A stretch of 64,000 nucleotides of DNA from positions 5,536,001 through 5,600,000 of the forward strand of contig NZ_CP049258.1 in NCBI RefSeq assembly GCF_011046735.1, in the 5' to 3' direction. Shown here in pieces: positions 1-64,000 of the stretch (position 1 is the first letter of the stretch; each line of letters opens with the position of its first letter). This DNA comes from Nordella sp. HKS 07 (GTDB lineage Bacteria > Pseudomonadota > Alphaproteobacteria > Rhizobiales > Aestuariivirgaceae). The position numbers and the translations under genes are program-made. The notes beneath the pieces are model-generated. The model was given only the letters and a program-made list of their open reading frames with translations. It did not search any database and was not told the origin of the DNA.

Positions 1-209
1 GCAACCGGGCCCGAAAAGGCCAGACTGTTTACCTTACCCAATGACGAACATCCGAGACTAGGTGCAAATGGCTGTTAAGGCTGGGGAAAGTCTTTAACAA
101 GACTCCATCAACTCTAATCGACAAAGCGGCAAAAGCGTCGAAATATAAGAACAAATTTACCCACCTTTTTGATCCGTTTTTAAGAGCCCAAGCCTAGTCT
201 CGCGCATAA

Positions 210-236
210 GGAGAACGGCCAAAAGAAGCCGTCTCC
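210..236 (+). promoter_or_regulatory. Leader hairpin upstream of the MarR-type regulator
   Basis: An imperfect inverted repeat (GGAGAACGGC at 210-219, GCCGTCTCC at 228-236, one bulged A) lies 24 bases before the ATG of the regulator gene. It could form a small hairpin in the 5' leader or serve as part of an operator; the sequence alone does not decide. Bases 1-209 upstream hold no ORF that I can support. Confidence 0.3.
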
Positions 237-259
237 ACTAACAAGGCTGAGGTGGTAAA

Positions 260-775
260 ATGCGTACTCAAACTGTGGGGGGCGTGCGCCCTGCCGGGCT
301 GGAGCCCGGACGCGAGCAGATCAAGCATCGCTATCTGGAAGCTCTGACCCTGATCGAACGTCTGCATCGCAGGCTGCTGGATGTCATCAAGGATGATTTC
401 GAGCGGGCCGGCGCTCCGGAGGTCAACCCGGTCCAGGCGCTGCTCCTGTTCAATATCGGCGATTCCGAGCTCACCGCGGGCGAATTGAAGACACGCGGGC
501 ACTACCAGGGCTCGAATGTCTCCTACAACCTCAAGAAGCTTGTCGAGGCGGGCTACGTCAATCACGAGCGCTCGAACTCGGACAAGCGCTCGGTAAGGGT
601 GCGCCTGACGCCGAGAGGCCAGGCGATCCGCGAACGCGTCGACCAGCTCTATAACCGCCAGCTTCATTCGGTCGAAGAGGTCGTCGGCCTCTCCGTCGAG
701 GAGTTCGAGCGCATCAATAAGGCGCTGACCCGCCTGGAGCGCTTCTGGACGGACCAGATCCTCTACCGGCTGTAA
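260..775 (+). CDS. ldtR: MarR-family winged-helix regulator, LdtR-like
   Basis: A 171-residue MarR-type regulator. The middle carries the winged helix-turn-helix: a helix around GDSELTAGELKTRG, a recognition helix around YQGSNVSYNLKKLVEAGYV, and a wing around NSDKRSVRVRLTPRG. The helices at both ends would form the dimer interface. A GAGGTGG box precedes the ATG by a few bases. The next gene is an L,D-transpeptidase, the arrangement known from LdtR/LdtP of Liberibacter and rhizobia, where LdtR controls the transpeptidase gene and osmotic tolerance. The symbol rests on this context plus family resemblance. A terminator separates the two genes, so they are probably separate transcripts. Confidence 0.8.
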   Translation: MRTQTVGGVRPAGLEPGREQIKHRYLEALTLIERLHRRLLDVIKDDFERAGAPEVNPVQALLLFNIGDSELTAGELKTRGHYQGSNVSYNLKKLVEAGYVNHERSNSDKRSVRVRLTPRGQAIRERVDQLYNRQLHSVEEVVGLSVEEFERINKALTRLERFWTDQILYRL

Positions 776-801
776 TAGCCCGCGCCACGGAAACAGCCGC
801 A

Positions 802-834
802 AAAGCCGCACCGGGTCACCGGTGTGGCTTTTTT
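802..834 (+). terminator. Rho-independent terminator after ldtR
   Basis: AAGCCGCACCGG (803-814), loop GTCA, CCGGTGTGGCTT (819-830) with one G-T pair, followed by a T run. It closes the regulator transcript before the L,D-transpeptidase gene. Confidence 0.85.
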
Positions 835-1040
835 GCCATAGTCCGGGAGAATTTTCACCCTTTCCCAGTCACGCCCAATTTGACCTTTAGAAAGTCGACT
901 GGCCCGGCGTCAATTCCCTTGATTCGTCTCGCGGTTTCGTGGTTTAGCGAACTGCGGGGGAGCCATGATCTTGGTTCCGGTCCCAGGGTGTGAGATGATG
1001 CGCTGGCGCATCGGGAAATAAACGACAGCAGAAGCAGAGC

Positions 1041-2918
1041 ATGATGTCCGGAAATCGCCTCGGCAAACTGGTTTTCACCACTGTCCTCCTCGCCTCTTTC
1101 ACGGCCATGACCCCGCTGACGGCCTATGCCGAGCGGGCTGATGGCAATTCCTGGTGGTCGCCCAAGAAGGCCCAGGACACAGGCGGTTCGCCCTCCTCGG
1201 GCGTGAGGGACAGCATCATGGCACCGTCGGCCACCAGCAATATTTCAGGCAGCAAGGCCGGTCAGGCGGTCACCAAGACGGAGGTTTTCGCCGACAAGAG
1301 CGTCGCGCCGATGGTGTCGATCAACAGCGCCGGCGCCATGGCCAATGCCGTTTCTCGCTATGAGGCGATCGCCGCCCAGGGCGGCTGGGGCACGCTCTCG
1401 GGCAAGAAGCTGAGCAAAGGCGATGACGGTGCCGCCGTTGTGGCCCTGAAGCACCGGCTCATCGCCGAAGGCTATCTCGGTGCCGATGCACTGTCGGGCG
1501 AAACCGCCCAGTGGTTCACCGCCGGAGTCGAAAAGGCGCTGGCGGAGTTCCAGGCCAATAACGGCCTCGCCGTCACCGGCAAGACCGATAAGCCTACCGT
1601 CAGCACGCTCAACATCCCGGTCTCGCAACGCCTCGCCACCATGCGCGCCAATCTCCCGCGCCTGCATGAATATTCGAAGGGCCTCGCCGACCGCTACATC
1701 ATCGTCAACGTGCCCGCGCTCCAGCTCGAGGCCGTGAACTTCAATACCGTCTTCTCGCGCCACAACGTCATCGCCGGCAGCCCGAAGCGGCCGACCCCCG
1801 TCACCATCACGCAAGTGTCGGACATCAATTTTAATCCCTATTGGAACGTGCCGGTGTCGATCGTCGAGCGCGATCTCCTGCCGCGTATTCGCAGAAATGG
1901 GGTGAGCGTCTTCCGCGACATGGACATGCGCATCTACGACGGCTGGAATGGGCCGGAAGTCGATCCGCGCACCGTCGACTGGGACTATGTCGCCGCCAAC
2001 CGCTATTTCTTCCGCCAGGATCCGGGCGAGGAGAATTCAATGGCTTCGGTCAAGATCAACTTCCCGAGCCCCTTCGGTATCTATCTGCACGACACGCCGA
2101 CCAAGAGCCTGTTCACCACCGGGGCGCGCTATCTGAGCTCGGGCTGCGTGCGCGTCGATCAGGTTTCAGTGCTCATCAACTGGATCCTCAACGGCCAGGA
2201 CGGGTGGAACCCTCAGCGTATCGAGGCATTCAAGCAAAGCAAGGAGCGCATGGACGTGAAGGTGACGAATGCGCCACAGCTGCGCACCGTCTATCTCACC
2301 TCCTGGGTCAATGGCGCGGGCCAGGTGAATTTCCGGCCCGATGTCTATGATCTCGACGACACCGGCTTCGTCGTCGGCCAGCCCCTGGCGCCTGGCGAGC
2401 TCAGCGACGACGGCAAGCGCTATGTGCTGAAGGCGCAGGTCTACCAGGTCGAGGAAGTGCCCGATCAGCCGGAATCCTTCAGCTTCTTCAATTCGCGCCG
2501 CAAGCCCAAGGTCGAAAAGGTCTCGTCGAGCAGCAACGATCAGCCCTTCGGCTTTTTCAACATGCGCCGCAAGACGACGGATAGCGGCACGACGAGCGGC
2601 TTGTTGTCAAACACCAAGGCGAAGCCCAAGAAGGTCGTGGCCGCCGATAACGAAGACGACGTGCTGTTCAACTTCAACAAGCCGGGCTCCAGCAAGACGA
2701 AGAAGGCCGCGGCGAAGAAGACCCCAGACAAAAAGAAGCTCCAGCAGGCCTCGATAACCGGCGCCGGCAAGAAGAAGCCGGTCGTCGCAAACAGCAAGGC
2801 GAAAAAAGTCGAGCAGGCGGCCGCGCCGGCCAAGAAGGCGGCGCCCGCCGCCACGACCGCGCCGGTCATCAAGAAAAAGAAGGTCGAGGAAGCCACCACC
2901 GGTCAGCCGGCGCCGTAG
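1041..2918 (+). CDS. ldtP: Periplasmic L,D-transpeptidase (YkuD) with Lys/Ala-rich tail
   Basis: A 625-residue exported murein L,D-transpeptidase, which makes or edits 3-3 peptidoglycan crosslinks. Order: signal peptide (about 1-30, ending near TAYAE), a low-complexity linker, a peptidoglycan-binding domain around 124-192 (KGDDGAAVVALKHRL, then AVTGKTDKPT), and a YkuD catalytic domain from about 215. The catalytic signature is the histidine in IYLHDTP followed by SSGCVRVDQ, with nucleophile Cys369; SSGC replaces the usual SHGC. After about residue 470 the protein becomes a disordered tail rich in Lys, Ala and Pro with two FSFFNSRRK/FGFFNMRRK-like repeats. That tail is unusual and may bind anionic wall polymer. 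The upstream regulator probably controls it. Confidence 0.85.
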   Translation: MMSGNRLGKLVFTTVLLASFTAMTPLTAYAERADGNSWWSPKKAQDTGGSPSSGVRDSIMAPSATSNISGSKAGQAVTKTEVFADKSVAPMVSINSAGAMANAVSRYEAIAAQGGWGTLSGKKLSKGDDGAAVVALKHRLIAEGYLGADALSGETAQWFTAGVEKALAEFQANNGLAVTGKTDKPTVSTLNIPVSQRLATMRANLPRLHEYSKGLADRYIIVNVPALQLEAVNFNTVFSRHNVIAGSPKRPTPVTITQVSDINFNPYWNVPVSIVERDLLPRIRRNGVSVFRDMDMRIYDGWNGPEVDPRTVDWDYVAANRYFFRQDPGEENSMASVKINFPSPFGIYLHDTPTKSLFTTGARYLSSGCVRVDQVSVLINWILNGQDGWNPQRIEAFKQSKERMDVKVTNAPQLRTVYLTSWVNGAGQVNFRPDVYDLDDTGFVVGQPLAPGELSDDGKRYVLKAQVYQVEEVPDQPESFSFFNSRRKPKVEKVSSSSNDQPFGFFNMRRKTTDSGTTSGLLSNTKAKPKKVVAADNEDDVLFNFNKPGSSKTKKAAAKKTPDKKKLQQASITGAGKKKPVVANSKAKKVEQAAAPAKKAAPAATTAPVIKKKKVEEATTGQPAP

Positions 2919-3068
2919 CCGGCCGCTCGAGTCGCGAGGCGGCGCATGAAGGCCCGGTGCGGGCGGGATCGCGGGAGTTGCCTCAAGGGGAACCACCTGC
3001 GGCGCATCTGCGCATGCGGCTTTTCGTCAATGGCTTAGAGCCCGGCTTTCGGGCGTAATGGCACCATC

Positions 3069-4292
3069 ATGACGAACACATTTGATTACTCCGGAGCTTT
3101 CGCGGCAGCCGTTGGCAAAGTACGCCAGGAGGGCCGCTATCGTGAGTTCGCCGACATCGGCCGTATCCGTGGCCGCTTCCCGCGCGCTCTCTATCGTGGT
3201 CCCGATGGCGAGCGTGAGGTCACTGTCTGGTGCTCCAACGACTATCTCGGCATGGGCCAGCATCCCAAGGTGCTCGCCGCCATGCATGAGGCGTTGGACG
3301 AGATCGGCGCCGGCTCGGGCGGCACGCGCAACATCTCCGGCACCAACAACCACCACGTCCTGCTTGAGGCCGAGCTTGCCGATCTGCATGGCACGGAAGC
3401 AGCGCTCCTGTTCAATTCAGGCTATATGGCCAATGAGGCGGCGCTGTCGACGATCGGCCGGCTGCTGCCTGGTTGCGTCATCCTTTCGGACGAGCTCAAC
3501 CACGCCTCGATGATCGAGGGAATCAGGCATGGCCGCTGCGATAAGATCATCTGGCGCCACAACGATCTGAAGGACCTCGAGGCGAAGCTCAAGTCGCTCG
3601 ATCCCGGCCGTCCCAAGGTAATCGCCTTCGAATCGGTCTATTCGATGGACGGCGACATAGCCCCGATCGCCGAGATCTGCGATCTCGCCCGGCGCTATGG
3701 CGCACTGACCTATCTCGATGAGGTTCACGCCGTCGGCATGTATGGGCCGAGAGGCGGCGGCGTCGCCGAGCGCGACGGTGTGCTTGATCGCGTCGACATC
3801 TACGAGGGCACGCTCGCCAAGGCCTTCGGCGTCATGGGTGGCTATGTGGCGGCCTCGACCATGCTGATCGACGCCATCCGCTCGACGGCGGCGGGGTTTA
3901 TTTTCACCACCTCGCTGGCGCCGGTGCTCGCCGCCGGCATAGTCGCGAGCGTACGGCATCTGAAGGAAAGCAGCGAGGAGCGCGCCCTTCAGCACAAGCA
4001 CGCGGATCTCCTGAAACACGAGCTGGCAAGAGTCGGTCTGCCCGTGATCATGTCGCCGAGCCATATCGTGCCGGTCATCGTCGGCGATCCGGTCCGCTGC
4101 AAGGAGCTCACCGACCGGCTTCTCGCCCAGTTCAACATCTATGTTCAGCCGATCAACTATCCGACCGTGCCGAAGGGCAGCGAACGAATCCGGCTGACGC
4201 CCGGCCCGCTGCATGGCGAGCTCGAAATCGCCCGTCTCGTTTCGGCGCTCGACCAGCTCTGGACGTCGATGACGCTGAAGCGGGCCGCCTGA
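3069..4292 (+). CDS. hemA: 5-aminolevulinate synthase
   Basis: A 407-residue PLP enzyme that condenses glycine with succinyl-CoA to 5-aminolevulinate, the first step of tetrapyrrole synthesis in alphaproteobacteria. Family signatures are clear: [13 protein letters not shown], the glycine-rich [23 protein letters not shown], and the Schiff-base lysine in [14 protein letters not shown] (Lys251). Length and end to end similarity fit the ALAS/AONS family; the N-terminus and RIRG segments favour ALAS over 8-amino-7-oxononanoate synthase. It is followed after 20 bases by an SDR gene on the same strand, so the two may be cotranscribed. Confidence 0.95.
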
Positions 4293-4312
4293 CAAAAGAG
4301 GTCGAGCGACCT

Positions 4313-5296
4313 ATGACGATCCTCGTGACGGGCAGCGCCGGGCATCTCGGTGAGGCCCTCATGCGGACTTTCGGTGCGCAGGGAGAGGCGGCGCGAGGTA
4401 TCGACATCAAGCCGTCGCCCTTCACCGATTGCGTCGGATCCATCGCCGACCGGGCCTTCATCCGACAATGCATGGCGGGAGTGCGGACTGTCATGCATGC
4501 GGCGACCTTGCACAAGCCGCATATCGCTACCCATTCCTACCAGGATTTCCTCGACACCAACCTCACCGGCACGCTGGTTCTATTGGAGGAGGCGATGAGC
4601 GTCGGGGTCGAGGCTTTCGTCTTGACCAGCACGACGAGCGCCTTTGGCGCCGCCCTGATCCCTGCCGAGGGAGGGCCGGCGATCTGGGTGACCGAGGATC
4701 TCACGCCCATCCCCAGGAACATCTATGGCGTCAGCAAGATCGCTGCCGAGGGCCTGTGCGGGCTCTTCGCGCGAAGGCACGGGCTTCCGGTTATTGTGCT
4801 CAAGACCTCGCGCTTTTTTCCGGAAGTCGATGACGACACGGCGATGCGGGGGCGCTATGAGCCGGCCAATACCCAGGCCAACGAGTTGCTTAACCGGCGC
4901 GCCGACATCGCCGATATCGTCGATGCCCATCTTCTGGCCGCCGCGAAGGCGAAGTCGATCGGCTTCGGGCGCTTCATCATTTCGGCGACGACGCCCTTCT
5001 GCCGCGACGACCTCGAGACGTTGCGCGTCGACGCCCCGGCTGTCGTTCATCGGCTGTACCCCGATTGCGCGGCGCTCTTCGCCGCCCGCGGCTGGCGGCT
5101 TTTCCCTGCGATTGACCGGGTCTATGTGAACCGACGCGCGGTGACGGAGCTGGGCTGGCGGCCGAAACATGATTTCCACCATGTGCTCGATTGCCTCGCC
5201 AAGGGGTGCGATTTCCGCAGCCCGCTGGCCGGCGCGGTCGGCAGCAAAGGCTATCACGACCGGACCTTCGCCGAGGGGCCTTATCCAGTGGCGTAA
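4313..5296 (+). CDS. NAD(P)-dependent epimerase/dehydratase (extended SDR)
   Basis: A 327-residue extended short-chain dehydrogenase. It starts directly with a Rossmann strand and the nucleotide-binding motif VTGSAGHLGEAL, followed by an acidic residue at the end of strand 2 (GIDIKPS), which favours NAD. The catalytic pair is in IYGVSKIAAE (Tyr and Lys of YxxxK), with the upstream Ser/Thr in LTSTTSAFG. The substrate is probably a nucleotide sugar or similar small molecule, but the C-terminal half shows nothing diagnostic. It lies between hemA and glyA, both of which have other jobs, so context does not help. Confidence 0.75.
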   Translation: MTILVTGSAGHLGEALMRTFGAQGEAARGIDIKPSPFTDCVGSIADRAFIRQCMAGVRTVMHAATLHKPHIATHSYQDFLDTNLTGTLVLLEEAMSVGVEAFVLTSTTSAFGAALIPAEGGPAIWVTEDLTPIPRNIYGVSKIAAEGLCGLFARRHGLPVIVLKTSRFFPEVDDDTAMRGRYEPANTQANELLNRRADIADIVDAHLLAAAKAKSIGFGRFIISATTPFCRDDLETLRVDAPAVVHRLYPDCAALFAARGWRLFPAIDRVYVNRRAVTELGWRPKHDFHHVLDCLAKGCDFRSPLAGAVGSKGYHDRTFAEGPYPVA

Positions 5297-5383
5297 ACCG
5301 ATTGTCGCATGCCGGTCTAACTCTGGACCCTGGGCGGGATTCCGCCTATGTCGCTCGTCTGCGTGGACGAAAAGGAGGGGATC

Positions 5384-6787
5384 ATGGCCCGTAAGGTTGC
5401 TAAGAAGATCAAGCCGGCTAAGAAGAAGGTTCAGCCACGCAAGGCCGCGAAAGCCGCAAGGCCCGCGAGGAAGCCCGCCAAGCCCGCCAAGAAGGTCGCC
5501 AAGCCGAAAGTCACCGTAGGCGGCTTCTTCAGCGCGGGTCTCGCTCAGGCCGACAAGGCGGTGGCCGCCTCGATCAAGCGCGAGCTCGGCCGCCAGCAGA
5601 ATGAGATTGAGCTCATCGCGTCGGAGAATATCGTCTCGCGCGCCGTGCTCGAGGCACAAGGCTCCGTCAATACCAACAAATATGCCGAGGGCTATCCGGG
5701 CCGGCGCTATTATGGCGGTTGCCAATATGTCGACGAGGTCGAGACCCTCGCCATAGAGCGCGCCAAGAAGCTGTTCAATTGCGGATTCGCCAATGTGCAG
5801 CCGCATTCGGGCGCCCAGGCGAACCAGGCCGTCTTCTTCGCCTGCATGCAGCCTGGCGACACCTATATGGGCCTCGATCTGAGAGCCGGCGGCCACCTGA
5901 CCCATGGCGCTCCGGTCAACCAGTCCGGCAAGTGGTTCAATGTCGTGCCATATCGCGTGCGCCAGGACGACCAGCGCATCGATTATGATTTCGTCGCCGA
6001 GTTGGCCGAACAGAACAAACCGAAGCTCATCCTCGCCGGCGGTTCCGCCTATCCGCGCTTCATCGACTTCGCCAGGTTCCGCCAGATCGCCGATTCGGTC
6101 GGTGCCGTCTTCATGGTCGACATGGCCCATATCGCCGGCCTCGTCGCCGGTGGCGTCCATCCCAATCCGCTCGATCACGCCCATGTCGTGACCACCACCA
6201 CACACAAGACCCTGCGCGGCCCGCGTGGCGGCATGGTGCTCACCAATGGCGAGGAAATGGCCAAGAAGATCAATTCCTCGGTCTTTCCGGGCCTTCAGGG
6301 CGGGCCCCTGATGCATGTCATCGCCGCCAAGGCAGTGGCCTTCGGCGAGGCGCTGCAGCCGTCCTTCAAGAAATACGCGGCTCAGGTCGTCGCCAATGCC
6401 AAGACCCTCAGCGACAGCATGATCGCGGGCGGCTGCGACATCGTCTCGGGCGGCACCGACACCCATCTGATGCTGGTCGATCTGCGCAAGAAAGGTCTCA
6501 CCGGCAAGGCGGCGGAGGCGGCTTTGGGCCGCGCCTGGATCACCTGCAACAAGAACGGTATCCCCTTCGATCCGGAGAAGCCGATGGTGACCTCGGGGAT
6601 CCGTCTGGGCACTCCCGCCGGCACCACCCGGGGCTTCGGCATCAAGGAATTCAAGGAGGTCGGCGCTCTCATCACCGAAGTCCTCGACGGGCTTGCGAAG
6701 AACGGCGAAGAGGGCAATGCTAAGGTCGAGACGGCCGTTCGCAAGAAGGCCGCTCAGCTGACCAGACGATTCCCGATCTACTCCTGA
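5384..6787 (+). CDS. glyA: Serine hydroxymethyltransferase with basic N-terminal tail
   Basis: A PLP enzyme interconverting serine and glycine with tetrahydrofolate, feeding one-carbon metabolism. Signatures: [54 protein letters not shown] and the Schiff-base lysine in [14 protein letters not shown] (Lys275 from this start). An upstream ATG at 5348 is in frame, but AAAGGAGGGG at 5371-5380 points to ATG 5384, giving 467 residues. The odd part is the N-terminus: about 45 residues made almost only of Lys, Ala, Pro and Arg precede the normal start of the enzyme. Such histone H1-like tails usually bind nucleic acid; its purpose here is unknown. nrdR follows after 12 bases. Confidence 0.95.
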
Positions 6788-6799
6788 CCCCAAGGCTCC

Positions 6800-7279
6800 A
6801 TGCGCTGTCCCTTTTGCAACAATGAAGAGACGCAGGTGAAGGACAGCCGTCCGAGCGAGGACGGGACAGCCATTCGCCGCCGCCGCTATTGTCCCGATTG
6901 CGGCGGCCGCTTCACCACTTTCGAACGCGTGCAGCTGCGCGAGCTCACCGTCGTCAAGCGCTCCGGCCGCCGCGTGCCGTTCGACCGGGACAAGCTGATG
7001 CGCTCGGTGCAGATCGCGTTGCGCAAGCGCCCGGTGGATCCCGAGCGCGTCGAGCGCATGGTCTCAGGCATCGTGCGCCAGCTCGAAAGCCTGGGCGAAA
7101 GCGACATCAAGTCCGAGACGGTCGGCAAGCTCATCATGGAGGCGCTGAAGGTCCTGGACGACGTCGCCTATGTGCGCTTCGCCTCGGTCTACAAGAACTT
7201 CCGCGAGGCCAAGGATTTCGAGGAGCTGCTCGGCGAATTGTCGGGCGAAGAGGGCGAGGTCGGCCCGCAGCGGGACTGA
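6800..7279 (+). CDS. nrdR: Transcriptional repressor NrdR
   Basis: A 159-residue regulator that represses ribonucleotide reductase genes when dATP/ATP is bound. The N-terminal zinc ribbon is intact ([17 protein letters not shown] and [13 protein letters not shown], four cysteines), followed by the basic stretch RRRRY and an ATP-cone domain ([16 protein letters not shown] through [10 protein letters not shown]). Length matches the family. It sits between glyA and the riboflavin genes, the standard alphaproteobacterial order, and its stop is three bases before the next start. Confidence 0.96.
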
Positions 7280-7282
7280 ATC

Positions 7283-7741
7283 ATGTCCGCCGATCTCGAT
7301 TTCCACCGCGCCGGTCCCGATGATGCGGCGATGGTGCGCGAGCTCACCCGCAAGGCCTATATGAAATGGTGCGCCGTGATCGGCCGCGAGCCTTTGCCGA
7401 TGACCGCCGACTACGGCCATGCGGTGCGCCACCATGTGATCGACCTCGCTTTCCGGGACGGCCGGCTTGTCGGCCTGGTCGAAATGATCCCGCGCGCCGA
7501 CGATCTCCTGATCGAGAATGTCTGCGTCGATCCAGACGAGCAGGGGGGCGGCATCGGCCACAGGCTCGTCGCCCATGCGGAAATGGAAACGCGCCGGCGC
7601 GGCCATCGGGTAATCCGGCTCTATACCAACAAGCTCTTCGCCGCCAATCTCAGCTTCTATGAGGCCCAGGGCTATGCGATCGAGCGCGAGGAGGCCTTCA
7701 AAGGCGGCATCCTCGTCCATTTCCGCAAGAGCCTCGCATGA
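7283..7741 (+). CDS. GNAT-family N-acetyltransferase
   Basis: A 152-residue single-domain GNAT. The acetyl-CoA-binding motif A is IENVCVDPDEQGGGIGHRLVAHAE, close to the Q/RxxGxG/A signature, and NLSFYEAQGYAIERE is the typical C-terminal beta-bulge region. The substrate cannot be read from sequence. It is tightly packed: it starts three bases after nrdR and its stop overlaps the ribD start (ATGA), so it belongs to the nrdR-rib transcript, although it is not a usual member of that operon. Confidence 0.85.
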   Translation: MSADLDFHRAGPDDAAMVRELTRKAYMKWCAVIGREPLPMTADYGHAVRHHVIDLAFRDGRLVGLVEMIPRADDLLIENVCVDPDEQGGGIGHRLVAHAEMETRRRGHRVIRLYTNKLFAANLSFYEAQGYAIEREEAFKGGILVHFRKSLA

Positions 7742-8835
7742 GCGCCGAACCTGCTTTCATGACACGCGCCGCCAGGCTCGGCCACCGGGCGCTCGGAACG
7801 ACCGCCGAGAACCCGCCAGTGGGCTGCGTCATCGTGAAGGACGGCATCATCGTCGGCCTGGGCTGGACGCGGGCCGCCGGTCGGCCACATGCCGAGACGG
7901 AGGCGCTGCGCATGGCGGGCGACGCGGCCAGAGGCGCCACCGCCTATGTGACGCTCGAACCTTGCGCCCATCACGGCCGCACCCCGCCCTGTGCCGAGGC
8001 CCTGGTGAAAGCGGGCATCGCCCGGGTGGTGGTGGCGGCGGAGGATCCGGATCCGCGCGTCTCAGGCGGCGGTCTTGCCATGCTCCGCCGGGCCGGCGTC
8101 GTGGTGGAAACGGGGCTCGGGCGCGAAGAGGTGGAAGCGGATCTTGCCGGTTTCCTGACTCGGATTGTCAGGAAACGTCCCTATGTACTTCTGAAACTTG
8201 CGCTTTCTGCTGATGGAAAGATCGCCGAGGCCCCCGGCAGGCGCACTGCGATCACCGGCCCCGAGGTCAAGGCGCGCACCCATCTCCTGCGGGCCCAAGC
8301 CGATGCCATCCTAGTGGGTTTGGGAACGGTGCTCGCCGATGATCCCGATCTGACCTGCCGCTTGCCGGGGCTCGAAAACCGTTCGCCCGTCCGGGTGGTC
8401 GCTGATTCCCGGGGAGCCATCCCCCGAAAGGCTCGTCTGGTCAGAACGGCGGGTAAGGTGCCCCTGTGGCTACTGTCGTTGGCTGGAGTGTCGGCGCCGG
8501 AGGGTGTTGAAACCCTTGCCTGTGCGCCCGGCGCCGCCGGTGGAGTGGATCTCGCCGATGGACTGGCGAAGCTTGCTTCCCGGGGCATCAACCGGGTGCT
8601 GGCGGAGGGGGGCGCCAAACTTGCGCGTGGGCTGATCGAGGCCGGGCTCGTGGACGAATTGCAGCTCTTCCGCGCCCCGAGGGTAGTGGGCCCGCAAGGG
8701 GTGGACGGCTTTGCCGGTTTGCCCGTCGCGCAAGTCATGGCAGGGTTCCGTCCCGGCGCTGAGGAAAGGCTTGGGGATGACCGTTTGAGCGTCTATGTAC
8801 GCAATCCCCGCTCCCCCAACGGGGGAGAGGGTTAG
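7738..8835 (+). CDS. ribD: Bifunctional riboflavin deaminase/reductase RibD
   Basis: A 365-residue two-domain enzyme for steps two and three of riboflavin synthesis. The N-terminal zinc deaminase has PHAETEAL and PCAHHGRTPPC (His and two Cys ligands, catalytic Glu). The C-terminal DHFR-like reductase starts around RPYVLLKLALSADGKIA and includes ADAILVGLGTVLADDP and the glycine-rich VLAEGGAKLARGL. The final residues (about PRSPNGGEG) are encoded by the left arm of an intergenic repeat, so that tail is probably not part of the ancestral protein. ATGA overlap with the preceding GNAT gene. Confidence 0.96.
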   Translation: MSAEPAFMTRAARLGHRALGTTAENPPVGCVIVKDGIIVGLGWTRAAGRPHAETEALRMAGDAARGATAYVTLEPCAHHGRTPPCAEALVKAGIARVVVAAEDPDPRVSGGGLAMLRRAGVVVETGLGREEVEADLAGFLTRIVRKRPYVLLKLALSADGKIAEAPGRRTAITGPEVKARTHLLRAQADAILVGLGTVLADDPDLTCRLPGLENRSPVRVVADSRGAIPRKARLVRTAGKVPLWLLSLAGVSAPEGVETLACAPGAAGGVDLADGLAKLASRGINRVLAEGGAKLARGLIEAGLVDELQLFRAPRVVGPQGVDGFAGLPVAQVMAGFRPGAEERLGDDRLSVYVRNPRSPNGGEG

Positions 8836-8954
8836 GGTGAGGGGGAACCGGCGGAACCTGTCTTGTGAGACCGAGCAAGCCTGACCGCTGGTTCCCCCTC
8901 ACCCTCCCGATGCTGCGCATCGGGTCCCTCCCTCTCCCCCGTTGGGGGCGAGGG
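8811..8954. repeat. Composite palindromic repeat between ribD and ribE
   Basis: A long inverted repeat. The left arm (about 8813-8848) and right arm (about 8890-8952) are near-perfect reverse complements built of CCCCCAACGGGGGAGAGGG and GGGTGAGGGGGAACC blocks. The right arm also holds a nested perfect palindrome, CCCGATGC at 8906-8913 and GCATCGGG at 8917-8924, that the left arm lacks. It looks like a mobile REP/RIME-type element of the kind dispersed in Rhizobiales genomes. It supplies the end of ribD and would form a strong hairpin inside the rib transcript. Confidence 0.8.
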
Positions 8955-8972
8955 TAATTATCTGGAGCCTTC

Positions 8973-9578
8973 ATGTTCACCGGCATTGTCACCGATATGG
9001 GCGAGGTCATCGCCATAGAGCAGCGCGGCGATACGCGCCTCACCATCGCCACCGCCTATGATCCCGACACGATCGCCATCGGCGCCTCGATTGCGTGCTC
9101 CGGCTGCTGCCTGACTGCGGTGGAGACCGGCCGACTCCAGGACGGGCGGGGCTTCTTCGCCGTCGACGCCTCGGCGGAGACGCTCGCCCGGACGACGCTG
9201 GGCAACTGGAAACTCGGCACGCGGATCAATCTCGAGCGCCCGCTCAAGATGGGCGACGAATTGGGCGGTCATGTCGTCTCGGGCCATGTCGATGACGTGG
9301 GGGAGATCGTTTCGATCGCCCCTGAAGGGGATTCGCTGCGCTTCCGTTTCCGCGTCTCAGCCGAGATCGCGCGTTTTATCGCGCCGAAGGGCTCGGTCTC
9401 CCTCGACGGCACGTCTCTAACGGTAAACGAAGTGGACGGCGACGAATTCGGCGTCAATATCATTCCGCACACCCAGGCCGTGACCACCTGGGGAAAGGCC
9501 CAGGCCGGCGACCGGGTCAATGTTGAAATCGACATGCTGGCGCGCTATGTCGCCCGTCTTTCGGAGACGAGATTGTGA
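8973..9578 (+). CDS. ribE: Riboflavin synthase alpha subunit
   Basis: A 201-residue riboflavin synthase that dismutates 6,7-dimethyl-8-ribityllumazine. The two tandem lumazine-binding barrels are visible: the first begins [12 protein letters not shown] and carries CSGCCLTAV, the second begins [10 protein letters not shown] with [11 protein letters not shown]. Both halves show the expected internal repeat, and the length is normal. The stop overlaps the GTG start of ribH by four bases, indicating translational coupling. Confidence 0.96.
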
Positions 9579-10051
9579 AACGCGACAAGACCACGGCGGC
9601 AGCCATCAAGACCAAGGCGCATCTCCTCATCGTCGAGGCGCGCTTCTACGCGGATATATGCGATGAGCTCGCCAAGGGTGCCATCGCGGCCATCGAGAAG
9701 GCCGGCGGCAGCTGGGAGCGCGTCGATGTGCCGGGTGCGCTCGAGATTCCGGGCGCCGTCGCTACCGCCGCCAAGACCAAGCGTTTCGATGGATTCGTGG
9801 CGCTGGGCTGCGTGCTGCGCGGCGAGACCTCGCATTACGACATCGTCGCCAATGAATCGGCCCGCGGCCTTATGGATCTCACCATGACCGGGCTCGCCAT
9901 CGGCAACGGGATCCTTACCTGCGAGAACGAAATTCAGGCCTGGGCGCGTGCCCGGGTCACCGAGATGGACAAGGGAGGAGGGGCCGCCGATGCGGCGCTC
10001 GCCATGATCCGCTTCGCCCGCTCCATCAAGAAGAGGCAGCGCAGATCTTGA
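9575..10051 (+). CDS. ribH: 6,7-dimethyl-8-ribityllumazine synthase
   Basis: A 158-residue lumazine synthase that joins 5-amino-6-ribitylaminouracil and dihydroxybutanone phosphate. Family marks are [37 protein letters not shown] with the catalytic His, and [17 protein letters not shown] near the end. The start is GTG inside the ribE stop (GTGA), and its own stop overlaps the TTG start of nusB, so ribE-ribH-nusB form one coupled unit. Confidence 0.95.
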
Positions 10052-10515
10052 CGACTCCCCGCCGTAAGCCGCCTGTGGCGCGCTCCGCCGCGCGCCTGGG
10101 CGCTGTCCAGGCCCTGTATCAGATGGATCTCGCCGGCACCGATGTCGACGAGGTGCTGGCGCAGTTCTCCGCCCGCGCCACCGGTGATGCCTTCGAGGAG
10201 GGCCAGTGCGGCCCCGCTGACTTCCCCTTCCTGAAGGAGATCGTCGACGGCGTCGTGCGCGAGCAGCGCACCATCGACCCCGCTCTCAACCGGCTCCTCG
10301 ACACGGGCTGGCCTCTGCCCCGACTCGACGCCACCTTGCGCGCCATACTGCGCGCCGCGGCTTACGAGATCATGTTCATGGAAAACGTGCCTGCGCGCGT
10401 CGCCATCACGGAGTATCTGGATGTGGCGCATGCCTTCTTCGCCGAGCAGGAGCCGAAGCTCCTCAATGGCGTATTGAACACCCTGGCCCGCCAGCGTCGC
10501 CCGGAAGAGTTCTGA
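10048..10515 (+). CDS. nusB: Transcription antitermination factor NusB
   Basis: A 155-residue all-helical NusB, partner of NusE in rRNA antitermination and RNA processing. Recognisable segments are [14 protein letters not shown] at the N-terminus and [33 protein letters not shown] and [12 protein letters not shown] in the C-terminal half. The TTG start overlaps the ribH stop (TTGA). thiL, which often follows in this order of bacteria, is absent here; a 386-base gap with a structured leader follows instead. Confidence 0.94.
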
Positions 10516-10901
10516 TCCTTCACATCTGATGCCGTTGCATTTCGCCTTGACTCATTTGACGTCGAGGCGCAGGAGCAGTGTCGCGTCGGCGCATGAGCGT
10601 CGCCGCATCTCAAAGCATAGGAACAATGGACAATCACCCTAGATGCGGCCGGTCTCGCGGACCGGTCCTGATAGACGATGAAATGGTTTCCGGCGTCTCG
10701 GCCGGGCCGGCGGTGATGGGTTAGGAGCCCGGTCCGCTTGCCTCCCGGGCTGTCGCACACCGGGAAAGGCAAGCCCATGAGTAGCAAGCTCTGTCTCTGA
10801 TTTGGCGTGGCGCGCCCGCTTTTGCGGGTCCGTTCGCGTTCACCTGTTCCGCGGCATCCGCGGGACGGCTTAGTGACCCATGAAGACAACGGAGATATGC
10901 G
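10516..10901 (+). promoter_or_regulatory. Gene-free gap with structured leader of the CorA unit
   Basis: This 386-base gap holds no convincing gene but several strong stem-loops: CCGGTC/GACCGG at 10649-10665, a long-range helix GCTTGCC (10736-10742) with GGCAAGC (10768-10774), an alternative helix AGCCCGG (10726-10732) with CCGGGCT (10745-10751), and ATGGG/CCCAT bracketing the long-range helix. The two helices around 10726-10751 and 10736-10774 share bases and are mutually exclusive, as in a switch. It precedes a small membrane ORF and a CorA transporter, so a metal-sensing leader is possible. I do not recognise a known riboswitch class. Confidence 0.4.
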
Positions 10902-11105
10902 ATGACCCAGCCCTTGAAAAGGAAGGCGTCGAATCTCGAGCGCGAAGTGATCAACGCCGTGATGATCCTGTACGCGCTCATCACGATCGCCATGCTTGCG
11001 ATCCACTATCTGCAGCCGGCCGGCCGGGCGGCAGGAACGTCCTCGACCTCGCCCGCGCATCAGAGCCCGCGCAGCCCCGAAATTCCGCCTGTGCAGGCGC
11101 AATGA
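10902..11105 (+). CDS. Small single-helix membrane protein or leader ORF
   Basis: A 67-residue ORF with a good ribosome site (ACGGAGAT about 7 bases before ATG). It has a basic N-terminus (TQPLKRKAS), one hydrophobic helix around residues 17-37 (INAVMILYALITIAMLAIHY) and a Pro/Ser-rich tail. Its stop overlaps an in-frame ATG of the CorA gene (ATGA at 11102-11105), which suggests translational coupling. I do not recognise the family. It may be a small partner of the transporter or a translated leader. Confidence 0.5.
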   Translation: MTQPLKRKASNLEREVINAVMILYALITIAMLAIHYLQPAGRAAGTSSTSPAHQSPRSPEIPPVQAQ

Positions 11106-11119
11106 GCCGGAGACAGCCC

Positions 11120-12055
11120 ATGAACAGCAACACCGTCGCCAAACTGTCATCGCCCCCGATGCTCGAAGAGATCTGGATCCGCGTCGATGCCGAGAACAAG
11201 GCCGAGGTCGCGCGTGTCGCCGCCAAGTACAGGCTCGAGTTCCCGGCGAGCGCCGAAGGCGTCTTCGAGGACCAGGATTCGGTCTGCCTCAACATCACCC
11301 ATATGATGCCGCAGGGGCAGGAATTCCGCCGCGAGACGATCGTCATCGCCGTCAGCGACAAGGTCGTCGTGACCCTCGAGCCGAAGGGGCATTTCGCGCC
11401 TTTCGACAAAGCGCTGGCGCGCTTCAAGCGTCATCCGGGCCTTGTCCAGTCGTCCTATTCGATCATGCGCACATTGCTCCAGGCCATGAACGACGCCGCC
11501 GCGGAGACGATCGAGATGATCAGCCAGGCGCTCGAAGCTATGAATGACCAGATCGGGGTGATCACCAGCGGCCTCGATTCGTCGGGCCGCGAGATCGGAG
11601 TGAGCGACATCAGCGACACGATGATCGAGCTCAACGAAAAGGAGGAGCTCATCTCGCGCTGTCTCGAATGCCAGCTCTCGCTCGCCCGCGCCGCGCGTTA
11701 TCTGCGCATGGAGATCAATGGCAGCGACAGCGAGCTCAAGAATATGGTCGAGACGCTCCTGTCCGACATCGACGGCGTCAAGCAGCATGCGAGCTTCGAA
11801 CATGAGAAGGTGCGCTATCTGCAGCAGTCGGTGATGACCTCTCTGAACGTCAAGCAGAACCAGATCGTCAAGGTCTTCACCATCATCACCGCTGTGTTCC
11901 TGCCACCGACACTGGTCGCAACTTTCTACGGCATGAACTTCGCCGTCATGCCTGAATTGACCTGGGAACATGGCTTCACCGCGACCATCATCCAGACGTT
12001 GCTCGCCGCTCTTCTGCCCCTGCTTTACATCAAGAAAAAGGGGTGGCTGCGCTGA
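11120..12055 (+). CDS. CorA-family divalent cation transporter
   Basis: A 2-TM CorA-like channel, 311 residues from this start. A large soluble, partly coiled domain is followed by the first membrane helix, the signature YGMNF at its end, a short loop (AVMPELTWEHG) and the second helix, closing with basic KKKGWLR. The GMN motif is the selectivity element of Mg2+/Co2+ channels. GGAG at 11109-11112 supports ATG 11120; ATG 11102 overlapping the small upstream ORF is the alternative, and the longer in-frame extension to 10880 overlaps that ORF and is not supported. Whether it carries Mg2+, Zn2+ or another ion is not decided by sequence. Confidence 0.85.
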   Translation: MNSNTVAKLSSPPMLEEIWIRVDAENKAEVARVAAKYRLEFPASAEGVFEDQDSVCLNITHMMPQGQEFRRETIVIAVSDKVVVTLEPKGHFAPFDKALARFKRHPGLVQSSYSIMRTLLQAMNDAAAETIEMISQALEAMNDQIGVITSGLDSSGREIGVSDISDTMIELNEKEELISRCLECQLSLARAARYLRMEINGSDSELKNMVETLLSDIDGVKQHASFEHEKVRYLQQSVMTSLNVKQNQIVKVFTIITAVFLPPTLVATFYGMNFAVMPELTWEHGFTATIIQTLLAALLPLLYIKKKGWLR

Positions 12056-12176
12056 CACAGCGGCCGGTAATTTTGCAAATTGGGAAAGAGGAGCGGGCCT
12101 TGTCGCTCGCTTCTCTTCATGTCACACCGGACACCTAGAGCAAGGGATGCGCGCTAGCGCGGGATGCACGAAAGCC

Positions 12177-13389
12177 ATGAGCACAGCCGAGATCGCAGTC
12201 CAGTTCGATGACAGTCGGGCGAGACGTAATGCTATGGTGCTGGCGATCGGCCAAGCGCTCTATGGCTCGGCCACCGTGATCATGTTCACGACGGCGGGCC
12301 TCATCGGCGTGCAGATCGCGCCATCCAAGGCCTGGGCCACCTTGCCGATCTCGGCATTCGTCATCGGCACGGCGCTCTCGACCATCCCGGCCGCAATGCT
12401 GATGCGCCATCGGCCGGCGGCCGGGTTTCATGCTCGGCGCCTTCGCCGGTACGGTCGGCGCGCTGATTGGCGTCTATGCGATCTACACGCGCAATTTCCC
12501 GCTCTTCATCCTGGCGACCGTGCTGCAGGGCGTCTATCAGGCATTTGCGCAGCATTCGCGCTTTGCCGCCGCCGATATGGCGAGCCCGTCCTTCCGCCCC
12601 AAGGCGATATCCTGGGTGATGACGGGCGGCGTCGCGGCAGGCCTTCTCGGCACCTCGCTGGTGATGTTCACCACCGATCTTCTGGCGCCGGTGACCTTCG
12701 CCGGCAGCTATGCGGCGATGGCGGTCATTTGCACACTGGCGATCGGTGTCCTGGCCTTCGTCGACATTCCGCGAAAGGAAGAGACAACGGTGGCGGGGGA
12801 GGCGCGCCCGCTCGCCACAATATTCAAACAGCCACGTTTCATCGTCGCGGTGGTCGCCGCCACCTTGAGCTACGGCATGATGAATCTGGTGATGACCGCG
12901 GCCCCCATCGCCATGATCGATTGCGGCTTCTCCACCACCACGGCGGCCTGGGCCATTCAGTGGCACGTGTTGGCGATGTTCGTGCCGAGCTTCTTCACGG
13001 GCCAGATCATCGCCCGCGTAGGTGCCGAGCGGGTCTGCGCCGCCGGACTTCTGCTTCTGGCGGGTGCGGCGACGGCGGGGCTGCTCGGCATCAGCTTCGG
13101 TAATTTCGCCGTGAACCTCATTCTGTTGGGGCTCGGCTGGAACTTCGGCTTTATCGGCGGCACCACGCTGCTCACCGAATGCTACCGCCCGGCCGAGCGT
13201 GAGCGCGTGCAGGGCCTCAACGACTTCATCGTCTTCGGCACCGTCGCCATCGCCTCTCTCACCTCAGGCAAGCTCCTCGACTTGTTCGGCTGGTCGAGCG
13301 TCAATATCGCCGTCTTTCCGACCGTGGCGGTGGCGCTCAGCCTGATCCTGTGGATCATGCTGAGGCGCCGGAAGGCGAGGACGGCTTAA
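12177..13389 (+). pseudogene. MFS transporter, frameshifted near residue 77
   Basis: A roughly 400-residue major facilitator split across two frames. The first part starts at ATG 12177 and covers TM1-2 up to PAAMLMR; the second continues from about 12409 as IGRRPGFMLGAFAGTVGAL to 13389. The join falls in the conserved loop between TM2 and TM3, where the family has MLMRRIGRRxGF. CGCCATC at 12405-12411 reads as if two bases were lost from CGCCGCATC. Both parts look otherwise intact, with all expected helices, so this is a recent mutation or a base error. The substrate is unknown. Confidence 0.8.
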
Positions 13390-13982
13390 GGTTGCGGCGT
13401 AACGGCCGGCGCCGGGAAGTTCGCCAGCTCATTGACGGTCTTGGTCCGCCATTCCTTGAGGGCGGTGATGAAGACTGTCGCATCGTCGCCGTAAGCACGC
13501 CGACTTATGGCGTAGAGCACGATGCCGGGCTTCTCGCCCTTATGCGGCGAGTAGCGATAGCCGTTCCATTCGATGATCAGCTTGCCGTCCTGGCCGGTAG
13601 CGCTGATCAGGAAATCAAGGATCACATCCCCGCTCGCCTCGTTGACGATCGCATCATAGAAGACGAGGGGATCGCTGGCCTTGCGCTTGTCGAGTGTGGC
13701 GATCTGCGCACCCGCCGCATCCTTCGGCGTAATACCCGAGGTGAGAGCCTCGAGGATGAACATATGGGTATAGCGCTCCGACGACTGCCCGGCCGGGAGA
13801 TACTCCTGCTTGAAGTAGTCGGCCGACGGATGCGATGTCCAGGCGAGCGTATAGTCCTGGCCCTCGAAGGAAATCGGGCCCGGCACGCCGAGCCTTTCGG
13901 TCTTATCGTCGCCTTGGGCGAAGGCGGGCACTGCGCAAAAAATGACGACGGCGAGCGCGCGCAGCAACGGACCTATGATCAT
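13386..13982 (-). CDS. Exported protein of unknown function
   Basis: A 198-residue protein on the minus strand with a clear signal peptide (about 1-22, LLRALAVVIFCAVPAFAQ). The mature part has no motif I recognise; it is mixed alpha/beta, with AWTSHPSADYFKQEYLPAGQ and DFLISATGQDGKLIIEWNGYRY as memorable segments. The gene ends four bases inside the end of the convergent MFS gene. A plus-strand ORF in the same place (13350-14006) lacks any start context or signal and is taken as a shadow. Confidence 0.7.
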   Translation of the reverse strand: MIIGPLLRALAVVIFCAVPAFAQGDDKTERLGVPGPISFEGQDYTLAWTSHPSADYFKQEYLPAGQSSERYTHMFILEALTSGITPKDAAGAQIATLDKRKASDPLVFYDAIVNEASGDVILDFLISATGQDGKLIIEWNGYRYSPHKGEKPGIVLYAISRRAYGDDATVFITALKEWRTKTVNELANFPAPAVTPQP

Positions 13983-14154
13983 GAAGCCTCCGGCAATTAT
14001 TGTTGATCCGGGCTTCTGGCACGGTCGGGCGGCAATTGAAAGGCCGTATCAACTCATCCGGGCACTGAGGAGCGAGCCCAGCCCTCAGGAGACCACGATC
14101 CCGCCGCAATCCGGCTGACTTCAAGGTTCATGCTGCATTCAGCTTGGGGCAAGC

Positions 14155-15921
14155 ATGTTTGTGAGTAAAGACGGGACGCGCGACATGACGGATCGTGCCT
14201 TGAGCCAGGTTCCAGGCTACTGGGACATGGCGCTTTTCGAAGCGAAGGCGACAGCCTTCAGAATGAAGCGCAAGGCGCGCGATGCTCTGGGGCGCAGCTC
14301 TGTTCCTCGCCACGGCAAAGGCGCGACGCTTGGTGCGGCTCCCGTTCTGGCCCGCATATCCTCTCCGCTCTGGCACCACCTCGAGGGTGAGAAGGATAGG
14401 GCACTCACCCTTGGCAAGATCCACAACCTGCGCCGCGCCATCCGCCATCTCGACGGCGTCGAAGTGCCGGCCGGCGCCCTTGTCAGCTTCTGGCGCCAGG
14501 TCGGGAGGACCACCAGGCGGCGGGGCTTCGTGCCGGGCCGCGAATTGCGTGAAGGCTGTCTCATCGCCAGTGTCGGCGGCGGGCTGTGCCAGCTTTCGAA
14601 CGCCCTCCACGAGGCAGCCCTCGATGCCGGCTTCGACGTCGTCGAGCGTCATGCCCACAGCTTCGTCGTGCCGGGTTCGCGCGCGGCGTTCGGACGCGAC
14701 GCCACCGTCTTCTGGAACTATGTCGATCTGCGCTTCCGTTCGCCGCGCCCCTTCCGCATCGAGGCGGCCTTGCGCCGCGGCGCGCTCGAGATCGTTCTGC
14801 GCGGGCCGGGAGCCGTTGTTGCGCTCAAGGACGGCGATCTGCGCGAGGACGAGCGCTCTGCTGCCAATGACTGCACCAGCTGCGGCGAGACCGATTGCCG
14901 ACGCCACGATCCCGAACAGCCACTGTCTCGCGATGATCGGGGACCGAAGGCTTGGCTCGTCGATGCGTGCTGGCCGGAATTCTCCATCCTGTTCGCGGCC
15001 ACGGCCCAGGCCGAGGACACTCTTCTACTGCCGCAGCGCCTGCGCGAGAGTGAACGCCATAGCTGGCCGCGCCATGTGGTGACAAGCGAGAGCTGCGCGA
15101 CTCTGGTGGCCCTGCGTCGCGCTCTGGCGCTGCGCCACGCGCCGCGCCAGGGCCGCAGCTTGCAGGATATGCTGCTGCGCTATGACGAGGCGCTCGCTCG
15201 TCACTATGCGAGAAGGCTTTCGCCTCTGCATGAGCATCTGGTAATTTCGCAGAATCTCCTGCCGCATCTGTGGCGGCTCGGCGAGCTGCAGGGGCGCAGC
15301 TTCGATGTGCTGATGGTGCGACATCCGATGGTCGAGCTCGAGGCCAAGCTCGATGCCGCCAAGGCGCGCTATCCGATGAGCCCGACGCTGGGCGATTTCC
15401 GAGCCCCCGACGAAATCGTCGCGGCCGAGAGCGCCGCGCTGGCGCATGCACGCGTACTTTATACGCCACACAGCGGCATCGCCGCGGGCGATCCCGCGCG
15501 CACCCAACGCCTCGACTGGATCATGCCTGCGCCGCGCCGCCGGATCGGCCGTGGCGGCAAGTCCATCCTCTTTCCGGCCTCAGCACTCGCCCGCAAAGGC
15601 GCCTATGCCCTGCGCGAGGCGGTCCGGGGCCTCGATCTCGACATCGTTGTCACCGGAAGGGCATCCGAGCAGGAGGGCGATTTCTGGGGCAAGGTCAGGA
15701 CACGCGGGCTTGATGGCGCGGATTGGCCAAGCCAGATCGCCGCTGTCGTCCTGCCGGCCCTTGTCGAGCATGAGCCTCGGGCGCTGCTCAAGGCGCTGAG
15801 CCATGGCTTGCCCGTCATCGCCACACCGGAATGTGGATTGGGCGGGGCGGCAGGCGTACTGGAAGTGCCGAGTTCTGATACCGAAGGCCTCAGGCAGCAG
15901 TTAGTTCCTTTGTTGGGGTAG
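14155..15921 (+). CDS. VanW-domain protein fused to a glycosyltransferase-like domain
   Basis: A 588-residue protein with two parts. Residues about 70-220 form a VanW domain: NLRRAIRHLDGVEVPAGALVSFW, then FVPGRELREGCLIASVGG with GGLCQLSNALHEAAL and VERHAHS. A short Cys-rich piece (CTSCGETDCRRHD) follows. Residues about 260-588 look like a GT-B glycosyltransferase acceptor/donor half, ending with VVLPALVEHEPRALLKALSHGLPVIATPECGLGG, the usual nucleotide-sugar site. There is no signal peptide. VanW domains occur in glycopeptide-resistance clusters and in surface proteins; the fusion suggests a cytoplasmic role in surface polysaccharide synthesis. ATG 14185 is an alternative start. Confidence 0.7.
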   Translation: MFVSKDGTRDMTDRALSQVPGYWDMALFEAKATAFRMKRKARDALGRSSVPRHGKGATLGAAPVLARISSPLWHHLEGEKDRALTLGKIHNLRRAIRHLDGVEVPAGALVSFWRQVGRTTRRRGFVPGRELREGCLIASVGGGLCQLSNALHEAALDAGFDVVERHAHSFVVPGSRAAFGRDATVFWNYVDLRFRSPRPFRIEAALRRGALEIVLRGPGAVVALKDGDLREDERSAANDCTSCGETDCRRHDPEQPLSRDDRGPKAWLVDACWPEFSILFAATAQAEDTLLLPQRLRESERHSWPRHVVTSESCATLVALRRALALRHAPRQGRSLQDMLLRYDEALARHYARRLSPLHEHLVISQNLLPHLWRLGELQGRSFDVLMVRHPMVELEAKLDAAKARYPMSPTLGDFRAPDEIVAAESAALAHARVLYTPHSGIAAGDPARTQRLDWIMPAPRRRIGRGGKSILFPASALARKGAYALREAVRGLDLDIVVTGRASEQEGDFWGKVRTRGLDGADWPSQIAAVVLPALVEHEPRALLKALSHGLPVIATPECGLGGAAGVLEVPSSDTEGLRQQLVPLLG

Positions 15922-16067
15922 GGGGCATTTCCCAAGCGCCCGCCGAAACTGTGACAATAGCGCCACAGATCCAGGAAATACGTCGAATTTTATTGAAATT
16001 CGCTTGAAGAAAAACCGACGTCAGGGCTCTATGACGGGCGTTACGAATGGTAAGCTAGGGACGGCGG

Positions 16068-17435
16068 ATGAAGACAATATTGCGCGGGGCCGCGGCTCTC
16101 GCGGCGTTGGCTGCTTTTTCAGGTGTGCATGGCACGGCGAAGGCGGCCGATGTGACTTATTCCGAGCCTGTCTATAGCTGGTCGGGCATCTATGTCGGCG
16201 GCTATGTCGGCGCCGGCGCCACGGTAGCGCGGGCCGAGGCGGATGCCGAGATTCCTCAGGTCTTTAGCTTCGACGCGGATTTCAAAGGTATTGGTGGCGA
16301 AGGTCTCCTGGCCGGCGGCCTCATCGGGTATAACTGGCAGGTCTCTGAGCAATTCGTGCTGGGCGTCCAGGGTGATCTCGGCTGGACCGATCTGGAGGCC
16401 AAGCTGGAACTGGGCGACGCCGAAGCCAAAGCGGGTCCTGATTTCATCGCCAACGCCTCGCTGCGTGCCGGCTATCTGGTAACGCCGGAGACGCTCTTCT
16501 ACCTCATCGGCGGCTATAGCTACGCCGAGTACAAGCTCGATCTCGATGGCGGCGATGACTTCGATCAGGACTATGACGGTTTTCATGTCGGCACTGGCAT
16601 GGAAACGCGATTGACCGACCGCCTGACCGCCCGCATTGAATATCGCTACACCAAGTTTGGTGGCGAGGACTGGGATACCGACGGCTTCCTCGAGATCACG
16701 CCGTCCGTCCACACTGGAACGCTCGGCATCGCCTACAATCTGTTCCCGACAGCGGGGGATGGGCAGATTGCGACACCTGTCGCCGATATCGTCGAGCCGC
16801 AAGTGAGCTGGACCGGCTTCTATGTCGGCGCCAATGGCGGAGCCGGTGCGGTGGTCAATCGCATCACGGGCGATGACGTCGATGCGGAATTCGACGGCGT
16901 CGGTGGTGAGGGCATCCTCGGCAGCCTGATGGCCGGCTATAACTGGCAGGCGAGCGAGCGTTTCGTGCTCGGCATTCAGGGCGATATCGGCATAGCCGAC
17001 ATCAAGTCGGAGCTTGATGCATCGCTTGCGGCTGGTCCACTCGGCTTCGGTTTGAATGCCGATGCGAAGCTCGACTGGTTCGCCTCGGCTTCTGTGCGTG
17101 CCGGCTATCTGCCGAGCCCCGATACGATGATCTATGTCATCGGAGGCTATAGCTACGCACATTACAAGCTCGATGGGGAGTTGTCGGTAACCCTGGACGG
17201 AGGCGAAGGCGGCGAAGACTTCAGTGACAGTGCCAAATTCGGCGCGAGCCAGGATTATAACGGCTACCATGTCGGCACCGGTATCGAATCCATGCTGACC
17301 GATAATCTGACGGCACGCGTCGAATATCGCTTCACCCAGTATGGCAAGGAAGACTGGGGCATCGATGGCCTCGAGGTCGCGCCGTCGAGCCACACCGGAA
17401 CGATCGGTTTCGCCTGGCTGTTCAATGACCTGTAA
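16068..17435 (+). CDS. Outer-membrane protein with two tandem beta-barrel units
   Basis: A 455-residue exported protein. Signal peptide about 1-27 (AALAAFSGVHGTAKAAD). The mature part is two homologous copies of an eight-stranded Omp25/Omp31-like barrel, about 38-225 and 245-455. Both begin SWSGIYVGG / SWTGFYVGA, share GVGGEGxLGxLxAGYNWQxSExFVLGxQGD and AxLRAGYL / ASVRAGYL, then IGGYSYAxYKLD, HVGTGxExxLTDxLTARxEYR, and end with HTGTLGIAYNLF and HTGTIGFAWLF. Single copies of this barrel are common in Rhizobiales; a fused pair is unusual. It is monocistronic with a downstream terminator. Confidence 0.85.
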   Translation: MKTILRGAAALAALAAFSGVHGTAKAADVTYSEPVYSWSGIYVGGYVGAGATVARAEADAEIPQVFSFDADFKGIGGEGLLAGGLIGYNWQVSEQFVLGVQGDLGWTDLEAKLELGDAEAKAGPDFIANASLRAGYLVTPETLFYLIGGYSYAEYKLDLDGGDDFDQDYDGFHVGTGMETRLTDRLTARIEYRYTKFGGEDWDTDGFLEITPSVHTGTLGIAYNLFPTAGDGQIATPVADIVEPQVSWTGFYVGANGGAGAVVNRITGDDVDAEFDGVGGEGILGSLMAGYNWQASERFVLGIQGDIGIADIKSELDASLAAGPLGFGLNADAKLDWFASASVRAGYLPSPDTMIYVIGGYSYAHYKLDGELSVTLDGGEGGEDFSDSAKFGASQDYNGYHVGTGIESMLTDNLTARVEYRFTQYGKEDWGIDGLEVAPSSHTGTIGFAWLFNDL

Positions 17436-17458
17436 TCGAATCTAGCTTCGAGTGGGAT

Positions 17459-17484
17459 GGGCGGGCTTCGCGGTCCGCCCTTTT
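17459..17484 (+). terminator. Terminator after the double-barrel OMP gene
   Basis: GGGCGGGC (17459-17466), loop TTCGCG, GTCCGCCC (17473-17480) and a TTTT run. It lies 24 bases after the OMP stop codon. Confidence 0.7.
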
Positions 17485-17546
17485 CATTTGCGGCACTGGA
17501 GCAATTCTGGTCTCATCGCCCGCTCATTTCCATGAAGGCGAACGCG

Positions 17547-18215
17547 ATGACTCAGAAGATATGGACCGCCGTTGACGATTATCTGAGCGACATGCTCGTT
17601 CCGCCCGACAGGGCGCTTGCAGCCGCGCTCGAGGCGAGCGCCGATGCGGGGTTGCCGGAAATCGCGGTGTCGCCCAATCAGGGCAAGCTGCTGATGCTCC
17701 TGGCGCGCTCGATCAATGCCCGTTCGGTACTCGAGATCGGCACGCTTGGCGGCTACAGCACCATCTGGCTCGCCCGTGCTTTGCCGAAGGGCGGTCATGT
17801 CGTGACGCTTGAGGCGGTGCCTACTCATGCCGAGGTAGCGCGCGCCAATTTCAAGCGCGCCCGTCTTGGCGCCATGATCGATGTCAGGCTTGGCAAGGCG
17901 CTCGATCTCCTGCCGAAGCTCGCGACCGAGAAGCGCAAGCCCTTCGACTTCGTCTTCATCGATGCCGACAAGGAGAATATCCCGGATTACTTTGCCTGGG
18001 CTCTGAAGCTCACCCGCCCGGGCAGCCTCATCGTGGTCGACAATGTCATCCGTGGCGGTAGGGTGATCGATGCCCAGACGCGCGATCAGAATATCAGGGG
18101 TGTGCGCCGCTTCAATGAGATGCTGAAGAAGGAGAAGCGGGTCAGCGCCACAACCATCCAGACCGTTGGCGTCAAGGGCTATGACGGTTTCACGCTCGCG
18201 GTGGTGATGAAGTAG
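17547..18215 (+). CDS. SAM-dependent O-methyltransferase, CCoAOMT-like
   Basis: A class I methyltransferase of the caffeoyl-CoA/catechol O-methyltransferase type, 222 residues from this start. SAM-binding motif I is [23 protein letters not shown] holds the acidic ribose ligand; [15 protein letters not shown] and [14 protein letters not shown] carry the metal ligands (Asp, Asp, Asn) that position a catechol-type substrate. AAGG about 8 bases upstream supports ATG 17547; ATG 17532 is also possible. The physiological acceptor is unknown. It is transcribed alone between two unrelated genes. Confidence 0.85.
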
Positions 18216-18462
18216 CATCCCTCCGGACAGCAAGGAGCGCGGTCCCGGTTGGATCCGCGCCCTTGAATTCTTCGGCTCGAATCAGTGTTGGGACGCACCC
18301 GAAGCATGGCAAACCTGCCCTTGCGGCGGCTTCTTCCCGGTTGCCATGATCTCGCCATTTTGGCATATCCGAACGATAGTTCCGGGATGCGGGAGGAGGG
18401 GGGAAATCCTAACGCCCGCCTTCGGGGAAAATAAAAACATAAAGGAAACAAAAGGAACGTCC

Positions 18463-20586
18463 ATGAACTCAATCTTATGGCTGATTGTGCTCGGCGGTGC
18501 TTTGTCCATCGTCTACGGCATATTCACGACCCGTAGCCTGATGGCCGCCGATGCCGGTACGGCCCGCATGCAGGAAATCTCCGCCGCCGTGCGTGAAGGC
18601 GCGCAGGCCTATCTCAAGCGCCAATACGCCACTATCGGCGTTGTCGGCGTCGTCATCCTTATCATCGCCTACTTCCTTCTCGGCTGGCAGTCGGCTATTG
18701 GATTCGCCATCGGCGCTATCCTTTCGGGCGCTGCCGGTTTCATCGGCATGAATGTGTCGGTCAGGGCCAATGTGCGCGTCGCGCAAGCCGCCACCAAGTC
18801 GCTCGCCGGCGGCCTCGACCTCGCCTTCAAATCGGGCGCCGTCACGGGCCTTCTGGTTGCCGGCCTGGGTCTCCTCGGCGTCACTCTTTATTTCATCTTC
18901 CTCACCGGCCCCCTGGCTTATGCTCCTACGAGCCGCACCGTCATCGACTCACTGGTGTCGCTGTCCTTCGGCGCTTCTCTGATCTCGATCTTCGCCCGTC
19001 TCGGCGGCGGCATCTTCACCAAGGGTGCGGATGTCGGCGGCGACATGGTCGGCAAGGTCGAAGCGGGCATTCCCGAGGATGATCCGCGCAACCCCGCCAC
19101 CATCGCCGACAATGTGGGTGACAATGTCGGCGACTGCGCCGGCATGGCCGCCGATCTGTTCGAGACCTATGTGGTGACCGCGGTCGCCACCATGGTGCTC
19201 TCGGCGATCGTGCTGCCGGAAGCCTACAAGCTTGCCGGCATGGTGCTGCCGCTCGCGATTGGCGGCGCCTGCGTCGTCACCTCGATCATCGGCACCTTTT
19301 TCGTGAAGCTCGGCGCCTCCAACAACATCATGGGCGCGCTCTACAAGGGCTTCATCGCCACTGCCGTTCTTTCACTCATCGCCCTTTATCCGGTCATGAG
19401 CACTGTGTTCGGCGGTATGGGTGTCGATCTCGGCGGCTTCACCCCGATGAACCTCTTCTGGTGTGGTGTCATCGGCCTCATCGTCACCGGGCTCATCATC
19501 TGGATCACCGAATACTATACCGGCACCGGGCGGCGTCCGGTGAATTCGATCGCCGAGGCCTCGATCACCGGCCACGGCACGAATGTCATCCAGGGTCTGG
19601 CGGTGTCGCTTGAATCGACCGCGCTTCCCGCGCTCGTCATCATCGGCGGCATCATCGCGACCTTCAACCTCGCGGGACTATTCGGCATCGCGGTCGCGGT
19701 GACGACGATGCTGGCGCTCGCCGGTGTGGTGGTGGCGCTCGACGCCTTCGGCCCCGTCACCGACAATGCCGGCGGCATCGCCGAAATGGCGGGCCTGCCC
19801 AAGGAAGTGCGCCACAATACCGACGCGCTCGACGCCGTGGGCAACACGACCAAGGCCGTCACTAAAGGCTATGCCATCGGTTCGGCCGGCCTCGGAGCCC
19901 TCGTGCTGTTCGCCGCCTATACCCAGGACCTGAAGTTCTTCGCGGCGACCGCTACGCCGGGAAGCTTCTTCGAGGGCGTGAATGTCACCTTCGACCTGTC
20001 CAACCCCTATGTGGTGGTCGGCCTGATCTTCGGTGGCCTGCTGCCGTATCTGTTCGGCGGCATCTCGATGACGGCGGTCGGCCGCGCGGCGCAAGCCGTG
20101 GTGGTCGAGGTTCGCCGCCAGTTCAAGGAGAAGCCGGGCATCATGAAGGGCACGGAGAAGCCGGATTATGGCCGCGCCGTCGACATGCTGACCAAGGCAG
20201 CGATCAAGGAAATGATCATTCCCTCGCTATTGCCGGTCCTGTCGCCCATCGTGGTCTTCCTGGTGATCTGGGCGATCGCCGGAAAGGATGCCGGCTTCGC
20301 GGCTCTGGGCGCCATGCTGATGGGCGTCATCGTCACGGGTCTCTTCGTCGCTATCTCGATGACCGCCGGCGGCGGCGCCTGGGACAATGCCAAGAAGTCA
20401 TTCGAGGATGGCTTCACGGACTCAAAGGGCCAGAAGCACTTCAAGGGTTCGGAGGCGCACAAGGCCTCCGTCACCGGCGACACCGTCGGCGACCCCTACA
20501 AGGACACGGCGGGCCCCGCCGTGAACCCGATGATCAAGATCACCAACATCGTGGCGCTGCTGCTGTTGGCCGTGCTCGCGCACTGA
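18463..20586 (+). CDS. hppA: K+-independent H+-translocating membrane pyrophosphatase
   Basis: A 707-residue, roughly 16-helix membrane pump that uses pyrophosphate hydrolysis to move protons. The catalytic site motifs are present: [38 protein letters not shown] and, near the end, [18 protein letters not shown]. The determinant [17 protein letters not shown] has Lys and Thr at the positions that distinguish K+-independent enzymes (Ala/Ala or Gly in K+-dependent ones). AAAGGAAC just before ATG 18463 sets the start; the longer frame to 18346 is not needed. Bases 18216-18462 hold no gene. A strong terminator follows. Confidence 0.95.
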
Positions 20587-20608
20587 TCTGCAACACGTTA
20601 CGGAGATC

Positions 20609-20642
20609 AAACGGCCGGGTGATGCCCGGCCGTTTGTTTTTT
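20609..20642 (+). terminator. Terminator after hppA
   Basis: Perfect 11-bp stem AAACGGCCGGG (20609-20619) and CCCGGCCGTTT (20625-20635) with loop TGATG, followed by GTTTTTT. One of the strongest intrinsic terminators in the window. Confidence 0.95.
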
Positions 20643-20755
20643 CCCAAAGATGACAGCGATGGAACCCGGACGGCGTTGGACTTAAGACCAATTTACTTAC
20701 AGGTAGCAAAACTGGGACAATTGGCCCTCAAACACAGCGAGGAGGAGGGCCATCG

Positions 20756-21124
20756 ATGCGCATGACAATGATCGCTGCCTTCTTTCTACTGGCGCCCGCC
20801 ACAAGCGCCTTGGCCGATATTCCACTTCTCAATGCGAAATGCCCGGGCAAGATCGAGGTCCATGCCGATCAGGGGGGGCCCGTCTACATCAATGGCAAGC
20901 AAGGCAAGTTGAAGAAATTCAACAACAATTACTATGAGGTCAGAAACGGCGGGGTCACCATCTCGTTGTCCATCAACCCGGATGGAAGCCCATCCGCTTC
21001 ATATACGGGCAAGGGCGGAGCGAATGGTGTTTGCAACCTGGCAGGCGACACTGGCGGATCAGCCGGTGAATGTCCGCCCGATGTGAGCCAGGCAGATCGT
21101 TACAAATATCCCGCCTGCAACTGA
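20756..21124 (+). CDS. Small exported protein of unknown function
   Basis: A 122-residue protein with a signal peptide (about 1-20, ending SALA) and an excellent ribosome site (GAGGAGG at 20740-20746). The mature protein has four cysteines (KCPGK, VCNLAG, ECPPD, PACN), which could form two disulfides in the periplasm, and a central GKQGKLKKFNNNYYEVRNGG segment. I do not recognise the family. It is monocistronic, with its own terminator. Confidence 0.65.
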   Translation: MRMTMIAAFFLLAPATSALADIPLLNAKCPGKIEVHADQGGPVYINGKQGKLKKFNNNYYEVRNGGVTISLSINPDGSPSASYTGKGGANGVCNLAGDTGGSAGECPPDVSQADRYKYPACN

Positions 21125-21154
21125 AGCGACCTGCACCCCCGCGATCGGTGGAAG

Positions 21155-21180
21155 CCCCGAATGTAGGCATTCGGGGTTTC
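21155..21180 (+). terminator. Terminator after the small exported protein
   Basis: Perfect 9-bp stem CCCCGAATG (21155-21163) and CATTCGGGG (21168-21176), loop TAGG, followed by a short T run. Confidence 0.8.
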
Positions 21181-21274
21181 TGCGTCGATAGGCGGCCGGC
21201 GCGCGCGGGTCCTTTCCCTCCCGGCGCCTTTGTGAGATGAAGCGGAGATTCAACCATCAACTCTCCAGGTTCCC

Positions 21275-22771
21275 ATGTCATATGCCCAGATAGAAAAGCT
21301 CGGGCGCAAACTCGAAGCGCTCGACCATGCCCAGGCCATGCTCGGCGTCGACGAAGCCGTGCAGATGCCGGTGGGCGGCGGCGAGAAGCGCGCCGAAGCG
21401 CTGTCGATGCTGGCGGGCCTCTATCACGAGCTGGCGGCGGCGCCTGAGATCGCCGACTGGATCGACAAGGCGGAGAACGAAGGGCCCGATGTCGTTCAGA
21501 AAGCGTCCTTGCGCGAATTCAAGCGGGTCTACACCAATCTGACCTGTCTCTCCGCCGATTTCGTCCGCCGCCAGGTCAATGCCCGCGTGCGATGCGAGCA
21601 GCTTTGGCGTGAGTTGCGGCCCACGGGCAACTGGGATGCATTCCTTCCAGCTTTCGAGGGCGTCGTCGCCCTGATGCGCGAGGAGGCTGAGCTGCGCGCG
21701 AAAGCCTCGGCGCTCGAGCCTTACGACGCCTTGATGGAGCAATTTGATCCCGGTAACCGGGTGGCCGATATCGCGCCGATCTTCGGCGAGTTGAAGGTCT
21801 TCCTGAAGGGCTTCGTTCCGCGCGCCATCGCCCATCAGGAGGAGAAGCTGGCGAAAAGGCCGCTGAAGCCGTTCAATGCGCCTTTCCCCATCGAGCGGCA
21901 GAGAGCGCTGGGACATGCGATGATGGAAGCGGTCGGTTTCGATTTCACGCATGGCAGGCTCGATATCTCGCACCATCCATTCTGCGGCGGCGTGCCGAGC
22001 GACGTGCGCATGACGACACGCTATGTCACCGGCGAATTCCTTTCCGCCCTCATGGGCATTCTGCATGAGACCGGCCACGGGCTTTACGAACAGGGCTTGC
22101 CCGCGCAGCTGTCGCATATGCCGATCGGCAGGGCGCGCGGCATGGCCATGCATGAAAGCCAGAGCCTTTTCATCGAGATGCAAATCTCCCGCAGCCGCGA
22201 ATTCTGGGAATGGGCCATGCCGATCGTCGGCCAGCACCTGGGAGAGGAGGCGCTCAAGGGGTGGGATATCGAAGACATCCTCTCCCATGTTCACCGCGTC
22301 AGGCCGGGCTTCATCCGCGTCGATGCCGATGAGGCGACCTATCCGCTGCACGTGATTCTGCGTTTCGAGATGGAGCAGGATCTTGTCGCGGGCAAGCTCG
22401 CCCCCAAGGACATTCCGGAGGCCTGGAACGCCAAGATGACCGATTATCTGGGGCTGTCCACCTTGGGCAACGCCAAGGACGGCCCGATGCAGGACGTCCA
22501 TTGGCCGTCGGGCGCCTTCGGCTATTTCCCGAGCTATACGCTGGGCGCCATGATCGCCGCCCAGCTCTGGGCGGCACTCGAAAGGGATCAGCCCTCGGCG
22601 CGCGAGGATATCCGCAACGGGCGCTTCGTCGGTCTCAACGACTGGCGGCGCCAGCATATCTGGAGCCAGGCCTCGCGCTGGTCGACGCCGGAACTCCTTG
22701 AGCGCGCGACCGGTGAGAAACTCCAGACACGCTACTTCATTCGGCATCTCGAGCGGCGCTATCTCGACTGA
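21275..22771 (+). CDS. M32-family metallocarboxypeptidase (Taq-type)
   Basis: A 498-residue, mostly helical zinc carboxypeptidase that removes C-terminal residues from peptides in the cytoplasm. The zinc motif HETGH lies at about 264-268 in MGILHETGHGLYEQGLP, and MAMHESQSLFIEMQI supplies the third ligand region. VRPGFIRVDADEATYPLHVILRFE and PSYTLGAMIAAQLW are further family signatures. Length is normal. It ends convergently with a cytochrome c pseudogene on the other strand, overlapping it by 13 bases. Confidence 0.93.
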   Translation: MSYAQIEKLGRKLEALDHAQAMLGVDEAVQMPVGGGEKRAEALSMLAGLYHELAAAPEIADWIDKAENEGPDVVQKASLREFKRVYTNLTCLSADFVRRQVNARVRCEQLWRELRPTGNWDAFLPAFEGVVALMREEAELRAKASALEPYDALMEQFDPGNRVADIAPIFGELKVFLKGFVPRAIAHQEEKLAKRPLKPFNAPFPIERQRALGHAMMEAVGFDFTHGRLDISHHPFCGGVPSDVRMTTRYVTGEFLSALMGILHETGHGLYEQGLPAQLSHMPIGRARGMAMHESQSLFIEMQISRSREFWEWAMPIVGQHLGEEALKGWDIEDILSHVHRVRPGFIRVDADEATYPLHVILRFEMEQDLVAGKLAPKDIPEAWNAKMTDYLGLSTLGNAKDGPMQDVHWPSGAFGYFPSYTLGAMIAAQLWAALERDQPSAREDIRNGRFVGLNDWRRQHIWSQASRWSTPELLERATGEKLQTRYFIRHLERRYLD

Positions 22772-23241
22772 TCACGAGGGCTCGATTTTCTTTCCTGGAG
22801 CGTCATCTGGACTTGATAGTCGCGCTCGCGCGGCGGCCAGGTGCTTTTGATGTAGGCGATGGCCGCTCTGATCTCGTCGTCCTTCAGAACGCCGGCGAAG
22901 ACCGGCATGTCGCTCTCGTAACTCTCTCCCGCATAGGGCTTGAGGCCATGCTTCGTCACGCCGAAGAGCACATCGTCGCTGTGATGCCACGTATGGCCGG
23001 AGGCGTCATGCGGCGGGGCGGGAAGGCGTTCGCTCGGCATCGGCGTCTGTCAGTCGGGCTGTCCTTCGAGCTGCGCGCCATGGCATTGAGCGCAGTTCGC
23101 CATATAGACTGACCGGCCGAGTGCGATCTGCTCCGCCGTCCGCAGACGGGGCAGCTCGTAGTTAAAGTAAGCGACGCCGAGGCCCGTGATGATCGCAGCC
23201 CCAATGAGGGCTGCGATCATGCGGGACTTGTCTGGGGTCAC
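22759..23241 (-). pseudogene. Membrane-anchored cytochrome c, in-frame UGA at residue 64
   Basis: A 160-residue c-type cytochrome in one uninterrupted minus-strand frame except for a TGA at 23052-23050. The N-terminal part has an anchor helix (IAALIGAAIITGLGVAYF) and the heme site CAQCH in YMANCAQCHGAQLEGQPD. After the stop come PPHDASGHTWHHSD, the distal Met in ESDMPVFAGVLKDDEI, and IAYIKSTWPPRERDYQ. Relatives have Trp after GQPD/N, so TGG to TGA is the simplest event. A weak restart at ATG 23040 would lack heme. It overlaps the upstream exported gene by four bases, so it was the last gene of that operon. Confidence 0.85.
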
Positions 23242-24095
23242 TGCCCAGCCTGGCCGAAGGGGCGCCAGCTCTTGCCGCCATCCAGGCTTTCGCGCACCTC
23301 GTTGTTCTGCATCGTCAGCACCAGATTCTGGCTGTCCTTCGGATTAGCCGCCATATGGAGCGGGATGCCTTCGCCGAAATCATTGGTGAGGAGCGACCAG
23401 GAGGAGGGCGTTTCTTCGCTCGCCTTCATGAAGCCGCGTCCGACCACGAAGGCGTAGAGCGCGTTGTCGGGACCGGTCTGGACGGTGCTCACCACTTCTC
23501 CGGCGAAGGCGAGCGGCGCCCACGTAGCCGCCGCGTCTTCCGAGACGAGGATACCATTCTCGGTCGCGGCATAGACGCGTTCCGCCTTCAGGCCGGAGGC
23601 AGCGAGCGCGATGAGCCGTTCCGGAGCGTCACCGGCGATCTCCCAGTTTGTGCCGCCATCGCGGCTCAACTGGACCTGCCCGAAGCTGCCATAGATCACC
23701 TTGGGATCGACGCCGCTCACATCCATCTGGTGGAAATCGACAGGACCATCGACGCCGGGCGACAGTTGCGTCCAGGTGGAACCGCCGTCGGTCGAGCGCA
23801 GGAAGCCGGAATTGCCGCCGGTCGCCGGATGCCCACTGGCATAGAGCCCGAGTTCATTTCCGGGATCGGGCGAGAAGCCCATGAAATCCTGAACAGGAGA
23901 GACCCTGAGGACGCTACCGTCCTTGTCGACGGCATAGAGGCCGTGATGCGTGGCGATCATCAGCGCCGCCGAGCCTGTGCGGGCGAAGGCGATGCCATGA
24001 TAATGCGTCTTCTGGCCGAGTTCGGCCAGGGTTTCGGCGGAAGCCGGAGTGACGGATAAGAGGGCGAACAGCGTCGCCCAAAGCGGAATGCGCAT
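23238..24095 (-). CDS. Exported BNR/sialidase-fold beta-propeller protein
   Basis: A 285-residue exported protein: signal peptide about 1-21 (LLSVTPASA) and a beta-propeller made of BNR-like repeats, STDGGSTWTQL, SRDGGTNWEIA, SEDAAATWAPL and SLDGGKSWRPF. This is the F510_1955-like glycosyl-hydrolase-related group, for which no substrate is established; the Asp-box repeats are structural. It is cotranscribed with the cytochrome c (four-base overlap) and follows a Cys-containing exported protein, an arrangement I associate with metal or copper stress loci, though nothing here proves that. Confidence 0.75.
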   Translation of the reverse strand: MRIPLWATLFALLSVTPASAETLAELGQKTHYHGIAFARTGSAALMIATHHGLYAVDKDGSVLRVSPVQDFMGFSPDPGNELGLYASGHPATGGNSGFLRSTDGGSTWTQLSPGVDGPVDFHQMDVSGVDPKVIYGSFGQVQLSRDGGTNWEIAGDAPERLIALAASGLKAERVYAATENGILVSEDAAATWAPLAFAGEVVSTVQTGPDNALYAFVVGRGFMKASEETPSSWSLLTNDFGEGIPLHMAANPKDSQNLVLTMQNNEVRESLDGGKSWRPFGQAGQ

Positions 24096-24143
24096 ATGAT
24101 GCTCCTGGATTGAAGGTTGAATGGGGCTGTGTGTTCAGCCGGA

Positions 24144-24461
24144 CTATCCAGGCGAGACAGGCGGTATCGTATGGCGGCCAGAGGGTATGGCGACGAGCAC
24201 CGGCGCGAAGCGCGGCGGGGTGAAGATGAGGGCCACCAGCCCTGCAGTCTCGTTCGCGGCCAGCCCGCACACGGATTGCGCGCAATTGACCATGACCATA
24301 TCGGGCTCGGGACACGTGCCGCAATCCGACATTTGCGACGCCGTAGTCTGGTTTTGCGCCATCGCCATGGATGCAATGCCGGCAAGCGGCAGCAATGCCA
24401 TCAGCGTGGCCGCGAGGATCGCCACGATGGAAAGGCCGCGCAGGGACCGCAAAAAGTTCAT
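24144..24461 (-). CDS. Small secreted or membrane protein with Cys cluster
   Basis: A 105-residue minus-strand ORF with a signal peptide or anchor (about 1-36, LSIVAILAATLMALLPLAGIASMAMAQ) followed by a cysteine-rich segment, SDCGTCPEPDMVMVNCAQSVCG, and a hydrophobic stretch (GLVALIFTPPRF). It resembles small DUF2946-type proteins found near copper genes, but the match is loose. It lies 48 bases upstream of the propeller gene in the same direction. Confidence 0.5.
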   Translation of the reverse strand: MNFLRSLRGLSIVAILAATLMALLPLAGIASMAMAQNQTTASQMSDCGTCPEPDMVMVNCAQSVCGLAANETAGLVALIFTPPRFAPVLVAIPSGRHTIPPVSPG

Positions 24462-24537
24462 GCGCGCGTTATCGCGCGCGCGCCGGGGCGACGCAAGCCA
24501 TCTTGCATCGGTCGAAGCCGCCGAAAATTTGAAAGTC

Positions 24538-25137
24538 TCACTTGAGCGCCATTATCCGCTTCGCTCTGGCAGTCCCGTCCGCCGCTTTGACAGCGATTAC
24601 GAACACATGCATGTCCGGCTTCAGAGCGCTCGCATCGGAAGCGACCACGGCCGTGACGGGGACTTGTGGTCCGACAATGAGCTCGGACGTTCCGTTCTGG
24701 AACTTGACCTTCAGGACCTGACCCTCCGGGGCAGCCACGACCTCGGCGACCGAGGCATTGGTCATGACGGTATCAGGAGCTTTCATGGGCCGCTGTCCTT
24801 CGCCGATCCCGCGCAGAGCTTCAGGGAAAATGCGCAGCTCCTTTGAGCGAAGCTTTCCGTCCGCTCCCTTGACCGCAGCGGAGGCCACGTAGTCGCCGAC
24901 TTTGATCGCGCTGAGGCTCGATGGCTGATTTGTGAATATCTCTGTTCCGGAATCCAGCGAGACCGAGGCTATGCCTTCGGCTTTGCCGCGGAATACAAGC
25001 GAGTTGCCGTCGATTTTCGCGATCGTCCCGCGGATTCGCACATCGGCTTCCTGGGACGCCGCAGGCAAGCTGTGTGCGCCTATGAACCCGATGATGAGGG
25101 CGACCAGAAGGGCCCTTAAGCTTGCGATTGTGTGCAT
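24538..25137 (-). CDS. Exported DUF5666-like protein
   Basis: A 199-residue exported protein. Signal peptide about 1-29 (LLVALIIGFIGAHSLPAAS). The mature part has two similar beta-rich units: VRIRGTIAKIDGNSLVF with KVGDYVASAAVKGADGKLRSKELRIF, and TVMTNASVAEVVAAPEGQVLKVKF ending KRIMALK. Such OB-like repeats are typical of DUF5666-type periplasmic proteins of unknown function. It is the first gene of the minus-strand exported cluster, 76 bases before the next member. Confidence 0.65.
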   Translation of the reverse strand: MHTIASLRALLVALIIGFIGAHSLPAASQEADVRIRGTIAKIDGNSLVFRGKAEGIASVSLDSGTEIFTNQPSSLSAIKVGDYVASAAVKGADGKLRSKELRIFPEALRGIGEGQRPMKAPDTVMTNASVAEVVAAPEGQVLKVKFQNGTSELIVGPQVPVTAVVASDASALKPDMHVFVIAVKAADGTARAKRIMALK

Positions 25138-25270
25138 TTACGCGCTCGCTTGATTGCTGTCGCACAGTGTCGGGAACTCAATGTTTCTGGACCCGATTTG
25201 TGTCGACAATGCGTCTCCTGCGAGGCGTCCGGGCTTGCGTTCACTAGATGCCTTGTGGTTCATCTAAGGC

Positions 25271-26095
25271 ATGACGTCTGCCCGGCTCCATCTTGATTAC
25301 ACCCATGATTTTCGAGGGCAGCGCATCGCCTGGGGCAGGCTGGGCGAAGGCGATCCGATCGTTCTTGTGCATGGCACCCCCTTTTCCTCGCAGGTCTGGC
25401 GGCGTATCGCGCCCTGGCTTGCGCGGCGCCGGCAAGTCTATTTCTTCGACCTCCTGGGCTATGGCCAATCCGAAAAGCGCGCTCACCAGGACGTGTCGCT
25501 GGGCGTGCAGAATCTAGTTCTGGCCGAGATGCTGCGTCATTGGGCGCTCGACCGGCCGGAAGTCGTCGCCCATGATTTCGGCGGCGCCACCGTCTTGCGC
25601 GGCCATTACCTGGACGGCCTGCGCTACGCCCGGCTCACTTTGATCGATCCGGTGGCGCTGGCGCCTTGGGGCTCGCCCTTCGTCCAGCATGTCCGCCGGT
25701 ATGAAGAGGCCTTTTCGCGTCTTCCGGATTATGCGCATGAGGCGCTGCTCAAGGCATATCTGCAGGGTGCCTCCTATCGCGGGCTATCCGACGAGGCCCT
25801 GGAAATCTATGCCGCTCCCTGGCATGGGCCGGAGGGACAGGCAGCCTTCTACCGGCAGATCGCCCAGATGGACGTCAAATACACCGATGAGGTTGAGCCG
25901 CTCTACCGCGCCTTCGATTTTCCCGCCCAGATTCTGTGGGGCGAGGAGGATCGCTGGATTCCGATAACCACCGGCGAAAGGCTGGCGAGCGCCCTGACGC
26001 ATGGCCGGCTGCTGCGGGTCCCGGGCGCCGGTCATCTCGTCCAGGACGATGCGCCCGAAGCCGTTATCGCGGCGATCCTCGAACGAAAGGATTAG
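25271..26095 (+). CDS. Alpha/beta hydrolase with predicted Asp nucleophile
   Basis: A 274-residue alpha/beta-hydrolase. Oxyanion loop VLVHGTPFSS; nucleophile elbow VVAHDFGGATVL, where the nucleophile position is Asp rather than Ser; acid region ILWGEEDRWIP; catalytic His in VPGAGHLVQDD. An Asp nucleophile is the hallmark of haloalkane or haloacetate dehalogenases and epoxide hydrolases, not of esterases. The cap region (about 150-205) is helical. The exact substrate is open. It ends convergently with the M14 deacylase gene, overlapping by four bases. Confidence 0.75.
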   Translation: MTSARLHLDYTHDFRGQRIAWGRLGEGDPIVLVHGTPFSSQVWRRIAPWLARRRQVYFFDLLGYGQSEKRAHQDVSLGVQNLVLAEMLRHWALDRPEVVAHDFGGATVLRGHYLDGLRYARLTLIDPVALAPWGSPFVQHVRRYEEAFSRLPDYAHEALLKAYLQGASYRGLSDEALEIYAAPWHGPEGQAAFYRQIAQMDVKYTDEVEPLYRAFDFPAQILWGEEDRWIPITTGERLASALTHGRLLRVPGAGHLVQDDAPEAVIAAILERKD

Positions 26096-27033
26096 CTCTT
26101 CGTCCCAAGCCCGATGATGAAGCTGTCCTTGGGCGACAGCGCATGAGTGATACGCCAGAGGACGTGACCGTCCTCGGGCGACGTCACCTTGGCGATGGTC
26201 TCGCCATAGGTGTTCTCGGCGGTGGCCATCAGGGTGCCCTTCGCGACCTTCTGGCCGGGTTCGACATGATAGCGGTAGAAGCCGTCGACGGGAGCCGGAA
26301 TCCAGTGATAGCGCGTGATAATGACCGGCTCGCGTTTCTTTGCCGGCGCGCTGTCGGTCATGCCGAGATTGTGCAGAAGCCGCAGGAGACCCTCGAAATG
26401 ATAAGCGACATTGGCTTCCTCGATCAGGCCGATGCGTCCGGCTTCGGCGAAAGCGGCATGCTGCCCGCGCTTGGCTCGGCCGGTGACGCTCCTGGCCGGC
26501 TGGTCCATATGGAAGGGATCGATGGCGGCGATGATCTCGGCGTCGAAACACTGGGCGATTTCCAGACTGCGCCGGTCGAAGGCCTCGTCGCCTGTGCGCT
26601 GCACCACCATGAAATGCGAGACTTGTTCGCACAGGTCGCCGCCATGCAGATCGGCAAAGCAGTCGGCGTCATGCGCCCAGTCATTGAGGAGGGCGTAGGC
26701 GATCGCCTCCGAGAAGCTGCCGTCCGGCCGGCCAGGGAAGCTAAAATTGATGTTCTTGCCGTCGAGCGGACAGACATATTGCGAGCGCAGCGGCACGGCC
26801 GGAAGGTTGACGATCGGGATAATCGACACCCGCCCCTTGAGCTTGGCCGGATCGAGCGCCCGCTGCAGCCGGATCACCGCTTCGATGCTCGAGGTTTCGT
26901 TCACATGGACGCCGGCGATGACGGCGAGCCGCGGGCCCGGCCTTTGTCCGACGATCTCGACCGCTGGCCAGCGCCATCCGGCAAGTGCCGGGTAGTTGAA
27001 AGTGAGCTCGCTCTTGTGAAGGCCTGCTTCCAT
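26092..27033 (-). CDS. Succinylglutamate desuccinylase/aspartoacylase-family deacylase (DoeB-like)
   Basis: A 313-residue M14-type zinc amidohydrolase. Zinc ligands are in AVIAGVHVNETSS (His and Glu) and CFADLHGGDLCE (His); IIPIVNLPAVPLRS and CPLDGKNINFSFPG follow the family pattern. The C-terminal beta domain (VDGFYRYHVEPGQKVAKG, ENTYGETIAKV) resembles a lipoyl-like barrel seen in these deacylases. Family members include DoeB, which deacetylates N-acetyl-diaminobutyrate in ectoine breakdown. The divergent neighbour is an ectoine-like ABC importer, which makes that role attractive but unproven. Confidence 0.7.
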   Translation of the reverse strand: MEAGLHKSELTFNYPALAGWRWPAVEIVGQRPGPRLAVIAGVHVNETSSIEAVIRLQRALDPAKLKGRVSIIPIVNLPAVPLRSQYVCPLDGKNINFSFPGRPDGSFSEAIAYALLNDWAHDADCFADLHGGDLCEQVSHFMVVQRTGDEAFDRRSLEIAQCFDAEIIAAIDPFHMDQPARSVTGRAKRGQHAAFAEAGRIGLIEEANVAYHFEGLLRLLHNLGMTDSAPAKKREPVIITRYHWIPAPVDGFYRYHVEPGQKVAKGTLMATAENTYGETIAKVTSPEDGHVLWRITHALSPKDSFIIGLGTKS

Positions 27034-27056
27034 GAGAAGTATTTCTCTCCCGCTTG

Positions 27057-27166
27057 GATCACGATCACTTCAGGCCAGGGACCTGAAGTGATAAACGTGA
27101 TCGAAATCTCAGGTTAGCGCGTGATCGGACGGAAAACCGGTATCCAATTTTCTTGATCGCGCGCTA
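27057..27166. repeat. Dispersed intergenic repeat, copy 1
   Basis: An approximately 110-base element with two inverted repeats. The first pairs GATCACTTCAGG with CCTGAAGTGAT; the second runs from GCGCGTGATCGGACGGAAAACC to TTTTCTTGATCGCGC. A second, clearly homologous copy is at 49353-49462. The GGAAAACCGG core is familiar from dispersed Rhizobiales repeats. It sits between the divergent deacylase and ABC-importer genes, just upstream of the importer promoter region. Confidence 0.85.
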
Positions 27167-27268
27167 GCATTTTTCAACCGCCATCGCATTGACTTGCGCG
27201 GCGCCTGAACCGAATATCGCGCCGACTTAATGGGACAAAAGCGAAGTAAAACCAAGGAGGTTTCCATC

Positions 27269-28156
27269 ATGCCTGCTCTGCGCCACACTCTGTCACGCCG
27301 CCATTTCCTGAGCACCGCCGCCTTGGGCGCCGCCTCGCTCGTCCTGCCGTCGATCGCGCGCGCCGAAAGCACCATGGCCCGCATCATGAAAGACGGCGTC
27401 GTGCGCGTCGGCATCGCCAATGAGAAGCCGTACGGCTTCGTCGATACCGACGGCAAGGTGAAGGGCGCCATTCCCGACGTCATCACCGCTCTCTTGGCGC
27501 CCCATGGTGTCAAGGAGCTGAAAGCCGAGATCGTCGAGTTCAATGCGCTGATCCCCGGCATCAATGCCGACCGTTTCGACATAATCGGCGCCGGCATGTA
27601 TATCCGCCCGGCGCGCTGCGAAGCCGTCCTGTTCACCAATCCGGTCACCCGCACCGGTGCGGGCTTCGCCGCCCTGAAGGGCAATCCCAAGGGTGTGAAG
27701 AGCATTGCCGAGGTGGCCGCCCATGCCGATGCGATCGTCGGCACGCAGAATGGCGCGGCCCAGGTCGAGGAACTCGCCAAGGCCGGCGTGCCCAGCGACC
27801 GCGTGGTGCTTTTCGCCAATGCGACGGAAGCGCTGGCCGGGCTCAGGGCCAAGCGCGTCGACGTGATCTATTTCCCGGCGCTCGAGCTCAACGAACTGCT
27901 CAAGACGGCGAATGATCCCTCCGTCGAGCGCGTCGAGGGCTTCCAGCAGATCATGGGCGCCAATGGCGAACCCGAATACGGTTATGCGGGCCTTGGCCTG
28001 CGCAAGGCCGATGCCGATCTCAAGGCGGCGCTCGATGCGGAGCTCGCCAACCTCATCAGTTCCGGAAAGCTGCTCGAGATCATCTCGGCCTATGGCTATG
28101 GCAAGGGCGAACTGCCTGACGGGGTGAAGACGGCCGAGCAGATCTGCAAGGCCTGA
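27269..28156 (+). CDS. Amino-acid/ectoine-type ABC substrate-binding protein (EhuB-like)
   Basis: A 295-residue family 3 periplasmic binding protein. The AAGGAGG at 27254-27260 fixes ATG 27269 rather than the longer frame. The N-terminus is a Tat-type signal (LSRRHFLSTAALGAASLVLPSIARA). GVVRVGIANEKPYGFVDTDG, FNALIPGINADRFDIIGAGMYI and PARCEAVLFTNPVTRTG match the EhuB-like group that binds ectoine or hydroxyectoine; general polar amino-acid binding is the alternative. Two permeases follow at once. No ATPase gene lies nearby. Confidence 0.75.
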   Translation: MPALRHTLSRRHFLSTAALGAASLVLPSIARAESTMARIMKDGVVRVGIANEKPYGFVDTDGKVKGAIPDVITALLAPHGVKELKAEIVEFNALIPGINADRFDIIGAGMYIRPARCEAVLFTNPVTRTGAGFAALKGNPKGVKSIAEVAAHADAIVGTQNGAAQVEELAKAGVPSDRVVLFANATEALAGLRAKRVDVIYFPALELNELLKTANDPSVERVEGFQQIMGANGEPEYGYAGLGLRKADADLKAALDAELANLISSGKLLEIISAYGYGKGELPDGVKTAEQICKA

Positions 28157-28164
28157 CCGGGCGC

Positions 28165-28821
28165 GTGGATCTCAATCAACTTCTGGCGTTGGACGTGCTG
28201 CCGCAGCTCCTCAAGGGAGCTGCGGTCACGCTAAAGCTCACGCTGATCACCGCGATTCTCGCTTTCTTCCTGTCTTTCGTCATCGGCTTTCTGCGGCTCG
28301 TGCCCAACGTCTGGGTCAGGCGCCTGGTGACCGCCTATGTCGAGATTCTGCGCGGCACCTCGGCCATCGTGCAGCTCTTCTATCTCTTCTTCATCCTGCC
28401 CGCCTTCGGCATCTCGCTGCCGCCCACCGCCACCGCGGTCATCGGCCTCGGCCTCAACCTGTCGGCCTATGGCTCGGAAGTGGTGCGCGCCGGCATCCTT
28501 TCGATAGGCAAGGGCCAGCATGAGGGGGCGGCGGCCCTGGGACTCACGCGGGTCCAGACCTACCGGCTGGTGGTTCTGCCGCAGGCTTTGGTCGCCATGT
28601 TGCCGTCCTTCGGCAATCTTCTGATCGAACTCGTCAAGGCGACCTCGCTCGTTTCTCTCATCACCATCACCGAGCTGACCTTCTCCGGCCGCCAGATGGT
28701 CGTCACCACCGGAAAGAGCATGGAAATCTGGACGCTCGTCCTGATCCTTTATTTCGTCATGGCCTATCCGCTCACCTGGATAGTGCGCGGTGCCGAGCGC
28801 TATGCGGCGCGCTACCGGTGA
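28165..28821 (+). CDS. Polar amino-acid ABC permease (EhuC-like)
   Basis: A 218-residue HisMQ-type permease with five membrane helices and a GTG start 9 bases after the binding-protein stop. The ATPase-docking EAA loop is GQHEGAAALGLTRVQTYRLVVLPQAL. LRGTSAIVQLFYLFFILPAFGI is the conserved region after TM2. It pairs with the next permease to form the channel of the importer. Confidence 0.85.
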   Translation: MDLNQLLALDVLPQLLKGAAVTLKLTLITAILAFFLSFVIGFLRLVPNVWVRRLVTAYVEILRGTSAIVQLFYLFFILPAFGISLPPTATAVIGLGLNLSAYGSEVVRAGILSIGKGQHEGAAALGLTRVQTYRLVVLPQALVAMLPSFGNLLIELVKATSLVSLITITELTFSGRQMVVTTGKSMEIWTLVLILYFVMAYPLTWIVRGAERYAARYR

Positions 28822-28830
28822 AGAGATCAC

Positions 28831-29493
28831 ATGTTCAGCTTTGAATTCCTCCTCCGCATCCTGCCCGATCTGATGCGCGGCCTCGTGGTCACGCTCCAGG
28901 CGACCTTCGGCGGTTTCGCGCTCGCCCTCATCGTCGGCCTGCTCCTGGCGCTCGGCCGGCGCTCGGGCATCAAACCGCTGCGGCTCTTCTGTGACGGCTA
29001 CATCGCCTTCATGCGCTGCACGCCGCTCCTGGTTCAGCTTTACTTCGCCTTCTATGTGCTGCCGTCCTACGGCATCCGCTTCCCGGCTTTGTTCACCGGC
29101 ATTCTCTGCCTCGGCCTTCATATCGGCGCCTATATCGCCGAGGTCTATCGCGCCGGGATCGATGCCGTGCCGGATGGCCAATGGGAAGCGGCGAGGTCGC
29201 TCGGTCTCAAGCCGGTGCCGCTGTGGCTGAGGGTGATCCTGCCGCAGGCTCTGCCACCGATGATTCCGCCGCTCGGCAATTTCCTCATCGGGCTGTTCAA
29301 GGAGACGCCGCTGCTCGCCGCAATCACGGTCGTCGACGTATTCGGCGCGGCCAACAACGTCGCCGGTCTCAACTATCGCTACAACGAGCCCTATACGGCG
29401 GTGGCGGTGATCCTGCTGAGCGTCAGCCTGATCGCCGCCTATTTCGTGCGCAAACTCGAGCGCCGTTACGCGCCCGACGGCAAATCACGATGA
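28831..29493 (+). CDS. Polar amino-acid ABC permease (EhuD-like)
   Basis: A 220-residue HisMQ-type permease, the second half of the importer channel. EAA loop: GQWEAARSLGLKPVPLWLRVILPQALPP. The region FMRCTPLLVQLYFAFYVLPSYGI matches the R(G/C)TP motif of these permeases. It starts 9 bases after the first permease. The operon then ends: the convergent bamE gene begins 24 bases on, and no ATP-binding subunit follows. Confidence 0.85.
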   Translation: MFSFEFLLRILPDLMRGLVVTLQATFGGFALALIVGLLLALGRRSGIKPLRLFCDGYIAFMRCTPLLVQLYFAFYVLPSYGIRFPALFTGILCLGLHIGAYIAEVYRAGIDAVPDGQWEAARSLGLKPVPLWLRVILPQALPPMIPPLGNFLIGLFKETPLLAAITVVDVFGAANNVAGLNYRYNEPYTAVAVILLSVSLIAAYFVRKLERRYAPDGKSR

Positions 29494-29516
29494 AATAAGT
29501 CGCGCGCCGTCGGCGC

Positions 29517-30026
29517 TTACATTCCCGGGTTCTTGCCGGGACCGGTGCTGCCGGGCGTGCGGCCCGGAACGATGGTGCCGCCGGGGCCGGGCTTGCCAAT
29601 ATTGCCGAACAGCTGCTGCAGCATCGTCAGCTCGCGGCCTTTGGTGGGCGTGGTGCGCGAATTGATGTCGATGATCTTGCCGTCTTCGAGGCCATATTGG
29701 CCGAGACTCGCGACCTGATCATTCTTGTCGAAGCGGATGGCGATCACCTGACGTTCGACTTCCGTAGGGTTGAGGAAAGCCGTCTGCTCGGTGGTGCTCG
29801 AAATATAGTAATAGCTGTCGCCCTGGAAATTCATGCTCGCCGTAGTTGAGGGCGAGCCCAAAATGCCTTCGACCTCGGATTTGGGCATGCCCTCGCGCAC
29901 CTGGCCGAAGGCGCCCGGTTTAGCGAGATAGCCACGATGCGCAATATTGGACGAACAGGCTGCGACGGTGAGGGCCATTGCGGCGGGGAGCAGAAGACGG
30001 CTTGAGAAGGCGAGAATGCGGCGCAT
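29517..30026 (-). CDS. bamE: Outer-membrane assembly lipoprotein BamE
   Basis: A 169-residue lipoprotein of the BAM complex. GGAAAG just upstream supports ATG at 30026; an in-frame ATG at 30050 is less likely. Signal II peptide with lipobox TVAAC (Cys24). The SmpA/OmlA domain shows FGQVREGMPKSEVEGILGSPS, SYYYISS and IAIRFDKNDQVASLGQYGLEDG. The C-terminus is a Gly/Pro-rich tail common in alphaproteobacterial members. It is divergent from the bc1 chaperone gene. Confidence 0.9.
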   Translation of the reverse strand: MRRILAFSSRLLLPAAMALTVAACSSNIAHRGYLAKPGAFGQVREGMPKSEVEGILGSPSTTASMNFQGDSYYYISSTTEQTAFLNPTEVERQVIAIRFDKNDQVASLGQYGLEDGKIIDINSRTTPTKGRELTMLQQLFGNIGKPGPGGTIVPGRTPGSTGPGKNPGM

Positions 30027-30100
30027 GTCTTTCCGGCAGCGTTCAAACAAAGGGTGATCTTCCCGATTATAGAGCGGGAATAGCTTGGGAGCCGTTAACG

Positions 30101-30628
30101 ATGATTTTATCCCTTTTCAAGCGCAAGGCGTCCCGCAATTCCGTGCGAGCGGTCTACGGCTCAATTGTGGCTGCCGCGCGGCATGCGAAACCCTATGCCG
30201 AATGGGGGGTGCCGGATAGCGTGGACGGCCGTTATGACATGATCATCCTCCATGCCGTGCTGGTGCTCGACAGGCTGGGTTCCGCCGGGCCGTCCGCCCA
30301 GGCCTTCGCCCAGGGGCTGACCGACGAGGTTTTCGCCGACATGGACCGTTCACTGCGGGAAATGGGGGTGGGCGATCTGTCGGTGGGGAAGAAGGTCCGC
30401 CGCATGGCTGAGATCTTTTACGGCCGCGCTCAGGTCTACCGGCCTCTGCTTCAGGCCGGGGATCAGGCAGGCCTCGCCGAGGCCCTGGGGCGCAACGTCT
30501 TCGCCGGGACAGGGACGGCAGAGGGGGTCCGGCATCTGGCCGCCTACGCGCTGGCCGTCCTCCGCCATTTGCAAGAACGCCCGATTGAGCCCATCTTATC
30601 AGGTCAGTTGGACTTTCCGGAACCTTAA
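30101..30628 (+). CDS. Ubiquinol-cytochrome c chaperone family protein
   Basis: A 175-residue protein of the CBP3/UQCC1 family that assists cytochrome bc1 assembly. Recognisable regions: SIVAAARHAKPYAEWGVPDSVDGRYDMIILHAVLVLDRL, LTDEVFADMDRSLREMGVGDLSVGKKVRRMAEIFYGRAQVY. The start at ATG 30101 is chosen because the longer frame to 29978 runs back over the bamE start. It is followed 7 bases later by the DUF177 gene, the normal alphaproteobacterial pair. Confidence 0.88.
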   Translation: MILSLFKRKASRNSVRAVYGSIVAAARHAKPYAEWGVPDSVDGRYDMIILHAVLVLDRLGSAGPSAQAFAQGLTDEVFADMDRSLREMGVGDLSVGKKVRRMAEIFYGRAQVYRPLLQAGDQAGLAEALGRNVFAGTGTAEGVRHLAAYALAVLRHLQERPIEPILSGQLDFPEP

Positions 30629-30635
30629 GGCCTTG

Positions 30636-31172
30636 ATGCAGACTCCTCAGCTCGAATTTTCCCGCCCCCTTGACGTCACCCGGGTTCCGCCACAGGGCTA
30701 TACAGAGAGAATTGCCGCGGAACCGCAGGAATGCGTGGCGCTCGCGGCCCGATTCGGGCTGCCGGCCATCCACGGGCTTACGGCCGAGCTCAAGATCTCG
30801 CGCTGGCGCGGCGAAGGGCTCAAGTTCAAGGGCCATCTTAGGGCCGATATCGACCAGATTTGTGTGGTCAGCCTCGAATCATTCCGCTCGACCCTGGAGG
30901 ACCGGTTCGAAACTTATTTCCTGCCTGCGAAGGCCGCGTCCGGATCGGACGAGGCGGCGATCGAGGAAGGCGATGCCGAGCCTTTCGAGAACGGGATCAT
31001 CGACATGGGCGAGGTGGTGGCCGAGGCCATGGCGCTCGCCCTCGACCCCTATCCGAAGAAGCCGGGCGTGACTTTCGCAGACCGGCTGGAGCCCGAATCG
31101 GAAGCGTCCGGGGCCGCCGCGAGCCGCAACCCATTCGCGGGGCTCAGTCGGCTCAAGGAGGGGAAAGGCTGA
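30636..31172 (+). CDS. yceD: DUF177/YceD-family protein
   Basis: A 178-residue member of the DUF177 family, linked to 23S rRNA accumulation and usually encoded next to rpmF or plsX. The core LKFKGHLRADIDQICVVSLESF has the single conserved Cys motif of alphaproteobacterial forms, and a conserved acidic/ENGIIDMGEVVAEAMALALDPYPKKPG segment follows. ATG 30636 is chosen over an upstream frame that overlaps the chaperone gene. rpmF is not between it and plsX. Confidence 0.85.
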   Translation: MQTPQLEFSRPLDVTRVPPQGYTERIAAEPQECVALAARFGLPAIHGLTAELKISRWRGEGLKFKGHLRADIDQICVVSLESFRSTLEDRFETYFLPAKAASGSDEAAIEEGDAEPFENGIIDMGEVVAEAMALALDPYPKKPGVTFADRLEPESEASGAAASRNPFAGLSRLKEGKG

Positions 31173-31266
31173 TTTTTCGGTTGTTTCGGCAGGGACAGCG
31201 GCTATTGTCCGCCCGCCCATGCTAGATTGTCTTAAATAGGCGCAAACCGAAGGTCCCCGAGTATTC

Positions 31267-32325
31267 ATGACAGGCAAAATGACGATTGCGCTTGACGCCA
31301 TGGGCGGCGATGCGGGCCCCGACATGGTACTGCCTGGGGCCGAACTCGCCAGCGTCCGGCATCCGGAACTGCGCTTCCTGCTGTTCGGCGATGGCCCGCG
31401 GCTGGAGGCAATTCTGGCGAAATATCCCCGCCTCAAGGGCCGGAGTGAAGTCCGTCATTGCGAGATCGCGGTCGCCATGGACGACAAGCCGAGCCAGGCG
31501 CTACGGCGTGGCCGCGGCAAATCCAGCATGTGGATGTCGATCGACGCGGTCCGGGCGGGCGAGGCGCAGGGTGTCGTGTCGGCCGGCAATACAGGCGCCC
31601 TCATGGCGATGGCGCGCTTCGTGCTGAAAACCATACCCGGCATAGAGCGCCCGGCCATTGCCGCCATCTGGCCGACCTTGCGCGGCGAGAGCGTCGTTCT
31701 CGATGTCGGCGCGACGATCGGCGCCGATGCCCGCCAGCTTGTCGAGTTCGCGCTCATGGGCGAGGCCATGGCACGCTCGCTTCTGGGCGTCGATCGGCCG
31801 ACTGTCGGTCTGCTCAATATCGGTGTCGAAGAGGTCAAGGGCCTCGAAGAGGTGAAAGAGGCGGGCCGGATTCTGCGCGATCTGGGCCTGCCGCTCGAAT
31901 ATAAGGGGTTCATCGAGGGCGACGATATCGGCAAGGGCACGGTCGATGTCGTGGTGACCGAGGGCTTCACCGGCAATATCGCGCTCAAGACGGCGGAAGG
32001 CACCGCCAAGCAGCTTTCAACCTATCTGAAGCTGGCGCTCACCCGCACGCTCCTGTCGCGGCTCGGCGCCCTTCTGGCGACTGGCGCCTTCGCGACCCTG
32101 CGCGAGCGCATGGACCCGCGCAAGCACAATGGCGGGGTCTTTCTCGGCCTCAACGGTATCGTGGTGAAATCGCATGGCGGGACCGACGCTCTGGGCTTCG
32201 CGACGGCTGTTGATGTTGCCATCGAAATGATCCGCAACGGCCTCGTCGCCAAGATCGCGAGCGATGTCGCCGAAATCAACAAGCATATGGATGCGTTCGC
32301 GCCGCGCGCTGCGGTCAACGCATGA
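31267..32325 (+). CDS. plsX: Phosphate acyltransferase PlsX
   Basis: A 352-residue enzyme that converts acyl-ACP to acyl-phosphate for phospholipid synthesis. Signatures: [63 protein letters not shown] and [20 protein letters not shown] 31279 is a possible alternative start. Its stop overlaps the fabH start (ATGA), so the two fatty-acid genes are translationally coupled. Confidence 0.95.
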
Positions 32326-33317
32326 TGGCAATGAGGTCTGGAGTGCAGCTTCGTTCGGTGATCGAGGGAGTGGGCTCCTATCTTCCGGCCCGCATCATGA
32401 GCAATGCGGATCTGGCGCGCATGGTCGACACCAGCGACGAATGGATTGTCGAGCGCACCGGAATCCGCGAGCGGCGTATCGCCGCCGAGAAGGAAACGAC
32501 CGGCGATCTCGCCATCAATGCGGCGCGCGACGCGCTCGCGCGCTCGGGCGTTTCCGCCGATGAGATCGATCTGATCATCGTGGCGACGACGACGCCGGAC
32601 AACACTTTTCCGGCGACGGCCGTGAAGGTGCAGGCGGCGCTCGGCATCGAGAAGGGATCGGCCTTCGACGTGCAGGCGGTGTGCTCGGGTTTTGTCTACG
32701 GATTGACCGTGGCCGACAGTCTGCTGAAGGCCGGGCAGGGAAGCTGTGCGCTTGTAATCGGCGCTGAAACCTATTCACGCATCCTCGATTGGACCGATCG
32801 CACCACTTGTGTGCTGTTCGGCGATGGCGCCGCGGCCGTTGTCTTGCGCGCCGCCGAGGGCAAGGGGACGAATGAGGATCGCGGCATTCTCGCCGCGCGC
32901 TTGCGTTCCGATGGTCGCTATCGCGACAAGCTGTATGTCGATGGCGGCGTGTCCTCGACCATGACCGTCGGGCATCTGCGCATGGAAGGCCGCGAGGTAT
33001 TCAAGCATGCCGTCGTCAATATCGCGACGGTGATGGCCGATACGATCAAGGATGCGGGGCTCGAGCCTAAAGACATCGACTGGTTCGTGCCGCATCAGGC
33101 CAATCGGCGCATTCTCGAGGGCACGGCGCGGAAACTCGGCGTCACCGAGGAGCGTGTTGTCATGACCCTGGACAAGCATGGCAACACATCCGCCGCTTCC
33201 ATTCCGCTGGCGCTCGACACGGCGGTCAGGGACGGGCGCGTCAAGCGCGGCGATCTGGTGCTCATGGAGGCGATGGGGGGCGGCTTTACCTGGGGAGCCG
33301 TTCTCGTCCGTTGGTAA
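32322..33317 (+). CDS. fabH: 3-oxoacyl-ACP synthase III
   Basis: A 331-residue KAS III that starts fatty-acid chains from acetyl-CoA and malonyl-ACP. Catalytic triad: Cys121 in [11 protein letters not shown], His in [12 protein letters not shown] and Asn in [28 protein letters not shown] and [11 protein letters not shown] are typical. The actual start could be the first or a nearby ATG (32322, 32325, 32334). Overlaps plsX by four bases. Confidence 0.96.
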
Positions 33318-33420
33318 GACTTTCGGTTAAAACCCTAAGCTATTGAGTTCACACGCAGTTTTTTATTGACCCCGGTGTTCATCCATTTTACCCTGGCCCT
33401 CGGGCAAGCAGGGGAAACAG

Positions 33421-33732
33421 ATGGCTGGTAAGACACTCACGCGCGCCGACCTGAGCGAAGCCGTGCATCGCAATGTTGGCCTGTCGAGAACAGAGTCCGC
33501 TGATCTCGTCAAATCAGTTCTGGACATCATCACCGATACGCTGATTACGGGCGAGACCGTGAAACTGTCGTCCTTCGGGACATTCATGGTGCGCAGCAAG
33601 ACCGGCCGCATCGGCCGGAACCCGAAAACGGGCGAAGAAGTGCCAATCACGCCGAGGCGGGTCCTGGTCTTCCGTCCAAGTCAGGTTATGAAGAATCAGA
33701 TTAACGGTGTAGAAGGTGGTGCGGAAGACTAG
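33421..33732 (+). CDS. ihfA: Integration host factor subunit alpha
   Basis: A 103-residue HU/IHF protein that bends DNA as a heterodimer with IhfB. N-terminal helices start [22 protein letters not shown]; the DNA-inserting arm is [23 protein letters not shown] with the intercalating Pro. Length and position before a MerR gene are typical for alphaproteobacterial ihfA. Confidence 0.95.
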
Positions 33733-33878
33733 CGAGTCGGGCGCCCGACTGCACGGCTAGTGCGCTTCCCGTCGGGATTGGCGGATCCTGGTGCGGAGGG
33801 AGCGCTCCGGTTTGGGGCTATCGAGCCTTTCTCCCGGCTGGACGAAACACCGGCTGGGCTGGGAAAGCTCTGAGGACG

Positions 33879-34415
33879 ATGATGTTGTTGGATAAGGCGC
33901 CAGAGGCATTTCGGACGATCAGCGAAGTGGCTGAGGAACTCGATGTTCCCCAGCACGTGCTGCGTTTCTGGGAAACCCGGTTCGGCCAGATCAAGCCCAT
34001 GAAGCGCGGCGGCGGGCGCCGCTTTTACCGTCCAAGCGACGTCGACCTGCTCAAGGGCATACGCGCACTTCTCTATGGCGAAGGCTATACGATCCGCGGC
34101 GTCCAGCGCATCCTGCGCGAGGAGGGCCTGCAGCATGTCTCGAGCATTGGCCGCGGCGAAACGGCGGCCCGCAAGCGCGATGCGCGCGACCTGGAACTCG
34201 ACGGCGTTCCGGCTCCCGGCCGCGCCTTGCAGGCGCCGCGCATCAAGCGCCAGGCGCCGCCGCTCGGCCTGGCGCCTTTCGCGCGCGGCGGCGCCGATGC
34301 GCCGGCACCCGCGGCCCCGGCCGAGCCGCGCATGAGCGACTCCCAAGTACAATCGCTCAGGCTCGCGCTTTCCGAACTGGGGGCCGCCCGCAAACTCCTC
34401 GGCGCCGACGATTGA
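33879..34415 (+). CDS. MerR-family transcriptional regulator
   Basis: A 178-residue regulator. The N-terminal winged helix is clear: [25 protein letters not shown], then [41 protein letters not shown]. The C-terminal half is Ala/Pro-rich with no metal-binding cysteines, so it is unlikely to be a metal sensor. This MerR type regularly follows ihfA in alphaproteobacteria; its targets are not established. Confidence 0.88.
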
Positions 34416-34485
34416 CACGCGCTTCCCTTGCGGGAGAGTGCGCGGACCTGTGCATAACCCCCGGAAGTCCGAACAGAATAACGCT

Positions 34486-34512
34486 TTTACTTACCGAAGC
34501 CCGGTGTTATAT
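34486..34512 (+). promoter_or_regulatory. Putative promoter of tRNA-Pro
   Basis: TTTACT at 34486-34491 and TTATAT at 34507-34512, spaced 15 bases, lie just upstream of the tRNA. The spacing is short, so this is tentative. Confidence 0.3.
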
Positions 34513-34522
34513 CGGCGCCCGT

Positions 34523-34599
34523 CGGAGCGTAGCGCAGCCCGGTAGCGCACTACTCTGGGGGGGTAGGGGTCGCAGGTTCGAATCCTGTCGCTCCGACCA
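34523..34599 (+). tRNA. tRNA-Pro (anticodon GGG)
   Basis: A complete cloverleaf of 77 bases. Acceptor stem CGGAGCG (34523-34529) pairs with CGCTCCG (34589-34595), discriminator A, encoded CCA at 34597-34599. The D-arm contains AGCCCGGTAGC, the anticodon loop is CTGGGGG giving GGG, and the T-arm is GCAGGTTCGAATCCTGT. No insertion is visible at its 3' end. Confidence 0.97.
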
Positions 34600-34652
34600 G
34601 CCTGCTTCCCCATGCGGCTAAACTGGCCGCCATTGCTGCCAATGGTCGCCTT

Positions 34653-35189
34653 ATGTCGAATCTCCCGGAAATCCTCAGCAAGCGCTTCCGCCTCACGCCG
34701 ATCACTCCCGACACGGTGAGCGACGACTGGCTGCGCTGGACGGGTGACCGGGAACTGATGGGCCAGATTAATGCCCGTGTCGTCAAGCTCACGCGAGCGG
34801 ACCTGCAGCGCTACCTCATCTCCCAGCAACAGCAAAAGCGTGCCGTCGTGGGGATCTACGAACGCAAGGACGGCGTTCATGTCGGCCTCTACGAAACCGA
34901 AATCAATGTGGAGCATCGAAACGTGACGATCGATGTTCTGGTCGATCAACGTCGCTACGACCTGGCCAATGTGTTGCGGGAAACGGACCCGGTGCTGCTG
35001 AACTATCTGGCGGGACGATTCGGGTTGGAAAAGGCCGTCGCCAAGATCGTCGAGACCTACAGGCCGGCGATTCTCCATTTCGAGCAGAGCGGGTGGCTCA
35101 AGGAGGGCGTTCTGCGCCAGGAGAATCCCGCGGTGTCAGGGCAGGGACGGCTTGATGTGGTTCAGTTCGGCAAGCTGCTCTCGTCTTAA
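34653..35189 (+). CDS. GNAT-like acyltransferase
   Basis: A 178-residue protein with the RimJ/RimL-type beginning ILSKRFRLTPITPDTVSDDWLRWTGDRELMGQINA and a central strand-turn-strand region (VVGIYERKDGVHVGLYETEINVEHRNVTIDVLVD), which suggest a GNAT fold. The acetyl-CoA P-loop is weak. It shows loose similarity in layout to the GNAT gene at 36561-37139. It starts 53 bases after the tRNA and ends before a 222-base gap that holds the OMP promoter region. Confidence 0.55.
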   Translation: MSNLPEILSKRFRLTPITPDTVSDDWLRWTGDRELMGQINARVVKLTRADLQRYLISQQQQKRAVVGIYERKDGVHVGLYETEINVEHRNVTIDVLVDQRRYDLANVLRETDPVLLNYLAGRFGLEKAVAKIVETYRPAILHFEQSGWLKEGVLRQENPAVSGQGRLDVVQFGKLLSS

Positions 35190-35411
35190 GGTTGCGAATT
35201 GGCTGACGTCTAACATCGAAGATTGCGATTCGCTCAGAAGCTACAACTTTCGGATGCGCCTCATCGATCTGCACTGTGGCCTTCCTGCAACGGTGAGAAA
35301 TTACTCGTCACAATATCCCCTCATGACGTTGAACGATCGACCGGTAGTGATGTATCTCGGGTGCCGCAGGGGCGCTTGAAATTATCAATATCGGTTTGGG
35401 GATAAACAGAA

Positions 35412-36401
35412 ATGACCAGTAAGTTGAAACTCTCGGCAAGCGTTGCCGCGCTCGGGTTGCTCGTAGCGGGAGCCGTTTCATCGGCCCAGGCGGCGGACGT
35501 GGTCGATCAGGGCTGCACGCTCTCCGGCGCCGTCGGCATCGGCTATATGTATGACTGGCAGAGCGCCGACTTCGACTTTGGCGGCCCGGGCATCGATGGC
35601 GATGTAGACTACAACACGCCCTTCGGCGAGGCTGGCGGCCTTGTGACCTGCGGTGGCTTCAACGCCCAGGCCGATTTCGCCTATTACAATCACTCGGGTG
35701 ATGCCGATATCGGCAACTTGAGCGCCGGCAAGGATGATGTCGATGCCGACAATTCGCATTTCGGTGGCGCGCTGTTCTGGCGTGATCCATCCCTTGCCGC
35801 TGCCGGTGTCAGCGCCTCCTGGATCAATCAGGACGTTCTGGGCAAGGACTCCGACACGTTCCGCGTCGGCCTTTTCGGTGAATACTTCATGGAGAATTTC
35901 ACCTTTGGTGCCTCGGTGCACTACTTCAACGGTGAAGTCATCGATATTGGCCCGTTCGATATCGATCAGGATGGTTTCGAGCTGGCTGCCTATGGCCGCT
36001 TCTATGCCACCCCGGACCTGTCGCTGATGCTCCGCGGTGATATGCTCTTCTCCGATCTCGATGTCCCGAACGGGCTCACAAATCAAGATGTCACCCTCGA
36101 TGGCTGGGCGATCACCGGCGAAGCCGAATATCTGGTCTGGGACCAGGGCCTGTCGATCTTCGGCGGCTTGCGTTATGCGGAGCGTTCGCTTGATGTCGAC
36201 AACGAAGACTTCAACGTCGATATCGACGACACGCAGGTCTATGCCGGCTTGAAGTTCTACTTCGGCCAGGATGGCTCGCTGATCGATCGTCAGCGCACCG
36301 GTGTGGTGGACAACACCAGCACCTTCAACGAAAAGCTTCCGAATGTGCTGACGTCAGGTATACTGGGCATCTCGAATGCCATTGCCAACGAACTCCCTTA
36401 A
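35412..36401 (+). CDS. Porin-like outer-membrane beta-barrel protein
   Basis: A 329-residue exported protein with signal peptide about 1-28 (LGLLVAGAVSSAQAAD) and a mature part rich in alternating aromatic and Gly/Asp strands, e.g. GFNAQADFAYYNHSG, FRVGLFGEYFMENFTFGASVHYF, LSIFGGLRYAERSLDV and QVYAGLKFYFGQDGSL. Strands appear to end near residue 285; the last 45 residues are different. Only two cysteines, near the N-terminus. A monocistronic gene with a strong terminator. The exact porin family is not clear. Confidence 0.7.
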   Translation: MTSKLKLSASVAALGLLVAGAVSSAQAADVVDQGCTLSGAVGIGYMYDWQSADFDFGGPGIDGDVDYNTPFGEAGGLVTCGGFNAQADFAYYNHSGDADIGNLSAGKDDVDADNSHFGGALFWRDPSLAAAGVSASWINQDVLGKDSDTFRVGLFGEYFMENFTFGASVHYFNGEVIDIGPFDIDQDGFELAAYGRFYATPDLSLMLRGDMLFSDLDVPNGLTNQDVTLDGWAITGEAEYLVWDQGLSIFGGLRYAERSLDVDNEDFNVDIDDTQVYAGLKFYFGQDGSLIDRQRTGVVDNTSTFNEKLPNVLTSGILGISNAIANELP

Positions 36402-36424
36402 GCGAAGCTGAGGACGTAACAGGG

Positions 36425-36458
36425 GGAAGGAAACCTACGGGTTTCCTTCCTCTTTTTT
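36425..36458 (+). terminator. Terminator after the porin-like gene
   Basis: Perfect 11-bp stem GGAAGGAAACC (36425-36435) and GGTTTCCTTCC (36440-36450), loop TACG, then TCTTTTTT. Confidence 0.93.
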
Positions 36459-36560
36459 GTCTCGTGGCGTAGAAAACATATGACCCGCAATGCCTGTGCG
36501 GTTTTGACGAAGCCCGCAAAGCCAGATAGTAGAGAGCCTCGCGGATAGTGGTTTTCATCC

Positions 36561-37139
36561 ATGGCCGGCTTACCTCCGTCATCGCTCACGCTTGAATCAC
36601 GAAACTTCATCCTTCGCCGGCTGACTAAAGCCGATGCGAGTGAGAGGCTGTTTTCATGGGCAGATGACGATCTGGCGGCGGAGATGCTCAACACGAAGCG
36701 AAGGCAGTGGAGCCTCGCGGAGCAGGCTGCCTTCTTTGCCGGCAAGCCGGACAAGGTCCTTCTGGCTATCGTGCCGCGCCAGCAGGAATATCCGATTGGC
36801 TTCTACAGCCTGCATCTGCAGCCGCGCATCGGAGTCTTCACGATCTCGCATTTGATCAGCGACGCGGCATGGCGCGGCAAGGACCTCACGGCCGAGACGT
36901 CCGATCCCATCTATGAGTATCTTTTCAACAAGCTCGATTATGCCAAGGCCAAGGCGAATGTGCGCCCGCAGAACCGTCCGATGCTGTGGCTGATGCTCGG
37001 AGGCAAGAACTGGCGCAAAGAGGCGCGACTGGTCGGGCATCTGCGTGACGCCGAGACGGGCGAGCGCAGCGATCTTCTGGTCCTGGGGATGCTTGCGCAG
37101 GAGTGGCGCGCCGCGCGCGAGCCGCGCTCTGCCGCGTGA
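36561..37139 (+). CDS. GNAT-family acyltransferase (first gene of P450-ACP cassette)
   Basis: A 192-residue RimJ/RimL-like GNAT: LTLESRNFILRRLTKADASERLFSWADD at the start, IGFYSLHLQPRIGVFTISHLISDAAWRGKDLTAETSDPIYEYLF as the core with a modified CoA loop, and ANVRPQNRPMLWLMLGGKNWRKEARL in the Asn-rich C-terminal part typical of the fold. Its TGA overlaps the GTG start of the P450-like gene (GTGA), and that gene in turn overlaps the ACP gene, so the three are one coupled unit. It may acylate a small molecule or a carrier-bound product. Confidence 0.7.
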   Translation: MAGLPPSSLTLESRNFILRRLTKADASERLFSWADDDLAAEMLNTKRRQWSLAEQAAFFAGKPDKVLLAIVPRQQEYPIGFYSLHLQPRIGVFTISHLISDAAWRGKDLTAETSDPIYEYLFNKLDYAKAKANVRPQNRPMLWLMLGGKNWRKEARLVGHLRDAETGERSDLLVLGMLAQEWRAAREPRSAA

Positions 37140-38176
37140 GGGCCGTGAAATCCTATCAGCTTCATTCGGCGGACGACCGGCATGCCGTGTTTGCCCAACT
37201 GTCACCGCGTATTTGGCTCGAGAATGATCTGTTGCGCGCTTGGGTTGTTACCGACCCGGAAGTTATCCTTCGAATATTCCGCAGTCCCTTGGCGGTGGTT
37301 TCGAGCCTGACCGACGTTCTCAAGGCCATTCGAGAGAATTACGGTACCGAGCTCCCGAACGTGGCCTATGCCTGCGGCGTGTTGCCCCTTCTTGTTGCCG
37401 ATGAGGCACATCCCGCGGCGCGCAAGGGCTTTGCCACATTCCTGGCCGCCCGCCTGTCGGAGTTGGACGCGGAGCTGGCCGACCTCTCAAAAGCCTGCCT
37501 TGCTCCGCTGGGCAGAAAGGGACACGTGGATCTCGTGTCCGAAGTCGTCGATCCCTTCATCCATCGTGTGTTTTCGGTCTTCCTCCAGTGTGATTTGCCG
37601 CCGGAATTCCTGTCAATGCATGTCGGCGACATCCTGTCTTTCAATACGAATCTCGCGCGCTTGAAGAATCTCGAAGGCCGCATTGCAAAGACGCTCGCTT
37701 TCCTGCGCGAAACCACCCCGAATGACGACGATATCGCCTGGAAATTCACTTGCCTGGTCTTCGGCCTCGATTCGCTCGCGATGATGCTGACCGAGGGCAT
37801 TGTTGCGGCGCTACGCGACGATCCGGTCGGATCGGCAGGCACGCGCCTGCCGATCTTCCCGATCGAAACCGGCGTCCCAGTGACGTTCAGGCGCGCAAAG
37901 GCAGACTTCGACATGGATGGCTGCGCCTTCAAGGCAGGCGATCTGATCCGTCTGCAGCTGCAATCTTTCGGCTATTCACGGGCTGCCGAGCATAGCAAGT
38001 TCATCTTTGGGGCCGGCATGCATTCATGCGTCGGCAAGCAGCTGTCGCTGCGCATCTGGGAGAGTTTCAAACGGGACTTCGACGCGCTCGATCTGAGGGC
38101 CCGCATGGCCAACTATCAGCTCATGCCGTCTCATTTTATCATTTTGCATAAATTGGTTGAGGTAGAAGTCCAATGA
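37136..38176 (+). CDS. Divergent cytochrome P450
   Basis: A 346-residue P450-like protein, shorter than the usual 400. The heme loop is intact: FIFGAGMHSCVGKQLS with Cys298 as thiolate ligand. The I-helix region reads CLVFGLDSLAMMLTEG, where the usual A-G-x-D/E-T-T is changed and the Thr is Ser. The ExxR motif of helix K is not recognisable; ETGVPVTFRRAKADFDMDG comes where it should precede. GTG 37136 overlaps the GNAT stop; GTG 37145 is an alternative. It overlaps the following ACP gene by four bases, so its substrate may be carried on that ACP. Confidence 0.8.
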   Translation: MRAVKSYQLHSADDRHAVFAQLSPRIWLENDLLRAWVVTDPEVILRIFRSPLAVVSSLTDVLKAIRENYGTELPNVAYACGVLPLLVADEAHPAARKGFATFLAARLSELDAELADLSKACLAPLGRKGHVDLVSEVVDPFIHRVFSVFLQCDLPPEFLSMHVGDILSFNTNLARLKNLEGRIAKTLAFLRETTPNDDDIAWKFTCLVFGLDSLAMMLTEGIVAALRDDPVGSAGTRLPIFPIETGVPVTFRRAKADFDMDGCAFKAGDLIRLQLQSFGYSRAAEHSKFIFGAGMHSCVGKQLSLRIWESFKRDFDALDLRARMANYQLMPSHFIILHKLVEVEVQ

Positions 38177-38430
38177 TGACGGCCGACGAAGCCAGAGGCA
38201 TGGTCCTGAGTGTTCTGCAGAATCTCGAGCTCATCGATGAGAAGCAGATGAGGGAACTCCTCGGGACGCGGATATTGGATATCGAACTGGCGGGCCTGGG
38301 GATCGACAGCATGAAGGTCGTCGACCTCTGCGTCGGACTTGAGGAGCGGATCGGGAGGGAAGTCGAGGTCGAGGAACTTATCGAAAATCCGTCCGTGAAC
38401 AGCCTTGCGGCGCATTTTGCCAAAGGGTGA
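38173..38430 (+). CDS. Stand-alone acyl carrier protein
   Basis: An 85-residue carrier protein. The phosphopantetheine site is Ser46 in LGIDSMKVVDLCVGLEERIG, followed by EVEVEELIENPSVNSLAAHFAKG, the usual helix III and C-terminal helix. It is not the housekeeping AcpP (motif DSL, acidic) but a specialised carrier. ATG 38173 overlaps the P450 stop (ATGA); ATG 38176 is equally possible. Together with the P450 it suggests modification of a tethered acyl or aminoacyl group. Confidence 0.85.
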   Translation: MMTADEARGMVLSVLQNLELIDEKQMRELLGTRILDIELAGLGIDSMKVVDLCVGLEERIGREVEVEELIENPSVNSLAAHFAKG

Positions 38431-38531
38431 TTGACCCTGCGATGCTGTGGCGTATTTGCCGCATATGATGGACTTCCGGTCGCAAGCTGCGTCAGAGATT
38501 GAGTTTTCCGCGCAGCCGAATGCGGCGGTAA

Positions 38532-39809
38532 TCAAGAGTATGACTTTTGGCCGATGGCGCTCGCAGGCCCTCTCCGCTGCTGGACCTCATAAGCGATCGT
38601 CGCGGCGAATAACCCCCACATGCAGCCGAGCAGCAGGTAGAAATGCCGCCAGTGATCGATGTCGATCTGCACGCCCTGCAGGACGACGGCGACGAGCGGG
38701 GCATAGATGGCGATGGCGTGGTGCTGCCAGGGCGTTGGGGTCCTAATCGCGCGCCAGCCCGCCCAGATTGTCATGATGACCAGCGCGAAGAAGGCGAAGC
38801 CGCCGAGCCACCCATAGGAAGCGAAGGCGTTGAGATAGACGTTATGCGGGTCCTGCCCGTAGATGTAGCGGAAGTGCCTGGGATTCATGCCGCCGGGCTG
38901 GGTCAGTACGCGCGGTAGGCTGGCGATCTGCGAGCCGAAGCGCCCGGTCTCGCCGACATCGTAGGATTGACTGAGGCTGGCGCGAATTTCGAAGATGGTC
39001 CTGATCTGCGGAACCTGCAGCGCAACGACGCCTGCGACGGCCAAGGCCAGGGCGCCGCTCGCCGACAGGAAGATGACCCGGTTGCGCAAGGCGCGGCTCG
39101 GCGCGAGCAGGAGGGTAAGGACGACGAGCAATATGCCCGAGCCGACCAGATTGACCCAGGCGCCGCGCGAGAAGGCGAGGAAGAGCGCCAGCGCGATGAT
39201 GAGTATCGCGATGAAGGCGAGAATCGGGCGCCGGCTCCTCCTGAGCAAAATATCCTGGGCCAGAAAGACGAAGGGCGGCACGAGGAAAGGAGCGAAGACA
39301 TTGGGATCCTTGAATGTGCCCTGCGCGCGGCCCATCGGCGCCCATGCTGCCGCCGTGCCGCCGACGTCGAAATAGGTGAGGATGCCGATGAGCGAGCCGA
39401 TGACGCCGGCCGTGATGTAGCCGCTGCGAATGATCTCCATGCGCGCATTGGTGTCGCTCGTCACCAGGAAGCAGAAGAATAGGCCAGTCACGGCCATATA
39501 GTATGAGATGATGGTGAACCAGACGGAGATCTTGTCGTCGAGCGCGCCTTCGAGCCCGACCGCGCCGCCCAGATTATAGAGAACGAGAAAGAAGACGAGG
39601 GGCAGCGAGACGAGCGGCACCTTGAGGCCGCCTGCGGGCAGGAACAGGAGGAAAGCCAGCACGAAGATCAGCTCGTAGGGAGCTGGCTCGATCACGACGA
39701 GCCACATCGATGCAACCAGCAGCCACAGCACCACCTTGCGCCAAGTCTCGAGGCTGCCCAGCATCCTTCGTGGGGCGTCAAGGGGAGATTGTGCAGCGGC
39801 GTCGGTCAA
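38532..39809 (-). CDS. O-antigen ligase/polymerase-family membrane protein
   Basis: A 425-residue polytopic protein, about 10-12 helices, of the Wzy/O-antigen ligase (WaaL-like) family. Diagnostic features: RAQGTFKDPNVFAPFLVPP, AFSRGAWVNLVG, and the periplasmic loop YIYGQDPHNVYLNAFASYGWLGG containing the PHN motif. It polymerises or ligates undecaprenyl-linked glycans on the periplasmic side. It is the last gene of the minus-strand part of the polysaccharide locus, 14 bases after a sugar-transferase remnant. Confidence 0.88.
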   Translation of the reverse strand: MTDAAAQSPLDAPRRMLGSLETWRKVVLWLLVASMWLVVIEPAPYELIFVLAFLLFLPAGGLKVPLVSLPLVFFLVLYNLGGAVGLEGALDDKISVWFTIISYYMAVTGLFFCFLVTSDTNARMEIIRSGYITAGVIGSLIGILTYFDVGGTAAAWAPMGRAQGTFKDPNVFAPFLVPPFVFLAQDILLRRSRRPILAFIAILIIALALFLAFSRGAWVNLVGSGILLVVLTLLLAPSRALRNRVIFLSASGALALAVAGVVALQVPQIRTIFEIRASLSQSYDVGETGRFGSQIASLPRVLTQPGGMNPRHFRYIYGQDPHNVYLNAFASYGWLGGFAFFALVIMTIWAGWRAIRTPTPWQHHAIAIYAPLVAVVLQGVQIDIDHWRHFYLLLGCMWGLFAATIAYEVQQRRGPASAIGQKSYS

Positions 39810-39823
39810 TAGGCTTTCTCCGT

Positions 39824-40078
39824 CTAAAGCAGCGAGGTGAGCGTGCGGAACAGAATATAGAGATCGGAGGCGGTCGACCAGTTCTCGATATCATGAAGGT
39901 CGTGCTCGACTCGCCGGTGCAACCTCTCGAGAGTGTCAAGCGGCGCATGGATGAGGGGAGCCTCGAGAATTTCGGCAGGAAGCGGCATGTCGGCATCGAC
40001 GCCGAGCTTGGCTAGAAGACCGCCAGCGGCACGCTCGTGCTGGAAAAAGTCTTCCTTGCGCATCACAGTTGGATTCAA
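39824..40078 (-). pseudogene. Remnant of a priming sugar transferase (C-terminal piece)
   Basis: An 84-residue ORF whose last 38 residues, LDTLERLHRRVEHDLHDIENW and STASDLYILFRTL, match the C-terminal helix region of polyprenyl-phosphate hexose-1-phosphate transferases (WcaJ/PssY type). The catalytic core that should precede it is absent, and the first 45 residues do not resemble the family. So the initiating enzyme of this locus seems deleted, or the fragment has been recruited. It lies directly upstream of the polymerase gene. Confidence 0.6.
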
Positions 40079-40182
40079 GTTGCGACAGGTTGTTTTCCCT
40101 GAACCGCCGGGTGAGCAACTTCGAGGTCCGCGCTGGCGGACCCTGGCGTTAATGAAAATGAAGGAGCGTGCTTAATGGGAGC

Positions 40183-41290
40183 TTAACGCGCCGACCCGGT
40201 CCGTGTTTCCCTATAGAAATCGGCGATCTTGCCGCACATGGCCTCGGCCGAGAACCGGGTTCTGGCCGCATCGGCGAGAGCGCGGGCTTGCCTCATGTGT
40301 TCCTCTCCGTGAGAGAGGCTCTTCCTGATGGCCGCCGCCAGGACTTTCCGGATCAGACGGCGGTGAGAGTATTTCCGCCGGCAATATTTCCGGAATGCCG
40401 CCCACATCCGTGGCGATGAGCGGCTTTCCCGCGGCTACCGCCTCGAGGATGACATAGGGAAGCGATTCCGCCCGCGACGGCATGACCAGCACCTGGCCGA
40501 GACCGAAAGCCTCGCGGGCCGGTAGCGCGCCTGTGAAACGGACCCGCTCGATGAGTCCGAGCCGCTGCGCCAACGCCTCGAATTCCGGCCGCTCCGGTCC
40601 GTCGCCGACCAGCGTGGCGCTTACCTGTCGCCAGTCGCTGAGCAGACTCAGCGCCTCGAGAAGGTCGCTCACCCCTTTGAGCTGGCGCATCTCGCCGAGA
40701 AAGACCAGATCGCGCGCCTCAGGCGCGAGCGGCACGGCGGCGAATTCCTCCGGCCACAGGCCGTTATGGACGACGCGCCAGGGCAGACCGCCGAGTCCGA
40801 TTTTCTCTTCGAAGACGCGCCTTTCATAGTCGCAGACGAAGAGGAGGCCGGAGCCGCGCCTCAGCATCAGCTTCTCCGCGCCGAGGAACAGGGCGCCGCG
40901 TGGCGACGACCAGGCGTAGTGGAGGCTGCCGCCATGCGGGGTGTAGAGCGAAGGGATCTTGAGGCGCGCGCCGGCCAGCCTCGCATAGACGCCGCCCTTG
41001 GCGCCGTGGCCATGCAGAATCTCCGGCCTGACCCTGGCGGCTATGCGCGCGATCGCGGAAGCCGCTTCGACATCGGCGAGGCCCGGCATGCGGCCGATCG
41101 GCAGCCGGTGGATGCCGAGGCGGCAGTAGGGGGCGAGAGCCGCGAGCGCCTGTTCCGCCGCCGGGCCGCCGGTGCTGGAATCGCAGACGATGCCGATCTC
41201 ATGATCGAGCGCCGTCAAACCGCGCGCGAGATCTCGAACATGACGGAAGAGGCCGCCGACCGGGGTGCGAAAGACTTGCAGGCTACGCAT
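40183..41290 (-). pseudogene. GT4-type glycosyltransferase with C-terminal frameshift
   Basis: A group 1 glycosyltransferase. N-terminal domain from MRSLQVFRTPVGGLFRHVRDLARGL; donor domain with DLVFLGEMRQLKGVSDLLEAL and SLPYVILEAVAAGKPLIATDVGGIPEI, the EX7E-type site. After DPES the frame shifts: an extra G in the run at 40341-40342 moves the true C-terminus (LAAAIRKSLSHGEEHMRQARAL, ending at 40183) into another frame; without it the protein would be about 368 residues. As written it ends at 40211 with a scrambled tail of about 35 residues. The catalytic residues precede the break, so partial function is conceivable. Confidence 0.8.
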
Positions 41291-41310
41291 GGGATAAGTC
41301 CGCCGCCGGC

Positions 41311-42006
41311 TCAGAACCAGCGCTCGCGAACAAAAACGATGTCGCCCGGATATACTTGCGTGGTGACGGGCGCCTTGTAGGTCTGCGTGCCGTTGACGTT
41401 CTTGCGCGTGATGAGCACGGGCCCTTGATTGGCGCGTGGCGTGTAGCCGCCGGCGATCGCCACCGCATTCTGCACCGTCATGCCCGGCTGATAGGGAAAG
41501 CTGCCGGCCGTGGAAACTTCGCCCATGATGAAGAAGGGGCGCAGGGTCGTGACCTGGACGGAGACATTGGGATTGCGCAGATACCCGCTGCGCAGCCGCT
41601 TGGCGATGAGTTTCTCCGCCTCGGGTGCCGACATGCCGCCGACATAGGTCGTCTTGATATAGGGCATCGAAATATTGCCGGAACCGTCGACGAGATAGTC
41701 ATTGGTGAGGTCAGCTTCGCCTGCGACCCGTATGGTCAACTTGTCGCCGGCGCCGATGCGATAGCCTGTGTCATATTCATAGGCCGCGGCGGATCCCTGG
41801 GCGCCATAGGGCGGCTGAATGCCTTCCCGGGTGCGCGAGGGAAGTTCCGTCACGCTGGCCACGGCACCCGGGCCCTGCGCGACATTCCCGTCCGCCATCA
41901 CGCCCATGCCGCCGGTTGCGGCGGTCGGCGGGTTAGCTTCCCAGGTTTCCGCGCAGGCGGAAAGCAAGAATGGCAAGGCCATGAGGACGAAGACACGCAT
42001 ACGCAC
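41311..42006 (-). CDS. Polysaccharide export lipoprotein (OPX/Wza-like)
   Basis: A 231-residue outer-membrane polysaccharide export protein. Signal II peptide with lipobox LLSAC (Cys18). The Poly_export domain begins YRIGAGDKLTIRVAGEADLTNDYLVDGSGNISMPYI, followed by APEAEKLIAKRLRSGYLRNPNVSVQV and a SLBB-type segment FFIMGEVSTAGSFPYQPGMTVQNAVAIAGGYT. It is short, so it probably lacks the C-terminal membrane helix of Wza. It is divergent from the chain-length protein that would pair with it. Confidence 0.9.
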   Translation of the reverse strand: MRMRVFVLMALPFLLSACAETWEANPPTAATGGMGVMADGNVAQGPGAVASVTELPSRTREGIQPPYGAQGSAAAYEYDTGYRIGAGDKLTIRVAGEADLTNDYLVDGSGNISMPYIKTTYVGGMSAPEAEKLIAKRLRSGYLRNPNVSVQVTTLRPFFIMGEVSTAGSFPYQPGMTVQNAVAIAGGYTPRANQGPVLITRKNVNGTQTYKAPVTTQVYPGDIVFVRERWF

Positions 42007-42198
42007 TGTGAGAGCACTCCATGACGACGCCGATCCGATTTGGCGGAGCGGCGAGGAGGCCGACGATAGGCATTTATGGTTAGCAATCGCTTAAGCGTGA
42101 GAATGATCGCGCAACACTTCGGCCATGTTAAGAAAATACTTACCACAGGCGGGGCATGGTGACGCCCTGGCAACCCTTTATTAAGCATAACTCCGCGG

Positions 42199-44448
42199 AT
42201 GAATGAGCTCGAGCAAGCCGGAATGAACGCGTCGTCGGTCGACATGATGGATCTTCTGCGCGGTCTGTGGCGGCGCAAATGGATGATCCTCCTCATCACT
42301 GTGCTTTTCGCGGCGGCGGCGGCGTTCTTTGTGCTGCGTGACAAGCCGAGCTACGCGGTCGAAGCTCAGCTCCTGGTGGACAATCTCGAAACCCCCTTCA
42401 GCCGGGCTCAGCCCGGGGAGGGATCGGAAACGCGCCCGGCCTTCGACGATCGCGACATATTGAGTCAGGTTTCGGTTTTGAAATCGCGCGATCTGGGCGA
42501 CCGCGTCATCAAGGAACTCAGCCTTGCCGGCAAGGGCGAGTTCGATCCGGCCCGCAACGGCGTCGGCAAGATCGGCCAGATCTTGATCGCACTCGGCTTC
42601 AAGGACGATCCGCTCAAGAAGTCGTTGGAGGATCGGGCATATGATCGCTACGACTCGCAGCTCAACGTCTATCAGATCCCCGAGTCCAAGATCATCATTG
42701 TCAAATACTCCGCGCTCGATCCCCAGGTCGCCGCGGATGTCGCCAACAAGCTGGCGGAAACCTATGTCGTCTCGACCCGGGAGGCGCAGTCGGAACCGAC
42801 CGGGCGGGCCCGCGCCTGGCTGGCTGAGCAAATTGACATTCTGCGCAAGAAGGTTGCCGATTCAGAGGCCGCGGCCGAGGAATTCCGCGCCCAGGCGGGA
42901 TTGCTGAAAGGAACCCAGGCGACGCTTGGAACCCAGGAGTTGTCGGAGCTCAACAGTCAGATCACCCAGGCGCAGGCGGCGCGCACTGAGGCACAGACCA
43001 AGGCGAAGGCCATTCGCGAGCTTCTCGACAGCAGCGGTTCGGTCGAGGTCTCCGCCGATGTCCTGAACTCGCCTTTCATTCAAAGATTGCGCGAGCAGCA
43101 GATCACCTTGCAGCGGAGCATGGCGGAACTTTCCGTCACCTATCTGCCGAGCCATCCGAAGATGGTCGCATTGCGCAACGAGATTGCCAATGTCGATCAG
43201 CAGATTCGCACCGAGGTCCTGAAGATCGTTGCCGGGCTCGAGGATCAGGCGCGGGTCGCGGCGACCCGCGAAGCATCGCTGCGCGCCAACCTCAATGCCG
43301 CGAAAGCGAAGGCCTCGACAAGCAATCTCGATGACGTGAAGCTGCGCGCTCTCGAGCGCGACGCCGCCGCCAATCGCAGCCTGCTCGAATCCTTCCTGAA
43401 CCGTTATGCCGATGCGAGCGCCCGTCAGGAAGTCGCCGCTCAGCCGGGCTTCGCCCGCGTCATCCAGCGCGCCGTTCCTCCCGCCAATCCGAGCTACCCT
43501 TTGAAGGGACCGACGATCATATTGGCGACGCTTGCCGGCTTGACGCTGGCCATCGGCCTGGCCTTCCTGGCCGAAGTGCTCAAGTTGGCGGGCGGCACCG
43601 TCGCGTCTGCTCCCGCAATGCGCGAGCCTTCCCTTGAAGCCCCTGGAATATTGCCCGCGCCCACCGTGGAGGTGGCGGCCACGCTTCCGGCGCCGCCGCG
43701 TCAGCAAATGCCGCCCCCGCCTGTGCCGCCCCACTTGTCGACTGGCGGTATGGCGCCTCCCGGCAATCAGGCGATCCTCAGCGAAATTCCAGAGACGCCC
43801 GATCTGACTAGGGCCGTGGCGCATGCCAGCCAGCCCTTGCAAGACCCCTCTGGCGCTTATGCAGTGGCCGCCGGGCGGATCGTTTCCTGGCTCAACAACG
43901 CCCGCCAGTCGCTGGGTGTGCAGAAGCTCGCCGTCACGGCGATCGGCGAGGACGGACCCGATGGCGCCACCGCCGCCGTTGCCTTGGCCCGTATCGTCGC
44001 GGCCCAAGGTGTCGGCGCTTTGGTGATCGATGTCGACGAGCGGCGGCCCTCCATACACACGATTTGCGGCATCGAGGCCGGCGTGGGCTTGTCCGACATA
44101 TTGCTGAACGAGGCGACGATCGAGAATGCCGTTCAGCGCGACAGTGGCTCGCTCGCCCATATATTGCGGGCAGGTACGCGGGCAGGTGAGCTTGCCGACG
44201 CGGTGACCGGCGCGCGCTTCGACGCTCTCATCGACGCCTTCGCGCAGATCTATCCTGTGATCATCGTTCATTGCGGCGCCCAATCGGCCTCGGCACAGAC
44301 AGTGATCCGCAAATGCCATTCGGCGCTGCTCATGGCGCCGGGCACGCGCATTCTCGATGCCGCGCGCACGATCGAATCCTGGCGCCAGTCGGGATTGCGG
44401 GCCGTGCAGTTCGTGCGGATCGGCCAGTCGGTCCGCCGCGTCGCGTGA
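42199..44448 (+). CDS. Wzz/BY-kinase-like polysaccharide co-polymerase, kinase motif lost
   Basis: A 749-residue inner-membrane protein. TM1 is near residues 30-48, then a large Wzz domain with long coiled coils (about 200-420), the PxxPxxPLKGP segment (PPANPSYPLKGPTII) and TM2 (about 435-460). After a Pro-rich linker a ParA-like domain covers about 560-749. Where Walker A should be, IGEDGPDGATAAVALARI lacks the GK(S/T); Walker A' remains as ALVIDVDERRP. There is no Tyr cluster at the C-terminus. So it is likely a co-polymerase without kinase activity. ATG 42223 or 42244 are alternative starts. Confidence 0.85.
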   Translation: MNELEQAGMNASSVDMMDLLRGLWRRKWMILLITVLFAAAAAFFVLRDKPSYAVEAQLLVDNLETPFSRAQPGEGSETRPAFDDRDILSQVSVLKSRDLGDRVIKELSLAGKGEFDPARNGVGKIGQILIALGFKDDPLKKSLEDRAYDRYDSQLNVYQIPESKIIIVKYSALDPQVAADVANKLAETYVVSTREAQSEPTGRARAWLAEQIDILRKKVADSEAAAEEFRAQAGLLKGTQATLGTQELSELNSQITQAQAARTEAQTKAKAIRELLDSSGSVEVSADVLNSPFIQRLREQQITLQRSMAELSVTYLPSHPKMVALRNEIANVDQQIRTEVLKIVAGLEDQARVAATREASLRANLNAAKAKASTSNLDDVKLRALERDAAANRSLLESFLNRYADASARQEVAAQPGFARVIQRAVPPANPSYPLKGPTIILATLAGLTLAIGLAFLAEVLKLAGGTVASAPAMREPSLEAPGILPAPTVEVAATLPAPPRQQMPPPPVPPHLSTGGMAPPGNQAILSEIPETPDLTRAVAHASQPLQDPSGAYAVAAGRIVSWLNNARQSLGVQKLAVTAIGEDGPDGATAAVALARIVAAQGVGALVIDVDERRPSIHTICGIEAGVGLSDILLNEATIENAVQRDSGSLAHILRAGTRAGELADAVTGARFDALIDAFAQIYPVIIVHCGAQSASAQTVIRKCHSALLMAPGTRILDAARTIESWRQSGLRAVQFVRIGQSVRRVA

Positions 44449-44482
44449 CACGTCATCACGATTCGCTTGAGGTCACCTTACA

Positions 44483-44582
44483 GCATCGGCCCGAGAAGTG
44501 CGTGCGGTTCTCGGATAAGCCGATGCGCAAAATCAAAGAGATAGAGCGCCGGGCCGATTCCATGAGAACGCCCGGCGCTCTA
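44483..44582. repeat. Double stem-loop element between convergent genes
   Basis: Two adjacent perfect hairpins. The first has outer arms GCATCGGC (44483-44490) and GCCGATGC (44519-44526) with inner arms CCGAGAA (44491-44497) and TTCTCGG (44508-44514). The second has 13-bp arms TAGAGCGCCGGGC (44542-44554) and GCCCGGCGCTCTA (44570-44582). The spacer ATGCGCAAAATCAAAGAGATAGAGC is a motif I associate with dispersed Rhizobiales repeats. It may act as a bidirectional terminator for the two convergent genes, though neither hairpin has a U tract. Confidence 0.7.
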
Positions 44583-44611
44583 GCCGGATGACCGATGGCT
44601 GCTTTTGCTGA

Positions 44612-45832
44612 TCAGACGCCAGGCGTATGGCCGAGAAGGATACGCCGCGTCTTGATGAGCGTGCCCCACAGCAATGGGGTGCGCTTGACGAGACGCTTCG
44701 TAGCCAGGCGCGCGCAGCGCACGAGTGCCCACGCATAGCCGCGCAAGGTGAGGCCTCGTATCGCGTGATGGAGACGAATTTCCTCATCCGCCCAGGCGAG
44801 CTTGTAGTCGAAGCTGCCGGACGAGAAGTCGAGGAATTTGAGATCCATGTCGCAGCAGGCTTCGATGGTCCGGCGCAACAGCGCATCGCCGGGCGAATAG
44901 CGCCTGAGGCGGGGTGTGCCGAGTGAGGAGATCAGCGCCCAGTAGGCGCCACCGTGAAGCCCGCCGAGCGCCACGGCCTCGAGCTCCCCGTCCGCCGTCA
45001 TGTAATAGGGCAGGAGCACGGGCTGCAGGTTGTCGGGCAGGTCGATGAGACGATGCACGAATTGCCGCTCATGCGCGTTGAACACGCCATGAATCCCGCT
45101 CTCGGCGAGGCGGCTGCGTTGTTGCGCGAACATCTCCTCGATCAGCCTGTGGGCATGCTCGCGATCGCGCGGTATGCCCACCTCAATATCCGCCGCCTTG
45201 AACAGCTTGGCGTCGCGCTTGCGGTTGCCGCGGCGTGTTTCGCCCGAACGTTTTCGCGCATAGACAGGTGCGAAGCCGCCATCGAGCTTGAGCACATAGG
45301 AGGAGTTGGCGCCGGCGATGGAGAACCAGCCGGCAAGTGGATGCTCGTGGCCTTCCCACACCGCCGGCATTTCCCCGAGATCGATCGCGTCAATCTCGGT
45401 CAGGCTCGCCAGGATGGTCCAGCCCTCGGTGGCGAACCAGGATCGGGCATGACGCAGGAAACGCTTGTCATAGAGACCGTAGCCATAGGTCATCTGCTGG
45501 CCGCCCATCCATTCGAGCACGCGACAGCCCTGGCGACCGCGCACGCAGAGGGGCAGGAGGAACAGCAAATCGCCGGCGGGATCACGACCGACGATGATCA
45601 CGGGCGTGGCATTCTGGGCAGCGCCGGCGGTCTCAAGCCAGGCGCTGCACCATTGATAGGTCTGAAAGAAGGTGCCCGCCGCACGTTCTTGAAAGTTCAC
45701 CCACTCCGCCGCGAGCATTTCGGTGTCGCGCTCGATTTCGGTTACGACACGTAGCATTGCCTCTCTCGCCGGCGGCGGGGCGGAAGCCCAGCGCGCCTTC
45801 TCCGAGAGGGGAGTGAGGGGCATGATGCTCAA
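44612..45832 (-). CDS. CelD/BcsL-family GNAT-like acyltransferase
   Basis: A 406-residue protein of the CelD/FemAB-like acetyltransferase family found in polysaccharide and cellulose loci. Typical segments: EWVNFQERAAGTFFQTYQWCSAWLE, then the central KRSGETRRGNRKRDAKLFKAAD, and in the GNAT core AVALGGLHGGAYWALISSL followed by PGDALLRRTIEACCDMDLKFLDFSSGSFDYKLAWAD. It likely decorates the exported glycan or a lipid-linked precursor. It is transcribed on its own, divergent from the deacetylase gene. Confidence 0.8.
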   Translation of the reverse strand: MSIMPLTPLSEKARWASAPPPAREAMLRVVTEIERDTEMLAAEWVNFQERAAGTFFQTYQWCSAWLETAGAAQNATPVIIVGRDPAGDLLFLLPLCVRGRQGCRVLEWMGGQQMTYGYGLYDKRFLRHARSWFATEGWTILASLTEIDAIDLGEMPAVWEGHEHPLAGWFSIAGANSSYVLKLDGGFAPVYARKRSGETRRGNRKRDAKLFKAADIEVGIPRDREHAHRLIEEMFAQQRSRLAESGIHGVFNAHERQFVHRLIDLPDNLQPVLLPYYMTADGELEAVALGGLHGGAYWALISSLGTPRLRRYSPGDALLRRTIEACCDMDLKFLDFSSGSFDYKLAWADEEIRLHHAIRGLTLRGYAWALVRCARLATKRLVKRTPLLWGTLIKTRRILLGHTPGV

Positions 45833-45955
45833 ACGATACTCCGGTACGAATTTTGCTTCGGCTCTGGAGGACGCTCGCTAGCAAAAGTTCGTCAAGTTTT
45901 GAGTGTTACTTGTCTAGTCACGCGAATTTTATTGGTTCTTCCGGTTTGTTGGGTA

Positions 45956-47014
45956 ATGCCGTTGTCCGCCGCACTGAAAACAAGTCTTGATGTCCTGTAT
46001 TATTCTGGGGCATCGCGCGCCTTGCGTTCGGTCCTGGGGGGCATGGGTGCAATATTCATGCTGCATCATGTTCGCCCGACCGGAGTGGCCGCGCATGGCT
46101 TTGCCCCCAATTCCGGCCTGGAGATCACCCCGCATTTCCTCGACATGGTTATCGGACATGTCGTTGAGGAAGGTTATCAACTCGTCTCGCTGACGGAGGC
46201 CGCCTCGCGTCTGAAAGGCGAGGGACCGGTCGAGCGTCCTTTCGCGGTGTTCACCCTCGATGACGGCTATGAGGACAACTTCGTCCATGCCTGGCCGGTC
46301 TTCCGGCGCCACAACTGCCCCTTCACGATCTTCGTAGCGCCCAAGATCATCGATGGCACCTGCGAACTCTGGTGGCGCGGCCTCGAGGCTGTCATCGCCG
46401 GCGCCCCACAGGTCAAAGGCGTTCTCGACGGCAGCGGCTTCGAGCTCGACACGCGCAGTGATGCCAGCAAGCAGACGGCCTTCAAGCGCCTCTACTGGCC
46501 GGTGAGGAGCATGCCGGAGCACCGGCAGCGCGAATGGATCCGGCAGTTTTGCGCTCACCACGGTGTCGACCTCGATGCGCAATGTCGCAGCGAGGCGATG
46601 ACCTGGGAAGACGTGCGTCAGATCGCGGCGGATCCGCTCTGCACGATAGGCGCGCACACCGTCAATCACTATGCGATCGCCAAGTTGCCGGCGGACGAAG
46701 CCTTGGCCGAGGTCACGCAGTCGCGCAGCCGCATTGCCGACGAATTGGGCCGCGTGCCGGACGTCTTCGCCTATCCCTATGGCGATCCGGATTCGGCCGG
46801 CCCGCGCGACTTCGACCTGATCCGGGAGGCGGGCTTTGCGGCCGCCGTGACCACCCGCAAAGGACTGATCTTTCCCGCCCACAAGGACCATCTGACGGCG
46901 CTTCCGCGCCTTTCCCTGAATGGTGGCTATCAAAAGCTGCGCTATGTCGATGTGCTTCTGTCGGGCAGTGCCTTCGCACTGTGGAATGGCTTTAAGCGGG
47001 TATCAGTCGCCTGA
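45956..47014 (+). CDS. Polysaccharide deacetylase (NodB-like)
   Basis: A 352-residue carbohydrate esterase family 4 protein. Motif 1 is FTLDDGYEDN (catalytic and metal Asp), motif 2 is IGAHTVNHYAIAKL (metal His residues) and YPYGDPDSAGPRDF supplies the Arg/Pro motif region. LGGMGAIFMLHHVRP near the N-terminus is usual for this subgroup. ATG 45956 is chosen; an in-frame TTG at 45899 would add 19 residues. It removes acetyl groups from a glycan, probably the product of the surrounding locus. It is followed closely by the MarR-GNAT operator. Confidence 0.88.
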   Translation: MPLSAALKTSLDVLYYSGASRALRSVLGGMGAIFMLHHVRPTGVAAHGFAPNSGLEITPHFLDMVIGHVVEEGYQLVSLTEAASRLKGEGPVERPFAVFTLDDGYEDNFVHAWPVFRRHNCPFTIFVAPKIIDGTCELWWRGLEAVIAGAPQVKGVLDGSGFELDTRSDASKQTAFKRLYWPVRSMPEHRQREWIRQFCAHHGVDLDAQCRSEAMTWEDVRQIAADPLCTIGAHTVNHYAIAKLPADEALAEVTQSRSRIADELGRVPDVFAYPYGDPDSAGPRDFDLIREAGFAAAVTTRKGLIFPAHKDHLTALPRLSLNGGYQKLRYVDVLLSGSAFALWNGFKRVSVA

Positions 47015-47017
47015 ATT

Positions 47018-47038
47018 ATAGTTGACATTGTCAACTAT
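47018..47038. promoter_or_regulatory. Perfect palindromic operator of the MarR-GNAT gene
   Basis: ATAGTTGACA (47018-47027) and TGTCAACTAT (47029-47038) form a perfect 10-bp inverted repeat around one central T. It begins four bases after the deacetylase stop and ends 19 bases before ATG 47058. TTGACA inside it would serve as a -35 box, so a dimeric regulator bound here would block transcription. The neighbouring MarR-type gene is the obvious candidate. Confidence 0.75.
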
Positions 47039-47057
47039 CTGCCTCACGCTCGGCGAC

Positions 47058-47972
47058 ATGACTGACGCAGTCGCGGCGGTGCGGCGCTTCAACCGCAACT
47101 ACACGAAATGGACGGGGCTTCTCGATGAGCATCTGCATGCCAGCGGCTTCGGCCTAACTGAGGCGCGTGTCCTCTACGAACTCGCCCATCGCAAGGTCGC
47201 CACGGCCAGCGAGTTGGTCACCGTCCTGGGTCTGGATCCGGGCTATTTAAGCCGTATTCTCAAGGCCTTCGCGAAATCCGGTTACATTGCGCGTGAACGC
47301 TTCGCGGAGGACGGCCGCCAGTTCAGCATCGCCTTGACGGCGGCGGGAGAGGCTGCCTTCCGTCCGCTCGAGGCGGGAAGCATCGACGCGGTTACACGTC
47401 TGCTGGAGGCACTGACGCCGGCCGGCCGAGACCGCTTAATCGACGCTATGTCGGTTGTCGAGGAGATGCTGGGCAAGAATAAGAAGGACAGCTTCCCGGC
47501 CGTCCTACGCCCGCCGCTTTGTGGGGATTTCGGCTGGATCGTTCATCGCCACGGCGCTCTCTACCACCAGGAATATGGCTGGAACGCGGAGTTCGAGGCG
47601 CTGGTCGCCGAAATCGTGGCGAAGTTCATCAGGGAGTTCAAAGAGGGCCGCGAGTTCTGCAGGGTCGCGGACAAGGGCGGCCGGGTCGTCGGATCGGTCT
47701 TCCTCGTCCAAGTGGATGCCGAGACTGCTAAGCTGCGCTTACTTTATGTGGAGCCCGATGCGCGCGGTGAGGGCCTTGGGCGGCGGCTCGTCGAGGAAGC
47801 CGTGAACTTTGCGCGCCAGGCGGGCTATCGTCGCCTGACCCTGTGGACGAATGATGGGCTCATCGCCGCGCGTCACATTTACGAAAAGGCGGGTTTCCGA
47901 TTGGTCGGCGAGGAGCCGCATGAAAGCTTCGGCCACAAGCTGACCGGGCAATATTGGGAACTTGCGCTGTAG
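47058..47972 (+). CDS. MarR-GNAT fusion (HTH regulator plus acetyltransferase)
   Basis: A 304-residue protein with two domains. Residues about 1-140 are a MarR winged helix (LTEARVLYELAHRKVATASELVTVLGLDPGYLSRILKAFAKSGYIARE, wing EDGRQFSIALT). Residues about 160-304 are a GNAT domain: FVAD-type strand, KLRLLYVEPDARGEGLGRRLVEEAVNFARQ with the RGEGLG CoA loop, and IYEKAGFRLVGEEPHESFGHKL at the end. ATG 47058 follows the palindromic operator; the earlier in-frame start at 47022 lies inside it. Fused regulators of this type are known; the ligand and acyl acceptor are unknown. Confidence 0.88.
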   Translation: MTDAVAAVRRFNRNYTKWTGLLDEHLHASGFGLTEARVLYELAHRKVATASELVTVLGLDPGYLSRILKAFAKSGYIARERFAEDGRQFSIALTAAGEAAFRPLEAGSIDAVTRLLEALTPAGRDRLIDAMSVVEEMLGKNKKDSFPAVLRPPLCGDFGWIVHRHGALYHQEYGWNAEFEALVAEIVAKFIREFKEGREFCRVADKGGRVVGSVFLVQVDAETAKLRLLYVEPDARGEGLGRRLVEEAVNFARQAGYRRLTLWTNDGLIAARHIYEKAGFRLVGEEPHESFGHKLTGQYWELAL

Positions 47973-47993
47973 GGCGCCTCACCGGTTTCCGCT

Positions 47994-48197
47994 CTATATC
48001 GGCCGCGACATCCAGCGGATGAGGAACATGACGACGGGCAACCAGGCGATGCCGGCAATGACGAAGAATCCGATTTCGAGCGGCAGCGGCAGACCCACCG
48101 CCACCATGCCACCGACCGCCATCGCGATGAGGCAATAGACGATGAGAAAGGCCACGATCGCGACCATGCCGATGAATTTGCGCTGCCTGAGGGTCAT
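47994..48197 (-). CDS. DUF2842 small membrane protein
   Basis: A 67-residue protein with two membrane helices, MTLRQRKFIGMVAIVAFLIV and LEIGFFVIAGIAWLPVVMFLI, ending RWMSRPI. This is the DUF2842 pattern (TxRQRKxIG start, W at the end of helix 2), an alphaproteobacterial family of unknown function commonly next to heme A synthase, as here. A longer overlapping minus-strand ORF continues upstream into the COX15 gene and is not real. Confidence 0.8.
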   Translation of the reverse strand: MTLRQRKFIGMVAIVAFLIVYCLIAMAVGGMVAVGLPLPLEIGFFVIAGIAWLPVVMFLIRWMSRPI

Positions 48198-48290
48198 GGG
48201 GCATGACCTATTCGGCCTTGCCCGCCGGCGCAAGGTCCTGCGGCGTTTGGAGACTTGAGGATAGAGAGCGGCGGCGCTATCCCGCTTCCC

Positions 48291-49334
48291 ATGACTGTCC
48301 TGACTGAGCGCCAGCTCAAGGCGCGCCCCTACATTCGCGCCTGGCTGTGGATCGCCGCAGCGCTCGTTCTCGCCATGGTGATTGTCGGCGGCGCCACACG
48401 GCTTACGGATTCTGGCCTGTCGATCACCGAATGGCAGCCGCTTCTGGGCGCGATTCCGCCGCTCGGCGAGGTCGACTGGCTGGCCGCATTCGAGAAATAC
48501 AAGCTGATCCCGGAATACACCCTCGTCAATAAGGGCATGTCGCTCGCCGAGTTCAAGTTCATCTACTGGTGGGAGTGGGCGCATCGCTTTCTCGGCCGCT
48601 TCATCGGCCTCGTGATGATACTGCCGTTTCTCTTCTTCTGGCTCTCGCGCCGCATTGAGCCGCGCCTGACGCCGCGACTCGTGGTGCTGATCTCGCTCGG
48701 TGGCCTGCAGGGGGCGCTCGGCTGGTACATGGTGAAGTCCGGTCTGGTCGAGCGCGTCGATGTCAGCCAGCATCGCCTCGCCGCCCATCTGACTCTCGCC
48801 ACGGTGATTCTTGGCGCCATCGTCTGGACCGCCCTCGGCGTTGGCCATGCGCGCCGCGAGCCGCCGCGAGACAAATGGGGCTGGGCGGCATTCGGTCTGG
48901 TGGGCCTGGTGCTGCTGCAGGTCGCCGCCGGCGGCTTCGTCGCCGGCCTCGATGCCGGCATGGGCTACAACACCTGGCCGCTCATGGACGGCCAGTGGAT
49001 CCCCGCGGGCCTCCTGATCATGGAACCTTGGTGGCGCAATTTATTCGAGAACGCCATGACGGTGCAATTCGATCACCGGCTCATCGCCTACGCGGTGGCG
49101 ATCTATGCGGCGCTCTATGCCTGGCGGGTCCGCAGCCGGCCAGCCTGTGCCGTTCTGGTTGCGGTGCTGCTGCAAATCGGCCTCGGTATCTGGGCGCTGC
49201 TGAAACAGGTTCCTCTCGATCTCGGGCTGGCGCATCAAGGGGGCGCCATGATCGTCTTCGCGGCCACCATCTGGGCCATGCACGAAGCTCTGTCCCGCCA
49301 GCCGGCGACTCGCTTTCAGCCGGTAACGGTCTGA
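48291..49334 (+). CDS. ctaA: Heme A synthase, COX15/CtaA family
   Basis: A 347-residue, eight-helix membrane protein that oxidises heme O to heme A for cytochrome c oxidase. Heme-ligand histidines are in WWEWAHRFLGRFIG, VDVSQHRLAAHLTL, VQFDHRLIAYAVA and LGLAHQGGAMIVF. LTDSGLSITEWQPLLGAIPPL is the typical first periplasmic loop. A TTG at 48255 could extend the N-terminus by 12 residues, but ATG 48291 fits family starts better. Confidence 0.95.
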   Translation: MTVLTERQLKARPYIRAWLWIAAALVLAMVIVGGATRLTDSGLSITEWQPLLGAIPPLGEVDWLAAFEKYKLIPEYTLVNKGMSLAEFKFIYWWEWAHRFLGRFIGLVMILPFLFFWLSRRIEPRLTPRLVVLISLGGLQGALGWYMVKSGLVERVDVSQHRLAAHLTLATVILGAIVWTALGVGHARREPPRDKWGWAAFGLVGLVLLQVAAGGFVAGLDAGMGYNTWPLMDGQWIPAGLLIMEPWWRNLFENAMTVQFDHRLIAYAVAIYAALYAWRVRSRPACAVLVAVLLQIGLGIWALLKQVPLDLGLAHQGGAMIVFAATIWAMHEALSRQPATRFQPVTV

Positions 49335-49352
49335 TCCGCCCGCGCCTATCTA

Positions 49353-49462
49353 GATCACGATCACTTCAGACCGGTTCGGTCTGAAGTGACGAACTTGATC
49401 GAAGTCATAAGTTTAGCGCGTGATCGGACGGAAAACCGGTACCCACTTTTCCTGATCACGCT
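49353..49462. repeat. Dispersed intergenic repeat, copy 2
   Basis: Homologous to the element at 27057-27166 over its whole length, with GATCACGATCACTTCAG opening, a GACCGGTTCGGTC hairpin core, and TAGCGCGTGATCGGACGGA toward the end. It ends at GATCACGCTA, exactly where the IS630-type element has inserted. Its location just after ctaA leaves open whether it also ends that transcript. Confidence 0.88.
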
Positions 49463-49555
49463 AGAGCGTTTTCGTGATTGATGGAATCTGGGGGATTCTC
49501 AGGGGGAGGGTTTTCTGATTCCTTGTTCTTGTGGTTGATTCGGCACGAGGACCCC

Positions 49556-49981
49556 ATGGGCAAGCCCTATTCCCAGGATTTACGTGATCGCGTGTTGGCG
49601 GCGGTTGACGGCGGGCTGAAGCCCGGCGCGGTGGCTGAGCTGTTTCATGTCGATGTGTCCTACGTCTATAAGATTCTGATCCGGCGTCGGACCAGCGGAA
49701 TGACGACAGCGCTGCCGTGGGCTGGTGGTCCCCAGCCCAAGCTCAAGGGCCATCATGAAGTTCTACGCCAGCATGTGAGTGAGAACTGTGATGCCACGCT
49801 AGCGGAGATCCGGACCTTCTTACTGGCTGAGCATGGTATCGAGGTCAGTGTTGGTTGCCTTTGGAATGCTCTCAAGCAGTTGAAGCTGCCGCTCAAAAAA
49901 AGACACAACGCGCCACCGAGCAGGAGCGCGAAGACATCGCCGAAGCGCGCCGAGCCTGGCACGAGGCTCAGAGCGATCTAA
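49556..49981 (+). CDS. IS630 transposase, frame A (HTH part)
   Basis: A 141-residue product with the N-terminal helix-turn-helix of IS630 transposases: YSQDLRDRVLAAVDGGLKPGAVAELFHVDVSYVYKILIRRR, then a second winged part (GHHEVLRQHVSENCDATLAEIRTFLLAEHGIEVSVGCLWNALKQL). At A7 (49895-49901) a -1 slip joins it to the DDE frame; the residues after LPLKKR are the unshifted tail. An in-frame start at 49478 exists, but ATG 49556 fits the family. Confidence 0.88.
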   Translation: MGKPYSQDLRDRVLAAVDGGLKPGAVAELFHVDVSYVYKILIRRRTSGMTTALPWAGGPQPKLKGHHEVLRQHVSENCDATLAEIRTFLLAEHGIEVSVGCLWNALKQLKLPLKKRHNAPPSRSAKTSPKRAEPGTRLRAI

Positions 49982-50505
49982 ACGCGGCGCGCCTTGTCTT
50001 CATCGATGAGACCGGCGCTCAAACTAACATGGCACGCCGCTATGGCCGCGCTCCCCGCGGACAGCGCCTGCTGTGCAAAGTCCCGTGGGGACATTGGAAA
50101 ACGATAACCTTCGTCGCCGCTCTCAGATGCGACGGTATCACCGCACCTGCCGTCTTCGATGGTCCGATGGATGGCGAGTGCTTCCGCGCCTATGTCGAAC
50201 AGATCCTTGCGCCCACACTCTCAACCGGCGACATCGTCATCATGGACAATCTCGCCAGCCACAAGGTTCCCGGCATCAAGGATGCGATCGAAGCCGCCGG
50301 TGCTGCTCTGCGTTACCTGCCCCCTTACTCACCCGATCTCAACCCCATCGAGCAGGCAATCGCCAAGTTCAAATCACACCTGCGAAAGGAAGCTGCCCGT
50401 ACTCTCGAAACCCTCATCCAGGCTATCGCCCGCACTCTCAACACCTTCACACCGAAAGAGTGCGAAAACTATATCCGCGCCGCTGGCTATCGCCATCAAC
50501 TATGA
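49855..50505 (+). CDS. IS630 transposase, frame B (DDE catalytic part)
   Basis: The DDE domain: RLVFIDETGAQTNMARRYGRAP (first Asp), DIVIMDNLASHKVPGIKDAI (second Asp), and LRYLPPYSPDLNPIEQAIAKFKSHLRK (Glu). It is most likely made only as a frame A-B fusion of about 316 residues through -1 slippage at 49895-49901, not from its own ATG. All three catalytic residues are present, so the element is probably active. Confidence 0.9.
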   Translation: MPLECSQAVEAAAQKKTQRATEQEREDIAEARRAWHEAQSDLNAARLVFIDETGAQTNMARRYGRAPRGQRLLCKVPWGHWKTITFVAALRCDGITAPAVFDGPMDGECFRAYVEQILAPTLSTGDIVIMDNLASHKVPGIKDAIEAAGAALRYLPPYSPDLNPIEQAIAKFKSHLRKEAARTLETLIQAIARTLNTFTPKECENYIRAAGYRHQL

Positions 50506-50515
50506 AAATGCTCTA

Positions 50516-50629
50516 GAGCGCTTCCCGCGAAAGTTGCTCGAATTTCGCGACAAGGAAGCGCTCCAGACATATATAATCGAGCCTTTTTTATCCCGTTTTG
50601 ATCGAATCAACTGATTCGATCAAAACGGG
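50516..50629. repeat. Two adjacent palindromes right of the IS
   Basis: First, GAGCGCTTCC (50516-50525) pairs with GGAAGCGCTC (50552-50561), with inner CGCGAAA/TTTCGCG. Second, an 18-bp perfect palindrome: arms 50592-50609 and 50612-50629 (CCCGTTTTGATCGAATCA and complement) around AC. No U tract follows on either strand, so a terminator role is doubtful. They look like dispersed-repeat units, and the first was next to the repeat at 49353-49462 before the IS inserted. Confidence 0.8.
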
Positions 50630-50663
50630 AGAGGCTCTAAGACGCGGGCGAGATCGGTATCGA

Positions 50664-51943
50664 TCAGGCGATGGCCTGATCGAGATCAGCGATAATGTCC
50701 TCGACATCCTCGATACCGATGGACAGTCGCACCACATCCGGGGTTGCGCCCGCCTGTTTGAGCTGATCGGGCGACAGCTGGCTGTGCGTCGTCGAGGCCG
50801 GATGGATAATGAGCGAGCGCGTGTCGCCGAGATTGGCGAGGTGCGACAGCAGCTTGGTGCTCGACACCGCCTTCACGCCCGCGTCGTAGCCGCCCTTCAG
50901 GCCGAATGTGAAGATCGAGCCCGCCCCCTTGGGGCAGTATTTTTGGCGAGCTCATAATGCTTATGGCCCTCGAGGCCCGCATAATTGACCCACGACACTT
51001 TTGGATGGGTGCTGAGCCATTTGGCAACGGTGAGAGCATTATCGCAATGTTTCCGCATGCGCAGCGACAACGTCTCCATGCCGGTAAGGATGAGGAAGGA
51101 ATTGAGCGGCGCGATGGCGGGACCGAGATCGCGCAGACCCAGCACCCGGCACGCGACCGCGAAGGCAATATTGCCGAACGTCTCGTGCAGTCTGATGCCG
51201 TGATAGGAGTCGTTGGGCTCGGTGAGCAGCGGATAGCGTCCGCTCTTCGACCAGTCGAAATTGCCGCCGTCGACGATCACGCCGCCCATCGAATTACCGT
51301 GACCACCCATGAACTTTGTCAGCGAGTGCACGATGATATTGGCACCATGGTCGAAGGGCTTGCACAGATAGGGCGTCGCCAGGGTGTTGTCGACGATCAG
51401 CGGCACGCCCGCCTTCTGCGCGATCTTGGCGATCGCGGCGATGTCGGTGATCAGGCCGCCGGGATTGGCGATCGATTCGATGAAGATTGCCTTGGTCTTG
51501 GGCGACAGGGCCTTCTCGATCGATGCCATGTTATCCGCATCGGCCCATACGACATGCCAGCCGAAGGACTTGAAGGAATGATTGAACTGGTTGATCGATC
51601 CGCCATAGAGCTGGCGGACGGCGACGAACTCGTCACCCGGTTGCATCATGGCGTGGAAGATCAGCATTTGCGCCGCGTGGCCGGAGGCGACGGCCAGGGC
51701 CGCGGTGCCACCCTCGAGCGCCGCGACCTTCGATTCAAGCACAGCCTGCGTCGGATTCATGATCCGCGTATAGATGTTGCCGAAGGTCCTGAGCGCGAAG
51801 AGATCGGCGGCGTGTTTCACGTCTTCAAAAACATAGGCCGTCGTCTGATAGATGGGTGTTGCGCGTGCCCCCGTGGCCGGATCGGGTTGCGCTCCTGCGT
51901 GAATGGCAAGAGTGTCGAAGCCCGGTATCTTGTCTGTCATCAT
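50664..51943 (-). pseudogene. metY: O-acetylhomoserine sulfhydrylase MetY, frameshifted
   Basis: A PLP enzyme that makes homocysteine from O-acetylhomoserine and sulfide. The first 330 codons are perfect: FDTLAIHAGAQPDPATGARATPIYQTTAYVF, YTRIMNPTQAVLE, VDNTLATPYLCKPF and the Schiff-base lysine in HSLTKFMGGHGNSMGG. After HYELAK the frame breaks because an A run is one base short (T run 50940-50944 on the plus strand). Restoring one A gives [41 protein letters not shown] to the normal end at 50664, about 426 residues. A homopolymer slip suggests a base error or very recent loss. Confidence 0.88.
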
Positions 51944-52252
51944 GGTCTCCTCTGAAGCTCCCCAGGGCCGGCAAAATAGCCGAGTGACGCCGGGGCCACA
52001 ATGTTTAAGGATTACCTCGATTTAACTAGTGAGCCCGAGCTATCGGGATTAGCGTTTCATCATCCGATCAACACATCGGCTGAGGTAAACACCCCAATAG
52101 GAAGTCGCAGGCGGCGCCCAAAACCGCCTGTCTGGAATGGCCATCAGAACGCCATATGACTGCTTGCGCGCGACGGGTGGGCCCGCTTTCCACCGCCTCG
52201 GCTCCTGCCGCGACCGACCACAAACCCAAATCGCCAACATTGGAGATCCACT
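51944..52252. other. 309-base gap between metY and the small secreted pair
   Basis: No gene seen. On the metY side there is a hairpin GCCGG/CCGGC flanking a 16-base loop (about 51973-51998) in the leader; I looked for a SAM-II-type riboswitch and did not find its pattern. On the other side a hairpin CAGGCGG (52108-52114) with CCGCCTG (52124-52130) lies upstream of the secreted pair. Both promoters must be in this divergent gap. Confidence 0.5.
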
Positions 52253-52528
52253 ATGAGAGGTCATATTCTCGTTGCGGCGGCGCTCGCGCTTGCGGCAACC
52301 GTCACATCGGCGAACGCTCTGAGCATTGTCAACACTGACAAGACGAATCATGCCGTCATGGCGACGCCCGACGGCGGCAAGGCGCATAAGATCGTCGTCA
52401 AAGCGCAGCATACGAGCACCTATAACTGCAGCAAGGGCTGCGAATTGCAGCTCGGCGACCACAAGGCGCATTTCAACGGCAAGGCGCACAAGGTCCTGAT
52501 CAAGGACGGCAAGTTCGTATCTGCCTGA
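52253..52528 (+). CDS. Small secreted protein, tandem paralogue 1
   Basis: A 91-residue exported protein with signal peptide about 1-22 (LVAAALALAATVTSANA). The mature part is a short beta-rich domain: LSIVNTDKTNHAVMATPDGGKAHKIVVKA, a cysteine pair in YNCSKGCELQLGD, and VLIKDGKFVSA at the end. The next gene is a clear paralogue with the same pattern. I do not recognise a named family; a small periplasmic binding or stress protein is plausible. RBS: TTGGAGATCC before ATG. Confidence 0.7.
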   Translation: MRGHILVAAALALAATVTSANALSIVNTDKTNHAVMATPDGGKAHKIVVKAQHTSTYNCSKGCELQLGDHKAHFNGKAHKVLIKDGKFVSA

Positions 52529-52558
52529 CCTCGACTGCACTGACATATTGAAGGAGTA

Positions 52559-52840
52559 TTGGAAATGAATATGCGTATCCTAGCTTTGGCCGGCCTCGCT
52601 CTGGCCGCCTCGATCACCACGGCCAGCGCGCTCACTGTAACCAACGCCGACAAGACGAGCCATACTTTTATGCTCACCCCGATGGGCGGCAAGCCGGAGA
52701 AGGTGGTTCTCAAGGCCAACGCCACGGGCAATTATGATTGCGCCAAAGGCTGCGAGGTGCGGATGGGCGCGCTCAAATCTTCCTATGATGCGAGCGTGAA
52801 GAAAGTAGAGATCAAGGACGGCAAGTTTATCAAGATGTAA
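52559..52840 (+). CDS. Small secreted protein, tandem paralogue 2
   Basis: A 93-residue exported protein, 30 bases after paralogue 1. Signal peptide about 1-24 (LAGLALAASITTASA), or from the second Met (52565). The mature core LTVTNADKTSHTFMLTPMGGKPEKVVLKA, YDCAKGCEVRMG and VEIKDGKFIKM align with paralogue 1 almost position by position, including both cysteines (spacing CxKGC). AAGGAGTATTGGAA provides its own ribosome site, so both are well translated. Function unknown. Confidence 0.7.
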   Translation: MEMNMRILALAGLALAASITTASALTVTNADKTSHTFMLTPMGGKPEKVVLKANATGNYDCAKGCEVRMGALKSSYDASVKKVEIKDGKFIKM

Positions 52841-52913
52841 GATGTCAGATGTTAGGGACGGCGAGGCCTTCCCCCGGCCGCATATCCTCCCATCCGGCCG
52901 GGGCGAAGGCGAT

Positions 52914-54023
52914 TCACTCTTGCGCTCCGCCGGATCCGGGCGCGGAGCCGAACAGCACGTCCGTCCAGTCGGCGATGAAGCGCTGTCGCTGCTGCTGATC
53001 CTGGGCGGCAAGCAGATAGGGGCCGATGCGGATGGGACGCGCCACCCCTGATTCCTTCAATGTCTCGGGACCATCAACACCCTTGGGCGACGGTTCGTCC
53101 TCGGCGAAGAAGAAGGCTTTCTCGCGCGACACGCGTTGACCGCGTTCCGACAGAAGATAATCCAGAAATCGCGCGGCCGCGGCCATGTTGGGCGCCGCCC
53201 TCGAGATCAGCGCGCCGCGGCGCAGCACCAGCGTATAATCTTCCGGCACCACGATGCGGAGATCCGGGTTTCTGAGCATCGCCGCATAGGCATAGGACCC
53301 CAGTATATTGTAGCCGATATAGAGTTGCCCGCCAGCGATCTGGTCGAGGATCTCGCTGTTGCAGCAGCGCGTGACGACATCGGCCCGGCTCATGCTTTCG
53401 AGCAGGCGGCCATAGACGGTCGTGGTCTGACGCGCATCGCTGTAGGCGAGCAGATAGCCGATGCCGGATAGTCTGATGTCATAGGTGCCGATGCGCCCGC
53501 GATAGAAATCGATTCGGCGACGCAGGAGCTCCGCCAGGGCGGCGTGCGAGCGCGGAACATCCTCCGGGGGCACCATGCGCGAGTCGTAGACGAAAATGGA
53601 GGGCTCATAAGTGAAACCGAAGACTTCGTCGCGCCAGTTCGCCCAGCGCGACACCCGCGCCGTCTCGGCGGAGCTGTGCGGTGTCGCGCAGCCGTCATTG
53701 GCGAGCTTGATCAACTGGTCGACGGAGGAGGAGAGCAGGATGTCGCCCATGAAGCGGCCGGTCCGGCAAGCCTCGGCGGCGGCGCGGTAGAGGTCGTTGG
53801 TAACATACTCGAAGTAGTTGATGGTGATCTCGGGCGCCAGGAGTTGGAAATCGCGGATCAGGGGCTCCATCGCCGGAAGGTCCGTCGCGGCATGGATGTC
53901 GAGCGTCGCCGAGGACGTCGCACGGGCAGGGAAGACGACGGGCTTGTCAGTGAGGGATTGCGCCGTCGCGGCCAGCGGAATGCAGAGCAGCGTGAGCCAT
54001 AGGAAGAATGCAACATCTCTCAT
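52914..54023 (-). CDS. Periplasmic substrate-binding protein next to tctDE
   Basis: A 369-residue exported binding protein of the iron/spermidine-like (SBP type 1/2) class. Signal peptide about 1-21 (LLCIPLAATAQS). Features: LDIHAATDLPAMEPLIRDFQLLAPEITINYFEYVTNDLY at the start, GDILLSSSVDQLIKLANDG, VFGFTYEPSIFVYDSRMVPPEDVPRSHAAL and AAARFLDYLLSERGQRVSRE. It follows the TctE kinase with a four-base overlap. Such proteins commonly accompany TctDE pairs and may act as a sensor partner rather than a transporter part, since no permease belongs to it here. Confidence 0.8.
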   Translation of the reverse strand: MRDVAFFLWLTLLCIPLAATAQSLTDKPVVFPARATSSATLDIHAATDLPAMEPLIRDFQLLAPEITINYFEYVTNDLYRAAAEACRTGRFMGDILLSSSVDQLIKLANDGCATPHSSAETARVSRWANWRDEVFGFTYEPSIFVYDSRMVPPEDVPRSHAALAELLRRRIDFYRGRIGTYDIRLSGIGYLLAYSDARQTTTVYGRLLESMSRADVVTRCCNSEILDQIAGGQLYIGYNILGSYAYAAMLRNPDLRIVVPEDYTLVLRRGALISRAAPNMAAAARFLDYLLSERGQRVSREKAFFFAEDEPSPKGVDGPETLKESGVARPIRIGPYLLAAQDQQQRQRFIADWTDVLFGSAPGSGGAQE

Positions 54024-55414
54024 GCTCGGTCTCCATCGCCGGAAAGCAGGGGCAGGGCCAGAACGACGGTGAATCCGCGCGCGCCCTTTTCTCGGAAGGT
54101 GAGTGTCCCGCCATGGGCCGCGGCGACCTCGGCGGCGATCGAGAAGCCCAGACCCGCCGCGCCGCCATTGTGCCGCGTCGTGGCGAAACGCTGTGTCACG
54201 CCTTCCCAGGCCTCGGGAGGGATGCCGGGACCGTCGTCCTCCACTTCGACAGAGGCTGTTCCGTCCTTGCTCGACACCCTGACCTCCAGACGCGAAAGGG
54301 TACCGTGACGTAGGGCATTGTCGATGACATTGGCGATGGCCTCGCGCAGACTGACGGCGTCGCCCAGCACCTTTGGATCGCTTTCGTCGGCTTCGAAGGA
54401 GATGATGATGTCGGGCGAATGCGTGATGGGAACGGCGGCGCGGAAAGCGCGCCTCGCAATGTCCGCGAGGTTGACCGGGGCCAGTCTTACGGCATCGGCG
54501 CGATGGATCACCATCGCATGGCTCAGGAGCTGGTTGGTGAGCCGGGCAAGCTCCTGGGCGCGCTGCTGCACACGCTCGAGATGCTGGCGTGCATCGGCGC
54601 TCAGCCGATCCTGCCCAAGCAGATCGACTTGCGCCGTCAATGCCGTCAAAGGCGTTCTGATCTGGTGAGCGGCATCGGCGATGAAGCGCTCGAGCAGCGA
54701 CACGCGTCTTTCGAGGCGTCCCATGAAGTGGTTGATTGAACCGACAAAGGGGCGCATTTCGCGCGGCATGTCCACCTCGATCGGCTTGAGGTCATGCGAG
54801 TCGCGATTGTTGAGCGCATTGCCGAGGCGCCAGACCGGCTGCAGCGAATAACGGATCGCCAACGCCGCACCGGCCAGCGCCATGAGGCTCATGACGAGGA
54901 CGAGAAAGACCGCGCGCGTGGTGAGCTCGGCGGCGAGGGCTTCTCGCGCCTCGGTGGTCTGGGCCACGATCACATGCGCCCAGCCTGAAAGTGCTGGATC
55001 CGAGAAAGCGCGAGCGATGACGACGATGCGCACCGGATCGCCCGCATAGCTGCCATTGCGCAGGACCGGTTCGGTGCGGACCGCGGACAGATCGCTGTCT
55101 TCCGCCAGATCCGCATAGCCGGTAAGAGTTGCTCCCTCGGTGTCGACAATCCGATAGAACAGACGATCGCGCTCGGCGAGGCCGAGCAGCTCGAAGGCCG
55201 AGGCGGGAAGGTCGACGATCATCTGGCCCGCATCGACGGTGAGGCTGTCGGCCAACTGCAAGGCGGCGCCGGTCAGCACGCGATCATAGGCATCGTCGGC
55301 CGCGGCGCGCGCGTAATACCAGGCGGCGCTGACCAGCGCCGTGGCGCCGATGCACAGCACGACGGCGACACGTACCGCCAGCCGCGTGAAGAGCGATGAA
55401 TCACTCCGTGTCAT
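54020..55414 (-). CDS. tctE: Sensor histidine kinase TctE-like
   Basis: A 464-residue membrane kinase. Two membrane helices (about 15-37 and 165-185) flank a periplasmic sensor region (about 40-160). H-box: IADAAHQIRTPLTALTAQVDLL; N-box: EAIANVIDNALRHG; G1 and G2: VEDDGPGIPPEAW and GAAGLGFSIAAEVAAAHGG. ATG at 55414 is chosen because it overlaps the response regulator stop by 14 bases; the longer frame runs back into that gene. It senses tricarboxylates in known TctDE systems, directly or through the adjacent binding protein. Confidence 0.92.
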   Translation of the reverse strand: MTRSDSSLFTRLAVRVAVVLCIGATALVSAAWYYARAAADDAYDRVLTGAALQLADSLTVDAGQMIVDLPASAFELLGLAERDRLFYRIVDTEGATLTGYADLAEDSDLSAVRTEPVLRNGSYAGDPVRIVVIARAFSDPALSGWAHVIVAQTTEAREALAAELTTRAVFLVLVMSLMALAGAALAIRYSLQPVWRLGNALNNRDSHDLKPIEVDMPREMRPFVGSINHFMGRLERRVSLLERFIADAAHQIRTPLTALTAQVDLLGQDRLSADARQHLERVQQRAQELARLTNQLLSHAMVIHRADAVRLAPVNLADIARRAFRAAVPITHSPDIIISFEADESDPKVLGDAVSLREAIANVIDNALRHGTLSRLEVRVSSKDGTASVEVEDDGPGIPPEAWEGVTQRFATTRHNGGAAGLGFSIAAEVAAAHGGTLTFREKGARGFTVVLALPLLSGDGDRA

Positions 55415-56075
55415 CGGAGACCAGCTGGTAGCCGACGCCGCGCAGCGTGACGATCCGCGCCTTGGCGCAATCCAGCTTCTTGCGCAGCCGCCCGATATAG
55501 AGCTCGACGGCGTTGGGATTGACATCCTCGTCGAAGCCGAAAAGGCTCTCCAGGAGTTCGTCCTTGCTGAAGACCCGGCCAGGCCGGCTGGCGAGGATTT
55601 CGAGCAGCGAGATTTCGCGCCGTTTCAGCTGGATCTCGCGCCGCCCGATACGTGCCGAACGGCTGGCACGGTCCAGTATGATATCGCCGCACTGGATGAT
55701 GTTGGTAGTCTCGCCGGCATGGCGCCGCATCAGGACGCGTGCCCGGGCCTCGAGCTCGCGGAAATCGAAGGGTTTCACGAGATAATCGTCCGCACCCAGA
55801 TCAAGCGCCTCGACGCGGTCTTCGATCTCGGAGCGCGCGGTGAGCACGAGCACCGGGGCAGGGCTCTTCGCCCGGCGCAGGCGACGAAGTATCTCGAAGC
55901 CGTCGAGTTCAGGCAGCATGACATCGAGGATGATCAGGTCATAGCCGGTGGAATTGAGGATATCCGCCGCGGCGGCGCCGCTGGTTTCCCAATCGACCGA
56001 ATGGCCGATGGCCTTGAAGCGGCGGGCGATCGCTTCGCCGACATCCCGCGTATCCTCGACAAGAAGAATGCGCAT
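55401..56075 (-). CDS. tctD: OmpR-family response regulator TctD-like
   Basis: A 224-residue response regulator. Receiver domain: MRILLVEDTRDVGEAIARRF (acidic pocket), phosphoacceptor Asp in YDLIILDVMLPELDGFE, Thr/Lys in VLTARSE and YLVKPFDF. The winged-helix output domain contains LKRREISLLEILASRPGRVFSKDELLESLF and NAVELYIGRLRKKL and ends VGYQLVSDDTE. ATG 56075 gives the standard length; the longer frame to 56540 is spurious. It is divergent from tctCBA, which it presumably activates. Confidence 0.94.
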   Translation of the reverse strand: MRILLVEDTRDVGEAIARRFKAIGHSVDWETSGAAAADILNSTGYDLIILDVMLPELDGFEILRRLRRAKSPAPVLVLTARSEIEDRVEALDLGADDYLVKPFDFRELEARARVLMRRHAGETTNIIQCGDIILDRASRSARIGRREIQLKRREISLLEILASRPGRVFSKDELLESLFGFDEDVNPNAVELYIGRLRKKLDCAKARIVTLRGVGYQLVSDDTE

Positions 56076-56343
56076 CGACGAAACTTCGCATGTGGCATTT
56101 GAGGCTTCAAGCGGCATCTTTTCGCGACATGGCGCGGCCGTGACAGCGCGGTGACAGTTTCGCGTGCCACAGTGTACCTGTCCGCCGCCGAGAAGGAACA
56201 AGGGGCGGGCCAACAACAAGCCGATGACGCGACGCGCACCGACTGGTGCTGTTGCAAGCGCGCTAACTCGATTGGCGGCGCTGGTGACGCCGTCGCTCTG
56301 CAACGTCGGCGAGAGCTCTTCAATCTCGTTCTGGGAGGAAATA

Positions 56344-57318
56344 ATGACGTTGAATCTGATGCGCGCCGCGGCTGCGGCGCTGCTGGTGCTTGCCGCGGCC
56401 GGCGGAGCCGTCGTCGCCGAGCCGGCCAAGCCTGAATGCCTGGCCGGCGCGAAGCCTGGCGGCGGCTTCGATCTTACATGCCGGCTGGCCGCCAATTCGC
56501 TGCTCGCCACGAAGATCATAGGTACGCCGATGCAGGTCACTTATATGGAGGGTGGCGTCGGCGCGGTCGCCTACAACCATGTGATCGGCAAGCGTGGATC
56601 GGACGGCAATCTGATCACCGCTGCGTCGACCGGCTCCGCCCTGCTGATCGCGCAGGGAAAATTCGGCCAGTATGACGAGAGCGCGGTGAAATGGCTGGGG
56701 GCGCTCGGCGCCGATTATGGCGTGCTGGTGGTCGCGGCCGATTCTCCCTACAAGACGCTCGGTGAGCTCGTGGCCGCCTATAAGGCCAATCCCGCCGACT
56801 TCGCCGTCGGTGGCGGTGGCGCCGTCGGTTCGCAGGACTGGATGAAGGCCTCTTTATTGGCCAAGGCCGCCGAGCAGGATCCTAAGGCGATGCGTTATGT
56901 GGCGCTCGAAGGCGGCGGTGCGGTGCTGACGTCGCTTGAAGGCGGTCATATCAAGGTCGGAGCGGGTGACGCGGCGGAGATGGGCCAGCATCACAATGCC
57001 GGCAAGGTGCGCATTCTCGCGGTAATGGCGCCCGGGAGGCTTCCGGGCGATCTCGCCGAGGTTCCGACGGCACGCGAGCAGGGCATCGACATCGACTGGA
57101 TCGTGTGGCGCGGCTACTACGTGGGCAAGGATGTGTCCGCCGCCGATTATGACTGGTGGGTCGAGAGCTTGCAGAAGCTGTCGGCGACGCCCGAATTCGC
57201 GACGGAGCGCCAGGCGCGCGGTCTCTTCGAGTTCAATATGTTCGGGCAGGCGTTCGACGACAAGGTGAAGGCCGACGTCGCGCGCTTCAAGGTGCTCGCC
57301 AAGGAAGCCGGCCTCTGA
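56344..57318 (+). CDS. tctC: Tripartite tricarboxylate binding protein TctC
   Basis: A 324-residue periplasmic receptor of the TTT transporter (Bug family). Signal peptide about 1-25 (LLVLAAAGGAVVA). KPECLAGAKPGGGFDLTCRLAA is the carboxylate-binding start; VTYMEGGVGAVAYNHVIG, PYKTLGELVAAYKANPADFAVGGGGAVGSQDW and AAEMGQHHNAGKVRILAVMAPGR are other typical regions. GGGAGGAAATA just before ATG 56344 fixes the start. The gene leads tctCBA and is divergent from tctDE. Confidence 0.93.
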   Translation: MTLNLMRAAAAALLVLAAAGGAVVAEPAKPECLAGAKPGGGFDLTCRLAANSLLATKIIGTPMQVTYMEGGVGAVAYNHVIGKRGSDGNLITAASTGSALLIAQGKFGQYDESAVKWLGALGADYGVLVVAADSPYKTLGELVAAYKANPADFAVGGGGAVGSQDWMKASLLAKAAEQDPKAMRYVALEGGGAVLTSLEGGHIKVGAGDAAEMGQHHNAGKVRILAVMAPGRLPGDLAEVPTAREQGIDIDWIVWRGYYVGKDVSAADYDWWVESLQKLSATPEFATERQARGLFEFNMFGQAFDDKVKADVARFKVLAKEAGL

Positions 57319-57325
57319 CGCGGTC

Positions 57326-57784
57326 ATGGCCGATTCCACAAGCAATGGCAGGACGGCCGGCCGCATCGGCGCGGCCGCCCTTCTGATCCTGGCACTCGTC
57401 TTCGGCTTGGGCGGTGCCACGATCGATTATGCTTTCGCGTCCGACCCGCTGGGGCCACGGGTCTTTCCAGTCGTGCTGGCTTCCGCGCTGGCGGTGCTGG
57501 CACTCCTTTACTGGCGTTCGCCCGGGGTAGCGGAGACGTTTCCGCGCGGCAGCCATCTTTTGCGCACCCTCGCCGTGCCGAGCCTCGTGCTGCTGTCGGC
57601 GCTGCTGCTCGACCCGGCGGGGTTTCCGGTGTCGGTCTTCGTGCTCACCGCCGGAGTTGCCTGGATATTCGGTGCCCCGCCGCGTTTGGCCCTCCTGAGC
57701 GGCGCCGGACATGCGCTTCTGTGGTGGGTCGTCTTCGTCAGGCTGCTCTCGGTCTATCTGCCTGTCGGCTGGCTCTTCGCTTGA
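57326..57784 (+). CDS. tctB: Tripartite tricarboxylate transporter small subunit TctB
   Basis: A 152-residue membrane protein with four helices, including AALLILALVFGLGGATIDYAF and VFPVVLASALAVLALLYW, and a basic start. Sequence conservation in TctB is low, but length, helix pattern, the DPLGPRVFP motif and its place between tctC and tctA make the assignment secure. It starts 8 bases after tctC. Confidence 0.9.
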   Translation: MADSTSNGRTAGRIGAAALLILALVFGLGGATIDYAFASDPLGPRVFPVVLASALAVLALLYWRSPGVAETFPRGSHLLRTLAVPSLVLLSALLLDPAGFPVSVFVLTAGVAWIFGAPPRLALLSGAGHALLWWVVFVRLLSVYLPVGWLFA

Positions 57785-57795
57785 AGGGATAGGGT

Positions 57796-59307
57796 ATGAA
57801 CCTCGATTATCTGTGGGGCGGCTTCGCTGTCGCCCTCACGACGCAGAATCTTTTGATCGGCCTCGTCGGCTGCTTCCTCGGCACGATGATCGGCGCGCTG
57901 CCGGCGATCGGCCCGATCAACGGCATCGCGCTGCTGCTCCCGATCGCCTATACGATGGGCCTGCCGCCCGAGAGCACGATGATCCTTCTGGCGGCTGTCT
58001 ATTGCGGAGCCGAATATGGCGGCCGCATCTCGTCGATCCTCCTCAATGTGCCGGGCGATGCCGGCGCGGTCATGACCGCGCTCGACGGCTATCCCATGGC
58101 CAAGCAAGGCCGCGCCGGCGAGGCCCTCGCCATCAGCGGCCTCTCGTCCTTTGTCGGCGGCGTGATCGGGACCATCGCACTGGCGCTCTTCGCGCCGATT
58201 CTGTCGAGCCTCGCCATCGGCTTCGGCCCGGCCGAATATTTCGTTCTAATGATCTTCGCTTTGGCGACGCTCGGCAGCATGGTCGGGAATCAGCCGGTCA
58301 AGACGCTGATGGGTTGTGTCCTCGGGCTGATGCTCGCCACGATCGGCCTCGATGCGACCTCCGGCGCCTATCGCTTCACCTTCGGCGAGCCGGAACTGGG
58401 TGAGGGCATAGAGTTCGTCGTGCTGGTGATCGGTCTCTTCTCGATCTCGGAGGCGCTCATCATCCTGGAAAACCAGTCCGCCGGGGTGAGCGCGATCCGC
58501 AAGCTCGGCCGCATGGTGGCGCGTCTCGACGATCTGCGCAGATGTGTCATGCCGACATTGCGCGGTTCTGCCATCGGCTTCGTGATCGGCGTATTGCCCG
58601 GCACCGGCGCCTCGGTGGCGAGCGCCATTTCCTACACGACCGAGAAGCGCGTCTCCGACCGGGAGGGCACGTTCGGCAAGGGCGACGTGCGCGGCCTCGC
58701 CGCGCCGGAGGCGGCCAACAACGCCACCGCCTGCGGCGCCTTCGTGCCTATGTTGACGCTCGGCGTGCCGGGATCCGGTACCACGGCGGTCATGCTGGGC
58801 GCCCTGATGCTCTATAACATCCAGCCGGGTCCGCTCCTTATGAGCGAGCATCCCGAAATGGTCGGCGGCCTCGTCGCCTCGCTGTTCATCGGCAATGTCT
58901 TCCTGCTGGCGCTCAATCTGCCGTTGGTCAATCTGTTCGCGCGGGTGCTAACCATACCGAACTGGCTGCTGGTTCCCGGCATCCTCGTGCTTTCGGTCGT
59001 CGGCGTCTATTCGACCAACGCTTCGGCTCTGTCGCTCTATCTGATGCTCGCCATTGGCATGGCGGGCTGGCTGCTGCGCAAGCTCGGCTTCGACATGGCG
59101 CCGATCATCTTAGGATTCGTGCTGGGCGACGTGATGGAGATCAATATGCGCAACGCCCTGGCGATCAGCGGCGGCGATGTCTCGATCTTCTTCAAAAGCT
59201 GGATCAGCCTGGTTCTGTGGGGCCTTGCGATCACCGTCGCGGTGCTGCCGTTCATGCTCGGCTGGCGGGCGAAACGAATCGGCAGGTCGGCGGACGCAAG
59301 GTCGTGA
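57796..59307 (+). CDS. tctA: Tripartite tricarboxylate transporter large subunit TctA
   Basis: A 503-residue, about 12-helix permease. The family signature GTMIGALPAIGPINGIALLLPIAY sits at about 34-57, with the repeated half LPGTGASVASAISYTTEKR and MLTLGVPGSGTTAVMLGALMLYNIQPGPLL later. CGAEYGGRISSILLNVPGD is also typical. It imports tricarboxylates or related carboxylates by proton or sodium symport with TctB and TctC. Starts 11 bases after tctB. Confidence 0.95.
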   Translation: MNLDYLWGGFAVALTTQNLLIGLVGCFLGTMIGALPAIGPINGIALLLPIAYTMGLPPESTMILLAAVYCGAEYGGRISSILLNVPGDAGAVMTALDGYPMAKQGRAGEALAISGLSSFVGGVIGTIALALFAPILSSLAIGFGPAEYFVLMIFALATLGSMVGNQPVKTLMGCVLGLMLATIGLDATSGAYRFTFGEPELGEGIEFVVLVIGLFSISEALIILENQSAGVSAIRKLGRMVARLDDLRRCVMPTLRGSAIGFVIGVLPGTGASVASAISYTTEKRVSDREGTFGKGDVRGLAAPEAANNATACGAFVPMLTLGVPGSGTTAVMLGALMLYNIQPGPLLMSEHPEMVGGLVASLFIGNVFLLALNLPLVNLFARVLTIPNWLLVPGILVLSVVGVYSTNASALSLYLMLAIGMAGWLLRKLGFDMAPIILGFVLGDVMEINMRNALAISGGDVSIFFKSWISLVLWGLAITVAVLPFMLGWRAKRIGRSADARS

Positions 59308-59314
59308 TCGCGCT

Positions 59315-59851
59315 TCAGCGCTTGATGCCGAGGCCTAGCCCTAGGCTCTGCATCCTGCCGCTTTCATGGAGGCGCTGGCGGCGGGAAGAGATGAGACCAG
59401 AATTCCCGCCGATCCAGCTCCATTCGCCGGAAAGCTTGCCGTATTCCATTTTCGGGCAGCGGTTCATCACCACCTTGAGCCCGGCCGCCTCGGCGCGCGC
59501 CGCGGCCTCGTCATTGCGCACGCCAAGCTGCATCCAGATCACCTTGGGGCGCGGGTCGAGCGCCAGTGCCTCGTCGGTGATGACGCCGGCAGCCTGCGAA
59601 TTGCGGAAGATGTCCACCATGTCGATCGGATGGGGGATGTCCTTGAGGGATCCGTAGACACGCCGCCCGACGATTTCCTTTCCGGCGAGGCCGGGATTGA
59701 CCGGCGTCACCTCGTAGCCTTTGTCGAGCAGATACTTCAGCACGAAATAGGAGGGCCGCACGTCGTTATTGGAGGCGCCGACCAGGGCTACGGTTCTGAC
59801 GTTGCGCAGGATGTCGCGGATATAGTCCGCCGGGTAATTGTCGTGATCCAT
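59315..59851 (-). CDS. CoA-binding protein (YccU-like)
   Basis: A 178-residue single-domain CoA-binding protein, Rossmann-like: TVALVGASNNDVRPSYFVLKYLLDKGYEVTPVNPGLAGKEIVGRRVYGSLKDIP, then VDMVDIFRNSQAAGVITDEAL and a Cys/Met-rich end MNRCPKMEYGKL. Relatives bind CoA but have no known reaction. Six bases separate it from the upstream enoyl-CoA hydratase. In many Rhizobiales metY follows; here metY is 7 kb away. Confidence 0.85.
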   Translation of the reverse strand: MDHDNYPADYIRDILRNVRTVALVGASNNDVRPSYFVLKYLLDKGYEVTPVNPGLAGKEIVGRRVYGSLKDIPHPIDMVDIFRNSQAAGVITDEALALDPRPKVIWMQLGVRNDEAAARAEAAGLKVVMNRCPKMEYGKLSGEWSWIGGNSGLISSRRQRLHESGRMQSLGLGLGIKR

Positions 59852-59857
59852 GGCAGG

Positions 59858-60649
59858 CTAACGATCTTCCCATTGCGGCGGACGCTTGTCGACGAAGGCG
59901 CCGATGCCTTCCTTGGCGTCCTGGATCAGCAGGTTTTCGACCATCACGCGCGCGGCATAGTCATAGGCATCGGGAAGCGTCATGTCGAGCTGGCGATAGA
60001 AGGCCTCCTTGCCGATCCGGGTCACCGCCTTGGACTTGCCGGCGATCTTCGCGGCCAGCTCATTGACGCTCGCGCGCAGGAGCTGGGTGGGGACGATCCG
60101 GTTGATGAGCCCGATTCGCTGGGCCTCGGCGGCGCCGATCAGGTCGCCGGTGAGCAGCATCTCCATGGCATGCTTGGGCGTGACGTTGCGCGACAGGGCC
60201 ACCATCGGCGTTGAGCAGAACAGGCCGATATTCACGCCCGGCGTGGCGAAGCGGGCCGGTTCGGCGGCGATGGCGAGGTCGCAGCTGGCGACGAGCTGGC
60301 AGCCGGCGGCGCTCGCCACTGCCTGGACCTCGGCGATGACGGGCAGGGGATGATGCACGATCGCCTGCATCAGCTCGGCGCATTGCGTCATGAGCCGGTT
60401 GAAATAGGCGGCACCGTGATCGCCGTCCCGCCGATGCGCGGTGATTTCCTTGAGATTATGGCCGGAGCAGAAAGCGGGTCCTTCCGCGGCGATGACGATC
60501 ACCCGCGCGTCAGCATCCCGTCCGGCCTCGGCGAGTGCGTCGGCGAGCGCCGCCATCATCGCCTCGCTGAGGCTGTTGCGGGTTTGGGGGTCGTTGAGCG
60601 TCAGGCGCACTATGCCCGCCTGGCGTTCCTGCTGGAGGATCCCGGTCAT
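59858..60649 (-). CDS. Enoyl-CoA hydratase/isomerase family protein
   Basis: A 263-residue crotonase-fold protein. The oxyanion-hole segments are GPAFCSGHNLKEI and VQAVASAAGCQLVASCDLAIAA; the first Glu of enoyl-CoA hydratases is replaced there (SAAGCQL) while GxxN-type loop features remain, so the reaction may differ. ATG 60649 overlaps the stop of the preceding exported-protein gene (ATGA). The longer frame upstream is out of context. Likely in acyl-CoA breakdown. Confidence 0.88.
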   Translation of the reverse strand: MTGILQQERQAGIVRLTLNDPQTRNSLSEAMMAALADALAEAGRDADARVIVIAAEGPAFCSGHNLKEITAHRRDGDHGAAYFNRLMTQCAELMQAIVHHPLPVIAEVQAVASAAGCQLVASCDLAIAAEPARFATPGVNIGLFCSTPMVALSRNVTPKHAMEMLLTGDLIGAAEAQRIGLINRIVPTQLLRASVNELAAKIAGKSKAVTRIGKEAFYRQLDMTLPDAYDYAARVMVENLLIQDAKEGIGAFVDKRPPQWEDR

Positions 60650-61368
60650 TCGCCTTCTTCGGCGAGGAGCTTGAGCTTCTCGGCATAGGCCGGATCGTCG
60701 ATCAGGGCCTGCACGACCTTCTTGTTGTTTTCGGAGGGGATCATCGCCTTGAGGCCCTTGATCATCCGGTCCTTCATGTCCTGGGCGAGCGAGCTGTCTT
60801 GCTCGATCTCGGTGATCTGTGCGGTCAGGTCGTCGGTGAGGTTTTCGGTGATGGCCGAATAGGCAAAGCTCACGCTGGTGACGGCGACATTCCATTCATC
60901 GACGGTGGCGAAGCCCGCCGCCTTGAGATCGGCCTCAAAGCGCTTGCCTTCATCCGTCTGGTCGACGAAATCCTGCAGGCTTTCGTAATTCTCGAGATTG
61001 GCGTCCTTGTACTTGTCGCGCACCAGGCCGAGCGCGTCGAGGGCGCGCCGGGCGATACTGTCGGTGAGCTCGATGACGGTGACATCGGGTATCTCGCCGT
61101 AGCTCAAATCGTCCGGCGAGGACTCTTCTGTGTCGGTCTCATCGCCCGAATCGGCTGGAGGGGGCTGGGTAAGGTCTTCCCCTGACTTCGCGGCAGGCGG
61201 TTGGACAGGGGGCTGCTCAGTTCCTGCCGCCGGCGCCGCCGGCTGCGGTTCCTGGCCGGGTTCCTCGCTTTGCGGAAGCTGGGTCTGGTCCTTGGCTGGC
61301 GTTTGAGCCACAGCGGGGCCGAGGGCCACGACCCCGGCAAACAACAGAACTACGGCAAAACGAACCAT
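60646..61368 (-). CDS. Exported DUF2059-like protein
   Basis: A 240-residue exported protein. Signal peptide about 1-21 (VVLLFAGVVALGPAVA), then a long Pro/Gln/Glu-rich linker (about 22-90) and a helical domain from about 95 with IELTDSIARRALDALGLV, FEADLKAAGFATVDEWNVAVTSVSFAYSAI and LAQDMKDRMIKGLKAMIPSENNKKVVQAL. It resembles DUF2059-type periplasmic proteins; function unknown. It leads a three-gene minus-strand unit, divergent from rplM. Confidence 0.7.
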   Translation of the reverse strand: MVRFAVVLLFAGVVALGPAVAQTPAKDQTQLPQSEEPGQEPQPAAPAAGTEQPPVQPPAAKSGEDLTQPPPADSGDETDTEESSPDDLSYGEIPDVTVIELTDSIARRALDALGLVRDKYKDANLENYESLQDFVDQTDEGKRFEADLKAAGFATVDEWNVAVTSVSFAYSAITENLTDDLTAQITEIEQDSSLAQDMKDRMIKGLKAMIPSENNKKVVQALIDDPAYAEKLKLLAEEGE

Positions 61369-61578
61369 CAGGCACCCTCTAAGTCTCGAACCTTATAAAA
61401 TACAATAAGTTAGGAAAAGGGGGTAGCACATCAGATGCTTAAACTGTGGCAGCAAAACAACATTTTCGGGTATTATGGTACCACATACGGAATCTGCCTG
61501 AAATAGCAGGTTTTTCTTGACCTCAGCGCGCGAGGTCTGTATCTCCGCGCCATTCGGACAAGCATTGGAACACTCATC

Positions 61579-62043
61579 ATGAAGACCTATTCGGCGAAAG
61601 CCAAGGAAATCGAGAAAAAGTGGGTGCTGATCGATGCGAACGGGCTGATCGTCGGACGTCTCGCCACGATCATCGCCAATCGTTTGCGCGGCAAGCACAA
61701 GCCCACTTTCACACCCCACATGGATTGCGGCGACAATATCATCGTCATCAATGCCGAGAAGGTGGTCCTTACAGGCAATAAGCGCAAGGACAAGACCTAT
61801 TACTGGCACACGGGTTTCCCCGGCGGCATCAAGGAACGCAAGGCCGAGAAGATCCTCGACGGCAAGTTCCCCGACCGCGTCCTCGAGGCGGCGGTCAAGC
61901 GCATGCTCCCCGGCGGCCCGTTGAAGCGCCAGCAGATGTCCAATCTGCGCATCTACAAGGGTGAGGCCCATCCGCATGAGGCCCAGAGCCCGCAGAAGCT
62001 CGATATCGCTTCGCTCAATCCCAAGAACACGCTGAGAGGCTAA
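61579..62043 (+). CDS. rplM: 50S ribosomal protein L13
   Basis: A 154-residue L13. Signatures: [65 protein letters not shown] and [24 protein letters not shown]. Length normal. It is followed by rpsI 4 bases later, the universal pair. Confidence 0.98.
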
Positions 62044-62047
62044 GACG

Positions 62048-62536
62048 ATGGCTGAACAGACAACTCTCTCCAATCTCGGTGAAGCGCTGGGCCAAGCCGC
62101 CATCCAGGCGCAGGCCGCTCAGGCGCCCGCCAAGCCCAAGCTCGACGCCAAGGGCCGCGCTTACGCCACCGGCCGCCGCAAGAACGCCATCGCCCGCGTG
62201 TGGGTGAAGCGTGGTGCCGGCAAGATCACGGTCAACGGCAAGGCGATCAATATCTACTTCGCCCGCCCGGTGCTGCAGATGCTTGTCCAGCAGCCGATGG
62301 TCACGGCGCTGCGTCGCGACCAGGTCGATGTCGACTGCACCGTCGTCGGCGGCGGTCTCTCCGGCCAGGCCGGCGCGGTCCGTCATGGCCTCGCCCGCGC
62401 TCTGACCAATTTCGAGCCGGAGCTGCGCTCGATCCTCAAGAAGAACGGCTTCCTGACCCGCGACCCGCGCGCCGTCGAGCGCAAGAAGTACGGCCGCGCC
62501 AAGGCTCGCCGCTCGTTCCAGTTCTCGAAGCGCTAA
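62048..62536 (+). CDS. rpsI: 30S ribosomal protein S9
   Basis: A 162-residue S9. [55 protein letters not shown] and the basic end [25 protein letters not shown], the tail that reaches the P-site tRNA. It has the N-terminal extension of about 30 residues seen in alphaproteobacteria ([19 protein letters not shown]). Confidence 0.98.
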
Positions 62537-62565
62537 GCGCTCTCGAAACTCACCGATTGCAATCG

Positions 62566-62598
62566 AAAAGGGATGGTGGAAACACCATCCCTTTTTTC
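62566..62598 (+). terminator. Terminator after rplM-rpsI
   Basis: Stem AAAAGGGATGGTG (62566-62578) and CACCATCCCTTTT (62583 on), GAAA tetraloop, then a T run. Strong intrinsic terminator. Confidence 0.95.
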
Positions 62599-62853
62599 GT
62601 TGAGATTCATCAATCCCCGCGTGGGTCATTGCGACGTGCGGTCGTTGCTGTGAACTAGGCGCGGCCGATATATCCAGGGTTGTCGTCGTCGCCGAGCCAG
62701 ATCACGCCGGGCATCAAGGCGTGCGCCAGTAGTGACCGCGTGTTGGATCAATGCAATGATATGCAGGCATCGTCGGAACATCCTGAAAAGTGCGTTCCAA
62801 GGGCGATGCGCAACAGGCGTCCACACTTCTAAACTCGTCAAGGTTACTCAGAC
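62599..62853. other. Gap between rpsI terminator and the edge ORF
   Basis: No complete gene supported. On the minus strand, bases about 62655-62720 read LLAHALMPGVIWLGDDDNPG in one frame, ending at a stop, which looks like the broken end of a protein rather than random sequence. It could be a remnant of a gene displaced when the following locus arrived. Confidence 0.3.
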
Positions 62854-64000
62854 ATGGCTAGGCAAACAATGGATCGGAATCTTGCGCCGATCCTTTCAGC
62901 GGCTCGCACTTGGATTGAACAATGCTTGCTGAATGACGGGGGAATCTGGTCGGCGCAAGCCGTCTGGACTGCGCGTGACATCGAAGAACTTCATGGAGCT
63001 TTCATCGGGACGGCGAGCCCCGAGGACCTTGGTTTCATGAACAAGCTCAAGGATCAGATCACGAAGCATGGGACGAGAGTGCAGCATCTGGCAGCCGAGA
63101 TGTTATGGGCGCTTTTGCTATTTCCTTCAGATGTCAAGGCAGGTGCCAAGCGTCAAAATATCGGCGACATATGGGCGTTATCAGGAGACGTGCTGGATGA
63201 TACCCAGGTATATCTCGCGGACGGAGTACTTGCCGGGATCGGAGCGGCTGGCCCCGGCTTCAACAATTACAGGGCAGACGAATTCGTGTTTCTGATCGAG
63301 CTTACGCGCGATCTGAAGGGAAGGCCACTTGCGGCGCGGCGCGCGATATTCGGCGATTATGATGCGTTTACCGAGTGGATTGGCGCCGTTCCGCAAAAGG
63401 GATTTCGGCAATTCCGTCACATGATTCGCTATTTCGCTTTTCCGGAGACCGTCGAGAGAATTTCATCCAACAGTGTTCGGCGTCGGATTCTCGAAGCGTT
63501 CGATGCGGCGCCGGCGCACGACACGAGGAAGTGGACGGATCGCCATCTAGATGAGGCGCTCCTGAACCTGCGCAGGAGGCTGGAGCACGGCCATCCAGGC
63601 CAAGTTTTGGACTTCTACGAACCGCCTCTGAAGGAGCGCTGGCAGTCCAGCGGGAAAGTCAAAACGCCCCATGGAGAAGTCACCGTCGCTGTGCCCGACA
63701 ATGAAGATGTGGGCGAGGGGAAAGGTGACGTGCGAGCGAAGGATGATGTGCCGGAAACAAGACGGTCGTTCCGCTATCAGGCTCTGCTTGCCGAGATCGG
63801 AGCGATGATGGGCTTCAGCATCGGGCTCCCGGCTAATGACAGAACTCGGGTCAAGGCTTTGATGGTAAGCCATCTGCAGGATGCGATCTCCGAGAATTTG
63901 CCGTTGAGCTATGACTCGGTCACGATGCAGACCGTCAGTCAGATCGACGTCATCTGGTTGAAACAGCGTTACATGGTGCGCGCATTCGAGGTCGAGCATA
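62854..64000 (+). CDS. Partial: putative restriction/defence protein with McrB-like and PD-(D/E)XK parts
   Basis: An open frame of 382 codons without a stop that runs off the right edge; AAGG lies about 10 bases before ATG 62854. Residues about 85-215 resemble the N-terminal region of McrB-type restriction proteins: LLFPSDVKAGAKRQNIGDIWALSG, LAGIGAAGPGFNNYRADEFVFLIE and QKGFRQFRHMIRYFAFPETVERI. A charged linker (about 275-300) follows. The end shows Asp365 in QIDVIWL and then FEVEH (Glu379, Glu381), the D-ExE pattern of PD-(D/E)XK nucleases. Its base composition is visibly AT-richer than its neighbours, which suggests transfer. The full length cannot be seen. Confidence 0.55.
   Translation, partial: MARQTMDRNLAPILSAARTWIEQCLLNDGGIWSAQAVWTARDIEELHGAFIGTASPEDLGFMNKLKDQITKHGTRVQHLAAEMLWALLLFPSDVKAGAKRQNIGDIWALSGDVLDDTQVYLADGVLAGIGAAGPGFNNYRADEFVFLIELTRDLKGRPLAARRAIFGDYDAFTEWIGAVPQKGFRQFRHMIRYFAFPETVERISSNSVRRRILEAFDAAPAHDTRKWTDRHLDEALLNLRRRLEHGHPGQVLDFYEPPLKERWQSSGKVKTPHGEVTVAVPDNEDVGEGKGDVRAKDDVPETRRSFRYQALLAEIGAMMGFSIGLPANDRTRVKALMVSHLQDAISENLPLSYDSVTMQTVSQIDVIWLKQRYMVRAFEVEH

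Follow-up and report, generated by a model that had tools for sequence, protein, structure and literature searches.

P450BioI (CYP107H1) of Bacillus subtilis uses fatty acids linked to an acyl carrier protein (ACP) as its substrate and contacts their phosphopantetheine (PMC10741444). P450s without the ExxR motif are represented by CYP157 of Streptomyces, which is described as conservon-linked, not ACP-linked (PMC3599690). Among acyltransferases, carrier-bound donors are described for SbzC and SbzI, two GNATs, and through a citation for FeeM (PMC6331615), and for the ACP-dependent N-acyl amino acid synthases (PMC8762209). The RtxC/HlyC toxin-activating acyltransferases combine a GNAT-like fold with an acyl-ACP donor and a protein lysine as the acceptor (PMC8339906).

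Here we describe a unit encoding a GNAT-type protein (GNAT2), a short P450 and a stand-alone ACP, found in 64,000 nucleotides of the Nordella sp. HKS 07 genome (the window); other loci and genomes are denoted by L and G numbers. P450BioI is the best structural match of the modelled window P450, the likeness lying in the predicted P450 fold, whereas identity in the structural alignment is 13% and the window protein is shorter and lacks ExxR. The family to which it belongs differs from P450BioI further in that every member has its own ACP gene adjoining, and it resembles CYP157 in the missing ExxR, although CYP157 retains the Glu and alters the Arg (EVLW, EQSLW), while the family P450s are also shortened there. 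With the FeeM and SbzC/SbzI systems, the window unit shares a GNAT and a stand-alone ACP, but it includes a P450 as well, and the word P450 has 0 occurrences in PMC6331615. An adenylating enzyme stands beside the cassette at L069 and with a GNAT and an ACP at L162; none adjoins the window unit. RtxC/HlyC enzymes resemble GNAT2 in the GNAT-like fold and, if the donor proposed here by analogy is right, in the use of acyl-ACP. The window GNAT is not a member of the RtxC sequence family, Acetyltransf_3 being its sole Pfam match at E 1, and its partner is a beta-barrel, with no RTX protein in the ORF lists. No description of the arrangement was found in the portions seen of open-licence PubMed Central texts. 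We consider the cassette real and conserved, and its chemistry a variation on what is known of carrier-protein P450s and ACP-dependent GNATs, not a category of its own. The reading we prefer, with a probability of about one half, is that the P450 acts on acyl groups held by its own dedicated ACP and that the off-loading enzyme is exchangeable.

Organisation of the gene unit

The preliminary description had placed the GNAT, the P450 and the ACP in a single coupled unit, which our analysis supports, and the strand, order and end coordinates of the three genes were all borne out by the ORF list (Table 1). It had also reported four-base overlaps at both junctions. The ATGA between P450 and ACP (38173-38176) stands, but the GTGA between GNAT and P450, though in frame, is doubtful as a start. 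In the sister genome G003 the GTG equivalent to it reaches a stop two further codons on, while the GTG or ATG of [V/M]KSYQLH is a start common to the window, G001, G003 and one G002 copy; we therefore prefer the GTG lying five bases past the GNAT stop, so that the P450 is short, as claimed, but more likely of 343 than of 346 residues. Genuine four-base GNAT/P450 overlaps occur at L016, L017 and L069, and an exact in-frame four-base overlap was read by eye at 14 of 23 P450-ACP junctions, the window counted in.

Table 1. Positions of the unit and of associated features in the window.
Feature	Position	Strand	Basis or remark
GNAT1, divergent GNAT2 paralogue	34653-35189	+	Recognised via a profile including GNAT1 and its relatives
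Outer-membrane beta-barrel, conserved C-terminal tail	35412-36401	+	OMP_b-brl 2.1e-6, 28.5 bits against a cut-off of 28.7
Terminator-like hairpin in the barrel-GNAT2 gap, 15-pair stem, T-rich tail	36421-36454	+	Terminator scan
GNAT2, RimJ/L-type acyltransferase-like, first gene of the unit	36561-37139	+	Acetyltransf_3 E 5.2e-8 (Pfam)
Short P450 without ExxR	37145-38176	+	343 aa from GTG 37145; 346 aa if GTG 37136
Stand-alone ACP, 85 aa, attachment site LGIDSMK	38173-38430	+	PP-binding E 4.5e-10 (Pfam)

GNAT1 had no Pfam match over the cut-off, the best being Acetyltransf_4 with E 0.23. The terminator scan found 2 terminator-like sites against a mean of 1.9 in shuffled sequences, a count that is not significant, and no promoter-like sites were found across 36300-38700. 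The window ACP gene is followed by an opposite-strand gene matching Wzy_C (1.2e-8, Pfam). A polysaccharide neighbourhood, as noted earlier for the window, is common within the genus (L014-L016) but none was seen at L067 or L069, so that this context is weak evidence on function. At 39824-41290 (-), the window has an 84-aa ORF where G001-G003 carry an uninterrupted one of about 503 aa, which on our own reading is presumably sugar-transferase-like. The start of the 84-aa ORF resembles the N-terminus of the longer protein and its end the C-terminus, so the gene seems, from its sequence, to have lost its middle; the C-terminus of the GT4 ORF next to it is also unusual.

It had further been stated that neither an adenylating nor a ketosynthase enzyme is present. 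The former part holds for the window, but the latter is contradicted by the coordinates of an upstream same-strand ORF at 32322-33317, which we take from its sequence to be FabH (ketosynthase III); it follows an ORF at 31267-32325, also on the same strand, presumably PlsX. Both look like housekeeping genes, and none was seen adjoining the cassette in genus g5 (L067, L069).

The short P450 and its carrier protein

The window protein is, by sequence homology, a genuine P450. A PDB search with a profile of 14 of its relatives (A3) returned 362 distinct sequences at E 0.01, with a best E of 1.9e-15, and the AF2 model, built from five sequences, had a pLDDT of 77.7 and a pTM of 0.77. In this model, residues 287-298 (heme loop) had pLDDT values below 50, and no helix was predicted from the end of the I-helix (227) to the strand at 249. 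Foldseek gave 1318 matches at E 0.001 with P450s on top, led by P450BioI with acyl-ACP (3ejd, E 3.2e-11, TMq 0.66); among the ten leading matches, eight were P450BioI chains from acyl-ACP complexes and two were P450Blt. Profile search and model together thus confirm the P450 fold. By comparison with curated models, the window P450 matched nothing in Pfam up to E 1, while NCBIfam gave weak matches only (best E 0.091, 2 of 3 over the heme loop, none above a cut-off); therefore, model-based annotation may overlook it.

The GNAT-P450-ACP order occurs at seven loci, each in a different genome, in two genera. Neither outcome named in the preliminary description as refuting it, an order confined to this genome or the lack of a P450 fold, has thus come about. 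The wider family comprises 25 P450s at 24 loci in at least 21 alphaproteobacterial genomes. An ACP ORF adjoins all 25 P450s: in 23 cases it is co-oriented and lies downstream, in L088 it comes before the P450, and in L086 it is convergent with it. The ACP profile was built from eight of these ACPs and found the other 17. In comparison, none of 48 loci with ordinary P450s (30 PF00067 loci with flanks up to 1.5 kb, and 18 among the matches listed) had an ACP, and none of their 2487 ORFs matched the profile at E 10, while the unrelated ACPs of L161 (9.7e-9) and L162 (8.2e-8) were detected by it. The pairing of 25/25 against 0/48 rules out chance neighbourhood, although it is not exclusive to this family, since at L161 an ACP adjoins an ordinary P450. 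All 25 family ACPs have the attachment Ser, preceded by Asp in 24 and by Thr in L088, and the LGIDSMK site described for the window copy is there. Over the 19 of 25 pairs that remained once close copies were removed, distances between P450s and between ACPs were correlated (Mantel r 0.85; 0 of 9999 permutations), as would also be expected from plain joint inheritance.

Within the taxonomic family of the window genome, 18 of 69 genomes had a match at E 1e-6. Near full-length members (E 2.8e-49 or better) were present in 13 of the 69, and the remaining five had only partial matches (E 1.7e-9 to 3.6e-7), which we took for ordinary P450s or fragments. Matches at E 1e-20 were found in 11 of 397 genomes of the order sample, five of them from the same taxonomic family as the window, and in 3 of 385 of the class sample, the window genome counted in; the single genome matched at E 1e-15 among 398 of the phylum sample was the window genome itself. 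Among plasmid records there was one match, annotated as cytochrome P450, over 47% of the query. The window genome, which belongs to the same genus as G002, carries a second family copy with 27% identity; downstream of this copy are an ACP of its own and an alpha/beta hydrolase. One family P450 (L087 7662-8692, G780) is split across two overlapping frames, perhaps by an assembly error.

A BioI-like supply of pimelate for biotin would fit P450BioI as the closest fold and as an enzyme that cleaves ACP-linked fatty acids (PMC10741444). The patchy distribution in 13 of 69 genomes, the presence of two cassettes in some genomes, and neighbours such as the barrel, the GNAT and a sulfotransferase all speak against such a role, which we regard as very improbable. 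The route of Alphaproteobacteria is reportedly BioZ (PMC7645780), and this also counts against it, and by eye no biotin gene stood out in the ORF lists.

The motifs of the 25 family P450s were compared with those of 21 ordinary P450s from loci among the matches listed. The heme-ligand Cys is present in 25/25 and a His two residues before it in 23/25; the C-helix His and Arg that contact the heme propionates are present in all 24 with data; and the position after the K-helix holds Arg in 23 and Lys in 2. The heme loop FGAGMHSCVG and the missing ExxR of the window copy were described correctly, there being no such motif in register. In the family as a whole, 3 of 25 members carry an in-register ExxR (spacing 8), compared with 21/21 ordinary P450s (spacing 9-10). 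These three, L021, L022 and L068, whose E-x-x-R lies one or two residues nearer the conserved Arg than usual, rule out a deletion throughout all 25. The I-helix of the window copy, which had been called altered, reads GLDS, an intact acid-alcohol pair that is little changed from the G-x-D-T/A-x-D-T of 21/21 ordinary P450s, while in the family an acid (Asp/Glu) is present in 20/25 and Ser/Thr in 16/25. The stretch between the I-helix Gly and the Arg that follows the K-helix spans 40-43 residues, compared with 50-53 in ordinary P450s, and the stretch between that Arg and the Cys spans 41-48, compared with 58-60. A FastTree tree of 47 sequences grouped the 25 family P450s in one clade (support 0.74), in which the eight GNAT-linked P450s were a subclade with support 1.0.

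Among the window, G001 and G003, dN/dS was 0.046-0.082 for the P450, 0.078-0.192 for the ACP, 0.107-0.218 for GNAT2 and 0.126-0.150 for GNAT1, with 0.040-0.066 for fabH in comparison. Because synonymous distances to the window are large (P450 dS 1.3), G001-G003 is the safer pair (P450 0.046). Judged from these ratios, the P450 family is under purifying selection.

Since ExxR is mostly lost, and the I-helix acid is lost in 5/25, some family P450s may not be oxygenases. The short P450 could then be a docking partner, with or without heme, that controls access of the ACP, and the losses (ExxR in 22/25, I-helix acid in 5/25, hydroxyl residue in 9/25) as well as the shortening by about 10 residues from the I-helix to the conserved Arg and by 10-19 from there to the Cys would agree with this. 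We nevertheless find the idea doubtful for the family, given the Cys in 25/25, the propionate contacts in 24/24 with data, the GLDS retained in the window copy, the low dN/dS, and the CYP157 precedent of P450s without ExxR (PMC3599690).

Third partners, barrels and loading enzymes

The constant unit is the P450 with its ACP, and the GNAT is one among several third partners. Over the 24 loci, the third gene was a GNAT in 7, an alpha/beta-hydrolase type in 12, a member of family A5 in 4, and none in 1 (L088). GNAT2 lies directly upstream of the P450 in the window and at L014-L017, L067 and L069. The hydrolase-type ORF adjoins the pair or lies within about 1 kb of it: L013 matches Abhydrolase_1 (8.2e-18), with L018 and L019 in the same cluster, and nine others are divergent (L022, L068, L071, L081-L085, L087). 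Those submitted to Pfam (L082, L085, L087, L022, L071 and L081) were below the cut-off or without a match. In an alignment of 8 of the 9, L084 being left out, Ser, Asp and His are invariant and are read as a catalytic-type triad from the sequences. Family A5, with an invariant His, occurs near the pair at L020, L021, L070 and L086, the last at a distance of about 1.3 kb and in the opposite orientation. An assignment of A5 as an LpxL-like acyltransferase was rejected, there being no Pfam match and no meaningful PDB match (E 1.2, 2.2). We infer that the third partners are all acyl-handling enzymes, which for A5 is a guess.

Sulfotransferase-like ORFs were found near the cassette at 6 of 24 loci (4 independent cases), compared with 0 of 18 control loci, using profiles made from five of those same proteins and a second protein of L083. 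An analogy to olefin synthases, which join an acyl-AMP ligase, an ACP, a sulfotransferase and a thioesterase, was set aside: the profiles were made in this way, the sulfotransferases are of differing types and none lies beside the window unit. An Stf0 gene is present elsewhere in 4 of 5 genomes of the window genus. At L082 (4049-11909) and L083 (3886-13057), P450-ACP-hydrolase cassettes are flanked by sulfotransferase-like ORFs, of which one of two tested passed the Pfam cut-off, and by an ORF of 1254-1255 aa that we take to be glycosyltransferase-like; from their sequences, these flanks hint at a sulfated glycan or lipid.

In all seven GNAT-type loci the barrel, GNAT1, GNAT2, P450 and ACP genes are on one strand. 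Five of them (the window, L014 with two barrels, L015, L067 and L069) have the barrel placed between the two GNAT genes, and L016 and L017 have their barrels before GNAT1; in L016, GNAT2 and the P450-ACP pair are moreover each present twice. Of the 16 barrel matches in the genus, 10 are at the cassette, including the sole matches of G000 (the window genome) and G004; a profile search adds one weak, unlinked barrel in G000. Related components recur elsewhere. In G021 (L161 4410-11459, -) a row of four tandem barrels stands with an ACP, a GNAT and a full-length P450 unrelated to the short family (PF00067 6.4e-39, ETLR as ExxR), and in G028 (L162) an AMP ligase, a GNAT and an ACP adjoin a barrel. 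No family P450 was found in G021 or G028, and within genus g10, to which both belong, one of six genomes (G017) has it. Thus, barrel, GNAT and ACP are found together with an oxidising or a loading enzyme more than once.

It is possible that only the P450 and ACP form a functional pair, and that the GNAT is an ordinary acetyl-CoA enzyme of RimJ/L-like type merely sharing the operon. GNAT2 falls in the Acetyltransf_3 family and its Foldseek matches are GNATs, largely acetyl-CoA enzymes, from a model with a pLDDT of 57.1, too poor to weigh; moreover, a GNAT is missing from 17 of 24 loci, which also counts against an off-loading role. On the other hand, the GNAT is invariably directly upstream within one well-supported clade, and GNAT, ACP and barrel occur together again at L161 and L162, both without a family P450. 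We consider an ordinary GNAT unlikely.

After the last strand, the barrel has a tail, RTGxxDNTSxFxEKLP (A8), whose named positions do not vary among 8 aligned cassette barrels with 35-81% identity to the window copy. The two GNATs might lipidate an envelope protein, acylating the barrel, or relatives sharing its tail, with a P450-oxidised chain borne by the ACP. This reading is weakened because similar tails occur in G033, G072 and G073, without a GNAT, ACP or family P450 match nearby, and because the tail Lys is replaced by Arg in some copies; we hold it to be rather improbable. With these barrels and the extra unlinked copies of G001, G002 and G003 carrying like tails, the tail does not mark out the cassette, and its interpretation as a cassette-specific acylation tag is unsupported. 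Beside an unlinked copy in G002 (L173 8232-12747) are ORFs of 1085, 308 and 112 aa, which by eye we take to be Cas9, Cas1 and Cas2.

Beside the window unit, neither a loader nor a redox partner was seen. The earlier claim that a loader is absent thus holds for an adenylating enzyme in the window, but not for its relative L069, where an Stf0-type sulfotransferase (6.8e-7) and an acyl-AMP ligase follow the ACP. The ligase, whose ORF is truncated at the contig edge, matches AMP-binding (7.2e-57) and, though falling short of the curated NCBIfam cut-offs, best 'fatty acyl-AMP ligase' (8.1e-84), and its best PDB match is a Fatty Acyl-Adenylate Ligase (7.5e-55). In each of the five genomes of the genus, the sole match to this ligase at E 1e-30 lies away from the cassette. 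In G000 it lies at L130 5171-9462 (-), about 305-309 kb, with E 2.3e-38, in a four-gene cluster of ORFs that we take to be acyl-AMP-ligase-like, SDR-like, a second dedicated ACP-like and an alpha-oxoamine synthase, and which looks like sphingolipid synthesis.

The load of the carrier could instead be a small acid, such as an amino acid, which the P450 would hydroxylate in the manner of NRPS pathways before transfer. DltC, an aminoacyl carrier, heads the weak NCBIfam matches of the ACP, and the L162 ligase, which stands with a GNAT and an ACP, also matches the amino-acid adenylation model (2e-51). However, the ligase found beside a family P450, that of L069, has fatty-acyl-AMP ligases as its nearest matches, and by fold the P450 is best matched by P450 complexes with fatty-acyl-ACP; such a substrate seems to us improbable.

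A possible route and its meaning

The preferred reading, a P450 acting on acyl groups of its dedicated ACP, may be set out as four steps. The phosphopantetheinyl transferase of the cell would convert the ACP to its holo form. A fatty acyl group would then be loaded, by the adjoining acyl-AMP ligase at L069, and in the window strain presumably from the acyl pool of the cell or by a distant ligase. In the third step the short P450 would dock to the ACP, the phosphopantetheine-linked chain would enter the pocket as in P450BioI, and the P450 would hydroxylate or cleave it; the fold, the Cys ligand and the constant ACP pairing are in support of this step. Finally, GNAT2 would transfer the oxidised acyl group from the ACP to an amine, its donor being carrier-bound like those of FeeM and SbzC/SbzI, with a hydrolase-type or A5-type enzyme taking its place in other branches. 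Since an outer-membrane barrel gene goes with the GNATs, we favour an envelope target as the acceptor. Of the pathway first proposed, in which a group is loaded, oxidised and acylated, oxidation of an ACP-bound group by the P450 with a GNAT as the acylating enzyme is the best reading, but it was too narrow for the family, in which the third partner varies.

The family offers a natural test of what a P450 requires, as a classic P450 motif has been shed in most members under apparent purifying selection and an ACP adjoins every time. It would also be a compact handle on carrier-bound P450 oxidation beyond large assembly lines, with the off-loading enzyme exchanged naturally, and may lead to a new lipid, amide or envelope modification.
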